From Pararhizobium sp. IMCC3301 (GTDB lineage Bacteria; Pseudomonadota; Alphaproteobacteria; Rhizobiales; GCA-2746425): DNA of 64,000 nt. Shown one piece after another: positions 1 to 64,000 of this stretch (positions within the stretch are counted from its first letter, which is position 1; the number at the start of each line of letters is the position of its first letter). The translations under genes were made by a program, and so were the position numbers. The stretch spans positions 3,129,001 to 3,193,000 of the forward strand of contig NZ_CP132336.1 of NCBI RefSeq assembly GCF_030758315.1, in the 5' to 3' direction. The notes below the pieces were generated by a model. The model searched no databases and was not told the origin of the DNA. It saw only the letters and a list, made by a program, of their open reading frames with translations.

Positions 1-503
1 TGAACAGCAACCGGTTTGAAAAGGTGGCGCTGCGTCTGAAAGCCAATTTTGCCCGCATCGGCGTCGAGCTTGCCGTTCGCATCGTCGACAGTTCGCAATG
101 GGTAAACCGGGTTCGCAGCCGGGATTTTGATTTCATCTATACCGGCTGGGCACAATCCCTGTCGCCTGGAAATGAGCAATTGGAATATTTCGGTTCTGAA
201 GCCGCCGATCAGGAAAGTGCGCGCAACTGGGCCGGCATCAAGGACCCGGCTGTCGACAAGCTGATCCAGCGCATTATTTTTGCTGAGAACCGGGAAGAAC
301 TGATTGCCGCAACAAAAGCCATGGACCGGGTTTTGCTGGCAAATCATTATATTATTCCCGGTTGGACGCTGCTGAAAACGCGCACGGCGCGGTGGGACCG
401 CTTCTCACATCCAGAAACGTTGCCCTATTACAACGAACCGGCCTTTCCCGGTATCTGGTGGTATGACGAGGAAAAGGCAGCAAAGGTTGAGGCACGGAAA
501 TGA
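1..503 (+). CDS. ABC transporter substrate-binding protein, family 5 (YejA-like), 3' part only
   Basis: C-terminal end of a periplasmic solute-binding protein of the peptide/nickel family (SBP_bac_5). The frame is open to the left window edge, with the first complete codon at base 3, so the start lies outside the window. The visible 167 residues resemble the C-terminal part of the next gene: both have an asparagine-tryptophan-alanine-glycine motif before a D-PxVD-LI stretch, a histidine-tyrosine pair followed by PGW, and a closing tryptophan-rich segment. It would deliver oligopeptides or microcin-C-like compounds to the YejBEF importer encoded just downstream. The stop overlaps the next ATG (ATGA), so translation is probably coupled. 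The assignment to YejA rather than another family 5 protein rests on the yejBEF context. Confidence 0.85.
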   Translation, partial: NSNRFEKVALRLKANFARIGVELAVRIVDSSQWVNRVRSRDFDFIYTGWAQSLSPGNEQLEYFGSEAADQESARNWAGIKDPAVDKLIQRIIFAENREELIAATKAMDRVLLANHYIIPGWTLLKTRTARWDRFSHPETLPYYNEPAFPGIWWYDEEKAAKVEARK

Positions 504-2452
504 AGCGCCGCATTCGCCCAACCGGAATTGACAAAGTCGGAATTGACAAGGCCGGAAGGCATAATGCAGGGACGGGCATTGGCAAAATGGATGGCGCAAT
601 AACAAGGCGCGAAGGGCTCGCTCTGGGCGCCGGGGCGGCCTTCTCTCTGGCCGCTGGTCCGGGTTTTACCAAAACTCCGGTCAAAGGCATTGAGGGCTTT
701 GCGGGACAGGCCGCGCGCCACGGTCTCTCGATTTTCGGCGACCTGAAATATGCCGCCGATTTTCCGTACTTTGACTATGTCAATCCGCAAGCACCCAAGG
801 GCGGGCGCTTTGTCCTCTCGCCCGGAAGCTGGTCCCACAACCAGAATCCGCAAACCTTCAATACTTTGAACGGCTATGTCACCAGGGGCGATGCGCCGCC
901 CCGGCTTGAGCTGATTTTCGACAGTCTGATGGCCGGTGCCGGGGATGAGGCGGATGCAGCCTATGGGCTTGTTGCCGACAGTGTGACGGTCTCGGACGAT
1001 GGCAACAGTTTTCTGTTCAGCCTCCGCCCTGAGGCGAAATTTCACGATGGTTCATCCCTGACCGCGCATGATGTGGCCTATTCGCTGACCACCTTGAAAC
1101 AGGACGGGCATCCGGATTTCACCCAGAGTTTCCGCAAAGTTGCGGCCATTGAGGCGCTGGACGATGGACATCTGCTGGTTACACTGGACGGCACCCAGTC
1201 GCGCGGTCTGATCTTTGAAGTGGCCGGTGCACCGATCTTCTCGAAAGTCTATTATGCTGATCGGGAGTTTTCCGCATCAACCATGGACCCGCCGCTTGGC
1301 TCGGGACCCTACCGGATCGGCGGTTTCGATGCAGGCTCGTTTCTGGACTATGAACGGGTTGAGGATTATTGGGCCAAAGACCTTCCATTGATGCGCGGTC
1401 AGGCAAATTTTGACACCATCCGCGTTGAGTTCTATCGCGAACGCCAGACCGCCTTTGAAGCCTTCAAGAAGGGCAGTATGACCTTTCGCGAGGAATTCAC
1501 TTCCAAGACCTGGGAGACGGAATATGATTTTCCGGCGGTGCTTGATGGAAGAGTGAAAAAAGTTCTGTTTCCGGCGGAACGGCGCCCCAGCTTTCAGGGC
1601 AGTTTCCTCAATACGCGCCGCTCGAAGTTTTCCGATTCCCGAACCCGCGAAGCCCTGGTGCTGTGCTTTGATTATGAATGGGTCAATGAGAACCTGTTTT
1701 TCAGCGCCTATTCGCGAGTGTCGTCCTTTGTTGAAAGGTCTGTCTACAAGGCCGAGGGCGTGCCGACAGGTGCTGAATTAGCTTTGCTGGAACCGTATCG
1801 CAGCCAACTGCCGGATGCGGTGTTTGGCGAAGCCTATGTTCCTCCGGTTTCCGATGGCAGCGGCCGTGACCGCACATTGCTGCGGCGCGCCTCTGAGCTT
1901 CTGGCAGAGGCCGGCTGGCAGCGTCGCGACGGTGCTCTGGTCAACGATCAGGGGCAGCAGCTGACGCTGGAAATCATGGTGCGCTCGCCGGTTTTCGAGC
2001 GGGTTTACGGCAAATATGTTGAATCCCTGCGCGCCGTCGGGGTTGAGGCGACGATTCGTGTCGTTGACCCGGCCCAGTTCCAGGCGCGGTCGGCGGCGTT
2101 CGACTATGATATGGTCGGAACGGCAATGTCGCTGGGCGCAACGCCATTTTCCTCCGCCGAGCAATTATTCTCGTCCCGGTCGGCTGACACGGAAGGTGCC
2201 AATAACTGGGCCGGTGTCAAAGATCCGGTGGTCGATGCCCTGATTGCCGAAGTTGAGGCGGCGACAGACCGACAAACGCATCAAACGGCATGGCGCGCCC
2301 TTGACCGGGTTGTCCGCGCTGGCCATTACTGGCTTCCTGGATGGTACTCCGAACATCACCGTGTTGCGGTGTGGGATAAATATGATTGGCCGGACGATAA
2401 ACCTGATTATTCTTTTCCTGTTGAAACCACCTGGTGGTCGAAGGCGAACTGA
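500..2452 (+). CDS. yejA: ABC transporter substrate-binding protein, family 5 (YejA-like), second copy
   Basis: Periplasmic binding protein of about 650 residues for a YejABEF-type oligopeptide/microcin C importer. A GAGG-type ribosome binding site precedes the ATG at 500, which overlaps the upstream stop. The first 29 residues contain an imperfect 15-base tandem repeat (534-563) encoding two similar pentapeptides. A second ATG at 587 would place a twin-arginine-like TRREG segment and hydrophobic stretch at the very N-terminus, so the mature export signal may start there. The body has the family's features, including an FHDG motif and the C-terminal NNWAGVKDP region. It is the second of two tandem binding proteins ahead of yejB; the ligand is not known. 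Confidence 0.88.
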   Translation: MKRRIRPTGIDKVGIDKAGRHNAGTGIGKMDGAITRREGLALGAGAAFSLAAGPGFTKTPVKGIEGFAGQAARHGLSIFGDLKYAADFPYFDYVNPQAPKGGRFVLSPGSWSHNQNPQTFNTLNGYVTRGDAPPRLELIFDSLMAGAGDEADAAYGLVADSVTVSDDGNSFLFSLRPEAKFHDGSSLTAHDVAYSLTTLKQDGHPDFTQSFRKVAAIEALDDGHLLVTLDGTQSRGLIFEVAGAPIFSKVYYADREFSASTMDPPLGSGPYRIGGFDAGSFLDYERVEDYWAKDLPLMRGQANFDTIRVEFYRERQTAFEAFKKGSMTFREEFTSKTWETEYDFPAVLDGRVKKVLFPAERRPSFQGSFLNTRRSKFSDSRTREALVLCFDYEWVNENLFFSAYSRVSSFVERSVYKAEGVPTGAELALLEPYRSQLPDAVFGEAYVPPVSDGSGRDRTLLRRASELLAEAGWQRRDGALVNDQGQQLTLEIMVRSPVFERVYGKYVESLRAVGVEATIRVVDPAQFQARSAAFDYDMVGTAMSLGATPFSSAEQLFSSRSADTEGANNWAGVKDPVVDALIAEVEAATDRQTHQTAWRALDRVVRAGHYWLPGWYSEHHRVAVWDKYDWPDDKPDYSFPVETTWWSKAN

Positions 2453-2483
2453 CGCATCAACAGAAGCTTGAGTCGATAAATCT

Positions 2484-3602
2484 ATGGCCGCATATATTAT
2501 CAAACGCATTCTGCTCATGATCCCGACCCTGCTCGGCATCATGGCAATCACCTTTGCCATCATTCAGTTCGCGCCCGGCGGTCCTGTGGAGCAGGTGATT
2601 GCGAAACTGTCCGGTAATTCCATTTCCGCGACTGAGCGGATCAGCGGATCGGGCGGCGATTTCGGTTCGGTGGGAGACGCAAATCTGGAGAAGTCCGGGC
2701 AAAGCGATCCGATTACGTCACGCTATCGCGGTGCCCAGGGGCTCGACCCGGAATTCATCCGCCAGCTGGAAAAGGATTTTGGCTTTGACAAGCCACCCTT
2801 GCAGCGGTTTATTTCGATGTTGTGGAATTACGTCCGGTTTGACTTTGGCAATTCCTATTTCCGCGATGTCAGTGTCATCGACCTGATCAAGGAGAAAATG
2901 CCGGTGTCCATTTCCCTCGGGCTGTGGATGACGCTGATTTCTTATGGCATTTCCATTCCACTGGGCATTGCCAAGGCCGTGCGTGATGGCAGCCGCTTTG
3001 ATGTGTGGACCTCTTCGCTCATTATCGTCGGCTATGCGGTCCCCGGATTTCTGGTGGCGATTCTGCTGATTGTGCTGTTTGCCGGCGGCAGTTTCTGGGA
3101 TATTTTCCCGCTTCGCGGGCTGACCTCGGAGAATTTCGCCGAACTCGGCCTGTTTGAAAAAATACTCGATTATTTCTGGCATCTGGTGCTGCCGCTGACC
3201 GCTATGGCGCTGGCGGCCTTTGCCACCTCCAGCCTGTTGACGAAAAACTCGTTTCTCGATGAAATCCGCAAACAATATGTCATGACGGCGCGGGCCAAGG
3301 GCGTGTCCAACCATCAGGTTCTTTACGGGCATGTGTTCCGCAATGCCATGCTGATTGTAATCGCCGGCTTTCCCGGCGCATTCATTGGCGCATTCTTTTC
3401 CGGCTCCCTGCTGATTGAGACAATCTTTTCACTTGATGGTCTGGGGCTGCTGAGTTTTGAATCCGTCCTCAACCGGGACTATGCGGTGGTCTTTGCAAAT
3501 CTCTACATCTTTTCGATCATCGGTCTGGTGGTCGGTCTAATCTCGGATCTGACCTATACTTGGATTGACCCGCGGATCGATTTTGAATCGCGGGAGGTGT
3601 AG
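2484..3602 (+). CDS. yejB: Microcin C/oligopeptide ABC transporter permease YejB
   Basis: Inner-membrane permease of 372 residues of the DppB/OppB class, forming half of the channel with YejE. The N-terminal segment MAAYIIKRILLMIPTLLGI is the typical first helix of this family. An inserted polar region (about residues 35-100) before the main permease domain is characteristic of the longer YejB subfamily. The cytoplasmic EAA-like loop (TARAKGVSN at about residue 270) contacts the ATPase. It lies 31 bases after the binding-protein gene and just before yejE, in the order seen in other Yej operons. The identification is firm; substrate specificity is inferred from family and context. Confidence 0.93.
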   Translation: MAAYIIKRILLMIPTLLGIMAITFAIIQFAPGGPVEQVIAKLSGNSISATERISGSGGDFGSVGDANLEKSGQSDPITSRYRGAQGLDPEFIRQLEKDFGFDKPPLQRFISMLWNYVRFDFGNSYFRDVSVIDLIKEKMPVSISLGLWMTLISYGISIPLGIAKAVRDGSRFDVWTSSLIIVGYAVPGFLVAILLIVLFAGGSFWDIFPLRGLTSENFAELGLFEKILDYFWHLVLPLTAMALAAFATSSLLTKNSFLDEIRKQYVMTARAKGVSNHQVLYGHVFRNAMLIVIAGFPGAFIGAFFSGSLLIETIFSLDGLGLLSFESVLNRDYAVVFANLYIFSIIGLVVGLISDLTYTWIDPRIDFESREV

Positions 3603-3606
3603 CGTC

Positions 3607-4761
3607 ATGGATGCGAAAGTCAGCACATCCGCGAGGGAAACAGTTCCCGTCACGCCAGCAAAGCCAAGCCGGTTCTCACCGATTAATCAGAGACGATGGC
3701 AGAATTTCAAGGGCAATGGCCGCGGCTATTGGAGCCTTCAGATTTTCCTGGTGTTGTTTTTCGTCACCCTGTTTGCAGAATTCATTGCCAATGACAAACC
3801 GCTTCTTGTGTCCTATCAGGGCGAATTTCTGACCCCGGTATTTGTCGATTATCCGGAGGAAAAATTTGGCGGATTTCTGCCGGTAACGGATTATCGCGAT
3901 CCGTTTGTACTGGAGGAAATTGAAGCCAATGGCTGGATTCTCTGGCCGCCAATCCGCTATTCCTACCGCACCGTCAACAATGAAATTCCGACACCGGCGC
4001 CATCGCCGCCTTCCTGGATGCTGGACAAGGAAAAGCGTTGCCAGCGCTATCCCGGCGGTGTTGAAAATCCCAGTTGCTCCATCGGCAACTGGAACTGGTT
4101 CGGGACCGATGATCAGGCCCGCGACGTCATGGCCCGGCTGATCTACGGGTTTCGCATTTCGGTTCTGTTCGGGCTGATCCTGACGATTTTTTCCTCGATC
4201 ATCGGCGTCGCCGCCGGGGCTGTTCAGGGGTATTTCGGGGGCTGGACGGATTTGCTGTTTCAGCGCTTTATTGAAATTTGGACGTCGGTACCCACGCTCT
4301 ATCTGTTGCTGATTCTGGCTGCAATCATCACCCCCAGTTTTTGGATTCTGCTCGGCATTCTATTGCTGTTTTCCTGGGTCAGTCTTGTGGCTGTGGTACG
4401 GGCCGAGTTTCTGCGCGCCCGCAATTTTGAATATGTCAATGCGGCGCGCGCTCTTGGGGTGGGCAATCTGACCATCATGTGGCGCCATTTGCTGCCCAAC
4501 GCGATGGTCGCGACCCTGACTTTCATGCCCTTCATTCTCAACGGGTCGATCACAACCCTGACCTCGCTGGATTTTCTCGGCTTCGGCCTGCCGCCGGGCT
4601 CGCCATCGCTTGGCGAATTGCTGGCGCAGGGCAAGAACAACCTGCAGGCGCCGTGGCTGGCGCTGACCGGATTTTTCGTGATTTCACTGATGCTCAGCCT
4701 GCTGATTTTTGTCGGTGAAGCAGTTCGGGATGCATTTGATCCCAGAAAGACATTTTCCTGA
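3607..4761 (+). CDS. yejE: Microcin C/oligopeptide ABC transporter permease YejE
   Basis: Second permease subunit, 384 residues, of the DppC/OppC class. The start is placed at the ATG at 3607, four bases after the yejB stop and preceded by GGAGGTGT; an ATG at 3565 would overlap yejB by 38 bases. One N-terminal helix is followed by a long periplasmic segment and then the permease domain with the coupling loop AARALGVGN at about residue 280. The insert after the first helix is typical of YejE. The stop codon overlaps the ATG of the ATPase gene by one base (TGATG), so the two are probably translationally coupled. It works with YejB, YejF and the binding proteins. Confidence 0.93.
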   Translation: MDAKVSTSARETVPVTPAKPSRFSPINQRRWQNFKGNGRGYWSLQIFLVLFFVTLFAEFIANDKPLLVSYQGEFLTPVFVDYPEEKFGGFLPVTDYRDPFVLEEIEANGWILWPPIRYSYRTVNNEIPTPAPSPPSWMLDKEKRCQRYPGGVENPSCSIGNWNWFGTDDQARDVMARLIYGFRISVLFGLILTIFSSIIGVAAGAVQGYFGGWTDLLFQRFIEIWTSVPTLYLLLILAAIITPSFWILLGILLLFSWVSLVAVVRAEFLRARNFEYVNAARALGVGNLTIMWRHLLPNAMVATLTFMPFILNGSITTLTSLDFLGFGLPPGSPSLGELLAQGKNNLQAPWLALTGFFVISLMLSLLIFVGEAVRDAFDPRKTFS

Positions 4762-6416
4762 TGGCTGCGGACATGGCGCAAGATAAGGTGATTGGGCCTT
4801 TGTTGAAAGTGGACGATCTGCATGTCGATTTCACCGTTGACGGCAAGATCATCCATGCTGTACGCGGCGTCTCGTTTCATATCGATCAGGGCGAGACGGT
4901 TGCTCTGGTAGGCGAATCTGGTTCCGGCAAATCGGTCACCGCCCTGTCGGTGCTGAAACTGTTGCACTATCCGCCGGCCTCCCATCCCCGCGGCTCGATC
5001 CTGTTTGACGGCGAGGATTTGATGCAGACCAAGTCGAAGGATCTGCAGCACGTTCGCGGCAACAATATTTCGATGATTTTTCAGGAGCCGATGACATCGC
5101 TCAATCCGCTGCATTCCGTGGAGCGCCAGATTGGCGAAACCCTGAAACTGCACCAGGGCGCATCGGATGCAAAGGCGCGCGCGCGGGTTATCGAATTGCT
5201 CAATCAGGTCGGCATCCGTGATCCGGAAAAGCGCCTGCAGGCCTATCCCCACCAATTATCCGGCGGCCAACGCCAGCGCGTCATGATCGCCATGGCGCTT
5301 GCCAACAAGCCGAAGCTGCTGATTGCTGATGAACCGACCACGGCGCTTGATGTCACCGTTCAGGCGCAGATACTGGAATTGCTGGCGGATCTGAAAACCC
5401 GTATGGGAATGGGGATGCTGTTCATCACCCACGATCTGGGAATTGTCCGCAAAATCGCTGACCGGGTTTGCGTCATGACTGATGGCGAGATCGTTGAGCA
5501 GGGACCGACCGAGGAAATTTTTCAGAACCCGCAGCACAGCTACACACAGCATTTGCTGTCTGCCGAACCGAAAGGCGATCCGCCGGAACTCGATTCCAGT
5601 GCCCCTGCGGTAATGACCGGGAAGGACATCAAGGTCTGGTTTCCGATCAAACGCGGATTTCTGCGCAAGACGGTCGACAACATCAAGGCTGTCGATGGCA
5701 TTGATCTGACAGTTCGTGAAGGCCAGACCCTGGGCATTGTTGGCGAAAGCGGCTCTGGCAAGACCACCCTTGGCCTCGCCCTGATGCGGTTGCTTTCATC
5801 AAAGGGCAGCATCAATCTGCTGGGCAATTCGATCCAGGGGAAATCCTCCCGGGAAATGCGCCCGTTGCGCAAGGATATGCAGATTGTCTTTCAGGACCCG
5901 TTCGGGTCCCTCAGTCCGCGCATGTCGATCAGCGCCATTATCGAGGAAGGTCTAGTGATCCATTTCCCCGATCTGTCCCGCGATCAGCGAGAGCAGCGCG
6001 TGTCTGACGTTCTCAAGGAAGTCGGGCTTGACCCGGCGATGCGGCATCGCTATCCGCACGAATTTTCCGGCGGCCAGCGCCAGCGCTTCGCCATTGCCCG
6101 GGCGCTGGTTCTGGAACCGAAATTTCTCATGCTGGATGAGCCAACCTCCGCGCTTGATATGAGTGTTCAGGCGCAGGTCGTGGATTTGCTGCGGGCGGTG
6201 CAGAAGCGGCGCAATCTGGCCTATCTCTTCATCAGTCACGATCTGAAGGTGGTCAGGGCGCTGGCCAATGAAGTCATCGTCATGCGCCTCGGCAGGGTTG
6301 TTGAGCGCGGGCCTTCGGCACAGATATTCGATGCGCCGCAGCACGATTATACAAAAGCTTTGATGGCTGCTGCCTTTGACATCAGGGCAGTCGGCGCGGC
6401 TGAACTGGCAGTCTGA
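4761..6416 (+). CDS. yejF: Oligopeptide ABC transporter ATPase YejF, two nucleotide-binding domains
   Basis: ATPase of 551 residues that powers the YejABEF importer. It is a fusion of DppD-like and DppF-like domains: two Walker A motifs (GESGSGKS at about 50-57, GESGSGKT in the second half), two signature motifs (LSGGQRQR and FSGGQRQR), and two Walker B segments (LLIADEPT and LMLDEPT). The length and double-domain layout match YejF rather than single-domain DppD/DppF proteins. The start overlaps the yejE stop. It ends shortly before the dehydrogenase gene, so the five transport genes form one operon that probably continues into 6427-8095. Confidence 0.94.
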
Positions 6417-6426
6417 GGGAATAAGT

Positions 6427-7368
6427 GTGAGCATTCTGGTTCTGATGGATGGCTGGAGCCCGGCACCCTGGGCAACCGCCTTGCAATCGGTTCTGCCGGA
6501 CGAGCAGATCGTCATCTATCCCGACGTGGCGGATCGCGATGCGGTGGAATATGCCCTGGTCTGGGCGCCCGCAAGCGGTGTGCTGAACCAGTTTCCGAAT
6601 TTGAAGGCGTTGTTCTCGCTCGGCGCGGGGGTGGATCATCTGCTGCGCGATGCCAGCCTGCCGGACGTTCCCATTGCCCGCATTGTCGATCCTGATCTGA
6701 CCGGACGCATGAGCGAATGGGTGGTGGCACAGGTGCTGCTGCATCATCGCCAGCAATTGCGCTATCTGGAACTTCAGCGTGAAGCCGTCTGGCAGGAACT
6801 GGCGCAGCCGGCCGCTGCTGACGTGTGTGTCGGTGTGATGGGGCTTGGCGAGTTGGGACGCGATGCAGCTGACATTCTGCACCGGCTTGGATTCGCTCTG
6901 CGCGGCTGGAGCCGGACCGCCCGGACCGTGCCGCATGTCAGTTGTTTCCACGGTGCAGACGGGCTGGATGAGTTTCTCTGCGGGACGGATATCCTGCTGT
7001 GTCTTCTGCCGCTGACCCCGGACACCGAAGCTCTGATCGGCAAGTCCGTGTTTGACAGACTGTGTTCAGACGGGCCGCTCGGCGGGCCGGTTTTCATCAA
7101 TGCCGGGCGCGGGCGCATTCAGGTGGAAGCTGATCTTGTTGCCGCCTTGCGCAGCAAAGTGCTGAAAGGCGCCAGCCTTGATGTATTTGAAGGGGAGCCG
7201 CTGCCGCAGGACAGTGCGCTCTGGAGCCTCGATAATGTCATCATCACACCCCATGCGGCAGCGGTCAGCAGCCCCAGGGCTCTGTCGCATCTGATTGCGC
7301 GTCAGGTACAGGCGCACCGGGCCGGACAAACCCTGGCCCATCTGGTTGACAGGGCGCGCGGATATTGA
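6427..7368 (+). CDS. ghrA: Glyoxylate/hydroxypyruvate reductase A-like dehydrogenase
   Basis: NAD(P)H-dependent D-2-hydroxyacid dehydrogenase of 313 residues, closest in appearance to GhrA, which reduces glyoxylate and hydroxypyruvate in the cytoplasm. The Rossmann motif GLGELGRDAA lies near residue 140. The catalytic set of the family is present: arginine in INAGRG, glutamate in DVFEGEPLP and histidine in ITPHAAA. I chose the GTG at 6427, which has GAGGGAAT just upstream; a longer frame from 6376 would run back into yejF. The gene is 10 bases behind yejF, so it may be co-transcribed with the importer. The exact substrate cannot be read from sequence. Confidence 0.82.
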   Translation: MSILVLMDGWSPAPWATALQSVLPDEQIVIYPDVADRDAVEYALVWAPASGVLNQFPNLKALFSLGAGVDHLLRDASLPDVPIARIVDPDLTGRMSEWVVAQVLLHHRQQLRYLELQREAVWQELAQPAAADVCVGVMGLGELGRDAADILHRLGFALRGWSRTARTVPHVSCFHGADGLDEFLCGTDILLCLLPLTPDTEALIGKSVFDRLCSDGPLGGPVFINAGRGRIQVEADLVAALRSKVLKGASLDVFEGEPLPQDSALWSLDNVIITPHAAAVSSPRALSHLIARQVQAHRAGQTLAHLVDRARGY

Positions 7369-7429
7369 GGCCATGCTGGCGATTTGAATTTCCCTGGGAT
7401 AATCTCAACGGACACTGATCGGAGTTTGT

Positions 7430-8095
7430 ATGCCTGATGCCCTGAACCGGCGTGAGTTGCTGACGCGACTGACCAAGCTTTGCAAATCCGGCTCCTCGGG
7501 CTCTGGCGGCTCTGGCGATGGCCGGCATATTGTGGCGATTGCCGGTGCGCCCGCCTCGGGCAAATCAACACTTGCCGAATGGCTGGTGAAAGAGCTGAAC
7601 AGCGCTGACACAGGCGTCGCCGCCTTGCTGCCGATGGATGGCTATCACTATGATGACCGGGTTCTGACGCCAAAAGGCTGGCAGGCGCAAAAGGGTGCGC
7701 CGCATACGTTTGATGTCGGCGGTCTTGTCGCCATCTTGCAACGGCTCCGGGCCAACCGGGAGCCGGTGATTGCGGTGCCGCAATTTGACAGGGATCTGGA
7801 AATCGCCCGTGCCGGTGCGGCTTTGATTGAAAATACCGCCCGGCTGGTGGTCGTTGAGGGCAATTATCTGCTGCTCGATGAAGCGCCGTGGCGGCAACTG
7901 GCGGATCTGTTTGATCTGACCGTTCTGGTTGAGGTGGATGAAGCTGAGCTGGAGCATCGCCTGCGCCAGAGATGGCTGTCGCACCAGCTGTCAGAGGCTG
8001 ACATCAACCGCAAGGTCTTCGACAATGATCTGCCCAATGGCAGGCTGGTCTATGAACAAAGCCGGGTGCCGGATATTTCGGTGCGGTTTGTCTAG
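7430..8095 (+). CDS. P-loop nucleoside/sugar kinase-like protein (YggC/pantothenate-kinase fold)
   Basis: Protein of 221 residues with a Walker A motif GAPASGKST at about residues 42-50 and a DGYHYD segment typical of the uridine kinase/pantothenate kinase superfamily. Members of this subgroup are annotated YggC or 'nucleoside/nucleotide kinase family protein'; the physiological substrate is not established. A serine/glycine-rich linker precedes the Walker A motif. The ATG at 7430 has a CGGAG ribosome binding site. It follows the ghrA-like gene by about 60 bases in the same direction and converges with dnaE2, whose stop lies only 21 bases away; no strong terminator hairpin is visible between them. 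Confidence 0.7.
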   Translation: MPDALNRRELLTRLTKLCKSGSSGSGGSGDGRHIVAIAGAPASGKSTLAEWLVKELNSADTGVAALLPMDGYHYDDRVLTPKGWQAQKGAPHTFDVGGLVAILQRLRANREPVIAVPQFDRDLEIARAGAALIENTARLVVVEGNYLLLDEAPWRQLADLFDLTVLVEVDEAELEHRLRQRWLSHQLSEADINRKVFDNDLPNGRLVYEQSRVPDISVRFV

Positions 8096-8116
8096 AATGT
8101 TGTCCCTGCATGTGTT

Positions 8117-11100
8117 TTAATGAAAATTACGCCCTTTCGGTAAATTGGCCGCAGTGGCGCGGCCAGTAGCGGGGCCAGTAGCGGGGCCAGTAGCGGGGTT
8201 GGTGCGGCGCAGCGTCCTGACGTCTTTTTGAAACTGTTCGATGCGCTCCGGTCGGGCGCGTTTGTCGCGCGCATCCTGTTGCGGCCGCCGCACTTCATCG
8301 GCATTGGCCTGAGGCTCCAGATGATCGGCGACCTCGGAAATCTCGGACAGAAGTGCGGTCAGATCTTCAAGATGATGGGCAATCACATGGATCACGCCTT
8401 CAGCAGCCTGCACCTTGCCATGAATGCCGACAAAGCGGGCTCCCAGAACGATAGCGCGGTATTTTTCAAACGTTTTTGGCCAGACAATAATATTGGCCAC
8501 GCCTGTTTCATCTTCGATGGTTTCAAAAATCACCCCCTTTGCCGTGCCCGGACGCTGCCGCACAAGCACCAGCCCGGCGACCCGAATGAAGGAATTTGAC
8601 CGCGCTGTATTCAGTGCCACGCTCTGGCGGTAACGCATGTCCTCAAGCCGCTGTCTGACGAATGAAACCGGATGGGCCTTCAGCGACAGGCAGAGAGAGC
8701 GGTAATCATGGATCACATGCTCGCCCAATGGCATCGCCGGAAGCTGCACATCCGGCTCGTTGCGGCGAACCGTATCAGCGTCTGTTGCAAACAGCGGCAG
8801 GCGCTCTTCGCTGGTGAGAGGGTCGAGAGCCTTGGCCGCCCACAGCGCAGTGCGGCGATCCATGCCAAGAGAGCGCAGGCAATCCGCTTCCGCAAGTCGT
8901 TCCAGTGTTGATTTTGGCAGGCCGGACCGCAGCCATATGTCACGCATACTGTCATATCCCTGGCCGCGATGGGCAAGCAGTTGCCCGGCATGGTCCTTGT
9001 TCAGGCCCTTGACCCGGTTCAGGCCAAGGCGCACGGCAAAGCGGTTTTGTGCCAGGCCGGTCATGTCGCGATGCTGCGGCGCGATTGTCTGCGCTGCGGC
9101 ACCGGCCTCCAGACTTGTCTCCCATTGAGAATGATTGATGTCCGGGGCGCGCAATTCCACCCCATGTTCCCTGGCATCGCGCACAAGCTGGGCCGGAGCA
9201 TAGAAACCCATCGGCTGCGAGTTCAGAATAGCGGCGCAGAACACGTCGGGATAATAGCATTTCAGCCAGCAGGACACATAGACCAGCAGCGCGAAACTGG
9301 CCGCATGGCTTTCCGGAAAACCATAATCGCCAAAGCCTTCAATCTGCTTGAAACAATGTTCGGCAAACTCCCGCTCATAGCCATTGGCGACCATGCCTTC
9401 CACCATTTTTCGCTGGAAACTGCCAATGGTGCCGACGCGGCGAAACGTCGCCATGGCACGGCGCAGCTTGTCGGCCTCTGACGGAGTGAAATTGGCCGCA
9501 ACAATGGCGATATTCATGGCCTGTTCCTGAAACAGCGGAACGCCCAGCGTTTTCTCCAGCACCTGCCGCAGCTCGTCCTTGGGAAAGCTGACCTTTTCCT
9601 TGCCCTGGCGGCGGCGCAGATAGGGATGCACCATATCTCCCTGAATCGGGCCGGGCCGGACAATGGCGACCTCGATGACAAGATCATAATAGGTTCTCGG
9701 TCGCAGCCGCGGCAGCATCGACATCTGCGCCCGGCTTTCAATCTGAAACACGCCCAGCGTATCGGCCCGGCAGATCATGTCGTAAGTGGCCTTGTCTTCC
9801 TGGGGCAGGGAAGCCAGGGTTTCGTGACGGCCGTAATGACATTTGAGAAGATCGAAGGCCTTGCGGATACAGGTCAGCATGCCCAGCGCCAGCACATCGA
9901 TTTTCAGCATGCCGAGACTTTCCAGATCATCCTTGTCCCACTCGACAATGGTGCGGTTATCCATGGCAGCATTTTCAATCGGGATGAGTGACGACAGCCG
10001 GTCACGGGTGATGACAAAGCCGCCGACATGCTGGGACAGATGGCGCGGAAACCCGATGATCTGATTGGCCAGATCGAGTAATTGTTTCAAATGCTTGTCC
10101 TGCGGATCAAGCCCGCCGCGGCGGGCTTCCTCATCACTGATGGCAGCCGATCCGCTGCCCCATCGGGTGCCCGAAATCGCGCTGATTGCATCATCGGACA
10201 GGCCGAAGACCTTGCCGACATCCCGGATTGCCGAACGCGAGCGGTAAGTGATCACGGTGGCGGCGAGGCCGGCCTTTTCCCGCCCGTATTTATGGTAGAT
10301 ATACTGGATCACCTCTTCGCGCCGCTCATGCTCGAAATCCACATCGATATCCGGCGGTTCGTTGCGCTCTTCGGAGATGAAGCGTTCAAACAGAAGGTCG
10401 ACTTTGACAGGGTCAACCTCGGTAATACCCAGACAGTAGCAGATGCTGGAATTGGCAGCAGAGCCGCGCCCCTGACACAGGATACCCTGGCTTCGGGCAA
10501 AGCGCACAATGTCATAAACAGTCAGAAAATAGGAGGCATAATCGAGCTTCCTGATCAGGCGCATTTCATGACGCAGGCTCGCCTGCACCTTGGCCGGAAC
10601 GCCGTCCGGAAAGCGCGCTTTGGCACCGCGTGCGGTCAATTGTTCCAACGCGATCTGAGAGGGAACGGGTTGTCCGCCAAGCTCATCAAACACCGGGTCA
10701 TCGGGATATTGGTAGCGCAGTTCATCAAGCGAAAACTGCAACCGGTTGAACACTGCGACAGAAGCGGCGACCGCAGCTTCATAGCCTTTGAAAAGCCGTG
10801 CCACCTCCGCGCCGGCTTTTAGATGCCGCTCGGCATTGGGTTCCAACATGGTGCCGATAGTGGCCAGTGTCCGGCCTTCGCGTATGCAGCTCAGAACATC
10901 CTGCAGGGGCCGTCGTGCGGGGCTGTGATACAACACATCCCCCACCGCCAGAAGCGGCACTTTGTATGTGTCGGCCATGCGCGACAGGCGTTTCAGGCGC
11001 GGACCATCATGAACGCCGTAAGTGCGGGTCAGGGCCAGATAGACATTGCCGCCGAACCGGCTGGCCAGTTGCGGCAGAAAAGCCCCTGCCTGTTCCGTGA

Positions 11101-11506
11101 ACTGCGCAGGTAGAACAGGAGCCATGATAAGTTGGTCACCTAACTCCAGAAGATCATTGAGTTGCAGATAGCAAGACCCTTTGGGCGCGCGTCGTTTGCC
11201 GCGTGTCAGCAATTCGCATAAATTGCCCCAGCCCTGGCGGTTGACCGGCCAGACCAGCGTGTCCGGTGTTGCATCGGTAAACACCAGCCGGCAACCGGGC
11301 GCAAAAGGCAATTCTGCCTGTTTCGCCGCCATATGGGCGCGTACCACACCGGCGAGGGAATTGCGGTCGGTGATGGCCAGCCCGCAAAGGCCCAGCCTGG
11401 CGGCCTCAAAAACCATTTCCTCACCATGAGAGGCACCGCGCAGAAAGGAAAAATTCGTGGCAGCGGCAAGTTCGACATAGGGCAGGCCGGAGGATTGCTC
11501 ACTCAT
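8117..11506 (-). CDS. dnaE2: Error-prone DNA polymerase DnaE2 (ImuC)
   Basis: Alternative C-family DNA polymerase III alpha subunit of 1129 residues used in SOS mutagenesis, where it extends past lesions together with ImuA and ImuB. The N-terminal PHP domain begins with the VELAAATNFSFLRGAS motif, and the polymerase active-site segment PPDIDVDFEHERR contains the catalytic aspartates. An OB-fold domain follows near the C-terminus. The start at 11506 overlaps the imuB stop by four bases (ATGA). The C-terminus ends in a low-complexity run of repeated alanine-threonine-glycine-proline units encoded by a 12-base tandem repeat. Expression is probably SOS-controlled through the box upstream of imuA. 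Confidence 0.96.
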   Translation of the reverse strand: MSEQSSGLPYVELAAATNFSFLRGASHGEEMVFEAARLGLCGLAITDRNSLAGVVRAHMAAKQAELPFAPGCRLVFTDATPDTLVWPVNRQGWGNLCELLTRGKRRAPKGSCYLQLNDLLELGDQLIMAPVLPAQFTEQAGAFLPQLASRFGGNVYLALTRTYGVHDGPRLKRLSRMADTYKVPLLAVGDVLYHSPARRPLQDVLSCIREGRTLATIGTMLEPNAERHLKAGAEVARLFKGYEAAVAASVAVFNRLQFSLDELRYQYPDDPVFDELGGQPVPSQIALEQLTARGAKARFPDGVPAKVQASLRHEMRLIRKLDYASYFLTVYDIVRFARSQGILCQGRGSAANSSICYCLGITEVDPVKVDLLFERFISEERNEPPDIDVDFEHERREEVIQYIYHKYGREKAGLAATVITYRSRSAIRDVGKVFGLSDDAISAISGTRWGSGSAAISDEEARRGGLDPQDKHLKQLLDLANQIIGFPRHLSQHVGGFVITRDRLSSLIPIENAAMDNRTIVEWDKDDLESLGMLKIDVLALGMLTCIRKAFDLLKCHYGRHETLASLPQEDKATYDMICRADTLGVFQIESRAQMSMLPRLRPRTYYDLVIEVAIVRPGPIQGDMVHPYLRRRQGKEKVSFPKDELRQVLEKTLGVPLFQEQAMNIAIVAANFTPSEADKLRRAMATFRRVGTIGSFQRKMVEGMVANGYEREFAEHCFKQIEGFGDYGFPESHAASFALLVYVSCWLKCYYPDVFCAAILNSQPMGFYAPAQLVRDAREHGVELRAPDINHSQWETSLEAGAAAQTIAPQHRDMTGLAQNRFAVRLGLNRVKGLNKDHAGQLLAHRGQGYDSMRDIWLRSGLPKSTLERLAEADCLRSLGMDRRTALWAAKALDPLTSEERLPLFATDADTVRRNEPDVQLPAMPLGEHVIHDYRSLCLSLKAHPVSFVRQRLEDMRYRQSVALNTARSNSFIRVAGLVLVRQRPGTAKGVIFETIEDETGVANIIVWPKTFEKYRAIVLGARFVGIHGKVQAAEGVIHVIAHHLEDLTALLSEISEVADHLEPQANADEVRRPQQDARDKRARPERIEQFQKDVRTLRRTNPATGPATGPATGRATAANLPKGRNFH
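8161..8200. repeat. 12-base tandem repeat inside the 3' end of dnaE2
   Basis: About three direct copies of the unit GGCCAGTAGCGG, with a fourth degenerate one at the edge. On the coding (minus) strand it gives a repeated PATG tetrapeptide close to the C-terminus of DnaE2. Because the unit is a multiple of three, copy-number changes keep the frame. Confidence 0.85.
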
Positions 11507-13173
11507 GGAAAAAGCCCGTGCATATACCAGTGCGGGCGGCCGCTTTCGCGTTGATACAGCCCCTGACGAAACAGCCAGAAGCGGCGGCCGTCACGATCCT
11601 CGGTTTTGAAATAATCCCGGGTCAGCGCCTGGCGGCCGTCGCGCCACCATTCGCAGGCAATCCGTTCCGGTCCTTCACTGGCGGCAACTTCGTAAAGCAC
11701 CCTGCGCCAGCGGAAACGCTGCGGCAGCCCTTCCGGTATTTCCGCCATCACCTCTACGGGCTCGGGCCGGTTCAGCAGCAGAACCGGCCGGGTGAGCTGC
11801 ATGTCGAGGGCCTGCATCTGCGAAGGCTCTGCAAACGACAGGGCATCCTGTGGCGGCATCCGCCCGGTCTTTGAGTTGGGCCGGATAATGGGCTTATGAA
11901 TGGAGGACACTGTCCCGAAACTGCGCTCCGGAATATGGCTGTCATTCACGGCAAAATGTTGAACGCGGTCTGTGCCAAGCCGCGCGCCGAGCCGGTTGAT
12001 CAGGGCATTGTAACCATCCTCCACCGGCACTCTGGCAACAAAATCGGCCTGCTGCTGCACCATGGGTTCCGCTGCAGCAACTTCCAGGCGGATCAGATCA
12101 TAGCCGAAACCGGCGTCCAGAGGACTGTGCAGACTGGCCAATCGGTCCTGAAACAATTGCCCGATATGGGCCGGCTCGCGCTCGGGATTGGCTGTGACAA
12201 CGCTGAGCATGCGCCGCTCCCCATCGACCCGGAACAGTTTCAGAACCAGAACCCGCGCCCCGATGGCGCGCTTTTCCAGAGCAGGTTTCAGATTGCCGGC
12301 AAGGGACAGAATGGTACGGCTGATATCATCCTGCAAGGAAACCGGCTCGACGAATTGCCGTTCGGCCGCCAGCTCCGCCACAGCGATGCGCGGCGAAATA
12401 GTTTCTTCTTCCCGGGCCAGCGCCTGATCAAGCCGGCGCAGCAATGTCCGGCCAAACCGCAGGGACAGCGGCCCGCGCGGCAAATCCATGATGCAGCCGA
12501 TGGTTTTCAGGCCGACACGTTTCAGCTCTTCAACCGTGCTCGGCTCTGTACGCAACGCCTCCAGGGGCAAGGGGGCGAGCCTTTCTCTTTCTGCACCAGG
12601 AGCAATAAGTCTGCATGTTGCCGGATCGCCATAGCGGGCCATGCCCCAGGCGGCTCCCGGCGTAGAGGCGATGGCGATATTGGCGGCAAACCCCTGTGCC
12701 GTCAGTCTGGAAATCATATCCAGACGCAAAGCCTCCTCACCATTGAACAGATGTGCGCAGCCGGTAATGTCCAGCATCAGACCGGACAGGCCATGGATCG
12801 TGTCCACCGCCAGCAAAGGCGTATAGCGCTCGCACCAGTCTGCCAGGGCGTCCAGCAGCGCAGCATCGGCGGCGGCATCGGCCTGATGACACTCCAGAGC
12901 CGGCAAAATGGCACGGGCATCTGCCAGGGTCTGGTGTTTGTACAGCCCGGCTTTTCTGGCTGCCAGGTTGAGGGCGCTCAGGCGCAAGGCGTTTTTGACA
13001 GAAGCGATAACGCCAAGCGGCGGACACTCAGCCTGGCCGTTCCAATGCTGTTTGAAGCGCCACGACCTGCCCCAGAGCTGGCGGCTGATCCGGTCGGTCG
13101 CAAGGTCCGGAAGAGCGATGCTGAGGAAGCGCTGCGGGCGGTCCGGCGTGGTCTGTGGTTTGAATTCGGACAT
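11503..13173 (-). CDS. imuB: Y-family polymerase-like protein ImuB
   Basis: Catalytically degenerate Y-family DNA polymerase homologue of 556 residues that bridges DnaE2 and the beta clamp in the ImuA-ImuB-DnaE2 mutasome. The N-terminal part contains the ALPDLATDRI segment typical of ImuB, and the palm region has LSGLMLDITGCAHLF where true Y-polymerases carry acidic catalytic residues. I place the start at the ATG at 13173; the frame is open further upstream to 13416, but that part reads in an alternative frame of imuA and lacks family similarity. The gene overlaps imuA by 146 bases and dnaE2 by four, implying tight coupling. Confidence 0.92.
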   Translation of the reverse strand: MSEFKPQTTPDRPQRFLSIALPDLATDRISRQLWGRSWRFKQHWNGQAECPPLGVIASVKNALRLSALNLAARKAGLYKHQTLADARAILPALECHQADAAADAALLDALADWCERYTPLLAVDTIHGLSGLMLDITGCAHLFNGEEALRLDMISRLTAQGFAANIAIASTPGAAWGMARYGDPATCRLIAPGAERERLAPLPLEALRTEPSTVEELKRVGLKTIGCIMDLPRGPLSLRFGRTLLRRLDQALAREEETISPRIAVAELAAERQFVEPVSLQDDISRTILSLAGNLKPALEKRAIGARVLVLKLFRVDGERRMLSVVTANPEREPAHIGQLFQDRLASLHSPLDAGFGYDLIRLEVAAAEPMVQQQADFVARVPVEDGYNALINRLGARLGTDRVQHFAVNDSHIPERSFGTVSSIHKPIIRPNSKTGRMPPQDALSFAEPSQMQALDMQLTRPVLLLNRPEPVEVMAEIPEGLPQRFRWRRVLYEVAASEGPERIACEWWRDGRQALTRDYFKTEDRDGRRFWLFRQGLYQRESGRPHWYMHGLFP

Positions 13174-13966
13174 GGTTGAATTTTCTGATTTGGTGGTTCC
13201 AGGTAATGGAGGCGCTGCCGGTTGCGCCCTGCCGGTTGCGCTCCAGATGAACAACAAGCGCTGTATGGCCAATGGGGTCGCCAGACAGGGCCTGCAGATG
13301 CGGTTGCGCCCGACCGGACCGGCGCGGACTGACACACCATCGTGTGGCGGCGGCGCCAGCTTCCTCTTCGCTGCTCTGGCGCAGCACAACAACCGGTGTG
13401 CCGCTGTCTCCGGCACGCAGATTGAGGCGCCGCGTCGCTGTCATGTCCAAAGCTTTGGGATGGCCCTGAACATGCAGGATGACGGCTGCCAGATCGGTGC
13501 ATCTGGCAGCTTCATCAGCCGCCCACAAGGCGTGTTTGACAGACAGCGGTGTGACCATCACAAGCCGCTGCGGATTAAATCCCAGTTCAGTCAACCCTTG
13601 CGGAAAAAGCGTCATATTGGCGGTATCGGCAAAGGGGGCGGATATCCACAGAACCGGCTTTGAGGCGCGTGTGTTCATGCGGCCGAGCAGGGCAAATACA
13701 AACCCTGTCAAAGCTCCCGCATCACGGCTTTGCGCACAGCGCACTTCATGCAGGCTGCCGGGCGGCAGACCGGTTTCAAAGAAGGCGGCCAATTCATCCT
13801 CTGCCGCCGCCGGACTGTCCGGCAGTAACCGGCTGGCAGGCATTAATTGCGCGTTCGGCCCAGCAGGCAACCCAGCAGGCAACGCAGCCTGGCTCGGGCT
13901 CCGGGACCCGATTTGATCGCGCGCATGCAAATGATCTACCAGCGCTGTCGCAGAGCCGTGCCGCAC
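13028..13966 (-). CDS. imuA: Mutasome protein ImuA (RecA-like)
   Basis: RecA/SulA-related protein of 312 residues, first gene of the imuA-imuB-dnaE2 cassette. Family features include the GLPPGSLHEV segment near residue 70 and the VLWISAPFADT strand-loop. A GTG start at 13966 is used; the out-of-frame ATG two bases upstream is not. Short alanine-glycine-proline repeats lie in the first 40 residues. Its last 146 bases overlap the start of imuB in another frame, so the ImuA tail and the ImuB N-terminus are encoded by the same DNA. An SOS box lies 18 bases upstream of the start codon. Confidence 0.88.
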   Translation of the reverse strand: MRHGSATALVDHLHARDQIGSRSPSQAALPAGLPAGPNAQLMPASRLLPDSPAAAEDELAAFFETGLPPGSLHEVRCAQSRDAGALTGFVFALLGRMNTRASKPVLWISAPFADTANMTLFPQGLTELGFNPQRLVMVTPLSVKHALWAADEAARCTDLAAVILHVQGHPKALDMTATRRLNLRAGDSGTPVVVLRQSSEEEAGAAATRWCVSPRRSGRAQPHLQALSGDPIGHTALVVHLERNRQGATGSASITWNHQIRKFNHVRIQTTDHAGPPAALPQHRSSGPCDRPDQPPALGQVVALQTALERPG

Positions 13967-13983
13967 ATCTTTCTCCGTTAAAT

Positions 13984-13998
13984 GTTCCTGTTTTGTTC
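13984..13998. promoter_or_regulatory. LexA (SOS) box, GTTC-N7-GTTC
   Basis: The sequence GTTC-CTGTTTT-GTTC matches exactly the alphaproteobacterial LexA operator GTTC-N7-GTTC. It lies 18 bases upstream of the imuA start codon on the minus strand, overlapping the expected promoter, so LexA should repress the imuA-imuB-dnaE2 operon until DNA damage. Confidence 0.88.
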
Positions 13999-14153
13999 TA
14001 TTTAACAGGACATCTCACGAGAGAGTCAAGCGGAAGATTTCCACAGAAGATTCCCACAGAAGATTTCACAGCAGTTTTTACAGGGATCTGTCTCCGGTGT
14101 CGGTTCCACCGCAGGCGGCAAGGCGCAAACATGCACCGGCTCGACAGGTTTGT

Positions 14154-15119
14154 TCAATGCTGGTGGATCGCTCCTTCAGCGGCCATATCCCCATCCCGAT
14201 GGTTCTCGAACTGTTCATGGCCCACCACACTGGGCTGGGTGCAGGCATGCCGGCAGCATTCGGTTTCAAGGATCGTATGGGAAATTCCGAACTCGGTCAC
14301 AAGTGTCTGCTTGACCGCTGTCTTGATGGCATCGGCGCGTCCCCACTGGCCTTCGGTAATAATCAGATGCGCATTGATGGCGGGTTCATGCTCCTGCATC
14401 TGCCAGACATGCAGATGATGCACACCGTCAACCCCGTTCGTGGCCCGCATTTTTGCCAGAATAGCGCTGATATTCGTATCGGGCGGGCTGCCAAGCATCA
14501 GGATGCGGATAACAGGTCCGATTTCAACAAAGGACTGCCAGAGAATATAACCGGCAATCAGCAGGGTGACGATCGGGTCCACCAGCCGCCAGTCATATAA
14601 AAGGATCAATGTCCCGGCAAAGATCACGGCAACCGACCCCAGCGCATCGGCCACATTGTGCAGAAAGGCCGCGCGGATATTCATGCTCTGCTTGGACAGC
14701 GAATAGGTCAGCAACGCGGTGGCAATATCAACCACCAGGGCAATGCCTGCAATGATGATCACAATCCAGCCATCGACACCCTGCGGATTAAAAAACCGCA
14801 GCACGGCCTCGTAGGTCAGATACAGCCCGATGACGATCAGGGTGGTGTAATTCACCAGCGCCGCAACAATTTCGGCCCGGCCATAGCCGAAGGTCATGTT
14901 TTCATCGGCCGGCCGGCGCGCAATCTTGCGTGCGACAAATGCGATGATCAACGAAATGGCATCGGAAAAATTATGCAGCGCATCAGCCAGCAAGGCCAGA
15001 CTGCCGGACAGAATCCCGCCGATGATCTGCGCAACAGTCAGCCCCAGATTGACCACCACCGCCCAGAACACACGGGCATCCCCCGCATCCGGGTCCACAT
15101 GATGATGATGTCCTGCCAC
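14154..15119 (-). CDS. Cation diffusion facilitator (CDF) metal exporter
   Basis: Inner-membrane divalent metal/proton antiporter of 321 residues, related to CzcD/ZitB/DmeF, probably exporting zinc or a similar ion. The GTG start gives a histidine-rich N-terminus (MAGHHHH). The transmembrane metal site is visible as HNFSD in helix 2 and HNVAD in helix 5. A cytoplasmic C-terminal domain with the HHLHVW motif follows. The C-terminal tail is rich in histidine and cysteine, which may add metal binding. It stands alone, transcribed away from imuA's promoter region. Metal preference cannot be decided from sequence. Confidence 0.9.
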   Translation of the reverse strand: MAGHHHHVDPDAGDARVFWAVVVNLGLTVAQIIGGILSGSLALLADALHNFSDAISLIIAFVARKIARRPADENMTFGYGRAEIVAALVNYTTLIVIGLYLTYEAVLRFFNPQGVDGWIVIIIAGIALVVDIATALLTYSLSKQSMNIRAAFLHNVADALGSVAVIFAGTLILLYDWRLVDPIVTLLIAGYILWQSFVEIGPVIRILMLGSPPDTNISAILAKMRATNGVDGVHHLHVWQMQEHEPAINAHLIITEGQWGRADAIKTAVKQTLVTEFGISHTILETECCRHACTQPSVVGHEQFENHRDGDMAAEGAIHQH

Positions 15120-15251
15120 GTATCAGCCTCGCAAAATTTTTCCCGGATATAGCAGGTGAGATATAGTCTCTCAATTATGTCACGGCAATGGAATGGAGAT
15201 ATGAACCACACCAATCAGCTGCCGGCCATATCGATAAATACCCATAAAAAT

Positions 15252-15294
15252 AAAATTTGCCATTTTTTTAAAATTTGCCATATTCACCTATAAT
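15252..15294 (+). promoter_or_regulatory. Direct repeats and -10 element before the VapBC module
   Basis: Two identical copies of AAAATTTGCCAT lie at 15252-15263 and 15270-15281, 18 bases apart, in an AT-rich stretch. A perfect TATAAT hexamer follows at 15289-15294, just ahead of the ribosome binding site. The layout fits an autoregulated toxin-antitoxin promoter with VapB operator half-sites, but binding is inferred. Confidence 0.5.
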
Positions 15295-15312
15295 GCCAAA
15301 AGGAGATTGTCC

Positions 15313-15564
15313 GTGCCCGCAGTCAGAGTAAAAATAGGGACCAATGGCCGTCTGGTCATACCGGCTGCTATCAGGCGCAAAGTTGGTCTTGAAGAAGGCC
15401 AAACCGTTCTGCTGGAAGCAGGCAAGGGTGAATTGCGTGTGCGGCGGCTGGAGGATGTGGTCGATCAGGCCCAAAGAACAGTAAAAAAATACGTCAAGGA
15501 TCATGCATCCCTGTCTGAAGAACTGATCGCCGATCGCCGTGCCGAGGCGGAGCGGGAAGGTTGA
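15313..15564 (+). CDS. vapB: AbrB/MazE-type antitoxin, VapB-like
   Basis: Small DNA-binding antitoxin of 83 residues with a swapped-hairpin AbrB/SpoVT fold: residues 1-45 show VKIGTNGRLVIPAAIRRKVGL, the family's N-terminal signature. The C-terminal half is charged and helical, as expected for the toxin-neutralising tail. The GTG at 15313 has AAAAGGAGA six bases upstream; a TTG at 15307 would be too close to that site. It is immediately followed by a PIN-domain gene, so the pair forms a type II module of the VapBC class with autoregulation by the antitoxin or complex. Confidence 0.82.
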   Translation: MPAVRVKIGTNGRLVIPAAIRRKVGLEEGQTVLLEAGKGELRVRRLEDVVDQAQRTVKKYVKDHASLSEELIADRRAEAEREG

Positions 15565-15589
15565 TGCCGCGCGCATCCGGGCTGATCCG

Positions 15590-15967
15590 GTGATCATCGA
15601 CGCCTCCGCGCTGCTGGCGCTTCTGCATGACGAACCGGGCGCAGATCATGTTGCCGCTGCGCTGGCGGAGGGCTCCATGACTGCGGTAAATCTCAGTGAG
15701 GTTGCTGCCAAACTGGTTCAGCACGGTGTTCCTGACGATGAGATGAAGGCCTTGCTGCAGAGCTTTGATCTGGACATTATTCAGGTTGATGAGACGATTG
15801 CATTCACGGCCGGAAGCCTTTTCAAGGTCACAAAGCACCTGGGCCTGAGCCTTGGGGACCGCATCTGTATTGCCTCGGCAATCCTCGCCGAAACGCCCGT
15901 TCTGACGGCAGACCGGGCATGGCAGGGTCTCGCCCACAGCAGACTGAAAATCGTGATGATCCGATAA
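15590..15967 (+). CDS. vapC: PIN-domain ribonuclease toxin VapC
   Basis: PIN-domain endoribonuclease toxin of 125 residues. The acidic active-site residues are visible: the aspartate in IIDASALLALL at the N-terminus, the glutamate in NLSEVAAK, the aspartate in LSLGDRICIASA and the aspartate in VLTADRAW. The GTG at 15590 gives a start at the first beta strand, as in most VapC proteins; the frame stays open to a GTG at 15539, which would overlap vapB by 26 bases. The toxin probably cleaves tRNA or rRNA, as known VapC enzymes do. It follows vapB directly in the same operon. Confidence 0.82.
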   Translation: MIIDASALLALLHDEPGADHVAAALAEGSMTAVNLSEVAAKLVQHGVPDDEMKALLQSFDLDIIQVDETIAFTAGSLFKVTKHLGLSLGDRICIASAILAETPVLTADRAWQGLAHSRLKIVMIR

Positions 15968-16102
15968 GGTCTGCATCCGCTGTTCGCCATGGCCAGGTTC
16001 AGCATATCTGACCGGTCAAATCTTTGAAAACCGGTCGACATCGGTGCCTTCAACAGCCATAGAGAAACGCAATCCCGTTCTCCACGACCGGAGCACATAT
16101 AG

Positions 16103-16978
16103 ATGACCAGACGGACAGCCACCAGCATCGGCTTCACCGCGGTGCTGATGTGGGCGCTGCTGGCGCTGTTCACTGCGGCCAGCGGAGCAGTGCCGCCGCT
16201 GCAGCTGACCGCCATGGCATTTGCCATCGGCGGCACCATCGGGGCGATCAGTTGGCGGCTGCGCGGCGGCAGGCTTGCCGTGTTTCGCCAGTCACCCTTC
16301 ATTTGGCTGTTCGGCACCGGCTCGCTGTTCGGCTATCACTTTCTCTACTTTACCGCATTGCGCTCCGCTCCTGCGGCAGAGGCCAGTCTGATCGCTTATC
16401 TGTGGCCGCTGCTGATTGTGGTGTTTTCCGGCCTGTTGCCGGGGGAAAAACTGCGCTCCCATCACGTCTTCGGGGCTGTTCTGGGATTTTTCGGCGCTGC
16501 CATCATCATCACCGATGGCGGCTCCTTTGCCGTCAGAGCTGAATATCTGCCCGGATATTTGGCAGCCATCATGGCGGCGCTGATATGGTCGGGCTATTCG
16601 GTGGTCTCGCGCCGTCTCGGTCATGTTCCAACAGATGTCGTCACCGGGTTCTGTCTGGCCACCGCAGTGCTGTCCGCACTGTTTCATCTGGCTCTGGAGC
16701 AGACCGTCTGGCCGGTCGGGGCGTTACAGTGGCTTGCGGTGCTGGGTCTGGGTCTGGGTCCGGTTGGTCTGGCATTTTTCGCCTGGGATTATGGCGTCAA
16801 GCGTGGCGATATTCAGGTGCTGGGGGCCTCCAGCTATGCCGCGCCGCTGCTGTCGACACTGGTTCTGGTGGTGGCAGGCTTTCAGGAAGCGACCTGGATC
16901 ATTGCCGCTGCCTGTCTGCTCATCACCGCAGGCGCTGTGCTGGCGGGCAAGGATCTCCTGTTCCGCAAACCTTTGTGA
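16103..16978 (+). CDS. DMT-superfamily (EamA) inner-membrane exporter
   Basis: Drug/metabolite transporter of 291 residues with two EamA repeats and about ten hydrophobic helices. The first repeat contains PAAEASLIAYLWPLLIV, a motif close to the YddG-type aromatic amino acid exporters, and the second repeat ends in a similar LGASSYAAPLLSTLVLV stretch. The cargo is not determined by sequence; amino acid or small-metabolite export is the usual role. The gene is a single unit between vapC and a convergent dehydrogenase gene, 84 bases away. Confidence 0.85.
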   Translation: MTRRTATSIGFTAVLMWALLALFTAASGAVPPLQLTAMAFAIGGTIGAISWRLRGGRLAVFRQSPFIWLFGTGSLFGYHFLYFTALRSAPAAEASLIAYLWPLLIVVFSGLLPGEKLRSHHVFGAVLGFFGAAIIITDGGSFAVRAEYLPGYLAAIMAALIWSGYSVVSRRLGHVPTDVVTGFCLATAVLSALFHLALEQTVWPVGALQWLAVLGLGLGPVGLAFFAWDYGVKRGDIQVLGASSYAAPLLSTLVLVVAGFQEATWIIAAACLLITAGAVLAGKDLLFRKPL

Positions 16979-17061
16979 ACCCGGCCGCATTGATCGCGGC
17001 TGGGTGCTACCTCGCAAGCGGATATCGAGGCGGAAGCGAAGCAGACCGAAAGCTGAAAGCC

Positions 17062-17979
17062 CTATTTGACGGGCTTTACCGGTTTGACCTCCGTGCCGCT
17101 CAGCCGGCCGACATATTCCGGTAGCATCGGCACATAATCTTCCGGGCCGTCACCGCCTGCGGCATGGGCAGCGGCAAACAGGTTTTTCACCGCATTGCCG
17201 ACCGGGTTCACCATGCCGGCGGCATCAGCCATTGATTCCAGATAGCGCAGATCCTTGAACGCGTTTGACAGGGTGAATTTATGGGCCTCGCGATTGCCAT
17301 CGATAATGTAGCCCATGAAGGTCTGATAGAAACCGCAATCCATGCGGCTGCCGCGAATGACACTGTCAAACTTGGTTGGCGACAGACCGACCTTGCTGGC
17401 CAGTGCCAGCGCTTCGGAATAGATCGCGCCATAGCCGAGCGAGAGGAAATTGTTCAGCAGTTTCATGCGGTGCCCGTCACCGACGCCGCCGATATGCACA
17501 ATATTCGCTGCCCAGGCTTCGACCACCGGCCGGATGCGTTCAAAAACCGCATCATCGGCACCGATCATTGCGCTCAATTTGCCCTCTTCGGCCTGCACCG
17601 GGGTGCCGCCAAGCGGCGCATCCGCCATGGCAATGTCGGCTTCTGCCAGTTGCTCGGACAATTTGGCGGTTGAGGTGGGATCGGACGTGGAGCAGTCAAC
17701 GATGATCGAGCCGGGTTTGAGACCTGTTTTCAATTCCCGCACAATCGCTTCCACCTGCGGCGAGCCGGGCGCACAGATGAAGACAATCGACGATTTGGCC
17801 CCCAGATCCTTCAGCGAAGCGGCCTCTGTCGCGCCACGTTTGACAAGGTCCTCAACCGGTTCGCGGTTGCGATGCCCGATGACGCTCAGCGCGTATCCGT
17901 TTTCAACGATATTCTTCGCCATGCCATGGCCCATCAGGCCGACGCCGACAAATCCGATACTTTCCTGTGACGTGCTCAT
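17062..17979 (-). CDS. 3-hydroxyisobutyrate dehydrogenase-family NAD(P)-dependent oxidoreductase
   Basis: Beta-hydroxyacid dehydrogenase of 305 residues. The N-terminal Rossmann motif GFVGVGLMGHGMAKN is followed by the substrate-binding DAPLGGTPVQAEEG segment, and the catalytic lysine lies in MKLLNNFLSLG. The family includes 3-hydroxyisobutyrate, tartronate semialdehyde and 6-phosphogluconate-like dehydrogenases; which acid is used here is not clear. An AGGGAATCAG ribosome binding site precedes the ATG at 17979. It is transcribed away from the urease operon and has no obvious pathway partners nearby. Confidence 0.82.
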   Translation of the reverse strand: MSTSQESIGFVGVGLMGHGMAKNIVENGYALSVIGHRNREPVEDLVKRGATEAASLKDLGAKSSIVFICAPGSPQVEAIVRELKTGLKPGSIIVDCSTSDPTSTAKLSEQLAEADIAMADAPLGGTPVQAEEGKLSAMIGADDAVFERIRPVVEAWAANIVHIGGVGDGHRMKLLNNFLSLGYGAIYSEALALASKVGLSPTKFDSVIRGSRMDCGFYQTFMGYIIDGNREAHKFTLSNAFKDLRYLESMADAAGMVNPVGNAVKNLFAAAHAAGGDGPEDYVPMLPEYVGRLSGTEVKPVKPVK

Positions 17980-18297
17980 AAACTGATTCCCTGTCCTGTG
18001 TTACGCGCTTTGTCTGCGTGTATAGCGCTGCTGATGCCGTGTGCCTACCACTCACCATGGCGAATAAAATACGACCAGGCCGTGCATCCGGTTTCAACCG
18101 GCTGCTGTGTCCGCAGCTCACTGACCAATGAACGAATGCCGGCTCGGATGGGCCAGGACAATCAGGGCTTTGACTTGGCGCGAAAAACCTGTCTGTTTAT
18201 GCTGGCCTGAACCAGCAGGAGACGCACGCCTCGTGAACATCATCCAATCCCATGCGATATTTTCGGCGGGGCGGCAAGGCTGCTGCCGCATGCGGTC
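17980..18297. other. Intergenic region between dehydrogenase gene and ureD
   Basis: A stretch of about 320 bases without a convincing gene; it should hold the divergent promoters of the dehydrogenase and urease operons. A short palindrome, CCGGTT-TC-AACCGG, sits at 18088-18101 and could be an operator or a weak hairpin. No clear sigma-54 or sigma-70 promoter was recognised. Confidence 0.4.
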
Positions 18298-19143
18298 TTG
18301 GCAAAGCGGCTCGTGAGCCTTGCCTGCGAACCCGTACCCGGTCTGGGTCTGCAACGCGCGGTCGGCGTCGGACGCCTGTCCGTGCGGCAACTGGACGGCA
18401 GGACAAGGCTCAATCGCCTCTATCAGGAAGGCTGCGCCAAAATCCGCATCCCGAAAACCTATCACGGCTCCGCACTTGAAGCCGTTGTCATCAACACCTC
18501 GGGCGGCGTCACTGGTGGGGACCGCATGAACTGGCGTTTTGAAGCCGGCCCCGGCACGCATCTGATGCTGACCACCCAGGCCTGCGAGAAAGTCTATAAA
18601 TCGTCCGGCGGCGTCGCTGAAAATACAATCTCGCTGTCAGTCGAGGCAGGCGCGCGGCTGGCCTGGCTGCCGCAGGAAACCATAATGTTTGACCGCGCCG
18701 GTCTGTCCCGCAGCATCACCGCCGATCTGGCTGTAGATGCCGAAGCCCTGTTCCTGGAACCGGTCGTGCTTGGCCGCCGCTCCATGGGCGAGCACCTCGA
18801 GCACGCGGATTTGCACGACAGATGGCGCATTTCCAGAGACGGCAGGTTGCTCCATGCGGAAGATTTCCACCTCAGCGGGCCGGTCAGGCCGGTGTTGCCG
18901 CAAAGCGCTGTCACCTCAGGCCGCTCGGCCTTTGCCACATTGCTGTTTGTCTCGCCCCGTGCCGAGGGCTTTGTCACCGAGGCGCGCCGCCTGATCGGAC
19001 CCGGTGGCGGCGTTTCCTGCTGGAATGGCAAGCTTCTTGCTAGAGTGACAGCAGAAGACAGTTTTGAACTGCGCAAAATCCTTTTGCCACTGGTGTCACT
19101 GCTGAATTTTGGGGCGGAGCTGCCTAAAGTTTGGTCAATCTAA
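18298..19143 (+). CDS. ureD: Urease accessory protein UreD
   Basis: Urease maturation chaperone of 281 residues; UreD binds apo-urease with UreF and UreG during nickel insertion and lysine carbamylation. Characteristic segments are present: [13 protein letters not shown] near residue 70, [10 protein letters not shown], and [11 protein letters not shown]. The start is uncertain: the frame opens with a TTG at 18298 and an in-frame GTG at 18313, and neither has a good ribosome binding site; homologues begin a little before the [10 protein letters not shown] segment. It is the first gene of the urease operon and precedes ureA by 31 bases. Confidence 0.92.
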
Positions 19144-19174
19144 CAGCCGGACACGGAAAACCGAGGGAACAGGA

Positions 19175-19477
19175 ATGAATTTAACCCCGCGTGAAAAAGA
19201 CAAGCTGCTGATTTCCATGGCCGCCGAAGTCGCCCGCAAGCGCCTCGCCCGCGGCGTCGTGCTGAACCATCCCGAGGCAATCGCCCTGATCACGGATTTC
19301 GTTGTCGAGGGCGCGCGCGATGGCAAGAGCGTTGCCGATCTGATGGAGCAGGGCGCCCACGTCCTCAGCCGTGCCCAGGTGATGGAAGGCATCCCCGAGA
19401 TGATCCACGACATCCAGGTCGAAGCCACCTTTCCCGACGGCACCAAACTGGTGACGGTGCATGAACCGATACGCTAG
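19175..19477 (+). CDS. ureA: Urease gamma subunit UreA
   Basis: Structural gamma subunit of urease, 100 residues, the standard length. It begins [20 protein letters not shown] and ends with the [11 protein letters not shown] motif, both diagnostic. The ATG at 19175 is preceded by GGAACAGGA. In typical operons ureB follows at once; here ureB starts almost 1.9 kb later because a GIY-YIG gene with flanking repeats and an IS4 element lie between them. Transcription of ureB and ureC must therefore cross these inserts or start from a new promoter. Confidence 0.97.
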
Positions 19478-19484
19478 CTGAAGA

Positions 19485-19595
19485 CTGGATCCCCGGAACA
19501 AGTCCGGGGATGACGGGAAGGAGGGAGTGCGCCCTGTTGTGACGAATGAAATACTCCCTCTCAGCGTCATCCCAGGGCTTGTCCCGGGGATCCAG
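19485..19595. repeat. Composite palindromic repeat, left copy
   Basis: Element of about 110 bases made of two inverted GGATCC-type palindromes (19485-19517 and 19564-19595), each with the pattern CTGGATCCCCGG-ACAAG-CCGGGGATGACG, around a central part containing GGGAGTGCGC and ATGAATTTC-like sequence. A second copy in the opposite orientation lies on the other side of the small GIY-YIG gene. Such repeats are dispersed in many Hyphomicrobiales genomes. Confidence 0.8.
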
Positions 19596-19622
19596 CGCAA
19601 CAAAGGAATTGCAACGGACCAC

Positions 19623-19910
19623 ATGAACCCCTGCGTCTACATGATGGCCTCAAAACGCAACGGCACGCTCTACACCGGTGTGACGTCCGATCTGCCGGGG
19701 CGTGCCTTCCAACATCGCCAAGGCCTGTCGCCGGGATTCACCAGCAGATATGGCTGCAAAACACTGGTCTGGTACGAAGCCCACGACACCATGAAGCTGG
19801 CAATCCAGTGCGAGAAAACCATCAAGCGCTATCCGCGCAGATGGAAGCTGAATCTGATTGAAGGACTGAACCCGGACTGGGACGATTTATACGAGACATT
19901 GAATGGCTAG
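19623..19910 (+). CDS. Small GIY-YIG endonuclease-domain protein
   Basis: Single-domain GIY-YIG protein of 95 residues. The two strands of the motif are CVY (residues 4-6, replacing GIY) and YTG (17-19), followed by TSDLPGRAFQHRQG with the conserved arginine and histidine; a glutamate at about residue 64 matches the metal-binding position. It belongs to the UvrC/Slx1-like small GIY-YIG family, whose members have no settled cellular role. The gene lies between ureA and ureB and is flanked on both sides by inverted copies of a composite palindromic repeat, which suggests it is cargo of, or acts on, that repeat. The ATG at 19623 was chosen because homologues start there. Confidence 0.85.
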   Translation: MNPCVYMMASKRNGTLYTGVTSDLPGRAFQHRQGLSPGFTSRYGCKTLVWYEAHDTMKLAIQCEKTIKRYPRRWKLNLIEGLNPDWDDLYETLNG

Positions 19911-19921
19911 GTGAACGAAGC

Positions 19922-19941
19922 TGGATCCCCGGGACAAGCCC
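19922..19941. repeat. Composite palindromic repeat, right copy, left fragment (includes IS4 target duplication)
   Basis: First 20 bases of the right-hand palindromic repeat, cut by insertion of the IS4 element. Bases 19931-19941 (GGGACAAGCCC) are repeated exactly at 21211-21221 and form the 11-base target-site duplication. Confidence 0.85.
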
Positions 19942-21210
19942 ACTGGTGTCCGGTTTAAAATCGGTGGACATGTTGCATGGTATTGATTCTACTTGTTTCC
20001 AACGGTTTAGCGAACGTTATGGACACGAAGTAGAGGTCAACACCATGCGGCATGAGAATAGCGTATTTCACGAGATATTGAAGCATGTTCCCTGGGGCGT
20101 GTTTAATCGGCTTGTGGACAAGCACCAATCCGATCATCGTATTCGCCGGTTGAGTACGAAAGATCAGTTTATTGCCATGCTCTACGCGCAGTTTTCAGGC
20201 GCTGTCAGTCTGCGCGAGCTTGTTGGCGGGCTGGCCAGCCACCAAAACCGTCTTTATCATCTGGGAAGCCGTCCAGTTCAGCGCTCCACATTGGCTGATG
20301 CCAATGCCACCCGGCCAAGCGAGGTTTTTACTGACCTGTTTGCCACTCTTGCAGCACGAGCAGGCCGCGGGATGCGGCGCAAGATCGCAGATGCCACCTA
20401 TCTGATTGATGCAACCGGTATAAGCTTGTCCGGCATGGGCTCGCAATGGGCCCACTTTTCCCACAAGGCTTGCGGTGCCAAAGCACATATCATCTATGAT
20501 GCCAATGCCGAGTATCCCGTCTATGCTCAGGTGAGCGCTGCCAATGTCAATGACATTACACCCGCCAAAGCCATGCCTGTTGAACCGGGTGCCACTTATG
20601 TTTTTGACTTGGGATATTATGACTTTAACTGGTGGGCCACGCTGGATCAGGCAGGGTGCCGGATTGTCACCCGGCTCAAGAAGAATACAACGCTGAAGGA
20701 AACGGTGGTTCTGGATGTGCCCGAAGGCGGCGACATCCTGTTGGACCGTATCGGCCTTCTGCCGCAAAGAACCAAAAACGGCAAGACCCGGTTCACCGAC
20801 CCGGTACGCGAGGTACAACTCAAAACCCCAACCGGCAAGGTTCTCCGCATTTTAAGCAACGACCTTGATGCCTCGGCGCAGGAAATCGCCGATCTCTACA
20901 AGCAGCGATGGGCCATTGAACTGTTCTTCAAATGGGTCAAGCAAACTCTGAAAATCCGCCATTGTGTGGGGCGCAGTGAAAACGCACTGCGCATTCAAAT
21001 CGCCGTGGCCCTCATTGCCTTCCTGCTGTTGCGGTTTGCACAGAAAACCCAGACGACCATCAAAACGCCCTTGGCTTTCGCCCGCATCATTCGAGCAAAT
21101 CTCATGCACCGAAAACAAATTGATCGCCTGCTGATGCCTGATCCAATACCCATAAAAAACAGCCACCAGATGGTGCTGTTATGATGCTGAAAGTTAAACC
21201 GGACAGTAGT
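19942..21210 (+). mobile_element. IS4-family insertion sequence, intact, 1269 bases
   Basis: Complete insertion sequence with imperfect terminal inverted repeats: the left end ACTGGTGTCCGGTTTAA and the reverse complement of the right end ACTACTGTCCGGTTTAA differ at two positions. It is flanked by an 11-base direct repeat GGGACAAGCCC (19931-19941 and 21211-21221), within the 10-13-base range known for the IS4 family. It encodes one full-length transposase in the direction of the urease genes. The target is one arm of the composite palindromic repeat between the small GIY-YIG gene and ureB. The perfect duplication suggests a fairly recent insertion. Confidence 0.92.
20045..21184 (+). CDS. IS4-family transposase
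   Basis: DDE transposase of 379 residues. The ATG at 20045 opens the region that starts MRHENSVFHEILKHVPW, a typical IS4-family N-terminus with a DUF4372-like segment. The catalytic aspartates lie in YLIDATGISL and YVFDLGYYDF, and the glutamate in the YREK signature YKQRWAIELFFKWVKQ near the C-terminus. Nothing disrupts the frame, so the element may still be active. The frame is open upstream to the left end of the IS, but that part shows no family similarity. Confidence 0.92.
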   Translation: MRHENSVFHEILKHVPWGVFNRLVDKHQSDHRIRRLSTKDQFIAMLYAQFSGAVSLRELVGGLASHQNRLYHLGSRPVQRSTLADANATRPSEVFTDLFATLAARAGRGMRRKIADATYLIDATGISLSGMGSQWAHFSHKACGAKAHIIYDANAEYPVYAQVSAANVNDITPAKAMPVEPGATYVFDLGYYDFNWWATLDQAGCRIVTRLKKNTTLKETVVLDVPEGGDILLDRIGLLPQRTKNGKTRFTDPVREVQLKTPTGKVLRILSNDLDASAQEIADLYKQRWAIELFFKWVKQTLKIRHCVGRSENALRIQIAVALIAFLLLRFAQKTQTTIKTPLAFARIIRANLMHRKQIDRLLMPDPIPIKNSHQMVLL

Positions 21211-21314
21211 GGGACAAGCCCGAGGATGACGGGCAGGGGGTGGCATTTCATTCGCTATAGCGGTGCGCACTCCCTCTAACCCGTCATCCCCGGACTTGTT
21301 CCGGGGATCCAGCG
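21211..21314. repeat. Composite palindromic repeat, right copy, right fragment
   Basis: Remainder of the right-hand repeat after the IS4 insertion. It holds the completing palindrome arm (to about 21233), a central part with TTTCATTCG and GTGCGCACTCCCTC, and the second palindrome at 21280-21314. The central part matches the reverse complement of the left copy at 19518-19563, so the two copies face each other across the GIY-YIG gene. Confidence 0.78.
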
Positions 21315-21345
21315 TAACAATGGCCGGTGCAAAAAAGGAAAAATC

Positions 21346-21651
21346 ATGATTCCCGGAGAAATCATCACACAGGCCGGCGAGATTGAGTTGAACGCCGGTC
21401 AGCCGGCGACAATACTCACCGTCTCCAACACCGGCGACCGGCCGGTGCAGGTTGGCAGCCATTATCATTTCTTTGAAAGCAACGCCAAGCTGGAATTTGA
21501 CCGCGCTGCGGCACGCGGCATGCGGCTTGATATCGCGCCGGGATCGGCAGTGCGGTTTGAACCGGGTCAGACCCGCGAAGTGACATTGGTGCCCTTCAGC
21601 GGAAACCGCAAAATCTACGGCTTCAATCAGAAAATCATGGGAGCGCTGTAA
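21346..21651 (+). CDS. ureB: Urease beta subunit UreB
   Basis: Structural beta subunit of 101 residues. The diagnostic motifs MIPGEI at the start, [14 protein letters not shown] in the centre and GFNQKIMG near the end are all present. An AAGGAAAAATC ribosome binding site precedes the ATG. The stop overlaps the start of ureC by one base. It sits just after the IS4-interrupted repeat, so it is separated from ureA although the two subunits assemble in the same alpha-beta-gamma trimer. Confidence 0.97.
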
Positions 21652-23363
21652 TGCCCGCCAGAATTTCCCGCGCTGCCTATGCAGACATGTTCGGACCCAC
21701 GACCGGTGATAAAATACGCCTCGCCGATACGGAACTCTTCATCGAGGTCGAGCGGGATCTGACCAGCTATGGCGAGGAGGTCAAATTCGGCGGCGGCAAA
21801 GTCATCCGCGATGGCATGGGGCAATCTCAGGCAAGCCGCGCAGAAGGGGCTGTCGACACAATTATTACCAATGCCCTGATTGTCGATCACAGCGGCATCT
21901 ACAAGGCGGATATCGGCCTGAAGGACGGCCGGATTGCCGGCATCGGCAAGGCCGGCAACCCCGATACGCAGGGCGGTGTGGATATCATCATCGGGCCGGG
22001 TACCGAGGCGATTGCCGGCGAAGGCAGGATCATCACCGCTGGTGGCTTTGACAGTCATATTCATTTCATCTGCCCGCAGCAGATTGACGAAGCGCTGATG
22101 TCGGGCATGACCACCATGCTGGGCGGCGGCACCGGCCCGGCACACGGCACGCTGGCGACAACCTGTACCCCTGGCCCCTGGCATCTGGCGCGGATGATCG
22201 AGGCGGCTGATGCGTTTCCGATGAATCTGGCGTTTGCCGGCAAGGGCAATGCCTCCCGCCCCGGCGCGCTGGAGGAAATGGTGCTGGGCGGGGCCGCCGC
22301 ATTGAAGCTGCATGAGGACTGGGGCACCACCCCGGCGGCGATTGATTGCTGCCTTTCGGTTGCCGACCAGTATGATATCCAGGTGATGATCCACACCGAT
22401 ACGCTCAATGAATCCGGCTTCGTCGAAAACACCATCGATGCCTTCAAGGGCCGCACCATTCACGCCTTTCATACCGAAGGCGCAGGCGGCGGCCATGCCC
22501 CGGATATCATCAAAATCTGCGGGCTGCCCAATGTCATCCCGTCCTCCACCAACCCGACCCGGCCCTATACAATCAACACCATCGCCGAGCATCTCGACAT
22601 GCTGATGGTGTGCCACCATCTGGATAGTAATATCCCGGAAGATGTCGCCTTTGCCGAAAGCCGGATTCGCAAGGAAACCATAGCCGCAGAAGATATTCTG
22701 CATGATATGGGCGCGTTTTCCATCATCGCCTCGGACAGTCAGGCCATGGGCCGTGTCGGCGAGGTGATCATCCGCACCTGGCAGACCGCCGACAAGATGA
22801 AACGCCAGCGCGGCGCCCTGCCGGAGGAGACCGGCGACAATGATAATATGCGGGTGCGGCGCTATATTGCCAAATACACCATCAACCCGGCGATTACCCA
22901 TGGCATGTCATCCGAAATCGGCTCGCTGGAGGTCGGCAAGCGCGCCGATCTGGTGATCTGGCACCCGGCCTTCTTTGGCGTCAAACCGGAGATGATCCTG
23001 ATCGGTGGCACAATCGCTGCGTCCATCATGGGAGATCCGAATGCCTCGATCCCGACACCGCAGCCGGTGCATTTCCGCCCGATGTTCGGCGCATTTGGCA
23101 AGTCACGGACCAATTCATCCGCAACCTTCGTGTCACAGGCTGCGATTGAAGACGGGCTGGCGGGCCGGCTCGGCATCGCCAAGCAATTGCTGCCGGTGGT
23201 CAACACAAGAAGCGGCATTTCAAAAGCCTCGATGGTGCATAATGCGGCCACCCCGGATGTGGAGGTCGACCCGGAAACCTATGAAGTGCGCGCCAATGGC
23301 GAATTGCTGACCTGCGAACCGGCAGATGTGTTGCCGATGGCGCAAAGATACTTTTTGTTTTGA
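21651..23363 (+). CDS. ureC: Urease alpha (catalytic) subunit UreC
   Basis: Nickel-dependent catalytic subunit of 570 residues that hydrolyses urea to ammonia and carbamate. All active-site residues are visible: nickel ligands H136 and H138 in SHIHFICP, the carbamylated lysine K219 with H221 in LKLHEDWG, H248, H274, and D362 in [11 protein letters not shown]; the flap carries C321-H322. The length matches the family. Gene order ureB-ureC with a one-base overlap is usual. The enzyme therefore appears intact despite the insertions around it; activity would depend on UreD, E, F, G and nickel supply. Confidence 0.98.
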
Positions 23364-23398
23364 GCCAGGGGGATGATGGACACGGCAATTTGAATAAG

Positions 23399-23413
23399 CC
23401 ATAATAGTTATGG
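23399..23413. promoter_or_regulatory. Palindrome upstream of parD (probable antitoxin operator)
   Basis: Perfect inverted repeat CCATAA-TAG-TTATGG located 24 bases before the parD start, in a small AT-rich patch after ureC. Ribbon-helix-helix antitoxins bind such palindromes to autoregulate; the assignment is by position only. Confidence 0.45.
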
Positions 23414-23437
23414 AATTGGAGTTTTGGAGACCATGCC

Positions 23438-23692
23438 ATGGCTGTCAGTGCTGATCTTGGAAAACCGCTTGAGGCGTTTCTCGACAGACTTGTGAAGTCC
23501 GGCCGCTACCGCTCGCGCTCCGAAGTCCTGCGCGAAGGCCTGCGCCTCGTTCAGGAGCGCGAGGCGAGGCTCGCCGATCTTTACGCAAAGCTTGATGACG
23601 GGATGAAAGCCGCAGACGAAGGCCGTGTCAGGCCCGCCGCGGCTGTATTCGATGAGATGCTGGCCCGCTTGGAAGCGCTGCCGGACAAATAA
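23438..23692 (+). CDS. parD: Type II antitoxin, ParD/CopG ribbon-helix-helix family
   Basis: Antitoxin of 84 residues. The N-terminal half contains the ParD motif FLDRLVKSGRYRSRSEVLREGLRLVQERE, a ribbon-helix-helix DNA-binding domain, and the acidic C-terminal half would wrap the toxin. A TTGGAGA ribosome binding site precedes the ATG at 23438. It forms a two-gene module with the ParE gene starting four bases after its stop. The module lies inside the urease operon between ureC and the accessory genes. Confidence 0.88.
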   Translation: MAVSADLGKPLEAFLDRLVKSGRYRSRSEVLREGLRLVQEREARLADLYAKLDDGMKAADEGRVRPAAAVFDEMLARLEALPDK

Positions 23693-23696
23693 TCGA

Positions 23697-23990
23697 ATGC
23701 ATGTGGAAATTTCACAACCAGCCGAGCATGACCTTGCGCAGATCGGTTTTTTCATCGCCACTGACGACAGGCAACGCGGCATCAGTTTCATGAAGGAGTT
23801 GCGGCACGCCTGTCTTCAACTGGCGGATCATCCCTACCGCGCTCCTGTCCTGTTGACGCGCAATAATGTCGAAATTCGCAAGCTGATTGTCGGCAACTAT
23901 CTGGTGCTTTATCAGATCAAGCAGGACCGCATTGCGGTTCTGAGAATTCTTCATGGTGCCAGAGATATTGAGGCGCTGATCCTGCAATAA
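23697..23990 (+). CDS. parE: Type II toxin, ParE/RelE family
   Basis: Toxin of 97 residues of the ParE/RelE superfamily; ParE members inhibit DNA gyrase. Typical features are the start VEISQPAEHDLAQIGFFI, the central GISFMKELRHAC helix region, and the C-terminal strand pair RKLIVGNYLVLYQI with VLRILHGARD. The ATG at 23697 follows the antitoxin stop by four bases; an open frame from 23625 would overlap parD and lacks similarity. The module probably stabilises this part of the urease locus or was simply inserted there. Confidence 0.88.
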   Translation: MHVEISQPAEHDLAQIGFFIATDDRQRGISFMKELRHACLQLADHPYRAPVLLTRNNVEIRKLIVGNYLVLYQIKQDRIAVLRILHGARDIEALILQ

Positions 23991-24032
23991 CGCTGTGCTG
24001 AGCAGCGGCAATACGAGAACATTGGAAAACAT

Positions 24033-24329
24033 ATGATCTATCTTATCGCCACACTGGAAATCAAACCCGGCTCCCTGCCGAAAATCATGGAAGCCGTTAT
24101 GCCCTGCATCGACGCAACCCGGCAGGAAGCGGGCTGCATTTCTTACGATCTCGTGCAGAGCCTGACCGACGAAAACACATTGATGTTTGTCGAGCGCTGG
24201 ACTGACAAGGCGGCGCTCGATGCGCATTTTCAGGAGCCGCATCTGATTGCCTGGCGCGATGCCGGCGCACCGTTTTTTGTCAGCCGCAAGATTGAAATCA
24301 TCGAGCCGGCTGATGTGGAGGTGCGATGA
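24033..24329 (+). CDS. Antibiotic biosynthesis monooxygenase (ABM)-domain protein
   Basis: Protein of 98 residues with a single ABM/YgiN-like ferredoxin-fold domain, of the group annotated putative quinol monooxygenase. The hallmark segments are YLIATLEIKPGS at the start, QEAGCISYDLVQS in the middle, and FVERWTDKAALDAHF. Such proteins are small dimers; the natural substrate here is unknown and no link to urease is established. Its stop overlaps the ureE start (ATGA), so it is probably translated together with ureE and is part of the operon. Confidence 0.82.
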   Translation: MIYLIATLEIKPGSLPKIMEAVMPCIDATRQEAGCISYDLVQSLTDENTLMFVERWTDKAALDAHFQEPHLIAWRDAGAPFFVSRKIEIIEPADVEVR

Positions 24330-24778
24330 TCCGCGCCACAAAATGCGTCGATTATATATACGGCGCTGCCGATACCATCACGCTGGATGAAACAGCGCGG
24401 CATCGGCGGCGGATGAAGATGCTGTCTGATCATGGCATCGCATTTCTGCTCGATCTGCCGCAGGCGCGTCTGCTGCGTCATGGCCAGGGGCTGGTGCTGG
24501 AAGACGGGCGGGTGATCGTGGTGCAGGCCGAGCCGGAATCTTTATATGAGGTCCGGGGCCGTGATCAAAAACACCTGCTACAACTGGCCTGGCAGTTGGG
24601 TAACCGCCATTTGCCGGCACAAACCACTGCCACCAGCATCCGCATTCGCGCCGATCACGTCATCAAAGCCATGCTGCTTGGCCTTGGCGCCACTGTCACC
24701 GAAATCAGCGCGCCGTTTGATCCCGAAGGCGGCGCATACGGGAATGCGGAAAATCCCCAAGATCACAGCCATGACTGA
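24326..24778 (+). CDS. ureE: Urease accessory protein UreE (nickel metallochaperone)
   Basis: Nickel-binding chaperone of 150 residues that donates nickel during urease activation. The conserved LAWQLGNRHLP segment and the following ADHVIKAMLLGLGA, with its metal-binding histidine, are present. The C-terminal tail is only weakly histidine-rich (ENPQDHSHD), in contrast to the polyhistidine tails of some homologues. Its start overlaps the ABM gene and its end overlaps ureF by eight bases. Confidence 0.94.
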   Translation: MIRATKCVDYIYGAADTITLDETARHRRRMKMLSDHGIAFLLDLPQARLLRHGQGLVLEDGRVIVVQAEPESLYEVRGRDQKHLLQLAWQLGNRHLPAQTTATSIRIRADHVIKAMLLGLGATVTEISAPFDPEGGAYGNAENPQDHSHD

Positions 24779-25436
24779 TCATGGCACCGGCCTGATCCGG
24801 CTGCTGAACTGGCTGTCGCCGGTGTTTCCAACCGGAGGCTTTGCCTATAGCGGCGGGCTGGAGCGGGCGGTGCATGACGAACTCATCGGCGATGAAGCGG
24901 ATTTGGCGGAATGGCTGCGCAGCCTGATGGTGCATGGCGCGGCGCGCAATGATCTGGTGTTCCTCGCCGAGGGCTGGCGGCAGGCCGCTGCCGGCCGGTC
25001 CTGCCATCATGCTGCAGAACTTGCCATCGCGCTGGCGGGCAGCCGCGAACGCCATCTGGAACTGACAGCACAGGGCGAGGCCTTTGTCCTGGCGGTAGGT
25101 CATTGGGATTTTGCCGCACCGCCGGAATTTGGCGGTCTGCATCCTTTGCCGGTGGTTGTCGGTGGCTATTGCGGTGTGGGTGGTATCGGCCTCAATGCCG
25201 CGCTGACGGGCTATCTGCAGGCGTTCCTCTCCAACCAGTTGCAGGCCGCCATTCGCCTTTCCGTACTGGGCCAGTCGGGTGCGACGCGCATTCTGGCGCA
25301 GTTGGAGCAGCAGTGTGCCGCCCTGTCGCACTGGGCTGGCAGCACCACGCTGGATGATCTTGGCAGCGCTGCGATCAATGCTGAAATCGCCGCCATGAAC
25401 CATGAAATACAGGCCGTCAGACTGTTCCGGTCATGA
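24771..25436 (+). CDS. ureF: Urease accessory protein UreF
   Basis: Urease maturation protein of 221 residues, the factor linking UreD-urease to the GTPase UreG. The N-terminal [20 protein letters not shown] motif is diagnostic. The ATG at 24771 gives the usual length and overlaps the ureE stop by eight bases; a longer frame upstream runs inside ureE and is ignored. The stop overlaps an ATG at 25433 that could also start ureG. Confidence 0.94.
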
Positions 25437-25459
25437 AGAATTCTGAAGGAAATAAGGCC

Positions 25460-26074
25460 ATGAGCAACTCGGAAAACGGTCCTTTGCGGGTTGGCATTGG
25501 CGGGCCTGTCGGCACCGGCAAGACCACTTTGACGGCAGAATTGTGCAAGGCAATGCGCGAGCAGTGGTCAATCGGCGTCATCACCAATGATATCTATACC
25601 AGCGAGGACGCCGAAGCGCTGGTCCGGCTGCAGGCCCTGTCGGCCGACCGGATCATCGGCGTTGAAACCGGCGGCTGTCCGCACACCGCGATTCGCGAGG
25701 ATGCGTCGATCAATCTGCATGCCATTCGCGAAATGACACAGCGCCACGCCGACCTCGATGTGATTTTCATTGAATCCGGCGGCGACAATCTGGCGGCAAC
25801 TTTTTCGCCCGAACTGGCGGATCTGACGCTCTATGTCATTTCCGTGTGTCAGGGCGGCGATATTCCGCGCAAGGGCGGCCCTGCCATTACCCGCTCCGAT
25901 CTGTTGATTATCAACAAGACCGACCTGGCGCCCTATGTCGGTGTCGATCTGGCACAGATCGAGGCGGATGCCCGGACATCACGCAGCGGAGCGGCCATTG
26001 CAATGACGGATCTGCGCAGCGGCAAGGGCCTGGATGCCGTGATCAATTTCCTGCAGGAGGCAGGCGGTCTTTAG
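25460..26074 (+). CDS. ureG: Urease accessory GTPase UreG
   Basis: SIMIBI-class GTPase of 204 residues that drives nickel insertion into urease. The P-loop [11 protein letters not shown] lies near the N-terminus, with the CPH metal site in [11 protein letters not shown] and the NKTD guanine-specificity motif further on. I chose the ATG at 25460 because GAAGGA lies nine bases upstream and the length matches the family; an in-frame ATG at 25433 overlapping the ureF stop is an alternative. The last bases of the gene overlap the urtE remnant in another frame. Confidence 0.95.
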
Positions 26075-26717
26075 AGGCGTTTCGCTGAAGGCCGCCGCCG
26101 GGCGGATCACCTGCGTTCTGGGCCGCAACGGTGTCGGCAAGACCAGCCTGTTGCGCGCTGTGGTCGGGCATCACCCGCTGACAGCCGGCCAGATCAGCAT
26201 GAATGGAAAAATTCTCGGCAACAGCGCCGCCTATGACCGTGCCCGGTCGGGCATCGGCTTCGTGCCGCAGGGCCGCGAGGTTTTCCCGCTGCTCAGTGTC
26301 GAGGAAAATCTTCAAATCGGCTATATCGCTGTCAAACGCGCCTCGCGCAGCATTCCCGATTATGTGTTTGAGCTGTTTCCAGTTCTGAAGGACATGCTGC
26401 ACCGCCGCTGCGGCGATCTGTCCGGCGGCCAGCAACAACAGCTGGCGATCAGCCGGGCTTTGGTGATGCGGCCAAAACTTCTGGTTCTGGACGAGCCCAC
26501 TGAAGGCATTCAGCCCTCGATCATCAAGGATATCGGCCGCGCCATCCGCTTCCTGCGCGATGAGGAGGGCATGGCCATTCTGCTGGTCGAACAATATCTC
26601 GATTTCTGCCGCGAACTGGCGGATGATCTTTACATCATGGATCGCGGCGAAGTGGTGCATTCCGGCGATGCCGCCAGTCTCGACCGCGCCGATGTGCGCC
26701 AGCATCTGATGGTGTGA
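26067..26717 (+). pseudogene. urtE: urtE remnant: urea/branched-chain amide ABC transporter ATPase lacking its start
   Basis: ATP-binding subunit of the UrtABCDE urea importer or a LivF-like relative. Similarity runs from the RGVSL strand at about 26073, through the P-loop GRNGVGKTS (26121-26147), the LSGGQQQQLAISRAL signature and the LLVLDEPTEGIQPSII Walker B, to a normal C-terminus. The first 18 or so residues, including the aromatic residue that stacks on adenine, are missing. In this frame no ATG, GTG or TTG occurs between a stop at 26040-26042 and a TTG at 26151, which lies after the P-loop. It starts within the ureG tail and no urtABCD genes are nearby. Most likely a deletion relic fused to the end of ureG. 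Confidence 0.75.
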
Positions 26718-26721
26718 TGTC

Positions 26722-27648
26722 TCACGGCATTTTCCGGCCAAGGCTGGCTTCCAGAATGGCGTACCAGTCGCGACGGGTCATCTGCACGTCGAAGGCAAGG
26801 GCTGCAGCCTTGATACGATCCGGCTGTTGCGAGCCGATGATCGGCACAATGCCCGCCGGATGGGCCAGCAGCCATGCCAGCGCCACCGCCTCGCGACTGG
26901 TTTCGTTGGCACCTGCAATCCGGTCAATTTCAGCAACAATCCGTGCCAGTTGCGCTTCATCGGAAGAGCCGCGTCCTGTTGCCAAAGCCCCGGTGGCCAG
27001 AGCCCCCGCGGCAAGTGGCGACCAGGCCATCGCCGTCATCGACCATTCCTGACACATATCCAAAGTGCCATCGAACAGCGCATCCGTGGCCAGCGCCGAA
27101 ATCTCCGGCTGTGTCGCCACAAACGGAAAATCCACAAAGGCCTGCAGCGCTCGTGTCTGGGCAAGACTGTAATTGGACACACCGGCCTCCAGAATTTTAC
27201 CCTCGCGGCGCAGCGTGTTGAGCGCGCCAGCGACCTCTTCATGAGAGGCCAGCAGGTCCGGGCGGTGAATCAGAAACACGTCGATGCGGTCGGTCTTCAA
27301 GCGCTGCAGCGAGGCTTCGCAGGAGCTAATCAGATTGTCCCGGGTGGAATCATAAGGCAGCGGCGGATGTATCCCCGCCTTGGTCACCAGCACGATCTGC
27401 TCGCGCAGGCCCTTGTCGGCGTCCAGCAGATCGCCAAGAGCACTTTCCGCGCCGCCGAAGCCTTCCGTACGAAGGCCGTAAATCGCTGCGGTGTCGATCA
27501 GATTGGCCCCGCTTTCCAGCGCCGCGCCCAGTTTGCTGCGTGCCTCGGTCAGCGAAGATCCGGAAAACCGCCAACATCCATAGGCCAGCCGGCCAATTTC
27601 AAAGCGGCCCATTTTGCCGGAGCGTTGCAGGTTCAGGTGTGGTGACAT
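26722..27648 (-). CDS. Aldo/keto reductase
   Basis: NADPH-dependent oxidoreductase of 308 residues with an aldo/keto-reductase TIM barrel, of the YdhF-like subgroup. The catalytic tetrad region can be followed: the aspartate and tyrosine in NLIDTAAIYG, the lysine in VLVTKAG, and a histidine in FLIHRPD. A GGAG ribosome binding site precedes the ATG at 27648. It ends four bases from the urtE remnant on the opposite strand and diverges from the nucleobase transporter operon. The substrate is unknown. Confidence 0.88.
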   Translation of the reverse strand: MSPHLNLQRSGKMGRFEIGRLAYGCWRFSGSSLTEARSKLGAALESGANLIDTAAIYGLRTEGFGGAESALGDLLDADKGLREQIVLVTKAGIHPPLPYDSTRDNLISSCEASLQRLKTDRIDVFLIHRPDLLASHEEVAGALNTLRREGKILEAGVSNYSLAQTRALQAFVDFPFVATQPEISALATDALFDGTLDMCQEWSMTAMAWSPLAAGALATGALATGRGSSDEAQLARIVAEIDRIAGANETSREAVALAWLLAHPAGIVPIIGSQQPDRIKAAALAFDVQMTRRDWYAILEASLGRKMP

Positions 27649-27957
27649 GATCGCGGAACTCCTTTGGCGTCGCCTACCAGAACCTCAGCAGGCTGCAAAG
27701 TCACAAACTGTCCGCTCTGCAATACTATTCCTGACTATGCCGGTTTTGACCGGAATTGCTGGCATATCACCCGCCAGCGAACCAACGCGGCGTGCCGTTG
27801 TCTGCACCCTGCGCGAGTATTGAATTCCGCACGGTTTCTGTCGCTTGGCGCAATTGCCTATGCAAATGCGGCAATGCTTGTCAGGCCTGCTGAATCGAAT
27901 TACCGTGAAGGATTGTGGCGATCCCTCCCGCAATGTTTTTCAACAAGGAGACTTTCT
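27649..27957. other. Divergent intergenic region before the first BMP-type transporter operon
   Basis: About 310 bases between the aldo/keto reductase and the binding-protein gene. It should contain both promoters. I looked for a purine riboswitch and for clear -35/-10 pairs and recognised neither. A good AAGGAG ribosome binding site lies at its right end. Confidence 0.4.
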
Positions 27958-29001
27958 ATGTCAGATCCAATCAAGTCGCTGATAAAGGCGGCTGTATCAC
28001 GCCGGGCAGTGTTGAAAACTGCGGGGATAGGCGCGTCCGCACTGGCGATGCCCGGTATTCTGGGCGCGGCAGGTGCTGCAAGCCACGGACCTTTGAAAGT
28101 CGCGGCGATCTATACGCTGCCGGTTGAGCAGCAGTGGATCAGCCGGATTCACAAGGCGGCCCTTGCCGCAGCCGAACGTGGCGATATCGAGTATGTCTAT
28201 TCGGAAAGCACATCCAACAATGATTATGAACGCGTCATGCGCGAATATTCCGAAGCCGGTCACGATCTGATCATCGGCGAGACCTTTGCTGTGGAAGATG
28301 CGGCACGCGATGTGGCGCGTGATTATCCCGACAAGGCCTATCTGATGGGCTCCAGTTTCAAACCCATGGATGATGCACCGAATTTCGCGGTGTTCGACAA
28401 TTACATTCAGGACGCGGCCTATCTTTCCGGCATTATTGCCGGTGCCATGACCAAAACCAAGAATATCGGCATGGTCGGAGGCTTCCCGATTCCCGAAGTG
28501 AACCGTCTGATGCATGCCTTCATGGCCGGTGCCAGCGAAATGCAGCCCGACATCAAATTCCAGGTCGCCTTTATCGGCTCGTGGTTTGATCCGGCCAAAG
28601 CCAAGGAAACCGCCTTCGCCCAGATCGATGGCGGCGCTGACATCATGTATGCCGAGCGGTTTGGCGTTTCCGATGCCGCCAAGGAGAAAAATGTTCTGGC
28701 CATCGGCAATGTCATCGACACCCAGGCGGATTACCCCGACACCGTTGTGGCATCCGCCATCTGGCATTTTGAACCGACCCTCGATGCAGCCGTGGCGAAG
28801 GCCAAGGCCGGAGAGTTCAAGGCCGCCGATTACGGCCTCTATTCCTTCATGAAGGAGGGCGGCTGCTCGCTGGCGCCTTATGGCACATTTGAAGGCAAAA
28901 TCCCGGAAGCTGCGCTGAAACTTGTCGGTGAGAAGGAAGCGGCCATCAAGGATGGCAGCTTTACCGTGGCCATCAATGACGCCGAGCCGAAATCCAGCTA
29001 G
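27958..29001 (+). CDS. BMP-family ABC transporter substrate-binding protein (nucleoside/nucleobase)
   Basis: Periplasmic binding protein of 347 residues of the BMP/PnrA lipoprotein-like family, which bind purine nucleosides and nucleobases. The N-terminus has a twin-arginine-type signal (SRRAVLKTAG followed by an alanine/glycine-rich hydrophobic stretch), so export of a folded protein is possible. The mature part begins with KVAAIYTLPVEQQWISRIHKAA. The ATG at 27958 follows AACAAGGAGACT; upstream open frame has no similarity. It heads an operon with an ATPase, two permeases and a cytosine-deaminase-like enzyme, suggesting a cytosine-type or related base as ligand. Confidence 0.88.
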   Translation: MSDPIKSLIKAAVSRRAVLKTAGIGASALAMPGILGAAGAASHGPLKVAAIYTLPVEQQWISRIHKAALAAAERGDIEYVYSESTSNNDYERVMREYSEAGHDLIIGETFAVEDAARDVARDYPDKAYLMGSSFKPMDDAPNFAVFDNYIQDAAYLSGIIAGAMTKTKNIGMVGGFPIPEVNRLMHAFMAGASEMQPDIKFQVAFIGSWFDPAKAKETAFAQIDGGADIMYAERFGVSDAAKEKNVLAIGNVIDTQADYPDTVVASAIWHFEPTLDAAVAKAKAGEFKAADYGLYSFMKEGGCSLAPYGTFEGKIPEAALKLVGEKEAAIKDGSFTVAINDAEPKSS

Positions 29002-30569
29002 TGAGCGTTGAACCGGACGGAGAGGTTGTTCTCAACCTCTCCGGCATCACCAAGACATTCGGCCCGCTGGTCGCCAATGATGCTATCAGCTTTTCTCTGA
29101 AACAGGGCGAGGTGATCGCGCTGCTTGGCGAGAACGGGGCCGGCAAGACCACTTTGATGAATATTCTGTTCGGCCATTATGTGGCGGATGCAGGAACCGT
29201 GACGGCATTCGGCAAGGAATTGCCGAAAGGCGATCCGCAAGCCGCGCTGAATGCAAAAATCGGCATGGTGCATCAGCATTTCACGCTGGCCGATAACATG
29301 ACCGTTCTCGACAATATTGCGCTCGGCACCCAGAGCCTTTTTCGGCCGCGTTTCGACCGCGCCAAAGCCCGGCAGAAAATTGTCAGTCTTGCCGGGGATT
29401 TCGGGCTGGCGGTTGACCCGGATGCCTTGATCGCCGATCTGTCGGTCGGTGAACGCCAGCGCGTCGAAATCCTGAAAGCACTGTATCGCGACGCGCAAAT
29501 TCTGATTCTCGATGAACCGACAGCGGTGCTCACCCCGCTGGAGACGGAAGCCCTGTTCCGCACGCTCAAAATGCTGGTGGCGAAGGGTCTGTCGATCATT
29601 TTCATCTCCCACAAGCTGCAGGAAGTGATGGCCGTCAGCGACCGGGTGCTGGTGTTGCGCGGTGGTCGGCTGGTCGGTGAGGAACTGACTGCCAACACCG
29701 ACCGCCACGCGCTGGCCGGCCTGATGGTTGGTGAGGATATTCAGCCGCCGCAGATTTCCCAGCCGCAAAGCGGACAGATGAACTTCGAACTGACGGATGT
29801 ATCAACTGCTGGTGTTGGCACCGGTGCGGCTTTGAAAGATATTTCACTTCAATTGCGCGCCGGCGAAATCACCGGTCTTGCCGGTGTGTCCGGCAATGGC
29901 CAGGCGGCGCTCGCCGCACTGATAGCAGGCACATTGTCGCCCAATGCCGGCAGCATCCGCATCAATGGCGAGCCAATCCGGAACTGGTCACCGCGCGCCG
30001 CCCTTGGCCACAGGATCGGCCGCATTCCAGAAGACCGCCATGCGGTAGGCATGATCGGCGATATGAGCGTCACCGAAAATGTCATCTCCGAGCGCTATCT
30101 CAGCGCCCGTTTCAGCAAGTTGGGTTTCTTGAACTGGAGTGCCGCACGGCGCTTTGCCGAACGCATCATCAGCGATTTTGACGTGAAATGCCCGTCGCCT
30201 GAAGCACGGGTGCGGCTGCTGTCCGGCGGCAATATGCAAAAGCTCATTCTCGGCCGTGCCCTTGATGGCGATCCGCAGATCATCCTCGCCAGTCAACCGA
30301 CACGGGGACTGGATGTCGGCGCGGTGTCCTATGTGCACGGCCAATTGCTTGCTGCCAGAGCGCGCGGTGCCGCTATTCTTCTGGTTTCAGAGGATCTGGA
30401 TGAAGTGATGACCCTGTCGGACCGGCTTATCGTCATGTCCAAGGGCCGTTTGTCGTCCCCCTCAAAACGCGGTGAGCGGACCATCGCCGAACTTGGCACG
30501 CTGATGGCGGGACACGGCTTTGACAGCGCAGCAGACGGCATGATCGGGGAGGCCGGCCATGCGGCTTGA
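29001..30569 (+). CDS. BMP-type ABC transporter ATPase, two nucleotide-binding domains
   Basis: Double-domain ATPase of 522 residues of the RbsA/YufO class that energises nucleoside/nucleobase uptake. The first domain has a normal P-loop GENGAGKTT and signature LSVGERQRVEI; the second has a degenerate P-loop GVSGNGQAA and signature LSGGNMQKLILGRAL, as usual in this class. The GTG start at 29001 shares one base with the upstream stop. It overlaps the following permease gene by 11 bases, so the four transport genes are tightly coupled. Confidence 0.92.
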   Translation: MSVEPDGEVVLNLSGITKTFGPLVANDAISFSLKQGEVIALLGENGAGKTTLMNILFGHYVADAGTVTAFGKELPKGDPQAALNAKIGMVHQHFTLADNMTVLDNIALGTQSLFRPRFDRAKARQKIVSLAGDFGLAVDPDALIADLSVGERQRVEILKALYRDAQILILDEPTAVLTPLETEALFRTLKMLVAKGLSIIFISHKLQEVMAVSDRVLVLRGGRLVGEELTANTDRHALAGLMVGEDIQPPQISQPQSGQMNFELTDVSTAGVGTGAALKDISLQLRAGEITGLAGVSGNGQAALAALIAGTLSPNAGSIRINGEPIRNWSPRAALGHRIGRIPEDRHAVGMIGDMSVTENVISERYLSARFSKLGFLNWSAARRFAERIISDFDVKCPSPEARVRLLSGGNMQKLILGRALDGDPQIILASQPTRGLDVGAVSYVHGQLLAARARGAAILLVSEDLDEVMTLSDRLIVMSKGRLSSPSKRGERTIAELGTLMAGHGFDSAADGMIGEAGHAA

Positions 30570-31608
30570 ACCAAAACCGGCACCCTCGCTGGCCGTCACC
30601 TTGCTGTATCCTGCCATGGCGATTGTCGCCACCTTCGTCATTGCTGCAGTGCTGGTGATGATTGCCGGGGCGGAGCCGCTGCAGGTCTTCGCGCTCGTGC
30701 TGAAAGGCGCGGTCGGCTCGCAATTTGCGCTGGTGGAAACCCTGACACGGGCAACGCCGCTGATTTTCACCGGGCTTGCCATCGCGGTCGCGTTCCGCGC
30801 CAAATTGTGGAATATCGGTGCCGAGGCACAGCTTTATGCTGGCGCGGTGATGACTGTGCTGCTGGGCACCGGCGCGATTGCCGCGCCTTCGGTCATTCTC
30901 ATTCCGATCATTATTCTGGGCGCGATGGGTGCCGGGGCTTTGCTGCTGCTTGGCCCGGCCGTTCTGAAAACCCGCTTTGGCGTTGATGAAGTGGTGACAA
31001 CGCTGCTGCTCAATTTCATCTTTCTGCTGTTCGTCTCGCTGCTGCTGGAAGGCCCTTTGAAAGATCCGATGGGCCTTGGTTGGCCGCAATCAGAACGCAT
31101 CGTGGCCGAAGCGCGGCTGCCGCGGATCATTCAGGGCAAGCGGCTTCATATGGGCTTTGTCATTGCCATCATCAGCGCCATCAGTGTCTGGCTGATCATG
31201 GCAAAATCCGTGCTCGGCTATGAAATGCGGGCGGTCGGCCACAACCCTGAAGCCGCGCGCTTTGCCGGCATTCCGGTCAATCGCGTGCTTGTCAAAACGG
31301 CGCTTCTGTCCGGCGGACTGGCAGCCCTTGCCGGCGTCTCGGAAGTCGCCGGTCTGAAAGGCAGTCTGACGCTCGATATCTCGCCAGGCTTCGGCTACAC
31401 CGGCATTGTGGTCGCCATGCTGGCGCTGCTCAACCCGCTCGGGGTTGTGGTGTCGGCGATCTTCGTTGCCGGGATTTTCGTCGGTGCCGATGCCATGAGC
31501 CGCAGCGCCGGTGTGCCGAGCTATATTTCCGACGTGATGGTCGCCACCGCCCTGTTGAGCATGGTCACGGCCATCATGCTGACCCGCTTTCGCATCAGGT
31601 GGAAATAG
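30559..31608 (+). CDS. BMP-type ABC transporter permease, subunit 1
   Basis: Inner-membrane permease of 349 residues of the BPD_transp_2 family (YufP/NupP-like). It has about ten hydrophobic segments and the family motif AFRAKLWNIGAEAQL near residue 75, followed by the GFGYTGIVVAMLAL segment in the C-terminal half. The ATG at 30559 lies inside the end of the ATPase gene with GGGGAGG upstream. Together with the next permease it forms the heterodimeric channel of the importer. Confidence 0.92.
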   Translation: MRLEPKPAPSLAVTLLYPAMAIVATFVIAAVLVMIAGAEPLQVFALVLKGAVGSQFALVETLTRATPLIFTGLAIAVAFRAKLWNIGAEAQLYAGAVMTVLLGTGAIAAPSVILIPIIILGAMGAGALLLLGPAVLKTRFGVDEVVTTLLLNFIFLLFVSLLLEGPLKDPMGLGWPQSERIVAEARLPRIIQGKRLHMGFVIAIISAISVWLIMAKSVLGYEMRAVGHNPEAARFAGIPVNRVLVKTALLSGGLAALAGVSEVAGLKGSLTLDISPGFGYTGIVVAMLALLNPLGVVVSAIFVAGIFVGADAMSRSAGVPSYISDVMVATALLSMVTAIMLTRFRIRWK

Positions 31609-31610
31609 TC

Positions 31611-32558
31611 ATGCTGCTTGATGCCTTTGACATTCTGCTCACCACCGGCTTCTGGGTTGCCGCAATCCGCATTGCCTCACCTCTGATCTTCGCCACCATG
31701 GGCGAGTTGATCTGCGAGCGCGCCGGGGTGCTCAATCTCGGCATTGAGGGCATCATGACCGTTGGTGCCTTCAGTGGCTGGATCACGGTCTATGCTGGCG
31801 GTGATCTGTGGACCGGGATTATCGTTGCCGCGCTGGCCGGATCGATGTTCGGGCTGCTGCACGGTGTGCTCACCGTGCCGCTTGGCCTGTCTCAGCATGT
31901 CACCGGCATCGGCATTACCTTGCTGGCCACCAGCCTGACCTATTTCACCTACCGCGTCGCTTTATCAGAGGCGACCTCGCCGCCCAAGATCGAGCCGTTT
32001 CAGCCCTATGCGGTGCCGGGCCTGTCGGAAATTCCCTTCTTCGGTGAAATCCTGTTCATGCAGACGCCGCTGACCTATCTGGCGTTCATCAGCGTTGCGC
32101 TGGTGGCCTGGGTTCTGTACCGCACGCCGCTGGGACTGGCGGTCCGCGCTGCCGGCGAAAATCCGGTTGCCGTGGAAGCCCAGGGCATCAGCGTTACCGG
32201 CATTCGTGTCGGCGCTGTCATGGTCGGCTCCGCCTTCATGGCCGTTGGCGGCGCGTTTCTCACCATGTCGGCCTTCAACTCGTTTTTCTTTGAAATGATC
32301 AATGGCCGTGGCTGGATCTGCATCGCCCTTGTGGTGTTCGGCTCCTGGCGTCCCGGAAAGGCGCTGATCGGTGCCATTCTGTTTGCCGCATTTGACGCCT
32401 ATCAGGTGCGCCTGCAACAGGTCACCGGCGGCGTCATTCCCTACCAGATATTCCTGATGATGCCGTATATCCTGTCGATTCTGGCGCTGATCATCGTGGC
32501 GCGGCGGGCAAGCTATCCCAAAGCATTGATGGTGCCGTACCAGAAAGGTGAAAGATGA
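31611..32558 (+). CDS. BMP-type ABC transporter permease, subunit 2
   Basis: Second permease subunit, 315 residues (YufQ/NupQ-like). The motif AGVLNLGIEGIMTVGAF near residue 40 is the hallmark of this subunit. The ATG at 31611 is preceded by AGGTGGA; an in-frame GTG at 31599 would overlap the upstream gene and is less likely. The stop overlaps the ATG of the amidohydrolase gene (ATGA), tying transport to the enzyme. Confidence 0.92.
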   Translation: MLLDAFDILLTTGFWVAAIRIASPLIFATMGELICERAGVLNLGIEGIMTVGAFSGWITVYAGGDLWTGIIVAALAGSMFGLLHGVLTVPLGLSQHVTGIGITLLATSLTYFTYRVALSEATSPPKIEPFQPYAVPGLSEIPFFGEILFMQTPLTYLAFISVALVAWVLYRTPLGLAVRAAGENPVAVEAQGISVTGIRVGAVMVGSAFMAVGGAFLTMSAFNSFFFEMINGRGWICIALVVFGSWRPGKALIGAILFAAFDAYQVRLQQVTGGVIPYQIFLMMPYILSILALIIVARRASYPKALMVPYQKGER

Positions 32559-33835
32559 GTTTTGACGTTCTCCTGAAGGGCGGCAGTCTGGCCGATGGGT
32601 CGACCGCCGATATCGCCATCAGCGGCACGAAAATCGCCGCCATCGAACCAGCTATCGAGGCCGAGGCCGGCCAGATCATCGACATTTCCGGCAATCTTGT
32701 CAGTGCGCCCTTTGTCGATCCGCATTTTCATATGGACGCGACCCTGTCCTACGGCATTCCGCGTATCAACCAATCCGGCACGCTTCTGGAAGGCATAGCG
32801 CTGTGGGGTGAATTGAAACCGCAACTCACCCATCAAGCCGTCAAACAGCGCGCCCTGGATTATTGCGACTGGGCCGTTTCCATGGGCCTGCTGGCAATCC
32901 GCACACATGTCGATGTCTGTGACGACCGGTTGCTCGCCGCCGAAGCCCTGATCGAGGTCCGCAAGGAAGTCGCCGACTATATCGATCTGCAACTCGTGGC
33001 CTTTCCCCAGGACGGGCTTTACCGCAGCCCGAATGCCTTGGACAACACGCTGCGCGCGCTCGATCTCGGGCTTGATGTGGTCGGCGGCATTCCGCATTTT
33101 GAACGCACCATGGAAGATGGCCGCCGTTCGGTGACGGAACTATGCGAAATTGCGCAGCAGCGCGGTCTGCAGGTCGATATGCATTGTGATGAAACCGACG
33201 ATCCGCAATCGCGCCATATCGAGCAACTGGCTTATGAAACCCAGCGCCTCGGCCTGCAGGGCAGGGTGGCCGGATCGCATCTGACATCGATGCACTCGAT
33301 GGATAATTACTATGTTTCCAAACTTCTGCCGCTGATTGCCGAGGCGGGCGTTTCAGCCATTCCCAACCCGCTCATCAACATCACCATTCAGGGCCGCCAC
33401 GACACCTACCCCAAGAGAAGGGGCATGACCCGCGTACCGGAAATGCTGGCCCATGGCATTCGTGTCGGCTGGGGCCAGGATTGCGTGCTCGACCCCTGGT
33501 ATCCGCTCGGCACCGCCGACATGCTGGATGTCGCCTTTATGGGCCTGCATGTGGCGCAGATGACCAGCCCGGCAGAAATGCAGCATTGCTACGACATGGT
33601 CACCAACCAGAACGCCGCCATCATGAATCTGGACGATTACGGACTGCAGGTTGGCAAGAAAGCCAGCCTTGTAGTGCTGGATGCCGGCAACCCCATAGAG
33701 GCCATCCGCCTGCGCCCGGAACGGTTGTTGGTGATGGCGAAGGGGAAGGTCGTTGCCAGGCGCGACCGGCAGGATACGGAGCTGTCACTGCCAGGCAGGC
33801 CTTCGCATGTGAACCGGCGTCATAGAACGCCTTAG
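32555..33835 (+). CDS. Cytosine deaminase-like amidohydrolase
   Basis: Metal-dependent amidohydrolase of 426 residues resembling CodA cytosine deaminase. The N-terminal metal site is FVDPHFHMDAT; later ligands are in DMHCDETDD, the SHLT histidine and GWGQDCVLDPW, in the order expected for cytosine deaminases. It is translationally coupled to a BMP-type importer, so it probably deaminates an imported pyrimidine or related heterocycle such as cytosine, isoguanine or creatinine. The C-terminus is a little longer than the core family, ending in an arginine/histidine-rich tail. About 280 bases at its 3' end are duplicated as a pseudogene at 46.9 kb. Confidence 0.82.
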   Translation: MSFDVLLKGGSLADGSTADIAISGTKIAAIEPAIEAEAGQIIDISGNLVSAPFVDPHFHMDATLSYGIPRINQSGTLLEGIALWGELKPQLTHQAVKQRALDYCDWAVSMGLLAIRTHVDVCDDRLLAAEALIEVRKEVADYIDLQLVAFPQDGLYRSPNALDNTLRALDLGLDVVGGIPHFERTMEDGRRSVTELCEIAQQRGLQVDMHCDETDDPQSRHIEQLAYETQRLGLQGRVAGSHLTSMHSMDNYYVSKLLPLIAEAGVSAIPNPLINITIQGRHDTYPKRRGMTRVPEMLAHGIRVGWGQDCVLDPWYPLGTADMLDVAFMGLHVAQMTSPAEMQHCYDMVTNQNAAIMNLDDYGLQVGKKASLVVLDAGNPIEAIRLRPERLLVMAKGKVVARRDRQDTELSLPGRPSHVNRRHRTP

Positions 33836-33875
33836 GCTTAGGACCTTGGGTGCAGAGGGTGCGGGTGCCGCCCCT
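33557..33875 (+). repeat. Duplicated segment L1: 3' end of the deaminase gene and following bases
   Basis: Bases from about 33557 to 33875 match 46844-47125 with scattered differences, including the non-coding ACGCCTTAGGC and GACCTTGGGTGCAG motifs after the stop. It marks the left boundary of the first cargo island; the second copy marks the left boundary of the second island. Edges were judged by eye. Confidence 0.75.
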
Positions 33876-33910
33876 AGTGGACGTTCGTGGAGAGTTAAGC
33901 CAAAATTTAA

Positions 33911-35050
33911 TTATAGCGGCAAGTCGACTTGCACTTGATCCGGCTGTGGGACGAGTCGTGACACCTCAAATCCGAACAAGGAGGCTTGGTCCGATGTAAC
34001 TCGGGTCAGATGATGCACTGTGTTAGTCTTTCGCCAATCGCACGGCCTACCTGGGCCACCTATTCCCTTCGAAAGATTGTAGATATCTCGATCACCACGT
34101 GAGAACGTTTCACCAGCGAAACCTCCGCTGTCGACGATTCTTGTTGCGACGCTCTTCATAGCTTGTTTCACGGTTCCAGTTTCTGGGCCGCGAGCCAGCA
34201 ACCACTTGCTTGACGTGCTATATCTGTATTGCCGATGAGGCTGAACACCGCCGCCGCCAAAGCTGAATTTTGCGCTGTCGGCAGCATAGTCACCGAACAT
34301 CAGCATTCGTCTCAAATCACGATCTTGGTTGCCCGCTTCAACCCAAGCATCCCATTCAACCCTCGGAAGTTTCAACATTTTGCCGGGTTGGGCTGGGTTG
34401 GCCTCAGGATATGTTGTAGAGACCCAGATCACTTGCCCCCACAATCCAATTTCCATAACACGTTGAAAGTTCGCTGCTAATATCAGAGCGATGTCATCTG
34501 GCTGCAGCGCAACGAGGTTCTCAAAGTCCATAATTAGAAAGCAATCTGAAGGCTTTAGAACGAGTTCGCGCAACACTCTGTGTATACGGCTGGTGACATC
34601 AGATCGTTCCAAGTCAGCTGCTCTAAGTCGAATTGCCATTGATCCGGTATAATCCACGGCAACCTGAGCAAAACCCTTTAAAGCATCACCTTCCAAGGTA
34701 CGCAGGTCAGCAGTTGGTACCGGCTTCGCACCTTTGCTTAGGGCTGCCCTAAACAATGCGGGAAGCCAACTTGTGGCTTCGGTGGCTCCAAGCTTTCGAA
34801 CTAGAAAGCGGGGGTCCAATAAGCATGAACGTTGGGGCCAGTATTTCCCCACTGAACATCCTAGCGGGTACACCGCATCTGTCGCGGAGCCGTCTACTAA
34901 CAGACCTTTCTCTAAGTCGTCTGGAGGCGGAACAATCCAAATCGGAAGGAGGTGATCAGCCACTTCAGTAGCTATCTCTCCAACAGCTTCACCTTCACCC
35001 TTTTTCAGTCGAAGCACAGCGGCATAGGTTTGCTCAGATAACTCTATCAT
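33911..35050 (-). CDS. Beta-family protein (phage T4 beta-protein-like), island 1
   Basis: Protein of 379 residues resembling the 'beta family' (Beta_protein, PF14350), named after a phage protein and without a settled biochemical role. Visible features are an N-terminal YAAVLRLKKGEGEA segment, DPRFLVRKLG, the central LKPSDCFLIMDFENL and VIWVSTTYP strands, and a C-terminal FSRGDRDIYNLSKG region. These segments are typical of beta-family proteins found in phage and defence-type islands. Its start lies 17 bases inside the end of the upstream HTH/metallopeptidase gene, so the two form an operon. The assignment is from remembered family appearance. Confidence 0.6.
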   Translation of the reverse strand: MIELSEQTYAAVLRLKKGEGEAVGEIATEVADHLLPIWIVPPPDDLEKGLLVDGSATDAVYPLGCSVGKYWPQRSCLLDPRFLVRKLGATEATSWLPALFRAALSKGAKPVPTADLRTLEGDALKGFAQVAVDYTGSMAIRLRAADLERSDVTSRIHRVLRELVLKPSDCFLIMDFENLVALQPDDIALILAANFQRVMEIGLWGQVIWVSTTYPEANPAQPGKMLKLPRVEWDAWVEAGNQDRDLRRMLMFGDYAADSAKFSFGGGGVQPHRQYRYSTSSKWLLARGPETGTVKQAMKSVATRIVDSGGFAGETFSRGDRDIYNLSKGIGGPGRPCDWRKTNTVHHLTRVTSDQASLFGFEVSRLVPQPDQVQVDLPL

Positions 35051-36347
35051 AAATCGATTTCTCCACTTTCATCAGCTCATTTCGTACTCTCCCACTCCCA
35101 ACGCGATTGGCGAATAACTTATAGTCATTGCGCTCTTTCCGAATCCGTCCGAACACGATTGCTGAATGTATCCCGATGTTCTCCGCAAAACTCTCGATCA
35201 CATCTGCCGATTTAGAAATCCTAGCGTTGGACAATTTCCATCGATGTGTTGGTATCAGTAGTTCGGATGCGAATTCGTTGGCTTGACTTTCAAGTTCGTC
35301 AACTTGTTCGGTTTCTAGTTCCTCGTCAAAAAAACCAGCGGCTAGACCTATCTGGTAGTGGAGGAAGACATGACCAAGCTCGTGCAGCAGGGTATACCAG
35401 AAGTTGTCGATACGGTCATGGCGGACGGTTATCCCAATTACCGGTCGCCCGCGAACCGTAAATGCAGCTCCATCGAGACTGAGTCCCGGGATTTGCGGCT
35501 CGACCACTACGATTATTCCCTTTTGTCGCAAGAACTGTAAAGCCATCGCTGGACCATCATTGCGGCGGCTTAGTCTCACTAAGTCGGGCAGCCACGTAAG
35601 ATCGGATTGTTCGAAATTCGGTGCTTTCGCCTTCAAGAACCCACTAGCAACCTGCACTATTCGAGCCCGCCAAACCGCGAGATATGCGTCGCATGATAGA
35701 TCGAGTGTGGAAAGGCCCGTTCGCAAAAGGCTTGAGTTACTGTCCGACTTTTCATTCGAGCGAATGAAATTTTCTACAATTTCGGCTTGGTTCGATGACT
35801 GGTCGTCGACGTCAAACCAACCAGCGCGGTTTCCATGGCTGGTAATCTTCGCAAGTTCAGCATTCGACATAGTGGGGGAGTGTGCTTGGCCAAGGAACTG
35901 GGCTCGGCCATCTGGCAAAACCTCCAGCTTCATTTGCAGCGTCGAGGCAATTTCCCGAAACCTTTGCAAATTAATTGATCGGTACCGCTCCGCCTCATAT
36001 CTCTGAACCTGTTGTTCCCGCATCCCCAGTTTTTCAGCTAGATCGGCCTGGGACCATCCTTTCGCAATTCGTGCAATAATCAGCGCGATACCCGGTTCCG
36101 ATTTCCATCGCGCGCGGGCGGAAGCCTCCCCACCGTTTCTGAGCCTCTCGTAAGCCTGAAGCAACTCCACAAGCTGGCCTCTTGCCGTTTTGATAGCTTG
36201 GCGGTGCATATCAACAACGCTAGCGGAAAGTTTCACCGTAGTGGAACTCAAGACGGAATTGGAAGAAAGCACTTCGTCAGCACGTGTGACTGCCGCGCGA
36301 GCGGCGCGAGCTTCTTTCTCGTTTAGAATTACTGACGACTCAATCAT
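35034..36347 (-). CDS. XRE-type HTH regulator fused to ImmA/IrrE metallopeptidase, island 1
   Basis: Protein of 437 residues. A helix-turn-helix of the Xre/Cro type lies at about 85-140 (KGWSQADLAEKLGMREQQVQRYE), and a zinc-peptidase motif HELGH at 322-326 is followed by a downstream ESQANEFASELLIP segment with the third ligand, the ImmA/IrrE arrangement. Proteins of this type cleave or control repressors in phages, integrative elements and toxin-antitoxin systems. The ATG at 36347 was chosen; the frame continues to 36485 without family similarity. It is followed by the beta-family gene with a 17-base overlap. Likely a stress- or phage-responsive switch, but the target is unknown. Confidence 0.82.
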   Translation of the reverse strand: MIESSVILNEKEARAARAAVTRADEVLSSNSVLSSTTVKLSASVVDMHRQAIKTARGQLVELLQAYERLRNGGEASARARWKSEPGIALIIARIAKGWSQADLAEKLGMREQQVQRYEAERYRSINLQRFREIASTLQMKLEVLPDGRAQFLGQAHSPTMSNAELAKITSHGNRAGWFDVDDQSSNQAEIVENFIRSNEKSDSNSSLLRTGLSTLDLSCDAYLAVWRARIVQVASGFLKAKAPNFEQSDLTWLPDLVRLSRRNDGPAMALQFLRQKGIIVVVEPQIPGLSLDGAAFTVRGRPVIGITVRHDRIDNFWYTLLHELGHVFLHYQIGLAAGFFDEELETEQVDELESQANEFASELLIPTHRWKLSNARISKSADVIESFAENIGIHSAIVFGRIRKERNDYKLFANRVGSGRVRNELMKVEKSIYDRVI

Positions 36348-36552
36348 TCCCCAAAATAACACAACAAATATGTTGTGTACATAGAAGGCTGGCACGCATT
36401 GTTGTGGGGACTCGCAAGTGAGCACCACAGCGGGGCCAACAATTTCTCCAAGGAATGATATGGAACGCCAGCTCCCCGCCCACATTGTCGGATGCTTAGG
36501 CTAACGCGAAAGCTGTTGAAGGACTCCAATGCGGCAGCTGACTCCTTTTTTT
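36348..36552. other. Promoter region of island 1
   Basis: About 200 bases upstream of the HTH/metallopeptidase gene without a gene. AT-rich sequence around 36350-36390 (ACAACAAATATGTTGT) contains a palindrome, ACAACAtATGTTGT-like, that could be an operator for the HTH protein. Confidence 0.4.
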
Positions 36553-36663
36553 GGTTGAATGGCTGGCGCAGGGCGGCGGCCCGCTGCGACAGGTGTCCCG
36601 TTCCAGTCCTGTCTGCCATCGTGCCAGCGGCAAGAGTTATAGTTTGGCACTCAGTCCAGCGCC
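36553..36663. repeat. Duplicated segment R1: non-coding flank after the alcohol dehydrogenase remnant
   Basis: The stretch GGTTGAA...CCGCTGCGACAGGTGTCC, GTTCCAGTCCTGTCTGCCAT matches 51743-51855 near the full alcohol dehydrogenase gene. It is the right boundary of island 1. Similarity continues into the dehydrogenase remnant. Confidence 0.72.
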
Positions 36664-37098
36664 TTAAAGACACGCCTCAAACAACGCTCGCGTATTCTCA
36701 ACATTCATCTCAATCGGGTTGCCGCCCACACTCGGGTCCTCCAGCGCCATCGCCGTCAGCCGCTCCAGATCGGGATTTTTCACCCCAAGCGCTGCCAGAT
36801 TGGCCGGAATGCCAAGCGCCGCGTTCAACTCGCCGGCAAATTCGTAGAAGTCGTCAAAGCTGGTGCCGATGCCCAGATAGGCGGCGGCGCGGCCAAGGCG
36901 CTGTTCCACAGCGGCGCGGTTGAAAGTCAGCACCGGCTGCATCACCACTGCATTGGTGGTGCCGTGATGGGTGTGATAGATCGCACCGATGGGGTGCGAG
37001 ATGGCATGAATCGCGCCCAGACCCTTTTGAAACGCGGTGGCGCCCATTGCCGCTGCACTCATCATGTTGGCGCGGGCTTCCATCTCGGAGCCATCCAC
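36664..37098 (-). pseudogene. Iron-containing alcohol dehydrogenase, C-terminal remnant
   Basis: The last 143 or so residues of an iron-dependent alcohol dehydrogenase, close to the complete gene at 51856-53001 and ending at the equivalent stop. The remnant keeps the metal-binding HAISHPIG and HTHHGTTNAV histidines but lacks the nucleotide-binding N-terminal two-thirds. Similarity to the intact gene stops near 37096, just before the end of the PfkB kinase gene. It has no plausible start or partner and is very probably nonfunctional. It serves as the right edge of island 1 and shows that this region contains a partial duplication. Confidence 0.85.
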
Positions 37099-37119
37099 AT
37101 TCCAGCACCACCGTCATAA

Positions 37120-37929
37120 CTACTGAACAAAGCCGCCGGGATGCATGCAGGTTTTTGCAGCAAGGGCGTGGCCGGCGTGCATGGCGTCTGGCACGGATGC
37201 GCCGGCGAGGCGGGCGGTCAGAAAACCTGTGATATAGCTGTCACCGGCCCCTGTCGTATCAACCGGCGTGATGGCAAGGGCCTGCGCGCGATAGCTCTCA
37301 TTGCCAAACCGGGCAAAGCTGCCGTGGCTGCCCAGCGAAATGACGGCGGCCTGCGCGCCCCTTTTCAACAAATCAGCAGCGAAATTTTCGGTTTCATCGC
37401 TTCGGGTTTCGGGCAAGGAGGCAAAGGCGATGGTAAGGCCCTCGACGGCAATATCTTCTTCAGTCAAGGCATTGACCGAGATATCCTGCGAAACCGGCAC
37501 GTCTCCGCCCACTAGTCTTTGCCGCGTTGCGCCGCCATCATTCAGCCAGCCAAGATGCACATGCCGGGCACCTTCAAGAGCGTTCATCCGGGTTGCATCA
37601 GGTTGCCAGCCGGTGCAGGCGCCGAAATCCTCATAGAGGATTTTACGATCACCCGCCTGGTCAACATGAATGCGCGTCACCGCGGTGGGACGCTCGCGCC
37701 GCTCCAGCCATCTGATATCCACGCCGTTGCGGGCCAGCGCTTCGGCGACCCGGTCGCCATTGGCATCGCCTTGCGGCCCGACAGCGCCCATATAGGCGAC
37801 GCGCAGTCCCTGCAGGGCAGCCTGTACGGCCACATTAACCGCATTGCCGCCAACGCGCACGGCGTCCACCTGGCCGGAAATCTCATCTATGCAATTATCG
37901 CCAATGGCGATCAGATCGAATTGTGTCAT
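37120..37929 (-). CDS. PfkB-family sugar kinase, fructosamine kinase (FrlD)-like
   Basis: Carbohydrate kinase of 269 residues with the PfkB/ribokinase fold: GGNAVNVAVQAALQGL in the first third and the catalytic DTTGAGDSYITGF signature near residue 225. The N-terminus AIGDNCIDEI resembles fructoselysine 6-kinase FrlD. Since the operon also has an SIS-domain protein and a sugar ABC importer, it may phosphorylate an imported fructosamine at C6. The ATG overlaps the stop of the upstream FAD oxidoreductase gene (ATGA). It is the last gene of the operon and ends next to the dehydrogenase remnant. Confidence 0.78.
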   Translation of the reverse strand: MTQFDLIAIGDNCIDEISGQVDAVRVGGNAVNVAVQAALQGLRVAYMGAVGPQGDANGDRVAEALARNGVDIRWLERRERPTAVTRIHVDQAGDRKILYEDFGACTGWQPDATRMNALEGARHVHLGWLNDGGATRQRLVGGDVPVSQDISVNALTEEDIAVEGLTIAFASLPETRSDETENFAADLLKRGAQAAVISLGSHGSFARFGNESYRAQALAITPVDTTGAGDSYITGFLTARLAGASVPDAMHAGHALAAKTCMHPGGFVQ

Positions 37930-39236
37930 CCAAATCCGGTCTTGCTCGAAGGAAGCCGGTCCTGAACATCATGCAGGGCCAGCACGGGTCTGCGATACCA
38001 TGTCTGGCCGCGAAAAAACGGCTTTGTCTGGAATGGCACGTGATCAAACCCCGTTTCGCCGCCCGCATGGCCCAGCATCTTGCGCGCCAGGGCGCGGCCG
38101 AGATAGGCGGTCATGGCCACCCCGGTGCCATTATAGCCAATTGCATAGCCAATGCGGCCATGCACGCCGACATGGGGCAAACGGCTGAAAGTGGCACCGA
38201 CCCAGCCGGACCAGGCATATTCCAGAGATACTTCTTCCAGTTGCGGAAAAACACGCAGCATATTGGAGCGCGCGCGCAGCAACGAGCCGCCCGGATTGTC
38301 GACGTCAAGCGGGACCACCGTTCCCATCAGCACCCGCCTGCCATCCGGTGTCGGGCGGTGATAGCTGATGTTCTTGCGGGTGTCGTAAATCATCGAGGCA
38401 CGCGGATAGAGCGCAGACACCGATGTCTTCGGCATGAGCTCGGTTGCCATGACAAACGAGGCCAGGGACACCACACGGCGCTGCACCCATTTTGAAGCGC
38501 CGTCGGTATAGCCGTCCGTCCCCATGACGATCTGTTCGGCCCGCACCGCTTTATCGCCCGCCATCAGCGAGATATGATCATCATGGTCTTCTATCTGCGA
38601 TGCCCGTGTATGGGGAATGATCCGCACGCCCTCCTTGAGAACACGTTTTACCAGCCCGGCCAGCAGCCGACCGGGATGCACGCTCGCCCAGTCCGGCAAA
38701 TGCAGACCACCTGCAAAATGCTCGGTTGATATGAATTCGCCCACCCGGTCAGCCGGAATAAGCTCCGCCTGCGTGCCAATCAGACGCTGCAACGAGCCGA
38801 ATTCTTCCAGCCCGGCCATTCTGTCCGCACGATGCGCGCCAATGAAATGGCCGCAGATCTGATAGTCACACTCAATGCCTTCCTCAGCCACGAAGCAGCG
38901 CAAATATTGATGCGCCCGCACCCCGGTGCGCAGAATTTCCAGCGCCTGGTCTTCACCATATTGCGCGGAGAGACGCTCAATCCCGCCGTGAATTTCCGAC
39001 GAGACCTGCCCGCCATTGCGTGTCGAGCAGCCCTCTCCAATTCGCCCGGCATCGATGATGACCACATCTCGCCCGGCGCGTGCAAGATGCAACGCCGTGT
39101 GCAGCCCGGAAAAGCCCGAACCGACCACGACGATGTCTTCACGCGCATTGATGGATGCCTGCGGTATTTCCGGCAACGCCATTTCGGCACGCCACAGCGA
39201 GTCTTCGCTCATTTTTGCAAATGCTCCCGAAGACAT
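37926..39236 (-). CDS. FAD-dependent oxidoreductase, DadA/PuuB-like
   Basis: Flavoprotein of 436 residues of the glycine/D-amino-acid oxidase family. The dinucleotide-binding motif VVVGSGFSGLHTALHLAR lies near residue 35, followed by STRNGGQVSSE, as in gamma-glutamylputrescine oxidase and related amine oxidases; a C-terminal GYNGTGVAMTAYLGR completes the FAD site. The ATG at 39236 has TTGAGGCAGGC upstream and lies seven bases after the SIS gene stop; an ATG at 39212 is possible. In this operon it may oxidise the amine part of the imported compound or the fructosamine itself, as amadoriases do; this is inference. Confidence 0.78.
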   Translation of the reverse strand: MSSGAFAKMSEDSLWRAEMALPEIPQASINAREDIVVVGSGFSGLHTALHLARAGRDVVIIDAGRIGEGCSTRNGGQVSSEIHGGIERLSAQYGEDQALEILRTGVRAHQYLRCFVAEEGIECDYQICGHFIGAHRADRMAGLEEFGSLQRLIGTQAELIPADRVGEFISTEHFAGGLHLPDWASVHPGRLLAGLVKRVLKEGVRIIPHTRASQIEDHDDHISLMAGDKAVRAEQIVMGTDGYTDGASKWVQRRVVSLASFVMATELMPKTSVSALYPRASMIYDTRKNISYHRPTPDGRRVLMGTVVPLDVDNPGGSLLRARSNMLRVFPQLEEVSLEYAWSGWVGATFSRLPHVGVHGRIGYAIGYNGTGVAMTAYLGRALARKMLGHAGGETGFDHVPFQTKPFFRGQTWYRRPVLALHDVQDRLPSSKTGFG

Positions 39237-39243
39237 GCCTGCC

Positions 39244-40257
39244 TCAATACGCAACGCGGCGGTAATAACGCCGCGTCTCCAGCGGATGATCGCGAAGATG
39301 CTCCAGATGCGCAGACAGGCGCTCAAGCATGGTCGCCAGAAAGGCCGGGGCCAGCAACGCACGAAGCAGCGGCGACAGTCCTTCGGTCTGGACGTCTTTG
39401 GTGTCGAGCACGATCAGACGGTCCGTATGCTCTTTTGCAAAATTGACGACCCGCTCACTGATCGGTCGGGTTTCATCTTCACCCATGAAGACGATAACGC
39501 TGACGTCTTTTTCAACCAGCTCCAGCGTGCCGTGGAAAAAATCCGAAGCATGAACCGGACGGGTTCTGATCCATTGCATTTCTTCCAGAATACACATTCC
39601 GTAATAATAGGCCTCCGGCCAGACCGCACCGGCACCGGTGATGATATGATAACGATCATTCTGGATTGTTGCCGCCAGTGTTTTTGCACGCGGTTCGAAA
39701 TCCTGTTTGATTTTGAGAAGTTGCTGGGGCAGCGCTTTCAATTCAGCCATCAATGCGGCGTAGTCGCTGCGTTCCCCGCGCGCCTGCATTGCGGCCAGAA
39801 CAGCCGTCAGCGAGAGCAGATAGAACATCTCGCACGATGTATCATCCTGGGCAAAATTGACCAGGCAATGGTCAGCCTGTTGCGCCAATGGCGTGTTGGC
39901 GTGACCAACCAGCGTGATGACCGTTGCTCCCTTGCTCTTCACAAATTGCAGCGCCTCGATACTTTCCTTTGTGGTGCCCGACAGCGAAGGAATGATGACA
40001 ATCGAGTTCTGGCCAAGGGCCTGATGCCCGGTCAATACAATCTCCGCGCACAGCACATTGTAGCAAGGCATGGCACTTTCCCGCGCCATGAACTCGGCAG
40101 CGGGTTGCATCAGGATACCGGCACCGCCTGACCCCATGAAGAACAGACTGTCGGCACCTTCATCAACCAACTGCTGTACAAGCTCGCCAAGCTTGACGGC
40201 TGCGTCATACGCGCCGGATCCGATGCGCAGAAAACGGTCAGGGTCGAAATTGAACAT
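39244..40257 (-). CDS. SIS-domain protein, fructosamine-6-phosphate deglycase (FrlB)-like
   Basis: Protein of 337 residues with two SIS (sugar isomerase) domains. The first has FFMGSGGAGILM near residue 45 and the phosphosugar-binding SLSGTTKES near residue 95; the second has VIVFMGEDETRPI. FrlB-type proteins split fructosamine 6-phosphates to glucose 6-phosphate and amino acid. The neighbours (PfkB kinase, sugar-type importer, GntR regulator) match the frl operon plan of Bacillus, which supports this role. The ATG at 40257 has AAGGAAGC upstream. Substrate identity is not fixed by sequence. Confidence 0.75.
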   Translation of the reverse strand: MFNFDPDRFLRIGSGAYDAAVKLGELVQQLVDEGADSLFFMGSGGAGILMQPAAEFMARESAMPCYNVLCAEIVLTGHQALGQNSIVIIPSLSGTTKESIEALQFVKSKGATVITLVGHANTPLAQQADHCLVNFAQDDTSCEMFYLLSLTAVLAAMQARGERSDYAALMAELKALPQQLLKIKQDFEPRAKTLAATIQNDRYHIITGAGAVWPEAYYYGMCILEEMQWIRTRPVHASDFFHGTLELVEKDVSVIVFMGEDETRPISERVVNFAKEHTDRLIVLDTKDVQTEGLSPLLRALLAPAFLATMLERLSAHLEHLRDHPLETRRYYRRVAY

Positions 40258-40280
40258 GGAAAGCTTCCTTTTAAATTGAA

Positions 40281-41375
40281 TTACAAATGAAGGCCGGTTT
40301 TGGCCGAAAACAAATGGGCAAATCCTGGCTGGGAGGTGCAGGAAATAGTATCGCCAACTGCTATTGGTAAATCGCCTGCCACCTGAAGTGTGACATTCTG
40401 ACCGTCAGGCAATTGGCTCAGCGCAAACGTCATGCCGCCCAACCGCTCGCAGGCCAGAACTTCAAGTTTGGGATCAGTTTCTGCCGGGCCGGAGATCACT
40501 GTAAGATGCTCCGGCCGAAGGCCAAGAGTGACGTCGTCGCCAATGGCAAACTGTGTTTCGGTTTTTACTTCGGCTGTCAGGCCGGAGGCATCAACGACCA
40601 CTTTTCCCGCTTCTGAAGCGATAATCCGGGCGTCGAGAAGATTCATGTTCGGGCTTCCTATGAAGCCGGCAACAAAAGCATTTGCTGGATGATTGTAGAT
40701 GTCGAGGGGAGCGCCCGTCTGCTCAATGGCCCCATCACGCATGACAACGATTTTGTCCGCAAGCGTCATCGCCTCGACCTGATCGTGGGTGACGTAGATC
40801 ATCGTCGCTTTCAGTTCACGATGCAGCCGCGCCAGCTCACCGCGCATTTGCAGGCGTAAGCTCGCGTCCAGGTTGGACAGCGGTTCGTCAAACAGAAAAA
40901 CCTTCGGCTCGCGCACAATCGCGCGGCCAATGGCAACGCGTTGGCGCTGGCCGCCGGACAATTCTCTCGGCATTCTTTGCAGCAGGTGCGTCAGTTGCAG
41001 AATGTTTGCCGCTTCTGCGATTTTGGCCTGCCGTTCGGATTTGGAAAGCCCTGCCACTTTCAGACCGAACTCCATATTTTGATAGACGCTTTTATGCGGA
41101 TAAAGCGCGTAGGATTGAAACACCATTGAGATGCCGCGCTTCGAGGCTTTCACTTCATTCATTCGCTCGCTGTCGATTGTCAGCTCGCCAGCGTCAATTT
41201 CTTCAAGCCCGGCAATCATCCGCAACAATGTGGACTTGCCGCATCCCGACGGGCCAAGCAGCACCACGAATTCCTGACGGACGATGTCGATATCGAGCCC
41301 GCGCAATGCTTCAAAACTGCCGAAGTTCTTCTTTAAGCCGGAGATCCGAACATAGCTGTTCGCCGAGTCTCTCAT
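40281..41375 (-). CDS. Sugar ABC transporter ATPase, UgpC/MsmX-type
   Basis: ATPase of 364 residues for CUT1-type sugar importers. P-loop GPSGCGKST, signature [15 protein letters not shown] and Walker B VFLFDEPLSNLDA are present, followed by the C-terminal TOBE/MalK-like domain with GLRPEHL. I place the start at the ATG at 41375, which overlaps the permease stop by four bases; the longer frame to 42062 lies in the permease gene and is a shadow. It is the third gene from the transporter's start and drives the two permeases upstream. Confidence 0.93.
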   Translation of the reverse strand: MRDSANSYVRISGLKKNFGSFEALRGLDIDIVRQEFVVLLGPSGCGKSTLLRMIAGLEEIDAGELTIDSERMNEVKASKRGISMVFQSYALYPHKSVYQNMEFGLKVAGLSKSERQAKIAEAANILQLTHLLQRMPRELSGGQRQRVAIGRAIVREPKVFLFDEPLSNLDASLRLQMRGELARLHRELKATMIYVTHDQVEAMTLADKIVVMRDGAIEQTGAPLDIYNHPANAFVAGFIGSPNMNLLDARIIASEAGKVVVDASGLTAEVKTETQFAIGDDVTLGLRPEHLTVISGPAETDPKLEVLACERLGGMTFALSQLPDGQNVTLQVAGDLPIAVGDTISCTSQPGFAHLFSAKTGLHL

Positions 41376-42247
41376 TTTACCGCTCCCTGTGTGAGGCCAC
41401 CAATGAACTGGCGCTGGAGAATTAGGAAAGTGGCCAGGATCGGGAGGATGGAAAGGGCAAGTCCAGCCATCATGATCCCATAATCCGCGCGCAGGGCGAC
41501 TGCGAAACTCATAATCCCGATGGTGACTGTCTTGACGCTTTCGCTTTCCACGAAAGTCAGGGCGAATATGAATTCGTTCCAGACACGCATCGCCGCAATC
41601 AGGCCGGCAGCGGCCAGAACCGGCTTGCAAAGCGGCAGGTAGATCGAGCGGTAGATCAATCCCTCGCTTGCACCGTCCAGCAATGCGGCCTCGCGCAGGT
41701 CGAGAGGAATGCCGACCATATAGGCCCGGATCAGGAATGTGGTGAACGGCAGACCAAAAGCCACATTGGGAAGGATCAGAGCAAAATAGGTGTTGTAGAG
41801 ATTGGTCGCGGCCATGACCTTGAACAGCGGAAACAAGCTCACTTCCGGAGGCAAAATCATGCCGCCGAGGATGCCCATATAAATTGCGAATTTCGCCTTG
41901 AACTGCATGGTGACAAGCGCGTAAGCCGCCATCGATGCCAGCATGAGTTCGATGGCAACGGTTGCAACCGCGACGACCACCGAGTTCAGCAGATAGCGCG
42001 AGATGCCGTAATTCCATGCAGTGGTGAAATTTTCCCAGCGCCAGACCTGCGGGATGCCCCATGACGCCTGAAACAATTCATTGGTCGACTTGAAGCCGTT
42101 CAGGAACAGCCAGATCATCGGATAGATACATGCCACTGACAGGGTCAGAAACGCCACCCACAGAACTATGCGGTTGAGGATGATCCCTGCATTTGCAATC
42201 TGTCTTTCGCGCGGTAATTCGTTTGCAGTGATCGTAGCATCAACCAT
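41372..42247 (-). CDS. Sugar ABC transporter permease, MalG-type
   Basis: Permease of 291 residues with six predicted helices and the conserved coupling loop LREAALLDGASEGLIYRSIYLPL. This is the MalG/CUT1 second permease. The ATG at 42247 begins MVDATITANE, one base after the upstream permease stop; a longer frame to 42283 overlaps that gene. It overlaps the ATPase gene by four bases. Confidence 0.92.
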   Translation of the reverse strand: MVDATITANELPRERQIANAGIILNRIVLWVAFLTLSVACIYPMIWLFLNGFKSTNELFQASWGIPQVWRWENFTTAWNYGISRYLLNSVVVAVATVAIELMLASMAAYALVTMQFKAKFAIYMGILGGMILPPEVSLFPLFKVMAATNLYNTYFALILPNVAFGLPFTTFLIRAYMVGIPLDLREAALLDGASEGLIYRSIYLPLCKPVLAAAGLIAAMRVWNEFIFALTFVESESVKTVTIGIMSFAVALRADYGIMMAGLALSILPILATFLILQRQFIGGLTQGAVK

Positions 42248-42248
42248 T

Positions 42249-43142
42249 CTACTGATCCTTCTGCAGCTTGATCTGGACCACACCGATGGTCAGCGCGATG
42301 AAGAAGATAACGGTCGCGATTGTCGACGAATAGCCGATCATATCGTCCCGGAAGGCCGCTCTGTACATGAGTGTGCCCAGAACTTCGGAGGAATGGTTCG
42401 GGCCACCGGCGGTCATCACCCAGACAATGTCAAAGACTTTCAGAGAGCCCAGTATTGTGATGATCGTCACGATCAGGATGGTTTCGCGTGCACCTGGAAC
42501 AGTCAGGTGAAAGAAGATACGCGGCCCCGATGCGCCTTCCAGTTCCATTGCCTCGTAAAGATCGCGTGGAATGGCACGGATAGCCACCATAAACAGGGCC
42601 ATGATGTAACCCGTCCACTGCCATTGCGAGACCATGATGATCGTATAGATGGCGGTGTCCGGATCGCCGAGCCAAGCCTTCGACCAGGCACCCAGACCCA
42701 GTTCCCACAAGGCCTGATCGAACAGGCCGATGGCCGGAGCAAGCAGTATCTGCCATATCAGGCCAACCACAACGACCGGCAGAATTGAGGGTAGAAACAA
42801 CATGGTCCGAAAACTGTTGGCTGCAAACCGTGGAAACACGTTTGCTTCCAGCACCGCGGCCAGAGTGAGCGCGACCACAACCTGAAAAAACACCGAGATC
42901 AGCGCATAGACTATATTGTTGATCAAACCTGTCTGGAAAAACGGATCGGCGGAAAGCGCGAAGTAATTTGCAAGTCCTACAAAATCCATCTCCTGAGACA
43001 TGGCAGAGAAGGAAAACAGGCTATAGACAATATTGGCAAGCGCTGGCCCGTAAACGAAGATGACAAGAAACAGCAATGTCGGAGCAACCCACAGCCAGCC
43101 TGAAAGGCTTTGACGAAAGCTTGCGGAGCGGCGGCCGGACAT
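42249..43142 (-). CDS. Sugar ABC transporter permease, MalF-type
   Basis: Permease of 297 residues, first channel subunit of the CUT1 importer. It has an N-terminal SGWLWVAPTLLFLVIF helix and the coupling loop RDLYEAMELEGASGPRIFFHLTVPG. It lies 86 bases downstream of the binding-protein gene and one base ahead of the second permease. With its partners it imports a sugar or sugar conjugate, here probably a fructosamine. Confidence 0.92.
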   Translation of the reverse strand: MSGRRSASFRQSLSGWLWVAPTLLFLVIFVYGPALANIVYSLFSFSAMSQEMDFVGLANYFALSADPFFQTGLINNIVYALISVFFQVVVALTLAAVLEANVFPRFAANSFRTMLFLPSILPVVVVGLIWQILLAPAIGLFDQALWELGLGAWSKAWLGDPDTAIYTIIMVSQWQWTGYIMALFMVAIRAIPRDLYEAMELEGASGPRIFFHLTVPGARETILIVTIITILGSLKVFDIVWVMTAGGPNHSSEVLGTLMYRAAFRDDMIGYSSTIATVIFFIALTIGVVQIKLQKDQ

Positions 43143-43228
43143 GCTGTTCCTTTCAAGAGTTTTGGGAGAGAGTACCAGCCGGGAAGCTATCCTGTCCCCG
43201 GCCGGTTTTTTGGGTCCCGGAAGGCGCT

Positions 43229-44500
43229 CTAGCGTTTTGCCTGCTCTTTTTTGGCAGTCTCGCGCACGTCTTCCATGACTTTTTCAGGGGTTGCATCACC
43301 GGTAAGAAGTGCTTGGCCTGCCGCCAGAATGATATTGGCGGACTGTGTATCCATATCCGTATCCAGCCACAGGGCCATGCCTTCGGCCTCTTTGAGCCGC
43401 TCCAGTCCTGCGATCACTTCATCACTGGCGGTCGCGTTGGTCACAGAGCCGATCACCGCTGAAGTCATGCCCGTGGTTTTGACATAGTCCTTCGCCATTT
43501 CCGGGCCGGTCATGAAATTGAGAAAATCAAGCGCTTCTTCGGCAACTTCAGTATTTGCGGAAAGCAGAAATCCTTCCGGAGCACCTGTCAGCAGATTCTG
43601 ATTGCCTTCGGCACCTTCAATTGGCGGCATGGCGAAGAAACCCCAACCTGCTGCTTCCAGATTGGACCCTTTGAAACCGTAAAACTCGACCAGTTCCACA
43701 AACATCATCGCTGTGCGTCCGGCGACAAACGAGCCACGCGCAACTGAGTGTTGCAACGCATTTGCACCCCGGTTGAAGAAACCTGAATCATTCATCATCG
43801 TGTAGGTTTCAAGAGCTTTGACATAACCCGGATGGATATAGAGTTTGTCCGGATCGGCCAGCAATTCATAATCGGCAATGCGCACATCGCTGGGCACGTA
43901 TTTTGCAAACAGATCGCCAATATAGTGCGTGGCAGCCCAGGGGCCTCCATTGCCGTAGGCAATCGGCGTTACGCCGTTGCTCTTGAGCGTTTCCAGAAGG
44001 GTGATGAATTCGGCGAATGTTTTTGGTTCTTCGACGCCGTTTTTTTCAAAAATCGACTTGTTGTAGACAAAATATTTCGCGTTCACATTGGTCGGAATGC
44101 CGAATTGCTTGCCTTCGAAACGCAGTGGATCCAGTGCTGCTTCAGAAAAGCGCCCCTTCCACTCCTCACCTTTCAATGCCTCGGTCAAATCGAGTGTGCG
44201 TTTCTCGCGGGCGAATTTGCGGCCGAATTCACCGGACCAGGAGAAAAAGATATCCGGCACCTGATCAGAAGCCATCAGCACGCGGATCTTATCCTTGTAA
44301 GGCTCGTCAGCCACTGCTTCCATGACGACATCAATGTTGGGGTTCTTGGCTTCATAGGCCTCAACCGCAGCATTGAAGAATTGCATACTTTCCGGTTCAG
44401 GATATTTGTGCAGGAAATTAATGACGGTCTTGTCCTGCGCAAATGCGCCGCCCGCTGCCAGAGTGGCACTTAAGGCTATTCCAGCGAATAATTTCATCAT
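43229..44500 (-). CDS. Sugar ABC transporter substrate-binding protein, family 1
   Basis: Periplasmic binding protein of 423 residues (UgpB/MalE class). It starts with a classic Sec signal peptide, MMKLFAGIALSATLAAGG, with cleavage probably after AFA. The mature part begins DKTVINFLHKYPEPES. An AGGAGATATGAG ribosome binding site precedes the ATG. It is the first gene of the minus-strand operon 37120-44500 and diverges from the GntR regulator gene; operator-like sites lie between. The ligand is likely an Amadori-type sugar amine given the downstream enzymes. Confidence 0.9.
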   Translation of the reverse strand: MMKLFAGIALSATLAAGGAFAQDKTVINFLHKYPEPESMQFFNAAVEAYEAKNPNIDVVMEAVADEPYKDKIRVLMASDQVPDIFFSWSGEFGRKFAREKRTLDLTEALKGEEWKGRFSEAALDPLRFEGKQFGIPTNVNAKYFVYNKSIFEKNGVEEPKTFAEFITLLETLKSNGVTPIAYGNGGPWAATHYIGDLFAKYVPSDVRIADYELLADPDKLYIHPGYVKALETYTMMNDSGFFNRGANALQHSVARGSFVAGRTAMMFVELVEFYGFKGSNLEAAGWGFFAMPPIEGAEGNQNLLTGAPEGFLLSANTEVAEEALDFLNFMTGPEMAKDYVKTTGMTSAVIGSVTNATASDEVIAGLERLKEAEGMALWLDTDMDTQSANIILAAGQALLTGDATPEKVMEDVRETAKKEQAKR

Positions 44501-44561
44501 CTCATATCTCCTCGGGTGCAGTTAAAATCAGTAAATTAGACCAAAGTCATATTTTTGGTTT

Positions 44562-44759
44562 AATTGGTATATTATTATCGGGTTGAACTTCGCAGTGGCA
44601 AGCGATATTTTGGAAATGCCAATTCAAATCGCTTGATAAACCCAGTTGTGAAAGTTTGAATATGAGCGCCAATCTGGTCCTGAGTCGCGAATTGGTATAT
44701 AATTTACCGGCCAAATTTGTGAATAACTTGCCAGAATCAGAATAAAAACTATACCAATT
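44562..44759. promoter_or_regulatory. Three AATTGGTATA sites between the SBP and GntR genes (probable GntR operators)
   Basis: The decamer AATTGGTATA occurs at 44562-44571 and 44690-44699, and inverted (TATACCAATT) at 44750-44759. The second site continues to GGTATATAATTTACC, a GGTA-N7-TACC palindrome. Repeated short sites in the shared promoter region of a GntR/UTRA regulator and its divergent transporter operon are best explained as its binding sites. The third site adjoins the regulator's own start, suggesting autoregulation. Confidence 0.6.
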
Positions 44760-44778
44760 GCAGTTGAGACAGACCAAA

Positions 44779-45597
44779 ATGCTGGAAACTCCCGCGTCGA
44801 AAAATAATAAAAGCAAAAGCCGCGGCGCGGTCGAAAAGCGTGCCGAAGCGATGTTGCGGCAATTGGTGCGCAACATGGGAATGTCGCCGGGGGATCGCAT
44901 TCCCTCCGAGCGACAACTGGCCGAGCGGTTTGAAATTTCCCGCATGACCGTGCGCAAGGCGCTCGAACGACTTGTTGAAATGGGAAGTCTGGAGCGACGC
45001 AGCACAGCGGGGACATTCATTCCTGAACTGAGCGTCACCCGGCCGCTGTCAAAAAGAGTCTCCACCTCGATATCTGAAGTTGTCGCACAGCGTGGACACG
45101 AAGCCGGGTCAAGACTTCTGTTTTTTGAGATGGCCCAGGCCGATGCAAATGTCGAACGTCGGCTGCATTTGGAAGAGGGCACGCCGGTCATCGTGATCAA
45201 GCGCCTGCGCCTGTCAGATGGAAAACCGTTTTGCGTCGAAACCTCCTACCTGCCTTCCAGTCTGGTGCCGGGTCTGATTGCGGCGGACCTGATTGATACA
45301 CCGTCGCTTTACGCCCTGTTGCGCGACAGATTCGGCCTGACCTTCGAAAAATCGGATTTTCACATCTCGGTGGCGCCTGTCCCCGAGGTCGAAGCCAGCC
45401 TTTTGGAATTGCCGCCGGATGAAGCCGGCCTGCTGTTGCGCTCAGTTGTCTATGACGTCAATGATCGTCCGGTTGAGAGCCTGATTTCCTGGAACCATCC
45501 GGACCGCGTCGCCTTTGAATCTCTCAACGACGGCAATTCAATTGAAAGCATTTACACAGACTGGACCCGCGCCCCGATTGACGATGGGTTGCAATAG
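44779..45597 (+). CDS. GntR-family (HutC/FrlR-type) transcriptional regulator with UTRA domain
   Basis: Regulator of 272 residues. The N-terminal winged helix-turn-helix contains ERQLAERFEISRMTVRKALERL, and the C-terminal UTRA ligand-binding domain shows VIVIKRLRLSDGKPFCVETSYLP. FrlR, the fructosamine operon regulator of Bacillus, belongs to the same subfamily. The ATG at 44779 was preferred over a TTG at 44758. It is divergent from the transporter operon and its stop lies two bases from the stop of the convergent FAD oxidoreductase. The effector is probably a phosphorylated sugar amine. Confidence 0.88.
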   Translation: MLETPASKNNKSKSRGAVEKRAEAMLRQLVRNMGMSPGDRIPSERQLAERFEISRMTVRKALERLVEMGSLERRSTAGTFIPELSVTRPLSKRVSTSISEVVAQRGHEAGSRLLFFEMAQADANVERRLHLEEGTPVIVIKRLRLSDGKPFCVETSYLPSSLVPGLIAADLIDTPSLYALLRDRFGLTFEKSDFHISVAPVPEVEASLLELPPDEAGLLLRSVVYDVNDRPVESLISWNHPDRVAFESLNDGNSIESIYTDWTRAPIDDGLQ

Positions 45598-45598
45598 A

Positions 45599-46729
45599 TC
45601 ATGTATTGAAACGTTCGGGTCGAAAATGTTGCAGCATGGGATGGCGTATGCCGTAAGCGATTTCTTCGCCAAGCAATTCGCCAGCGATCAGACCCTGTGT
45701 TGCTCCGCTATGGCTGAAGGCGATAAAGCATCCCGGCAAGGCTTGCACCTGGCCGAACACCGGGTCGCCATCGCCGGGAATGGGTTTCGGTCCGATATGA
45801 ATGGCTGCGACCTCCAGCTCGGGCACCGGGTCAAGAACTTTGCGAGCGGCATCAAGCATTCCCTGAACCGTCTCGGGCTTTGCTTCAAAACTCCCGTCCT
45901 CGTGAACCACCACTTCTTCCTCCGACCATGCCGAATCCATAAAGAAGGCCCCGTTCAAGGCGGGACGGATTGCAATACGCGGCGTGTTGAGCACGGCGCG
46001 CAGCGGATGGCTAACTGGCTTGGTTTCGACCAGCAGCGCAATGGGTGTATCATCGCCGATATGCACACCATGCGGTGCCAGAATGGCAGGGCCGGAAGCA
46101 CCGGCAGCCACCAGCACCGCATCCGCCCTGTAGCTTTGGCCAGCAGCTGTCGCGGCCCCTGTGGCCCGTCCATTTTCCACAATCAGCTCAGCCTGTCCCT
46201 CATTGGTAATGATCGTGCCACCGGCTTTTGTGATGTCTGCGGCCAGAATTTGAATGAGCGTCGGCAAATCAACCCAGCCTTCGCCCGGATTCAAAATGGC
46301 ACCCTGCGCCGTCACCGCTTTGCCGGCAACGCCGGCAACACGAGCGGAGACCTCTTGTGGGGATAGTAATTCCGCCTCATATCCAAGCTCGCGTTCATAA
46401 CGGTAAATCTGCGCTATTTCATTGGCGCTATCATCAGCATCCCATGTCAGGCCCCCGTCGAATTTCAGCCAATTTACCCCAGGGTTCCGACTGGCAAGAC
46501 TGCGATAGCGCTCCATGCCGGCCTGCCGGATTGCGTGGTAGGGAGGCGAGCGCCGCCGCGCCGAATTGAGCCAGGCCAGCGAGCGGCCGGAGGCACCGGT
46601 TCCAAGCGGCCCGTCATTGAGCAGCGTTACGCGAACCCCCATCCGCACCAGTTGCGCGGCCGTCGAAACTCCAAAAATTCCTCCGCCGATAATGATGGCT
46701 GTTTCAATTTCAGGTTTTTGGTGTTGCAC
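45599..46729 (-). CDS. FAD-dependent oxidoreductase, DAO/DadA family (second in the cluster)
   Basis: Flavoprotein of 376 residues. The FAD-binding motif AIIIGGGIFGVSTAAQLVRMG is at the very N-terminus, followed by GASGRSLAWLNSARR, and the C-terminal FSHSGATQGLIAGELLG completes the site; this is the D-amino-acid oxidase/sarcosine oxidase fold. The GTG start at 46729 has AGGAGTGA upstream. It is convergent with the GntR gene and next to the deaminase pseudogene. It may serve the amine or amino acid freed from the fructosamine, but no direct evidence exists. Confidence 0.82.
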   Translation of the reverse strand: MQHQKPEIETAIIIGGGIFGVSTAAQLVRMGVRVTLLNDGPLGTGASGRSLAWLNSARRRSPPYHAIRQAGMERYRSLASRNPGVNWLKFDGGLTWDADDSANEIAQIYRYERELGYEAELLSPQEVSARVAGVAGKAVTAQGAILNPGEGWVDLPTLIQILAADITKAGGTIITNEGQAELIVENGRATGAATAAGQSYRADAVLVAAGASGPAILAPHGVHIGDDTPIALLVETKPVSHPLRAVLNTPRIAIRPALNGAFFMDSAWSEEEVVVHEDGSFEAKPETVQGMLDAARKVLDPVPELEVAAIHIGPKPIPGDGDPVFGQVQALPGCFIAFSHSGATQGLIAGELLGEEIAYGIRHPMLQHFRPERFNT

Positions 46730-46843
46730 ATTTCACTCCTGCTGAATCGGCACCGGCTTTCCATGTTTGTAAGCCCAAATCCGACGGATTTCCAAGAGCA
46801 CAATTTTAAAAAAAAACAGCAAAGGAGAGTGGCACGTAAAGTC

Positions 46844-47071
46844 CGGCCCAGATGACCAGCCCGGCAAAGATGCATCATTGCTTCGACATGGTCACCAACC
46901 AGAACGCCGCGATCATGCATCTGGAGAATTACGGACTGCAAGTCGGCAAAAAAGGCGAGCCTTGTGGTGCTGGATGCCGGCAACCCGATTGAGGCGATCC
47001 GCCTGCGCCCCGACCGCCTGCTGGTGATGGCCAAACGCAAGGTGGTTGCCCATCGCGACCGTTGCGGGTGA
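46844..47071 (+). pseudogene. Cytosine deaminase-like gene, 3' fragment with frameshift (L2)
   Basis: Copy of the last quarter of the amidohydrolase gene at 32555-33835. It begins at about the QMTSPA codons, reads through NQNAAIM and YGLQVGKK, then carries one extra base after the lysine codons (near 46950), which shifts the frame; similarity continues in the new frame to a TGA at 47069-47071. There is no 5' part. It cannot encode a working enzyme. It and the following bases up to about 47125 repeat the left boundary of island 1, so it marks the left boundary of island 2. Confidence 0.85.
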
Positions 47072-47298
47072 ATAGGCGGCATAAGACGCCTTAGGCGCTA
47101 GACCTTGGGTGCAGTGGGTGCGAGTGTTGGTGGCGGGCTTTTGCTGGCGTTCGTGTCATTCTGTGCGCCGTACTCCGGCTTTCCCGAAAGCGGCCATTCG
47201 AGCTAGGCTGCAGCACCTTTTGCTGATCACCAAACTGAAACCTAGACAAAGTTATCCGGCAATCCCAATCTAAATGAAGCAACGAACAGTTTTGGGTA
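47072..47298. other. Left flank of island 2
   Basis: Non-coding stretch. The first 50 bases (ACGCCTTAGGCGCTAGACC...GGTGCG) match the region after the intact deaminase gene; the rest has no recognised feature and leads into the GIY-YIG gene. Confidence 0.5.
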
Positions 47299-48117
47299 AT
47301 GATGAAAAGCAGTGCTTTGTTTCACCTTTGGCAGCGTCAGATCTTCTTACGGAACTGGCACGAGGAGTTTGAATTCCTCCTCTCGCTACGTGGTTATTCA
47401 TCAGGCATATACCTCATAGCCTGTGCCGGAGAGATCGTTTACGTTGGGCAGTCTTGGGACCTTGCCAGGCGTTCAATCGAGAGCTTGGGCAATCACTATC
47501 ACAGAATAGCTGACACCTCGCTGCCTTGGTCTATCGCCTTTGCACCCTGCCGACCGAATGAGATGGATGAGCGCGAGAGTACAGCGATCCGCAGCTATGC
47601 TCCCGGTTTCAACACTTCGATTCCGAGTGTGGCCAAGAGCCAGTCCCGTATGCCCGAAGTTGTCGGGGTTGCGGCGGTATTCCAAGATCAAGAAGGCCCC
47701 TGCGGGGCTTTCGCCCCGGAAAACCTGAAGCTTCAAATAGAGGAGGCCGAAGCAAACCCAGAGCCACCTTGGAAGGCAAAAAAGAAACGGCGACAGCCTA
47801 TTAGGCCGGAAACTCCACACATAGACATACAAATTCCACCCGTCGAATGGTCCCAAGAGGATTCAGAAGAACTGGTGCTAGCCTATGGCGTTTCGCTGAG
47901 CGAGCCGCTGCGCTTCAAGATAAACCTTTGCGACGACGGGTCGGTTGTCAGCAGAGACGGAGAATGTATCGGCACGTGGGAAATGGACGAAAATGCGCAT
48001 CCCTCCTTCTATCCTGAGGGCGCGTCGGAGCTTCTTTTCTATGACGTGTTCTTGGGGCGGCTTTGTCAGAGGATCACAGAGTGGCACGAGACCAACTCCG
48101 ACGAAGCAATTGGGTAG
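47299..48117 (+). CDS. GIY-YIG domain protein with long C-terminal extension, island 2
   Basis: Protein of 272 residues. The N-terminal 110 residues form a GIY-YIG nuclease-like domain: GIY at 36-38, YVG at 48-50, then QSWDLARRS with the arginine, a glutamate in ERESTAIRSY, and the asparagine in PGFNTSIP. A charged, lysine-rich linker (about 165-180) leads to an unrecognised C-terminal region of 90 residues. It is much larger than, and not closely related to, the small GIY-YIG protein near ureA. It is the first gene of island 2 and could be a DNA-targeting factor of that island. Start ATG at 47299 is followed closely by a second ATG. Confidence 0.7.
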   Translation: MMKSSALFHLWQRQIFLRNWHEEFEFLLSLRGYSSGIYLIACAGEIVYVGQSWDLARRSIESLGNHYHRIADTSLPWSIAFAPCRPNEMDERESTAIRSYAPGFNTSIPSVAKSQSRMPEVVGVAAVFQDQEGPCGAFAPENLKLQIEEAEANPEPPWKAKKKRRQPIRPETPHIDIQIPPVEWSQEDSEELVLAYGVSLSEPLRFKINLCDDGSVVSRDGECIGTWEMDENAHPSFYPEGASELLFYDVFLGRLCQRITEWHETNSDEAIG

Positions 48118-48378
48118 CTTAACGGCCCTGAGCAGACCTAGGCCGGCTTAAGTTATGCTGCAGCCAGCTTTCACCTTTCCGTCATACATTTATCGTGCTG
48201 TGTTTGATTTAATTCAGCATAGATTTGTGGGGCGATTTGCCGCTGCATTATCGGTGATTCATGCTAGCAGCAGTCAACGGATATTAGCGGAAGTTTCCAG
48301 TCCAACTCCTTCGAGGCACGTTTCCTTTTCTAAGCCCCGGTGCTACGTTTTCTCTCTAATGTTCGACGAGGGGTCAGA

Positions 48379-49092
48379 ATGGTTTCAGCTCATTATTCTA
48401 GTATTTTGGCTCGAAGCCAAACGGCACTGGATGATTTGGCAAACGATGTGGAAAGACTAACAACTTTCACCGTAGCGCACACCGACATTGCTGATATAGA
48501 CCTTCTTGACAAATTGGTGGCCGGCAAGACGGAAGCCTCCATGTTCAGATTAGCCCGAGTTGAATACCAGCACGCGCTCTACTCTGCCTCAATCGCACAG
48601 TACCGTCAGGCACACATTAGTCTTCGGCTATTTTTTGAATTATCCCTTTGCAGTGTTCTATTTTCGGCGCACGAGATTGATATGCGCCTTTGGCTTCAGG
48701 ACAAGAAAGATTCGATATGGGGCGTAACAATTTGTCCGGACAATGGTGTTTTTTCGAAGCACTTTGTTGGTGCCTTTTTTGAGGGATTGAAGGAGTATTG
48801 CGACCAATATCAAACCCTTGCAACGAAGCTTTATCGAGAATGCTCCGAGTTCGTCCATGGAAATCGTAATTCATATGAAGGACTTGATACCCAGATTACC
48901 TACAACGCAAAAATTCTCGAAGCTTGGCTGGATCGTGCAGATACAGCAAGGCGCATTGTGAAGTTTGCATTTCTTTGTCGTTATATCAACGACGCTACGG
49001 ACGAAGTTAGAGACGAGATTGAGGCTTTAGCAATTGAAGAATTTGGAGATTTCGTTCCGATACAAGCTATTTTTGAGAAAGAGCCCCAATGA
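48379..49092 (+). CDS. Uncharacterised helical protein with a HEPN-like R-x6-H motif, island 2
   Basis: Protein of 237 residues, predicted mostly helical and not matched to a named family. The segment YRECSEFVHG (R153, H160) has the R-x4-6-H spacing of HEPN ribonucleases, a common toxin component of defence systems. An N-terminal region (about 15-60) looks like a coiled coil. The ATG at 48379 lies behind GAGGGGTCAGA; an in-frame ATG at 48340 is possible. Its stop overlaps the ATPase start by four bases (ATGA), so the two are a unit. Base composition is clearly more AT-rich than the chromosome around it. A nuclease role is inference. Confidence 0.55.
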   Translation: MVSAHYSSILARSQTALDDLANDVERLTTFTVAHTDIADIDLLDKLVAGKTEASMFRLARVEYQHALYSASIAQYRQAHISLRLFFELSLCSVLFSAHEIDMRLWLQDKKDSIWGVTICPDNGVFSKHFVGAFFEGLKEYCDQYQTLATKLYRECSEFVHGNRNSYEGLDTQITYNAKILEAWLDRADTARRIVKFAFLCRYINDATDEVRDEIEALAIEEFGDFVPIQAIFEKEPQ

Positions 49093-49847
49093 GTGATTTC
49101 TTTTATAGAACGGAAGACATTGGACCGTCCGACATACTGAATTATTTTGTAGAGACTGAAGAAGATCGATCAGCAATTGATCAGCTTAAGGGGCGAAACC
49201 CGACTATTCTTATCGGAAGTCGCGGTGTCGGAAAGTCTTTTCTTATGCGCGTAGCCGAACAGGAACTGGCTGCGGAATACAGTTCCTCTAGAGTGGTTCC
49301 AGTTTACGTCACCTTTGTCAGTAGTTCTTTGCTTAGGACTGGAGATCCGGATCAATTCCGGCATTGGATGCTCGCAAGGATTTGTCGGGCCGTTTTGCGC
49401 AAAATCTCAAAGATGGGCCTGCTGGCGAATATGTCGAGTAGTGCAAACGTACTCGCCGGACTACCCGCCGGGCATATAGATCTAGATGGACTAGAGAAAC
49501 TTATAATATCCTACGAGGAGTCTTGGAAAAACCCTAACGATAACGTTGATAGCAGTAATATTCCTGATATCGAAGAGTTGAAGGATGCGCTTGAAGACCT
49601 AGCAGAAGAGCTCCACATCAAAAGGTTTGCCTTGTTGATGGACGAAGCCGCCCATATATTTTTGCCTACTCAGCAAAGGCAGTTCTTTACGCTCTTTCGC
49701 GATCTTCGAAGTCATTGCGTAACCTGCAACGCCGCAGTTTACCCGGGTGTGACAAGCTATGGCGATACCTTCCAGCCGACCCATGATGCCACAATGGTTT
49801 CGATTAATCGCGATATTAGAGCCCGACTCAAAATTAATACGCATTGA
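49089..49847 (+). pseudogene. P-loop ATPase, N-terminal part, interrupted by IS5-family element
   Basis: First 246 or so residues of a P-loop ATPase. Walker A GSRGVGKS is at 43-50, with the preceding DILNYFVET segment typical of ORC/AAA-like ATPases in defence loci; a Walker B-like ALLMDE lies at 181-186. The reading frame ends at a TGA contributed by the terminal repeat of the IS element. The remainder of the gene continues in frame at 50728-51633. Without the insertion the protein would be about 547-553 residues. The gene is coupled to the HEPN-like gene upstream. Confidence 0.8.
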
Positions 49848-50727
49848 TTTCAAGTCCTTGCGATAAGGCGGGTGGTGCGCCGGATGGATGCGATGAGCAG
49901 CCACGCTTCGGAAGATGCTACGGTTGCCTCCCAGTCTTTTGCCAAGCGACGACATCTTCCAAGCCAGGCAAATGTGCGCTCGACAACCCAGCGCCTTGCA
50001 ATAACAACAAATCCTTTTGCACCATCGGGGCGTTTGACGATCTCGATGGTCGGCCCATCCATGTTTTGAAGAACAGTTTTCAGCTTTTGCCCAGCATAAC
50101 CGCCATCTGCAAACAGATGGGCAAGGCTGGGGAAGCTCTCTTTCGTGTATGCGATGGCGTCCGGTGCGCCATCCCTGTCCTGTATATCGGCGGTGTGCGT
50201 GATCGCGCCCAGCATATTGCCTTGTGTATCAGTGAGGATGTGACGCTTGCGGCCTGTGATCTTCTTGCCCGCATCAAAGCCGCGCGGGCCGCCGCTTTCC
50301 GTGGTTTTCACGCTTTGGCTGTCGATCACACCCGCTGTCGGCTCTGCCGCGCGGCCGGCCAAAAGGCGCGCGGACATGACCAGCGTTTCGTTGATGATGT
50401 CGAGCAGGCCGCTGTCGCGTAATCGGTAGAAATAGTGCTGGACCGTTGTGAAGGGCGGGAAGTCTTTTGGCAGCATCGCCCACTGGCAGCCCGACGCCGC
50501 TATATACTGGATCGCGTTCCATATCTCGCGCATCGGCCATTTGCGCGGTCGACCGACCTTGCTCGGCGCAGGCATGAACGGCACGATCAACGCCCATTCC
50601 TCGTCCGTACAATCGCTTGCATAGCGCAAGTATCTGCGGTCATATTGCTTCCGAGTGATTTCAGTCCAAGCCATCCGATCCTCCATTGTCTTTGCAAACA
50701 ACAGAGAATCACAACTTGCTGAAATCA
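49845..50727 (-). mobile_element. IS5-family insertion sequence within the island 2 ATPase gene
   Basis: Element of about 883 bases carrying one transposase gene on the minus strand. Both ends show the inverted octamer TGATTTCA (49845-49852 and, complemented, 50720-50727), with weaker matches further inward (TTG-GAT). Removing it rejoins the two ATPase halves in frame. The target duplication is not clear: CTCAA occurs at 49827-49831 and at 50728-50732, which would leave 13 extra bases at the left end. Confidence 0.8.
49850..50686 (-). CDS. IS5-family transposase
   Basis: DDE transposase of about 278 residues. N-terminal CTDEEWALIVPFMP and GRPRKWPMREIWNAIQYI are typical of IS5-family proteins of the ISL2/IS427 type. 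Catalytic residues are the aspartate in GVIDSQSVKT, the aspartate in FADGGYAGQKL and the glutamate in RRWVVERTFAWLGR. The start is taken at the ATG at 50686; a second in-frame ATG at 50674 is equally likely. The frame is intact, so the element may be active. It is transcribed against the interrupted ATPase gene. Confidence 0.88.
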   Translation of the reverse strand: MEDRMAWTEITRKQYDRRYLRYASDCTDEEWALIVPFMPAPSKVGRPRKWPMREIWNAIQYIAASGCQWAMLPKDFPPFTTVQHYFYRLRDSGLLDIINETLVMSARLLAGRAAEPTAGVIDSQSVKTTESGGPRGFDAGKKITGRKRHILTDTQGNMLGAITHTADIQDRDGAPDAIAYTKESFPSLAHLFADGGYAGQKLKTVLQNMDGPTIEIVKRPDGAKGFVVIARRWVVERTFAWLGRCRRLAKDWEATVASSEAWLLIASIRRTTRLIART

Positions 50728-51633
50728 CTCAACATAATTTTCGGTTGGCCTCTTAGCTCCGAAGGTTATGTCGCGAGCATGAGAAAAATCGTAGAGAAGC
50801 AGGCTGATTCGGGGCTTCTGAAGAGTATTTCCAAAAATGGCAAAAACTTCGCGATCTTGGCCTACGCTGCTACAGGAAATCCACGAATTCTGTTGAAAAC
50901 CGTTTTCGATGCGCAGAAAATGTCTTCAACTGAAATCAATACGGTAGTTCGGGAATTCTATCGAGGAGGTATATGGGCTGAACACTCTTCTTTATCAGAG
51001 AAATACTTGGGCCACAAATCCGTGATCGATTGGGGTCGCAATTTTTTAGAAGATGTTGTTCTACCTGAATTAAAACAAAAAAATGACGATTATCTTGAAC
51101 GAGAAAAAAACTCCACTGCATATATTTGGATACATAGAGACGCACCAGAAATCATAAAGGAGGCCCTTCGGATTCTTTGCTATACAGGTGTTCTTGCTGA
51201 ACATTCCGGGGGGATACGAGCGACCCGTAGTGAGGTTGGTAAAAGATACACTGTTAATTTGGGGTGTCTATTTGCGCTTGAAACAACGCCAGCGACGACC
51301 GCTTTCAATATCGCCAACACACTTACACCGAAACGGATGTCTGAATATGGAGCAAATCATTCTTCGTTTTTTCCGCTGATTGATCAGAAAGTGGATTTAT
51401 CTAAAATCCAAGAGGGTTTTGATCTAGAAGAACAATTATCTAAAGCAAATACAGTTCTAGACATCACCCCTTGGCAGAGGTCAAAGTTAGACGATCTGGA
51501 TCTCAAGACAGTTGGGGATGTGCTTGCTGCCACTGAAGACAAGCTCAAGGAAGCGTCATATGTAGGTGACGTACGCGCTCGAAGGATGCGAAACGCCGCA
51601 ATTGCTTCGGTGCTCGAATATTTATCAGGTTAG
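50728..51633 (+). pseudogene. P-loop ATPase, C-terminal part, displaced by IS5-family element
   Basis: Continuation of the ATPase from 49089-49847. It contains the GNPRILLKTVFDAQK segment typical of the lid region of AAA-type ATPases, a winged-helix-like stretch, and a C-terminal helix-hairpin-helix (LDLKTVGDVLAATEDKL, then YVGDVRARRMRNAA) that could bind DNA. There is no start codon with a ribosome binding site at the new 5' end; the ATG at 50686 lies inside the IS. The interruption most likely inactivates the protein. Codon use is AT-rich like the rest of island 2. Confidence 0.78.
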
Positions 51634-51742
51634 ACTGGTTTGCGAAAACTCAGCGTTTGCTTTCGCAATGGCTTGTCAGGTTTTGATGTGCTCAGGCCTT
51701 TTCCGTGCTATCGCGGCGAACGCCTCCTTCCCGCATATATTG

Positions 51743-51855
51743 TCGGTTGAAGGGCTGGCACCGGGTCGTGAACCGCTGCGACAGGTGTCCTGTTCCAGTC
51801 CTGTCTGCCATTGCCCCCGCGGCAACAAAAGTGTTTTGGTCATGGGCTCGGAACC
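51743..51855. repeat. Duplicated segment R2: flank after the full alcohol dehydrogenase gene
   Basis: Right boundary of island 2. GGTTGAAGGGCTGGC and CCGCTGCGACAGGTGTCC, followed by GTTCCAGTCCTGTCTGCCAT, match 36553-36663 beside the dehydrogenase remnant. The 110 bases before it (51634-51742) have no recognised gene. Confidence 0.72.
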
Positions 51856-53001
51856 TTAAAAACACGCCTCAAACAACGCCCGCGTATTCTCAACATTCAT
51901 CTCAACCGGATTGCCGCCAACGCTGGGGTCCTCCAGCGCCATCGCCGTCAGCCGCTCCAGATCGGGATTTTTCACCCCAAGCGCTGTCAGATTGGCGGGA
52001 ATGCCAAGCGCCGCATTCAACTCGCCGACAAATTCGTAAAATTCGTCAAAGTTGGTGCCGATGCCCAGATAGGCGGCGGCGCGTCCAAGGCGTTCTTCCA
52101 CAGCGGCGCGGTTGAAAGTCAGCACCGGCTGCATCACCACTGCATTAGTGGTGCCATGATGGGTGTGATAGATCGCGCCGATGGGGTGGGAGATGGCATG
52201 GATCGCGCCCAGGCCCTTTTGAAACGCGGTGGCACCCATCGCTGCCGCGCTCATCATGTTGGCGCGGGCTTCCAGATCGGTGCCGTCCTGCCAGGCGCGC
52301 AGCAGATTATCTTTCACCAGCCGCATGCCTTCCAGCGCGATGCCCTGGGACATGGGGTGGTAATGCGGCGAACAATAGGCTTCCAGGCAATGCGCAAAGG
52401 CGTCCATGCCGGTGCCGGCGGTAATCATTTTCGGCATGCCGACGGTCAGTTCAGGATCGCAGATCACGATGGAGGGCAGGATCTTCGGGTGAAAAATGAT
52501 CTTTTTCATTTCCGTTTGCGAATTCGTCAGAACCCCGGCGCGGCCGACTTCCGATCCGGTTCCCGCTGTCGTCGGCACCGCTATGATGGGCTGAATGGCA
52601 TCCGCATCGGCGCGGGTCCACCAGTCGCCAACATCTTCCAGATCCCACACCGAGATCGACTGGCCTGCCATCAGCGCAACCAGCTTGCCCAGATCAAGCC
52701 CCGAGCCGCCGCCAAAGGCGATGATGCCGTCATGACCGCCCGCCTTGAACGCCTTGATGCCATCGGCAAGATTGTGCTCATCGGGATTGGGATCAACATC
52801 ACTGAACAGGCCGCGCCCAAGCCCGGCATCTTGCATAAGCTCCAGCGTCGCAGCGGTAATCGGCAGGCTTGCCAGCCCCTTGTCGGTGACCAGCAGCGGC
52901 TTTTTCATACCGGTTGCCTTGCAGGCATCGGCCAGTTCCTTGATGCGCCCGGCACCGAAGCGAATGGCGGTGGGGTAGCTCCAGTTGGCTTTGGCAACCA
53001 T
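51856..53001 (-). CDS. Iron-containing alcohol dehydrogenase
   Basis: Group III iron-dependent alcohol dehydrogenase of 381 residues. The nucleotide-binding GGGSGLDLGK is at about residue 95; metal ligands are the aspartate and first histidine in GTGMDAFAHCLEAY and the histidines in HAISHPIG and HTHHGTTNAV. The ATG at 53001 begins MVAKANWSYP; the longer frame to 53205 overlaps the aldehyde dehydrogenase gene and is ignored. It ends the minus-strand operon 51856-56635 and could interconvert an alcohol and the aldehyde used by its neighbour. Its 3' third is duplicated at 36664-37098. Confidence 0.9.
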   Translation of the reverse strand: MVAKANWSYPTAIRFGAGRIKELADACKATGMKKPLLVTDKGLASLPITAATLELMQDAGLGRGLFSDVDPNPDEHNLADGIKAFKAGGHDGIIAFGGGSGLDLGKLVALMAGQSISVWDLEDVGDWWTRADADAIQPIIAVPTTAGTGSEVGRAGVLTNSQTEMKKIIFHPKILPSIVICDPELTVGMPKMITAGTGMDAFAHCLEAYCSPHYHPMSQGIALEGMRLVKDNLLRAWQDGTDLEARANMMSAAAMGATAFQKGLGAIHAISHPIGAIYHTHHGTTNAVVMQPVLTFNRAAVEERLGRAAAYLGIGTNFDEFYEFVGELNAALGIPANLTALGVKNPDLERLTAMALEDPSVGGNPVEMNVENTRALFEACF

Positions 53002-53006
53002 GAGGG

Positions 53007-54389
53007 TCAGGCCTTCTTCAAGTGGTATGATTTGGGTCGGGTGACGCTCTGATAGCCCAGTACCGAAAGCGACGCGCCTCGCCCGGTCTGCTTGCAGCCG
53101 GTCCAGCACAGCGCCGGATCCAGATAATCGCAGCGATTCATGTAGACCGTACCGGTCTGGATGGCGCGGCCAATGCGTTGCGCCACTTCCGCGTCCTTGG
53201 TCCATAGCGATGCGGTCAGCCCGAACTCGGAATCATTCATCAGCTTGATGGCTTCCTCATCGGACGAGACTTTCATGATGCCAACCACAGGGCCAAAGCT
53301 TTCATCGCGCATCACCCGCATTGAATGATCGACATCGACCAGGATCTGCGGCGCAAGATAAGCGCTGTCACCGCTATCGGCGGGAAACAGGCCCGGATCG
53401 ATCAGTGCCGTGGCACCGGCGGCAACGGCTTCCCGGATCTGGGCGCGCACTTCATCGGCAAAGCGCAGATGCGCCATCGGTCCCAAAGTGGTTTCCTGCT
53501 GCAGCGGATCGCCCAGCTTGTAGCTCTCCACCAGCGTCTTCGCCCGGGCGACAAAATCGTCGAACAGGCTTTCGTGCACGTAAATCCGTTCAATGCCGCA
53601 GCAGCACTGCCCGGAATTGAACATCGCGCCGTCAATCAGCGTATCGACCGCCGCGTCGAGATCCGCATCGGCGCGCACATAGGCCGGGTCCTTGCCGCCC
53701 AGCTCCAGCCCCATGGCGGTGAAAGTGCCGGCGGCGGCACGCTCCATTTCGCGCCCGCCATTGACCGATCCGGTGAAGTTGATGAAGTCAAAACTTTTCG
53801 CGCTGATCAGCGCACTGGTATCGTCATGGCTAAGGTATAGCGCGTGGAACAACCCGTCCGGCAGACCGGCTTCCTGAAATGCGGCGGCAAAGCGCTCGCC
53901 GGCCAGCAGCGTCTGCGTGGCATGTTTCAGCATCACCGCATTGCCGGCAATCAGCGCCGGCGCAATGCAATTGACCGCCGTCAGATAGGGATAGTTCCAC
54001 GGCGCAACGACAAACACCACACCCACCGGCTCGCGCGCGATAAAGCGGTGGAAACTGTCACTGTCTTCAATCGTGATTGGTGCCAGCGCATCCTCGGCGA
54101 TGGTCGCCATATAGCCGGCGCGTTCCCGCACACCGCCGATTTCCCCGCCATAGCGCACCGGGCGGCCCATCATATGGGCAATTTCCAAAGTGATCTCGTC
54201 ATTCACCGCTGCCAGCGCATCAATCGCTTTCAGCACGATGGCACTGCGTTCGCTGACGCTGCGCTGTGACCACAGCGCCTGCGCCTGCCGGGCGGTATCC
54301 AGCATCTGCTGCACATCGGCAAAGCTGTGCGTGTCCCGTGTCGCAAAAACGCTGCCGTCAATCGGCGAAGTACAGGTAAGCGTTGTCAT
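53007..54389 (-). CDS. Aldehyde dehydrogenase
   Basis: NAD(P)-dependent aldehyde dehydrogenase of 460 residues. The PWNYPYL motif near residue 135, the catalytic glutamate in GLELGGKDP and the catalytic cysteine in NSGQCCCGIE are all present. The ATG at 54389 starts MTTLTCTSP; the upstream frame overlaps the glutamine-synthetase gene and is ignored. It lies between the ligase and the alcohol dehydrogenase. By analogy with PuuC it may oxidise a gamma-glutamyl aldehyde, but substrate specificity is not shown by the sequence. Confidence 0.9.
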   Translation of the reverse strand: MTTLTCTSPIDGSVFATRDTHSFADVQQMLDTARQAQALWSQRSVSERSAIVLKAIDALAAVNDEITLEIAHMMGRPVRYGGEIGGVRERAGYMATIAEDALAPITIEDSDSFHRFIAREPVGVVFVVAPWNYPYLTAVNCIAPALIAGNAVMLKHATQTLLAGERFAAAFQEAGLPDGLFHALYLSHDDTSALISAKSFDFINFTGSVNGGREMERAAAGTFTAMGLELGGKDPAYVRADADLDAAVDTLIDGAMFNSGQCCCGIERIYVHESLFDDFVARAKTLVESYKLGDPLQQETTLGPMAHLRFADEVRAQIREAVAAGATALIDPGLFPADSGDSAYLAPQILVDVDHSMRVMRDESFGPVVGIMKVSSDEEAIKLMNDSEFGLTASLWTKDAEVAQRIGRAIQTGTVYMNRCDYLDPALCWTGCKQTGRGASLSVLGYQSVTRPKSYHLKKA

Positions 54390-54405
54390 CGGTCTATCCT
54401 CAAAA

Positions 54406-55773
54406 TTACGAGCGTTCAAAGCCGCGAAAAATTTCCCAGTCGGTGACACGGGAGTCGAATACTTCCTGTTCCCGCCGGGCTGCACGGACATAATGGTCAA
54501 CCACGTCATTGCCAAGCGCGGCGCGCAACATATCCGAGCGGTCCAGCGCTTCGGCCGCAGCGCGCAGGGTTTTGGGAATTTCCCGCACGTCCTTGCCTTC
54601 ATAGGCGTCACCAACATAGGCCGGTTCCAGCTCCAGCTCGTTTGCAATTCCGTCGAGCCCTGCCGCCAGTTGCGCCGCGAAGGCCAGATGCGGATTGAGA
54701 TCGGAACCGCCGACCCGGCATTCGACGCGAATGCCTTTGGTTTTCTCGGCGCACAGCCTGTATCCGGCGGTGCGGTTGTCCGGGCTCCAGATCGCCTTGG
54801 TCGGGGCAAACGTGCCGGCAACAAAGCGTTTGTAGGAATTGATATTCGGCGCCAGAAAATAGGTCACGGCGCTGGCATGCCTCAAAAGTCCGGCCACATA
54901 ATGCCGCATCAGTTTCGACATGCCATATTCGCCGCTTTCATCGAGAAACAGCGGCTTGCCCTTCAGGCTCCACAGCGACTGGTGGATATGCGAGGACGAT
55001 CCCGCCGAGGCATTATCCCATTTCGCCATGAAGGTCAGCGCCTTGCCTTTTGACCAGGCGATTTCCTTGCAGCCATTCTTGACGATGGCATGATTGTCGG
55101 CCGATGTCAGTGCGTCGGAATATTTGACATTGATCTCTTCCTGACCGGCTGAGGCCTCGCCCTTGGAACATTCCACGGCAATACCGGCACCATACAATCC
55201 ATTGCGGATCGCGCGCATCACATCCTCTTCCTTGGTGGTCTGGAAGATGTGGTAATCCTCATTGTACGGACCGATCAGATTGATGCCGCGATAGCCGTTC
55301 TGATGGGCTTCGCGATAGCTTTCATGGAACAGGAAAAACTCCAGCTCCGACGCCATCATCGGTTTCATGCCCATCTCTTCCAGCCGCGCAATCTGCTTTT
55401 TCAGCACGGCGCGGGGGCTGTGCGGCACATCTTTGTGGCTGTGATGATCTTCCACATCGCACATCACCATGGCGGTGCCATCGAGCCACGGAATGCGGCG
55501 CAATGTGGTCATGTCCGGGCGCATCACATAGTCGCCATAGCCGGCTGCCCACGAGGTTGCGGCATAGCCCTCAACCGCTTCCATCTCCATGTCGGTGGCA
55601 ATCAGATAATTGCATGCATGGGTTTCCTGATGGGCGCTTTCGATGAAGTTGGAAGCATGGAACCGTTTGCCCAGCAACCGCCCCTGCATATCCACCTGCA
55701 CCGTCAGAACAGTGTCAATCTCTCCTGCGGCAAACGCCTTTTTCAGCGCATCGAAAGTCAAATTTCCAGACAT
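54406..55773 (-). CDS. Glutamine synthetase-like ligase (gamma-glutamyl-amine synthetase type)
   Basis: Member of the glutamine synthetase superfamily, 455 residues. Typical segments are ASELEFFLF, the ammonia/amine-site region AGQEEINVKY, the SSHIHQSL motif and the ATP-binding RVGGSDLNPH. The short form without a strong adenylylation site, and its neighbours, point to a PuuA- or GlnT-type enzyme that joins glutamate to an amine rather than to the main assimilatory GlnA. The ATG at 55773 was chosen; the longer frame to 55962 overlaps the next gene. The amine is unknown. Confidence 0.86.
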   Translation of the reverse strand: MSGNLTFDALKKAFAAGEIDTVLTVQVDMQGRLLGKRFHASNFIESAHQETHACNYLIATDMEMEAVEGYAATSWAAGYGDYVMRPDMTTLRRIPWLDGTAMVMCDVEDHHSHKDVPHSPRAVLKKQIARLEEMGMKPMMASELEFFLFHESYREAHQNGYRGINLIGPYNEDYHIFQTTKEEDVMRAIRNGLYGAGIAVECSKGEASAGQEEINVKYSDALTSADNHAIVKNGCKEIAWSKGKALTFMAKWDNASAGSSSHIHQSLWSLKGKPLFLDESGEYGMSKLMRHYVAGLLRHASAVTYFLAPNINSYKRFVAGTFAPTKAIWSPDNRTAGYRLCAEKTKGIRVECRVGGSDLNPHLAFAAQLAAGLDGIANELELEPAYVGDAYEGKDVREIPKTLRAAAEALDRSDMLRAALGNDVVDHYVRAARREQEVFDSRVTDWEIFRGFERS

Positions 55774-55795
55774 CAAGAGGTCCAATTCAAACAGA

Positions 55796-56635
55796 TCATT
55801 GCAGGAAAGCCGCCCCGCCGGAGCGTGCCAGGCGGGGCAGCTTGCGGTCAGTGCTGGCTGTAGCAGTAAGGCCGGCCAAAGCCGAGCGCAGCAGCGCATC
55901 AAGATCCCGCGCGACGGCAGCCTGTTGTTCGGCGCTGGCAACGAGATCATTGCGAATTTCAATCATGACGTTCAAAATGCCACGCGGCAGCGCCTGCATC
56001 TGTAGCGTGTGGGTCACACCGTCCTGCGGCCCGTAAGGTTGGTTTCGCAAGGTGACAAGCCGGGTGTTTTGCAGCGCGACCCTCAGCATTTCATCAGCCA
56101 GCCTGGCATCGCTGTCGTGCAGGATGCCAAGTTCAACCCGGCGGGTTTTTCCCAGATAGACCGGTGTGAAAGTGTGAATAGTGACCAGCACTGGAACTCG
56201 GTTCTCGCGCTCGAACCCTTCCAGCAATCGGGCAAGATGCTGATGAAACGGGTTGTAAACAGCGTCGATTCTGGCCTGTTTGTCCGCTTCAGTCAAAGCC
56301 GCATTACCGGGAATCGTATAAATCTCGCTGACTGCGCGCATCGCGTCATCATGCTCCGGCGGCCGGTTGAGGTCATAGACCAGACGCGAAAATCCAGCAC
56401 TCACCAGCACCGCATCCAAAGATTGCGACAGCAACAGCGCCACGGCTTCCGCGCCCGGGTCCCAGGCAGCATGACTGTCAAGCACTTCCGGCGACACACC
56501 CAGTGAACCGAGCCCTTCGGGAATGCGGTTGCTGGCGTGTTCGCAGACAAGCACCACATTACTCGCGCCAGCCGCATTGACAGTCCGCATAGCGGGTCCG
56601 TCAGAGTTGGTCAGGAGAGGGCGGTTTGACTGCAC
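55796..56635 (-). CDS. N-formylglutamate amidohydrolase family protein
   Basis: FGase-family zinc hydrolase of about 279 residues. The metal-binding segments are VLVCEHASNRIP at the N-terminus and TIHTFTPVY in the centre; DLNRPPEHDDAM is also typical. True HutG enzymes act in histidine breakdown, but this gene lies in an operon with a glutamine-synthetase-like ligase and two dehydrogenases, so it may release glutamate or an acyl group from a related amide. The start is uncertain: GTG at 56635 is my choice, with TTG at 56677 and ATG at 56590 as alternatives. It diverges from the RpiR regulator. Confidence 0.8.
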   Translation of the reverse strand: MQSNRPLLTNSDGPAMRTVNAAGASNVVLVCEHASNRIPEGLGSLGVSPEVLDSHAAWDPGAEAVALLLSQSLDAVLVSAGFSRLVYDLNRPPEHDDAMRAVSEIYTIPGNAALTEADKQARIDAVYNPFHQHLARLLEGFERENRVPVLVTIHTFTPVYLGKTRRVELGILHDSDARLADEMLRVALQNTRLVTLRNQPYGPQDGVTHTLQMQALPRGILNVMIEIRNDLVASAEQQAAVARDLDALLRSALAGLTATASTDRKLPRLARSGGAAFLQ

Positions 56636-56798
56636 ATCACATCCGGGGTTTGAGAATTTGAAAAGGCCGGGGTTCAAGATTTCTGAAGAGGATTGTACAG
56701 ACGGGATTAAACTGTCAATATCTTTTCTAAATTGGATGAACCTTTTGAACAGCGGCAGCTGTTACTGCAGACCTTTGGTTCGTTTGGAGGAAGCGCAC

Positions 56799-57686
56799 TT
56801 GGCAGACGGCGAAACTGCAACCGGTATCACAACGGTTTATGAGCGCTTGCAATCAGGCTTTGACGAACTCACACGGGCAGAGCGGAAACTCGCAGTGTTT
56901 TTGATGGAGAACTGGCCGGTCTCGGGTCTGTCCAGCATCACCAAAGTGGCCAGCAATGCCGATGTCTCCACACCGACTGTCGCGCGCATGATCCACAAGC
57001 TTGGCTTTTCCGGCTTTCCCGCATTTCAGGCCGCTTTGCGTGATGAGTTGGAGGCAAAGATTTCCAACCCCATCGAAAAGCATGAACGCTGGTCATCGGA
57101 TGCGCCCGACACGCACATTCTGAACCGCTTTGCCGATGCCATATTGCAGAATCTGCGGCAGACTTTTTCCCATATCAATCCCGATGATTTTGACAGCACC
57201 TGCCGGATGCTGGCGGAACCGGACCATACGATCTTCATTGCCGGGGGCCGCATCACCCACACACTGGCTGAATATCTGTTTCTGCATCTGCAGATGATCC
57301 GGTCCGGAACAGTGCTGATTCCCTCCAGTGGCGCTGCCTGGCCGCATTATGTGATGGATATGAAAGCCGGTGATGTACTGGTCATACTCGATGTGCGGCG
57401 CTATCAAAATGATCTGCTGAAGCTTGCCGAAATTGCCGCCGGCAGAGACGTCAACATCATTCTGCTGACGGATCAGTGGCGCTCGCCCATTGCATCACAC
57501 GCCAAGTGGACTTTCAACAGCCGCATCGAAGTGCCGTCAGCATGGGATTCAACGGCAGCTCTCCTGGTTCTGATGGAAACCATGATTGCCGACATTCAAA
57601 AAACTCTCTGGGATACGACAAGCGAGCGGATGCAGGATCTGGAAGGCCTGTTCGACCGCACCCGTCTGTTCCGGAAATTCAAGTAA
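56799..57686 (+). CDS. RpiR-family transcriptional regulator
   Basis: Regulator of 295 residues: an N-terminal HTH_6 domain (ASNADVSTPTVARMIHKLGFSG) and a C-terminal SIS sugar-phosphate-binding domain (IFIAGGRITHTLAEY, then DVLVILDVRRY). I chose the TTG at 56799 because a strong TTTGGAGGAAG site lies just upstream and homologues start there; the frame is open to 56523 without similarity. It is divergent from the FGase-ligase-dehydrogenase operon and upstream of the Rieske operon, so it could control either. The effector is unknown. Confidence 0.87.
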   Translation: MADGETATGITTVYERLQSGFDELTRAERKLAVFLMENWPVSGLSSITKVASNADVSTPTVARMIHKLGFSGFPAFQAALRDELEAKISNPIEKHERWSSDAPDTHILNRFADAILQNLRQTFSHINPDDFDSTCRMLAEPDHTIFIAGGRITHTLAEYLFLHLQMIRSGTVLIPSSGAAWPHYVMDMKAGDVLVILDVRRYQNDLLKLAEIAAGRDVNIILLTDQWRSPIASHAKWTFNSRIEVPSAWDSTAALLVLMETMIADIQKTLWDTTSERMQDLEGLFDRTRLFRKFK

Positions 57687-57703
57687 GCGGAGACAGTCTG
57701 TCC

Positions 57704-57991
57704 ATGGCAACACAGCTGTTCACATTTTCCGGTGATGTCAACAAGCCGGATTTTCTCCACTGGATCTGCCACCGCGGCAATCGTCTTGGTCTGGATGGCT
57801 GGGTCCGGGAAGATGTGTCCGCCAGAACTGTCGAAGTGCTGGCAAGCGGGCCGGAAGAGCTGCTCGATGCCATGGAGCTTGGGTGTAGTCTGGGGCCGAT
57901 GACCGTTTGGGTAGAAGATATTGAGCGCTGCACCTGTGCCGCTGAACCGAATATCGAAAAAGGTTTCAGCATCCTCGCTGTCGAGGATTGA
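57704..57991 (+). CDS. Acylphosphatase-like protein lacking the catalytic residues
   Basis: Protein of 95 residues whose layout follows acylphosphatase: a first strand LFTFSGDV, a DFLHWICHRGNRLGLDGWV helix-strand region, then EVLASGPEELLDAM. In active enzymes the loop carries GVGFR with the catalytic arginine and the GWVRN asparagine; here these positions hold leucine (L18) and glutamate (E36). It is therefore probably not an active phosphatase. It starts 18 bases after the RpiR gene and may be co-transcribed with it. The role is unknown. Confidence 0.6.
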   Translation: MATQLFTFSGDVNKPDFLHWICHRGNRLGLDGWVREDVSARTVEVLASGPEELLDAMELGCSLGPMTVWVEDIERCTCAAEPNIEKGFSILAVED

Positions 57992-58112
57992 TTGCCGGTC
58001 GGATTTCATGTCTTCTCAACGGCGGGGAAGCCGAGCGGTGCCATGCAAGTTGCTTGTTTTATCCGGGCAACACGATGAAGGCCTGCGGTTTGAGTTTAGA
58101 TAAGGCAATGAG

Positions 58113-58886
58113 ATGACAGGTGACGATTCGCAAATGACTGCCGATCCTGCCGGGTGGATACCGGTCGCATTATCCGCGGACCTTGCCGTTGGCGGTGTGA
58201 TGCGGGCGGCAATAGACGGGCAAGACGCCCTCGACCTTGCGGTCTGGCGCGCCCGGTCCGGCACCGTCAACGCGTTTCACAATCGCTGCCCGCACCGCGG
58301 CATGCGCTTGTCTTTTGGCTTCGTGCGCGGCGAACGCCTGTCCTGCATTTACCATGGCTGGCAATATGGCGAGGATGGTGGATGCCGTCATATTCCCGCC
58401 CATCCGGACCTGACCCCGCCCGCTTCTGTGGGTGCCACGGCTTTTGCCTGCACAGACCATGATGGCGTGATCTGGGTTTCAACAGAGCCCGAGACAGCGC
58501 CGGGGATCGCCGGATTTGGCGGACAGGGGCTGCGCAGCATTGCTGTCGATGCCGGTGCCAATGCGCTCCGCAAAATGCTCGAAGGCACTGTTTTCCCCGT
58601 GTCCGGCGGCGATGACATGGGCAATTCGGAAGCAGAAATAATAGCGCAAAACCGCACCAGTCTCGTTCTGGAAGCTGGAAACGGTTCTGTCCGCCGTCGC
58701 CTGATAATCCATTTTCAGCCCGTCGGTCCGGACAAGACTATGCTGCATCTTCAGACCAGCCCGGAGGCATCGGTTAATCTGAAAATTGCTCTGTCGCGCT
58801 GGGCGGAGCGCTTGCGCTGGTCTGCCGAAAATTTGGGCAGTGTGACCAAAACCTGTCATGCCGGGGCAGGGGAGATGCGGCCATGA
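58113..58886 (+). CDS. Rieske [2Fe-2S] protein with degenerate oxygenase C-terminus
   Basis: Protein of 257 residues. The Rieske cluster ligands are complete: C59-H61 in CPHRG and C78-H81 in CIYHGWQYG, in the pattern of ring-hydroxylating oxygenases. The C-terminal half (about 130-257) looks like a worn catalytic domain without the D/H iron ligands. The next gene, overlapping by four bases, has the reverse: an intact catalytic site and no Rieske ligands. The pair therefore probably forms one functional oxygenase, with this subunit passing electrons. The arrangement recalls the separate Rieske domain of NdmD that serves NdmC in caffeine demethylation. Confidence 0.82.
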   Translation: MTGDDSQMTADPAGWIPVALSADLAVGGVMRAAIDGQDALDLAVWRARSGTVNAFHNRCPHRGMRLSFGFVRGERLSCIYHGWQYGEDGGCRHIPAHPDLTPPASVGATAFACTDHDGVIWVSTEPETAPGIAGFGGQGLRSIAVDAGANALRKMLEGTVFPVSGGDDMGNSEAEIIAQNRTSLVLEAGNGSVRRRLIIHFQPVGPDKTMLHLQTSPEASVNLKIALSRWAERLRWSAENLGSVTKTCHAGAGEMRP

Positions 58887-59734
58887 CCATATCTGATGTT
58901 GCACGCAATCAGTGGTATCCGGTCGCGATTGAAAATCTCCTCAACCGGGAGAGACCGGAAAATGTGGTGCTGATGGGCGAGCAGCTCACCGTTCGGCGCA
59001 GCGCTGACGATACCGTACTTGTGACCTCGACCGACGGGCAGGACTGCCCGGTGACGCTTGCCTATGGCCATGTCTGGTCATCCATCGGCACGCCCGGACA
59101 CGCCTTGTTCGACATTCCCGAAGCTGACGAGCCGGGCCGCAGAATGGTCGATTGCGGCGCTGTCCGCGTCAAGGCCTCGCCCCTGCGTGTGGTCGAGAAC
59201 TTTCTCGACATTGCGCATTTCCCGTTTGTTCATACCGATGTTCTGGGCGCCGAGCCGCACACCGAAGTTGAGCCTTACAAGGTTGAAATCCGCGATACGG
59301 TGGATGAGGTCTGGGCCACAAAGGTTCGGTTCTTTCAGCCCCAGGCGGCGAAATCTGCCGGTGAAGGCCAGATGACGGATTACATGTACCGGGTGCCTGC
59401 ACCCTGCGTTTCCATTCTCTACAAGACCTGCCCGCCGCGCCCCGGCGCATGGGATGTCATTGCGCTGTTTGTGCGGCCCATATCGGAAGTTCTGTGCGAC
59501 GCCTATGCCTGGATGGCGCTGTATGATGATGACAGTGCGCAATCCGATCTCATTCAGTTTCAGCAGATGATCTTTCTCCAGGACCGCTCGATTCTGGAAA
59601 ACCAGCTACCGCGTCTGCTGCCGCTTGATCCGAAAATGGAAATCCCGACCCGCGCCGACACAACCTCGATTGCCTATCGCCGTTGGCTGAAACGTCAGGG
59701 CATGGTCTACGGCGCGCAATTGGTGGCGCGCTGA
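58883..59734 (+). CDS. Rieske-type oxygenase catalytic subunit without Rieske ligands (NdmC-like)
   Basis: Protein of 283 residues. The mononuclear iron site is visible as NFLDIAHFPFVH (N106, D109, H112, H117), with a later aspartate in FLQDRSILENQ as third ligand candidate, as in vanillate-demethylase-type oxygenases. The first 75 residues keep the fold's strand pattern (NQWYPVAIENLL) but have none of the cysteine/histidine cluster ligands. NdmC, the 7-methylxanthine N7-demethylase subunit, has this same truncated form and needs a Rieske domain in trans and the GST-like NdmE; both kinds of gene flank this one. The substrate is probably an N-methylated or related purine, by inference. Confidence 0.78.
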   Translation: MTISDVARNQWYPVAIENLLNRERPENVVLMGEQLTVRRSADDTVLVTSTDGQDCPVTLAYGHVWSSIGTPGHALFDIPEADEPGRRMVDCGAVRVKASPLRVVENFLDIAHFPFVHTDVLGAEPHTEVEPYKVEIRDTVDEVWATKVRFFQPQAAKSAGEGQMTDYMYRVPAPCVSILYKTCPPRPGAWDVIALFVRPISEVLCDAYAWMALYDDDSAQSDLIQFQQMIFLQDRSILENQLPRLLPLDPKMEIPTRADTTSIAYRRWLKRQGMVYGAQLVAR

Positions 59735-60390
59735 TGGGTTTGCGGCTTTACGATTATGTGCTGTCGGGCAGCTCTTACAAGGCCAGGCTGATGATGGCCC
59801 TGATGGGACTGGAATATGACTCCGTTGCGATTGATTTTTACCCCGGCGGTGAGCACAAAAAGCCGGATTTTCTGGCGATCAATCCTGCCGGAACGCTGCC
59901 GGTGCTGGTCGATGGCGATCTGACGCTATGCGATACGCAGGCTATTCTGGCCTATCTGGCCCGCAAATATGACACATCAAATCAGTGGTTTCCGGACGAT
60001 GATCCAGCCATGCTGGGCCGCATTTTGCAGTGGCTCGCCTTTGCCGGGCGGCTGACGGATACCGCTGGCGCTGCAAGACTGCACGATATGCTGGGCCGCC
60101 CGCTTGATGTGGAGGCTGCCCGCATCGGCGCGCATAAGGCATTGCGTGAACTGGAAGCCCACCTCACCGAACAGTCAATGCGCGGCGCGGCCTTTCTGGT
60201 CGGGCCGGAGCCGACCATCGCCGATATCGCCTGTTTCCCCTATACGGCCCTGTCGCCGGATGGCGGGATTGCCCATGATGATTATCCTGCCATCCGCAAC
60301 TGGCTGATTGCCATTCGCCGTCTGCCCGGATTTGTGGAAATGCCCGGCATCCACCGTCTGCATGACATGCGTGACGAGGAACAGGCATGA
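59734..60390 (+). CDS. Glutathione S-transferase-like protein (NdmE-like candidate)
   Basis: Protein of 218 residues with a GST fold: N-terminal thioredoxin-like domain (LYDYVLSGSSYKARLMMALMGLEY) and the cis-proline segment PAGTLPVLVDGDLTLCDTQAIL, followed by a helical C-terminal domain with the PTIADIACFPY motif. The ATG at 59734 overlaps the oxygenase stop by one base. GST-like NdmE is a structural partner of NdmC/NdmD in methylxanthine N7-demethylation, and the position here right after a Rieske-less catalytic gene makes that the leading role; a glutathione-dependent enzyme is the alternative. Confidence 0.82.
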   Translation: MGLRLYDYVLSGSSYKARLMMALMGLEYDSVAIDFYPGGEHKKPDFLAINPAGTLPVLVDGDLTLCDTQAILAYLARKYDTSNQWFPDDDPAMLGRILQWLAFAGRLTDTAGAARLHDMLGRPLDVEAARIGAHKALRELEAHLTEQSMRGAAFLVGPEPTIADIACFPYTALSPDGGIAHDDYPAIRNWLIAIRRLPGFVEMPGIHRLHDMRDEEQA

Positions 60391-61928
60391 GCGCGCTGCT
60401 GAAGCTCAACGCCATCTCCAAAATCTATCCCGCGGTAGTGGCCAATGACGCCGTCGATCTGACCGTCATGCCCGGCGAAATCCATGCCGTGCTCGGTGAA
60501 AACGGCGCTGGCAAATCCACTTTGATGAAAATCATTTACGGTGTTACCGCGCCTGACGCCGGCACGATTGAATGGCAGGGCCAGCCGGTCCGAATCCGCA
60601 ACCCGGCTCATGCCAGGGCGCTTGGCATCGGCATGGTATTCCAGCATTTTTCCCTGTTCGACACGCTGACGGTGGCGGAGAATATCGCGTTGGCGATGAA
60701 AGGTTCGGTGAACAGTATTACGCCGCGCATTGTCGCCGCGAGCGCGCGCTTCGGTCTCAATGTGCGTCCCGAAATGCGGGTCCAGTCCCTGTCTGTGGGG
60801 GAGCGCCAGCGTGTTGAAATTCTGCGCTGCATGCTGCAGGAACCCCGGCTGATCATCATGGATGAGCCGACGTCGGTTCTGCCGCCGCAGGGTGTGAAGG
60901 ATCTGTTCAGAACCCTGAAAACCCTGGCGGCAGAGGGCATAGGCATTCTTTTCATCTCCCACAAACTCGATGAAATACGCGAATTGTGCGATGTCGCCAC
61001 GGTCCTGCGTCTCGGCAAAGTGACGGGAACCGCGATTCCGCGCGAGGAGAGCAGCAAGTCTCTGGCGCGGATGATGATCGGGCGCGATCTGCCCCATGCC
61101 GAAAACACCGGCACACATGCCGGCGGCGCGCAGCGGCTTGCAGTCAGACATCTCAGCTTTACCCCGCAGGACATATTCGCGACGCCGCTGGAAGACGTCT
61201 CTCTGACCCTCCAGGCCGGGGAAATTCTTGGCATCGCCGGTGTGTCCGGTAACGGCCAGAACACGCTGCTCGCTCTGCTCTCGGGTGAAACCCGACTGCC
61301 AGACGCCGATGCAGCCAGCATTTGCCTGGATGACACGTCACTCGGCAGCATCGGGCCTACCGCGCGCCGCAAGCTTGGCCTGCATTTTATTCCCGAAGAA
61401 CGCCTTGGGCGCGGTGCCGTGCCGAGCCATGATCTGAGTGAAAACAGTCTGTTGACCGGCTTTGGCTCGGGGCTCGCCAGATTCGGATTTCTCAATCTGC
61501 GGGCAATGAAGCAATTTTCCGCTGATACCATTGCCGCCTTCGATGTGCGCTGTGGCGGGCCGGGCTCGACCGCGCAAAGCCTGTCCGGTGGCAATCTGCA
61601 GAAATTCATCGTCGGCCGCGAGATTTCGCTGCAGCCGGAGGTACTGATCGTCTCGCAGCCGACATGGGGCGTGGACGTCGGAGCGGCGGCCGCGATTCGG
61701 CAGAAACTGGTCGATCTGCGCAATGCCGGTGTGGCCATTCTGGTGGTCTCTGAAGAACTGGAAGAATTGTTTGAAATCTGTGACCGGCTGCATGTCATGT
61801 TTCGCGGCAGATTATCCGCAGGAATTAGAACCGTGGACACCAATGTGGAAGATATTGGCCTCGCCATGACCGGCGATTTCGAGCGCCTCGACACACCGCT
61901 CGAAGGCAGGATGATCGCCCATGCATAG
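60387..61928 (+). CDS. BMP-type ABC transporter ATPase (second nucleobase importer)
   Basis: Double-domain ATPase of 513 residues. First domain: P-loop GENGAGKST and LSVGERQRVEILRC; second domain: degenerate P-loop GVSGNGQNT and LSGGNLQKFIVGREI. It is a parallel of the 29001-30569 protein. It overlaps the GST gene by four bases and the permease by eight, so transport and the oxygenase genes are one transcription unit. The importer should bring in the substrate of the oxygenase. Confidence 0.92.
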   Translation: MSALLKLNAISKIYPAVVANDAVDLTVMPGEIHAVLGENGAGKSTLMKIIYGVTAPDAGTIEWQGQPVRIRNPAHARALGIGMVFQHFSLFDTLTVAENIALAMKGSVNSITPRIVAASARFGLNVRPEMRVQSLSVGERQRVEILRCMLQEPRLIIMDEPTSVLPPQGVKDLFRTLKTLAAEGIGILFISHKLDEIRELCDVATVLRLGKVTGTAIPREESSKSLARMMIGRDLPHAENTGTHAGGAQRLAVRHLSFTPQDIFATPLEDVSLTLQAGEILGIAGVSGNGQNTLLALLSGETRLPDADAASICLDDTSLGSIGPTARRKLGLHFIPEERLGRGAVPSHDLSENSLLTGFGSGLARFGFLNLRAMKQFSADTIAAFDVRCGGPGSTAQSLSGGNLQKFIVGREISLQPEVLIVSQPTWGVDVGAAAAIRQKLVDLRNAGVAILVVSEELEELFEICDRLHVMFRGRLSAGIRTVDTNVEDIGLAMTGDFERLDTPLEGRMIAHA

Positions 61929-63015
61929 GCTATATCTGGAACCGCGGACAGAGCGCTCCGCACTTGCGCCATTGCTGGTTTCGGCGCTTGCCGTGGGTCT
62001 CACCATCATCGCCGGCTCCGGCCTGTTTCTGATTTACGGCAAATCCCCGATTGCCGGGTTTTATGCCATTTTTATTGAGCCGCTTTTGACCCGCTACGGC
62101 ATCGGCGAAATTCTGCTGAAGCTCGGACCGTTACTGCTGATTGCGCAGGGTCTTGCCATCGGTTTTCGCGCCAGAGTGTGGAATATCGGCGCTGAGGGTC
62201 AACTCATCATAGGCGCTATTCTTGCCGCGATGATTGCCATCCGGTTCGATGGCTCAAATTCCGTGCTGATGCTGCCTGCAATGATCCTGGCCGGTGCATT
62301 GGGTGGAATGGGATGGGCCGGAATTGCCGCCTGGCTGCGGACCCGCTTCAATGCCAATGAGATTCTTGTCACCTTCATGCTTTCCAGCATTGCGCTGCAG
62401 GTTCTGTACTATCTGGTGACCGGCCCGCTGCGCGATCCGCAAGGCTTCAACTTCCCCCAGTCGATCACCTTTTCTGCGTCTGCGACCTTTCCGATCCTGC
62501 TTGAAAACACCCGTGTCAACGCATCGCTTCTGATTGCTCTGGTGGTGTCAATTGTGGCCTGGGTTTTCATGCAGCGCAGTTTGATGGGTTACAAGCTGGT
62601 CGTTGGCGGTCTGGCGCCGCAGGCAGCGCGTTATGCCGGTTTTGGCGAGAAACGCGCGATCTGGATTGCGCTTCTGGCCGGCGGTGCCGCTGCCGGCGTT
62701 GCCGGTGTCGGCGAAGTCGCCGGACCCCTTGGCATGCTGCAACGGACGATTTCGCCGGGCTACGGCTTTACCGCCATTATCGTGGCGTTTCTCGGCGGCC
62801 TGCATCCGATCGGGATCGTGTTCTCCAGCCTGCTGATGGCGCTGATTTATGTCGGTGGCGATTTTGCACGCCTGTCCGTTGGATTGCCAAGTGCGGTAAC
62901 GGATATTTTTCAGGGCCTGCTTCTGACGTTCTATCTTGCCAGTTCGCTGCTTCTTACCCACCGTTTGCGCCTGCGCCGCGCCGACAGGCCACTTGTTGTG
63001 GAGGCCGCAGAATGA
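61921..63015 (+). CDS. BMP-type ABC transporter permease, subunit 1 (second importer)
   Basis: Permease of 364 residues of the BPD_transp_2 family. The hallmark GFRARVWNIGAEGQLIIGA lies near residue 80 and SPGYGFTAIIVAFLGGLHP in the C-terminal half. The start overlaps the ATPase gene by eight bases and the stop overlaps the next permease by four. It pairs with that permease to form the channel. Confidence 0.92.
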   Translation: MHRLYLEPRTERSALAPLLVSALAVGLTIIAGSGLFLIYGKSPIAGFYAIFIEPLLTRYGIGEILLKLGPLLLIAQGLAIGFRARVWNIGAEGQLIIGAILAAMIAIRFDGSNSVLMLPAMILAGALGGMGWAGIAAWLRTRFNANEILVTFMLSSIALQVLYYLVTGPLRDPQGFNFPQSITFSASATFPILLENTRVNASLLIALVVSIVAWVFMQRSLMGYKLVVGGLAPQAARYAGFGEKRAIWIALLAGGAAAGVAGVGEVAGPLGMLQRTISPGYGFTAIIVAFLGGLHPIGIVFSSLLMALIYVGGDFARLSVGLPSAVTDIFQGLLLTFYLASSLLLTHRLRLRRADRPLVVEAAE

Positions 63016-63935
63016 CCGCAACAATTATCTTCATTCTCGCCGGTACGCTGGCTGCCACCGTGCCGCTGCTGCTGGCCGCCATGGGCGAGCTGGTTGCGGA
63101 GAAATCCGGCATGCTCAATCTCGGTGTTGAAGGCATGATGGCGGTTGGCGCTGCCGCCGGATTTGTCACCGTTGCCCTGACCGGTTCTCATGCGCTGGGA
63201 CTGCTGGCCGGTGGTCTTGCTGCCCTGATCCTGTCCGCCGTGTTTGCGCTTCTGAGTATCTTCTTTATGGCCAATCAGGTTGCTGCCGGGCTTGCCATCG
63301 GGATTCTCGGATTGGGGGTTTCCGCCGCTATCGGCAAGTCCTATGAAGGCACCACAGTGGCACCAATGCCGAACCTGTCGCTCGGTCCGCTCAGCGATAT
63401 TCCAGTCATCGGACGGGCGCTGTTTACCCATGACATTATGGTTTATCTGGCCATCGTAACGGCTTTTGCAGTGTGGTTTGTCCTGCAGCGCACCAAGCTC
63501 GGCCTGATTATCCGGGCGGTAGGCGAATCGCCGCATTCCTCGCATTCTCTGGGTTATCCGGTCGCGCTGATCCGCACATGCTGCGTCCTGTTTGGCGGGG
63601 CAATGGCCGGCATTGGCGGTGCCTATCTGTCGATCGCCTATACGCCACTATGGGCCGATGGCATGGTCGCCGGACGCGGCTGGATTGTGGTTGCGCTGGT
63701 GGTGTTCGGAACCTGGATCGTGCCACGCATTACAATGGGTGCCTATCTGTTCGGTGCGTTTTCCCTGCTCGAATTATCAATTCAGGGTCTGGGACTGAAT
63801 GTGCCTTCGCAATTGCTCTCGGCATCGCCCTACATTGTCACCATCATCGTTCTGGTGGTGATTTCCAGAAACCCCACCCTCATTCAGCTCAACAGCCCGA
63901 TGAGTCTCGGTCAGACTTACCGGCCCAGCGGTTGA
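63012..63935 (+). CDS. BMP-type ABC transporter permease, subunit 2 (second importer)
   Basis: Permease of 307 residues. It carries the hallmark SGMLNLGVEGMMAVGAAAG near residue 35 and a typical C-terminal GRGWIVVALVVFGTW segment. Together with the preceding gene it completes the importer; the binding protein would be the gene starting at 63975. The protein is full length. Confidence 0.92.
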   Translation: MTATIIFILAGTLAATVPLLLAAMGELVAEKSGMLNLGVEGMMAVGAAAGFVTVALTGSHALGLLAGGLAALILSAVFALLSIFFMANQVAAGLAIGILGLGVSAAIGKSYEGTTVAPMPNLSLGPLSDIPVIGRALFTHDIMVYLAIVTAFAVWFVLQRTKLGLIIRAVGESPHSSHSLGYPVALIRTCCVLFGGAMAGIGGAYLSIAYTPLWADGMVAGRGWIVVALVVFGTWIVPRITMGAYLFGAFSLLELSIQGLGLNVPSQLLSASPYIVTIIVLVVISRNPTLIQLNSPMSLGQTYRPSG

Positions 63936-63974
63936 ACGGATTTTCCCATAACAAAACGAAAACAGGAGACAGGC

Positions 63975-64000
63975 ATGAACATACTTTCAAGAACGCTCAG
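63975..64000 (+). CDS. Start of a further gene, probably the BMP-family substrate-binding protein
   Basis: An ATG at 63975 follows an AACAGGAGACAGGC ribosome binding site, 39 bases after the permease stop. Only eight codons lie in the window (MNILSRTL), consistent with the start of a signal peptide. By operon logic the product should be the binding protein of the second nucleobase importer, but the sequence here cannot confirm it. Confidence 0.5.

Follow-up and report, generated by a model that had tools for sequence, protein, structure and literature searches.

The ureA-ureB intergenic region of Pararhizobium sp. IMCC3301 carries a small GIY-YIG gene enclosed by hairpin-forming repeats, which raises the question of whether gene and repeats make up one mobile unit and whether the encoded protein acts on the repeats. 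A precedent exists in other bacteria, where REP sequences with a GTAG tag, including those arranged as REPINs, are served by RAYT (TnpA-REP), a Y1 (HUH) transposase. We analysed a window of 64,000 nucleotides (NZ_CP132336.1, positions 3,129,001 to 3,193,000 of the forward strand), to which all coordinates below refer.

Layout of the insertion between ureA and ureB

The stop of ureA lies at 19477 and the start of ureB at 21346; UreB was identified by a profile match and UreA by its sequence. Between the two genes we delimited the following features:

19485-21312, no strand: whole insertion between ureA and ureB, composed of dimer, gene and dimer plus a later insertion sequence
19485-19515, minus strand: REP 1a, CGTC tag at its right end; consensus match, inverted repeat, 9-bp stem, 5-nt loop
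19565-19595, plus strand: REP 1b, upstream of the gene, CGTC tag gene-distal and CCAG tail gene-proximal; one stem mismatch
19623-19910, plus strand: small GIY-YIG nuclease gene (predicted), 95 codons from ATG; PF01541, E 7e-14
19921-19941, minus strand: left, gene-side half of REP 2a, cut by the insertion sequence; the target duplication makes up its final 11 nt
19942-21210, plus strand: IS4-family insertion sequence within REP 2a, outside the REP unit proper
21211-21231, minus strand: repeated copy of the duplication (21211-21221), then the CGTC-tagged right half of REP 2a (21222-21231)
21282-21312, plus strand: REP 2b, which pairs with REP 2a to form the second REP dimer; consensus match, inverted repeat, fold

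The initial annotation had described two repeats of approximately 110 bases facing each other across a 95-residue GIY-YIG gene. This layout was borne out by the ORF at 19623-19910 with its PF01541 domain and by the element at 19485-19596 with its inverted counterpart, but an IS4-family element splitting the second repeat had been overlooked. The 110-base elements are real, and each resolved into an inverted pair of two 31-nt REPs. The first dimer (19485-19596) consists of REP 1a and REP 1b with 49 nt between the two; the second starts at 19921, ends at 21312 and is inverted relative to the first. Across the gene, 68-nt arms of the elements are 87% complementary. The palindromes are not centred on GGATCC, as had been stated, but are stem-loops with GGATCC at one shoulder. 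The REPs flanking the gene point their tags away from the gene, in each pair the outer REP is oppositely oriented, and the outermost ends of the unit are REP tails, not CGTC tags. The REP consensus has 3 sites in the window versus 0 in 100 shuffles, and the first element, folded as single-stranded DNA, gave a z-score of -8.0. An RNA-family search returned only matches under the curated thresholds, mostly to microRNA models on the long hairpins.

The IS4-family element is 1,269 bp long and interrupts REP 2a. Its transposase ORF (19946-21184, start uncertain) matched PF01609, PF14294 and NF033592 (IS4 family), and an 11-bp target duplication, GGGACAAGCCC, is found at 19931-19941 and 21211-21221. 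Because this insertion splits the second element, the repeats enclose a transposase gene in addition to the nuclease gene. A composite transposon formed by the IS4 element was considered and rejected, since the element has its own ends and target duplication, lies within one REP and has 2 copies elsewhere. All three copies in the genome have an identical transposase, and every one of them lies within a REP.

In each palindrome of the window, the CGTC tag is unpaired, the stem begins with AT and measures about 9 bp, the loop has 5 nt and the tail is CCAG; of the four REPs, one (REP 1b) has a mismatch in the stem. This structure agrees in tag, stem, loop and tail with the CGTC REPs, which have a stem of 8-9 bp starting with AT, a loop of 4-5 nt and a CCA tail, are mostly paired and occur chiefly in Alphaproteobacteria, according to the survey by Di Nocera, De Gregorio and Rocco (2013, PMC3733652). 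In that survey, CGTC repeats are said to have no associated transposase genes and the term GIY-YIG has 0 occurrences, whereas at the loci described here a GIY-YIG gene is a regular neighbour. The window REPs belong to a dispersed, often paired family; the first element was matched 45 times, in part or in full. Employing a genus pattern with up to 3 mismatches, we counted 32 REPs in the window's genome and 20-95 in four congeners. The commonest REP type was not the same in genomes G000, G001 and G004 of the genus.

The window's genome has a single gene of this clade; its other PF01541 match, in a 651-codon open frame, is probably UvrC. In an alignment of 62, Y5, Y16, R26, H30, E63 and N82 were invariant, and we take these to be the catalytic positions of other GIY-YIG enzymes. 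Domain and residues place the protein in the GIY-YIG superfamily, and nuclease activity is predicted. The predicted structure was confident (pLDDT 96). Its top solved structural matches were UPF0213 (1zg2) and the branched-DNA nuclease Slx1, none with E < 0.001; the sequence match to 1zg2 reached 6.5e-9. The fold is common to the window protein and the GIY-YIG domains of UPF0213 (1zg2, 1ywl), Slx1, UvrC and I-TevI. A phage origin was discarded, with 0 matches in 50,697 phage records and no PHROG family.

Association of the nuclease gene with CGTC REPs

We searched 299 genomes of the phylum and obtained a match in 89. Stretches of up to 20 kb were collected for one match in each of 75 genomes, for 4 further genes and for 1 outgroup control gene. 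All hairpins with stems of at least 7 bp were listed without regard to any motif. Among those within 300 bp of the 80 genes, CGTC was the commonest 5' tag (93 near, 71 beyond 3 kb), a 27.5-fold enrichment by density versus the far flanks; the commonest tail, the reverse of the CGTC tag aside, was CCA (16.7-fold). A strict REP finder, built after inspection of the first 30 loci, gave 5.56 REPs/kb at 0-100 bp around 79 genes, 2.45 at 100-200 bp and 0.20-0.22 per bin beyond 500 bp. A REP was present within 400 bp of 54 of the 79 genes and on both sides of 35; at these two-sided loci, both tags pointed outward in 21, inward in 7, and the orientation was mixed in 7. The 25 misses had, by eye, mostly variant palindromes with long loops, mismatches or other tags; no palindrome was seen by eye at two loci (L159 and L165), and a third (L138) was doubtful.

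Controls were the remaining ORFs of these stretches that have 100 codons or more. A strict REP lay within 100 bp of 51/79 GIY-YIG genes versus 70/931 other ORFs (Fisher 3e-32). By this count the genes of the family exceed the controls by far, an outcome in favour of the initial annotation. A second set of 80 named loci comprised the best 80 of 569 matches to an alignment headed by the window protein and is for that reason biased towards its relatives; a few of them are genomes already in the first set. Here a REP was found within 400 bp at 64/80 loci and on both sides at 43, with both tags outward in 19, both inward in 10 and mixed orientation in 14. The pairing is not peculiar to this lineage; among the named loci it also occurs in Beta- and Gammaproteobacteria.

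At the level of whole genomes, compared within the order by a general REP pattern, at least 5 REPs were present in 20/31 genomes with the gene versus 7/30 without it (p 0.002), weak matches in G030 and G054 being scored as absent. The general pattern overlooks many REP types; it detected 1 in G001 versus 95 by the genus pattern. The genome-wide co-occurrence of gene and REPs is real but modest.

To delimit the association within the superfamily, 30 loci were fetched with an outgroup GIY-YIG protein, and their family-profile scores fell into two groups. At 114 bits or more, a strict REP lay within 400 bp at 8/14 loci, one of them doubtful (the 14 include the window's own gene); at 60 bits or less this was so at 1/16, where the REP lay at 249 nt and was unconvincing. 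The low-scoring outgroup proteins thus differ from the window clade in lacking flanking REPs, and the REP association is confined to one GIY-YIG clade.

The REPs also vary jointly with the protein. Mean similarity of REP cores was 0.90 within a locus versus 0.53 between loci (72 loci). Inspection by eye of 9 genomes with several genes (29 loci) revealed genes with clearly different REP types in at least 5 (G299, G237, G255, G083 and G029), left and right REPs being usually alike; in G105, one REP type is common to three genes. The flank REP recurred elsewhere in its own stretch at 12/42 loci versus 3% of other stretches (0/10000 permutations). Protein distance and REP distance were correlated over 114 loci (Mantel r 0.33, 0/5000 permutations, kinship ignored). 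Among 176 distinct intact proteins of 185, scored at the usual W-x-R segment, those with AGSR or GGSR had a CATTGCGAG-type REP within 300 nt in 14/15 cases, as compared with 6/161 other proteins, and two of these six have SGSR or AGPR; the GSR motif was spotted ahead of its count, and this statistic, like the others on co-variation, ignores kinship. Inheritance of gene and REP together as one unit would produce the same co-variation.

These results bear on the idea that the gene merely travels along with REPs spread by another enzyme (RAYT or an insertion sequence) or by recombination. REPs do endure in genomes without the gene, with 20 in G002 and 41 in G003, and the IS4-family element inserts in REPs. 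However, other ORFs lie near REPs at about 1/9 the rate, other GIY-YIG clades are not near REPs, the genus has no Y1 transposase, and co-variation of gene and REP is not what a passive gene would predict; we regard such a passive role as very improbable. RAYT was rejected as the mobiliser in the genus, with no PF01797 match in G000-G004. A Y1 transposase near two CGTC-like REPs in G047 was likewise set aside, because it seems, by eye, to be bordered by terminal inverted repeats of its own.

Filled and empty sites, unit edges and gene-less dimers

In G001, gene and REPs occupy the identical point between ureA and ureB, with the same arrangement and the same left junction (GAAGA). In G002 and G003 the ureA-ureB gap is about 30 nt long and holds no REP and no gene, which provides the empty site in relatives that the initial annotation had called for. 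In G004 the gene lies at another place. Given the strong association and the empty gap in G002 and G003, neither of the outcomes named at the outset as contrary to a mobile unit (no statistical association of gene family and repeat, or the gene at this site in all relatives without repeats) occurred. Between G000 and G001, dN was 0.15 and dS 1.55 for the nuclease gene, as compared with 0.11 and 0.79 for UreB; the values for the nuclease gene indicate that it has long been under purifying selection. Apparently, no recent jump took place here: the unit in the window is an old insertion common to G001 and kept by selection.

A second set of filled and empty sites was found in Sphingobium, in which 11 plasmids have the fnrL/response-regulator region. 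The unit is present in 7, of which 3 are known from rows of 100% match only and 1 has a frameshift, and absent in 4. Two of the 4 empty sites have one symmetric CGTC palindrome, whereas filled sites have two REPs; this palindrome reads as if one REP had contributed its left half and the other REP its right half. Such a product would be expected of excision between the REPs, and the original state would fit equally well. Filled and empty sites of a transposable unit are thus found both at ureA-ureB and in Sphingobium, in a form that fits gain and loss alike. Sinorhizobium sp. M103 had been suspected as a further empty site from 90% coverage; in a local comparison the matching stretch included the gene, so M103 was left out of the count.

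The single palindrome at the two empty Sphingobium sites would also suit a homing nuclease, that is, a selfish gene that cuts REP-like sites and is copied in by repair, the REPs being older and mere targets. Some homing nucleases have a GIY-YIG domain, for instance I-TevI, which was a weak structural match to our model. On the other hand, the flanking REPs are two whole REPs, not halves of one, G002 and G003 lack a REP at their empty ureA-ureB sites, and left and right REPs change along with the protein. We give homing hardly any credence.

Related units lie at unrelated places in G212 and G111, with their edges at the CGTC tags. When five copies were aligned at the tags, agreement was 98-100% inside; beyond the tags it fell to 80-82% over the nearest 10 nt, where the three letters CTT at the edge are shared, and to 60-69% over nt 11-30. 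These units have defined ends at unrelated flanks, whereas that of the window ends in REP tails. By eye, no target duplication was seen at the edges of the G212 and G111 units. IS200-type elements produce no target duplication either.

From the REP list of G004 we picked, as closely spaced pairs, 19 dimers without a gene. All are built from the same REP as the gene unit, their tags pointing outward around a core of 59-80 nt. The gene unit has TGCAAC at its inner end, and 17/19 dimers repeat this sequence at one of their inner ends with no more than 1 mismatch; about 1% would be expected per dimer by chance. With this shared terminus, the gene-less dimers look like a non-autonomous form of the gene unit. 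Complementarity of the flanks was considered for the same 19 dimers and discarded: same-site pairs equalled mismatched pairs (2191/5000 permutations), and the flanks are only pyrimidine-rich.

In a paper of about 2025, a Neisseria enzyme and many homologues were reportedly named Ssn, single-strand-specific nucleases with cognate repeats. The N. gonorrhoeae homologue of the window protein has 57% identity and CGTC REPs on both sides; we take it to be Ssn and its repeat to be NTS. Two marks of the Ssn family, kinship with the Neisseria protein and a cognate repeat beside the gene, are found for the window protein. It may accordingly be asked whether the protein is a domesticated nuclease of this type, which tunes transformation or recombination by cutting REPs when they are single-stranded in incoming or replicating DNA, and mobilises neither gene nor REP. 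The single gene copy, the purifying selection, the same place in G001 and the gonococcal homologue with its flanking REPs agree with such a role, and the Neisseria nuclease is said to act in transformation. Arguing against it are the multiple related units at unrelated places (G212 and G111), the G004 dimers whose inner end matches that of the gene unit, and the presence in one genome of several paralogues that differ in their REPs. We consider domestication unlikely, though a serious contender.

A candidate autonomous REP element and its relation to known systems

With a probability of roughly 0.6, the window unit belongs to the CGTC superfamily as an autonomous REP element, with the GIY-YIG protein as the dedicated nuclease of its REP family. 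This reading draws on comparison of sequences, namely on the association and its clade specificity, the matched REPs and their co-variation with the protein, the edges at tags, the shared terminus, the filled and empty sites and the purifying selection. What we infer beyond it is recognition of the cognate REP, the position of the nick, movement driven by nicking and the rejoining of ends. The protein would recognise the REP hairpin in single-stranded DNA and nick at or near the unpaired CGTC tag. Nicks at two outward-facing REPs would free or copy the REP-gene-REP unit, and the same cut on gene-less REP pairs would allow non-autonomous dimers to move, like REPINs; the ends would be rejoined by host replication or repair. 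Counting against an autonomous element are the endurance of REPs without the gene (G002, G003 and 7/30 gene-less genomes), the mixed REP orientation, the lack of a target duplication, the tail ends in the window and the three genes with one REP type in G105.

More tentatively, and in our judgement with rather less than an even chance, CGTC REPs may constitute a second class of REP transposon, in which a GIY-YIG nuclease of fewer than 100 residues reads its own REP hairpin by a code and nicks at CGTC. The GSR near the C-terminal helices would then be an example of the code, specifying CATTGCGAG stems, and no DDE, HUH, tyrosine or serine recombinase would take part.

Like GTAG REPs with RAYT and REPINs, the system described here combines an enzyme gene in single copy, flanked by inverted REPs, with genome-specific REPs and with a non-autonomous form made of REP pairs that lack the gene. 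It differs in the enzyme, a GIY-YIG nuclease (PF01541) instead of a Y1 (HUH) transposase, and in the tag, CGTC instead of GTAG. The window system resembles REP/RAYT in its workings but is distinct from it.

With the Ssn family it shares a small GIY-YIG protein and a cognate repeat, as exemplified by the gonococcal homologue. Ssn is reportedly a nuclease acting on transformation, whereas the unit considered here is transposon-like; Ssn is said to cut site-specifically and in single-stranded DNA only, an activity that is putative for the window protein. The Neisseria nuclease and its repeat are probably already in print as Ssn, and the existence of the nuclease family is probably known. In the literature searched, mostly papers outside subscription, no paper contained GIY-YIG together with 'extragenic palindromic' or with dRS3, and no title or opening of an abstract linked GIY-YIG proteins with REPs. 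What may be new is that the cognate repeats are CGTC REPs, how the unit is built, and that the dimers derive from it.

How CGTC REPs are spread was a question that the 2013 survey (PMC3733652) did not settle. These repeats are present in many alphaproteobacterial genomes and in Neisseria. The recurrent pairing of gene and hairpin points to the enzyme as the partner so far missing, which would process or move them, and offers a candidate enzyme for many REP families. If the GIY-YIG reading is true, the CGTC superfamily, said to be without such an enzyme, would gain one. Movement, if true, would define a type of transposon with its own chemistry; cleavage alone would define a large set of nucleases whose targets are legible from the neighbouring DNA.

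The paired arrangement of the window REPs also recalls the rhizobial RIME1 elements, which are about 110 nt long and consist of two large palindromes; we know of no nuclease named in connection with RIME1. The S. meliloti homologue of the window protein (L233) has such paired repeats around it, which we take to be RIME1.

The IS4-family element and its REP target

Window 19931-21221: IS4-family element carrying DUF4372, with its duplications

All three copies of this element in the window's genome are inserted in a REP, at its central 11 nt, and each is accompanied by an 11-bp duplication. The copy of Rhizobium sp. CIAT894 likewise lies inside a REP with an exact duplication, and that of genome G044 lies inside a REP with a duplication matching at 10/11 positions. 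The comparison was based on window 19931-21221 and the fetched loci L317, L322, L318 and L234; it also included a cut-off copy (G020) and a partial one (G049). The CGTC REPs are the target of the IS4-family element with DUF4372.

Empty sites and contig ends

The empty sites of Sphingobium TomTYG64 and TomTYG74 (L324, L325) each contain one symmetric CGTC palindrome. In sequence, this palindrome looks like two joined REP halves and is possibly an excision scar. In several draft genomes, the GIY-YIG gene is located about 220 nt or less from a contig end (L103, L137, L143, L093, L153), a pattern that assembly breaks at the flanking REPs would produce.

Other repeats and neighbouring genes

G047:C1:2721500-2725500 (L371): locus with CGTC-like REPs
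L236 2995-3279: GIY-YIG homologue on a Planktothrix agardhii plasmid
Window 23438-23692: 84-aa ORF downstream of ureC

Genome G047 carries CGTC-like REPs and gave no match to the window-type GIY-YIG protein; a Y1 transposase, which seems to have its own terminal repeats, is found near two of these REPs. The Planktothrix homologue is surrounded by GTCATTCTGAG-type repeats, to which the strict REP finder gives no score. Its neighbours are an MmeI-type restriction gene on one side and DISARM drmA on the other. Judged by eye, the 84-aa ORF reads like a ParD-type antitoxin.
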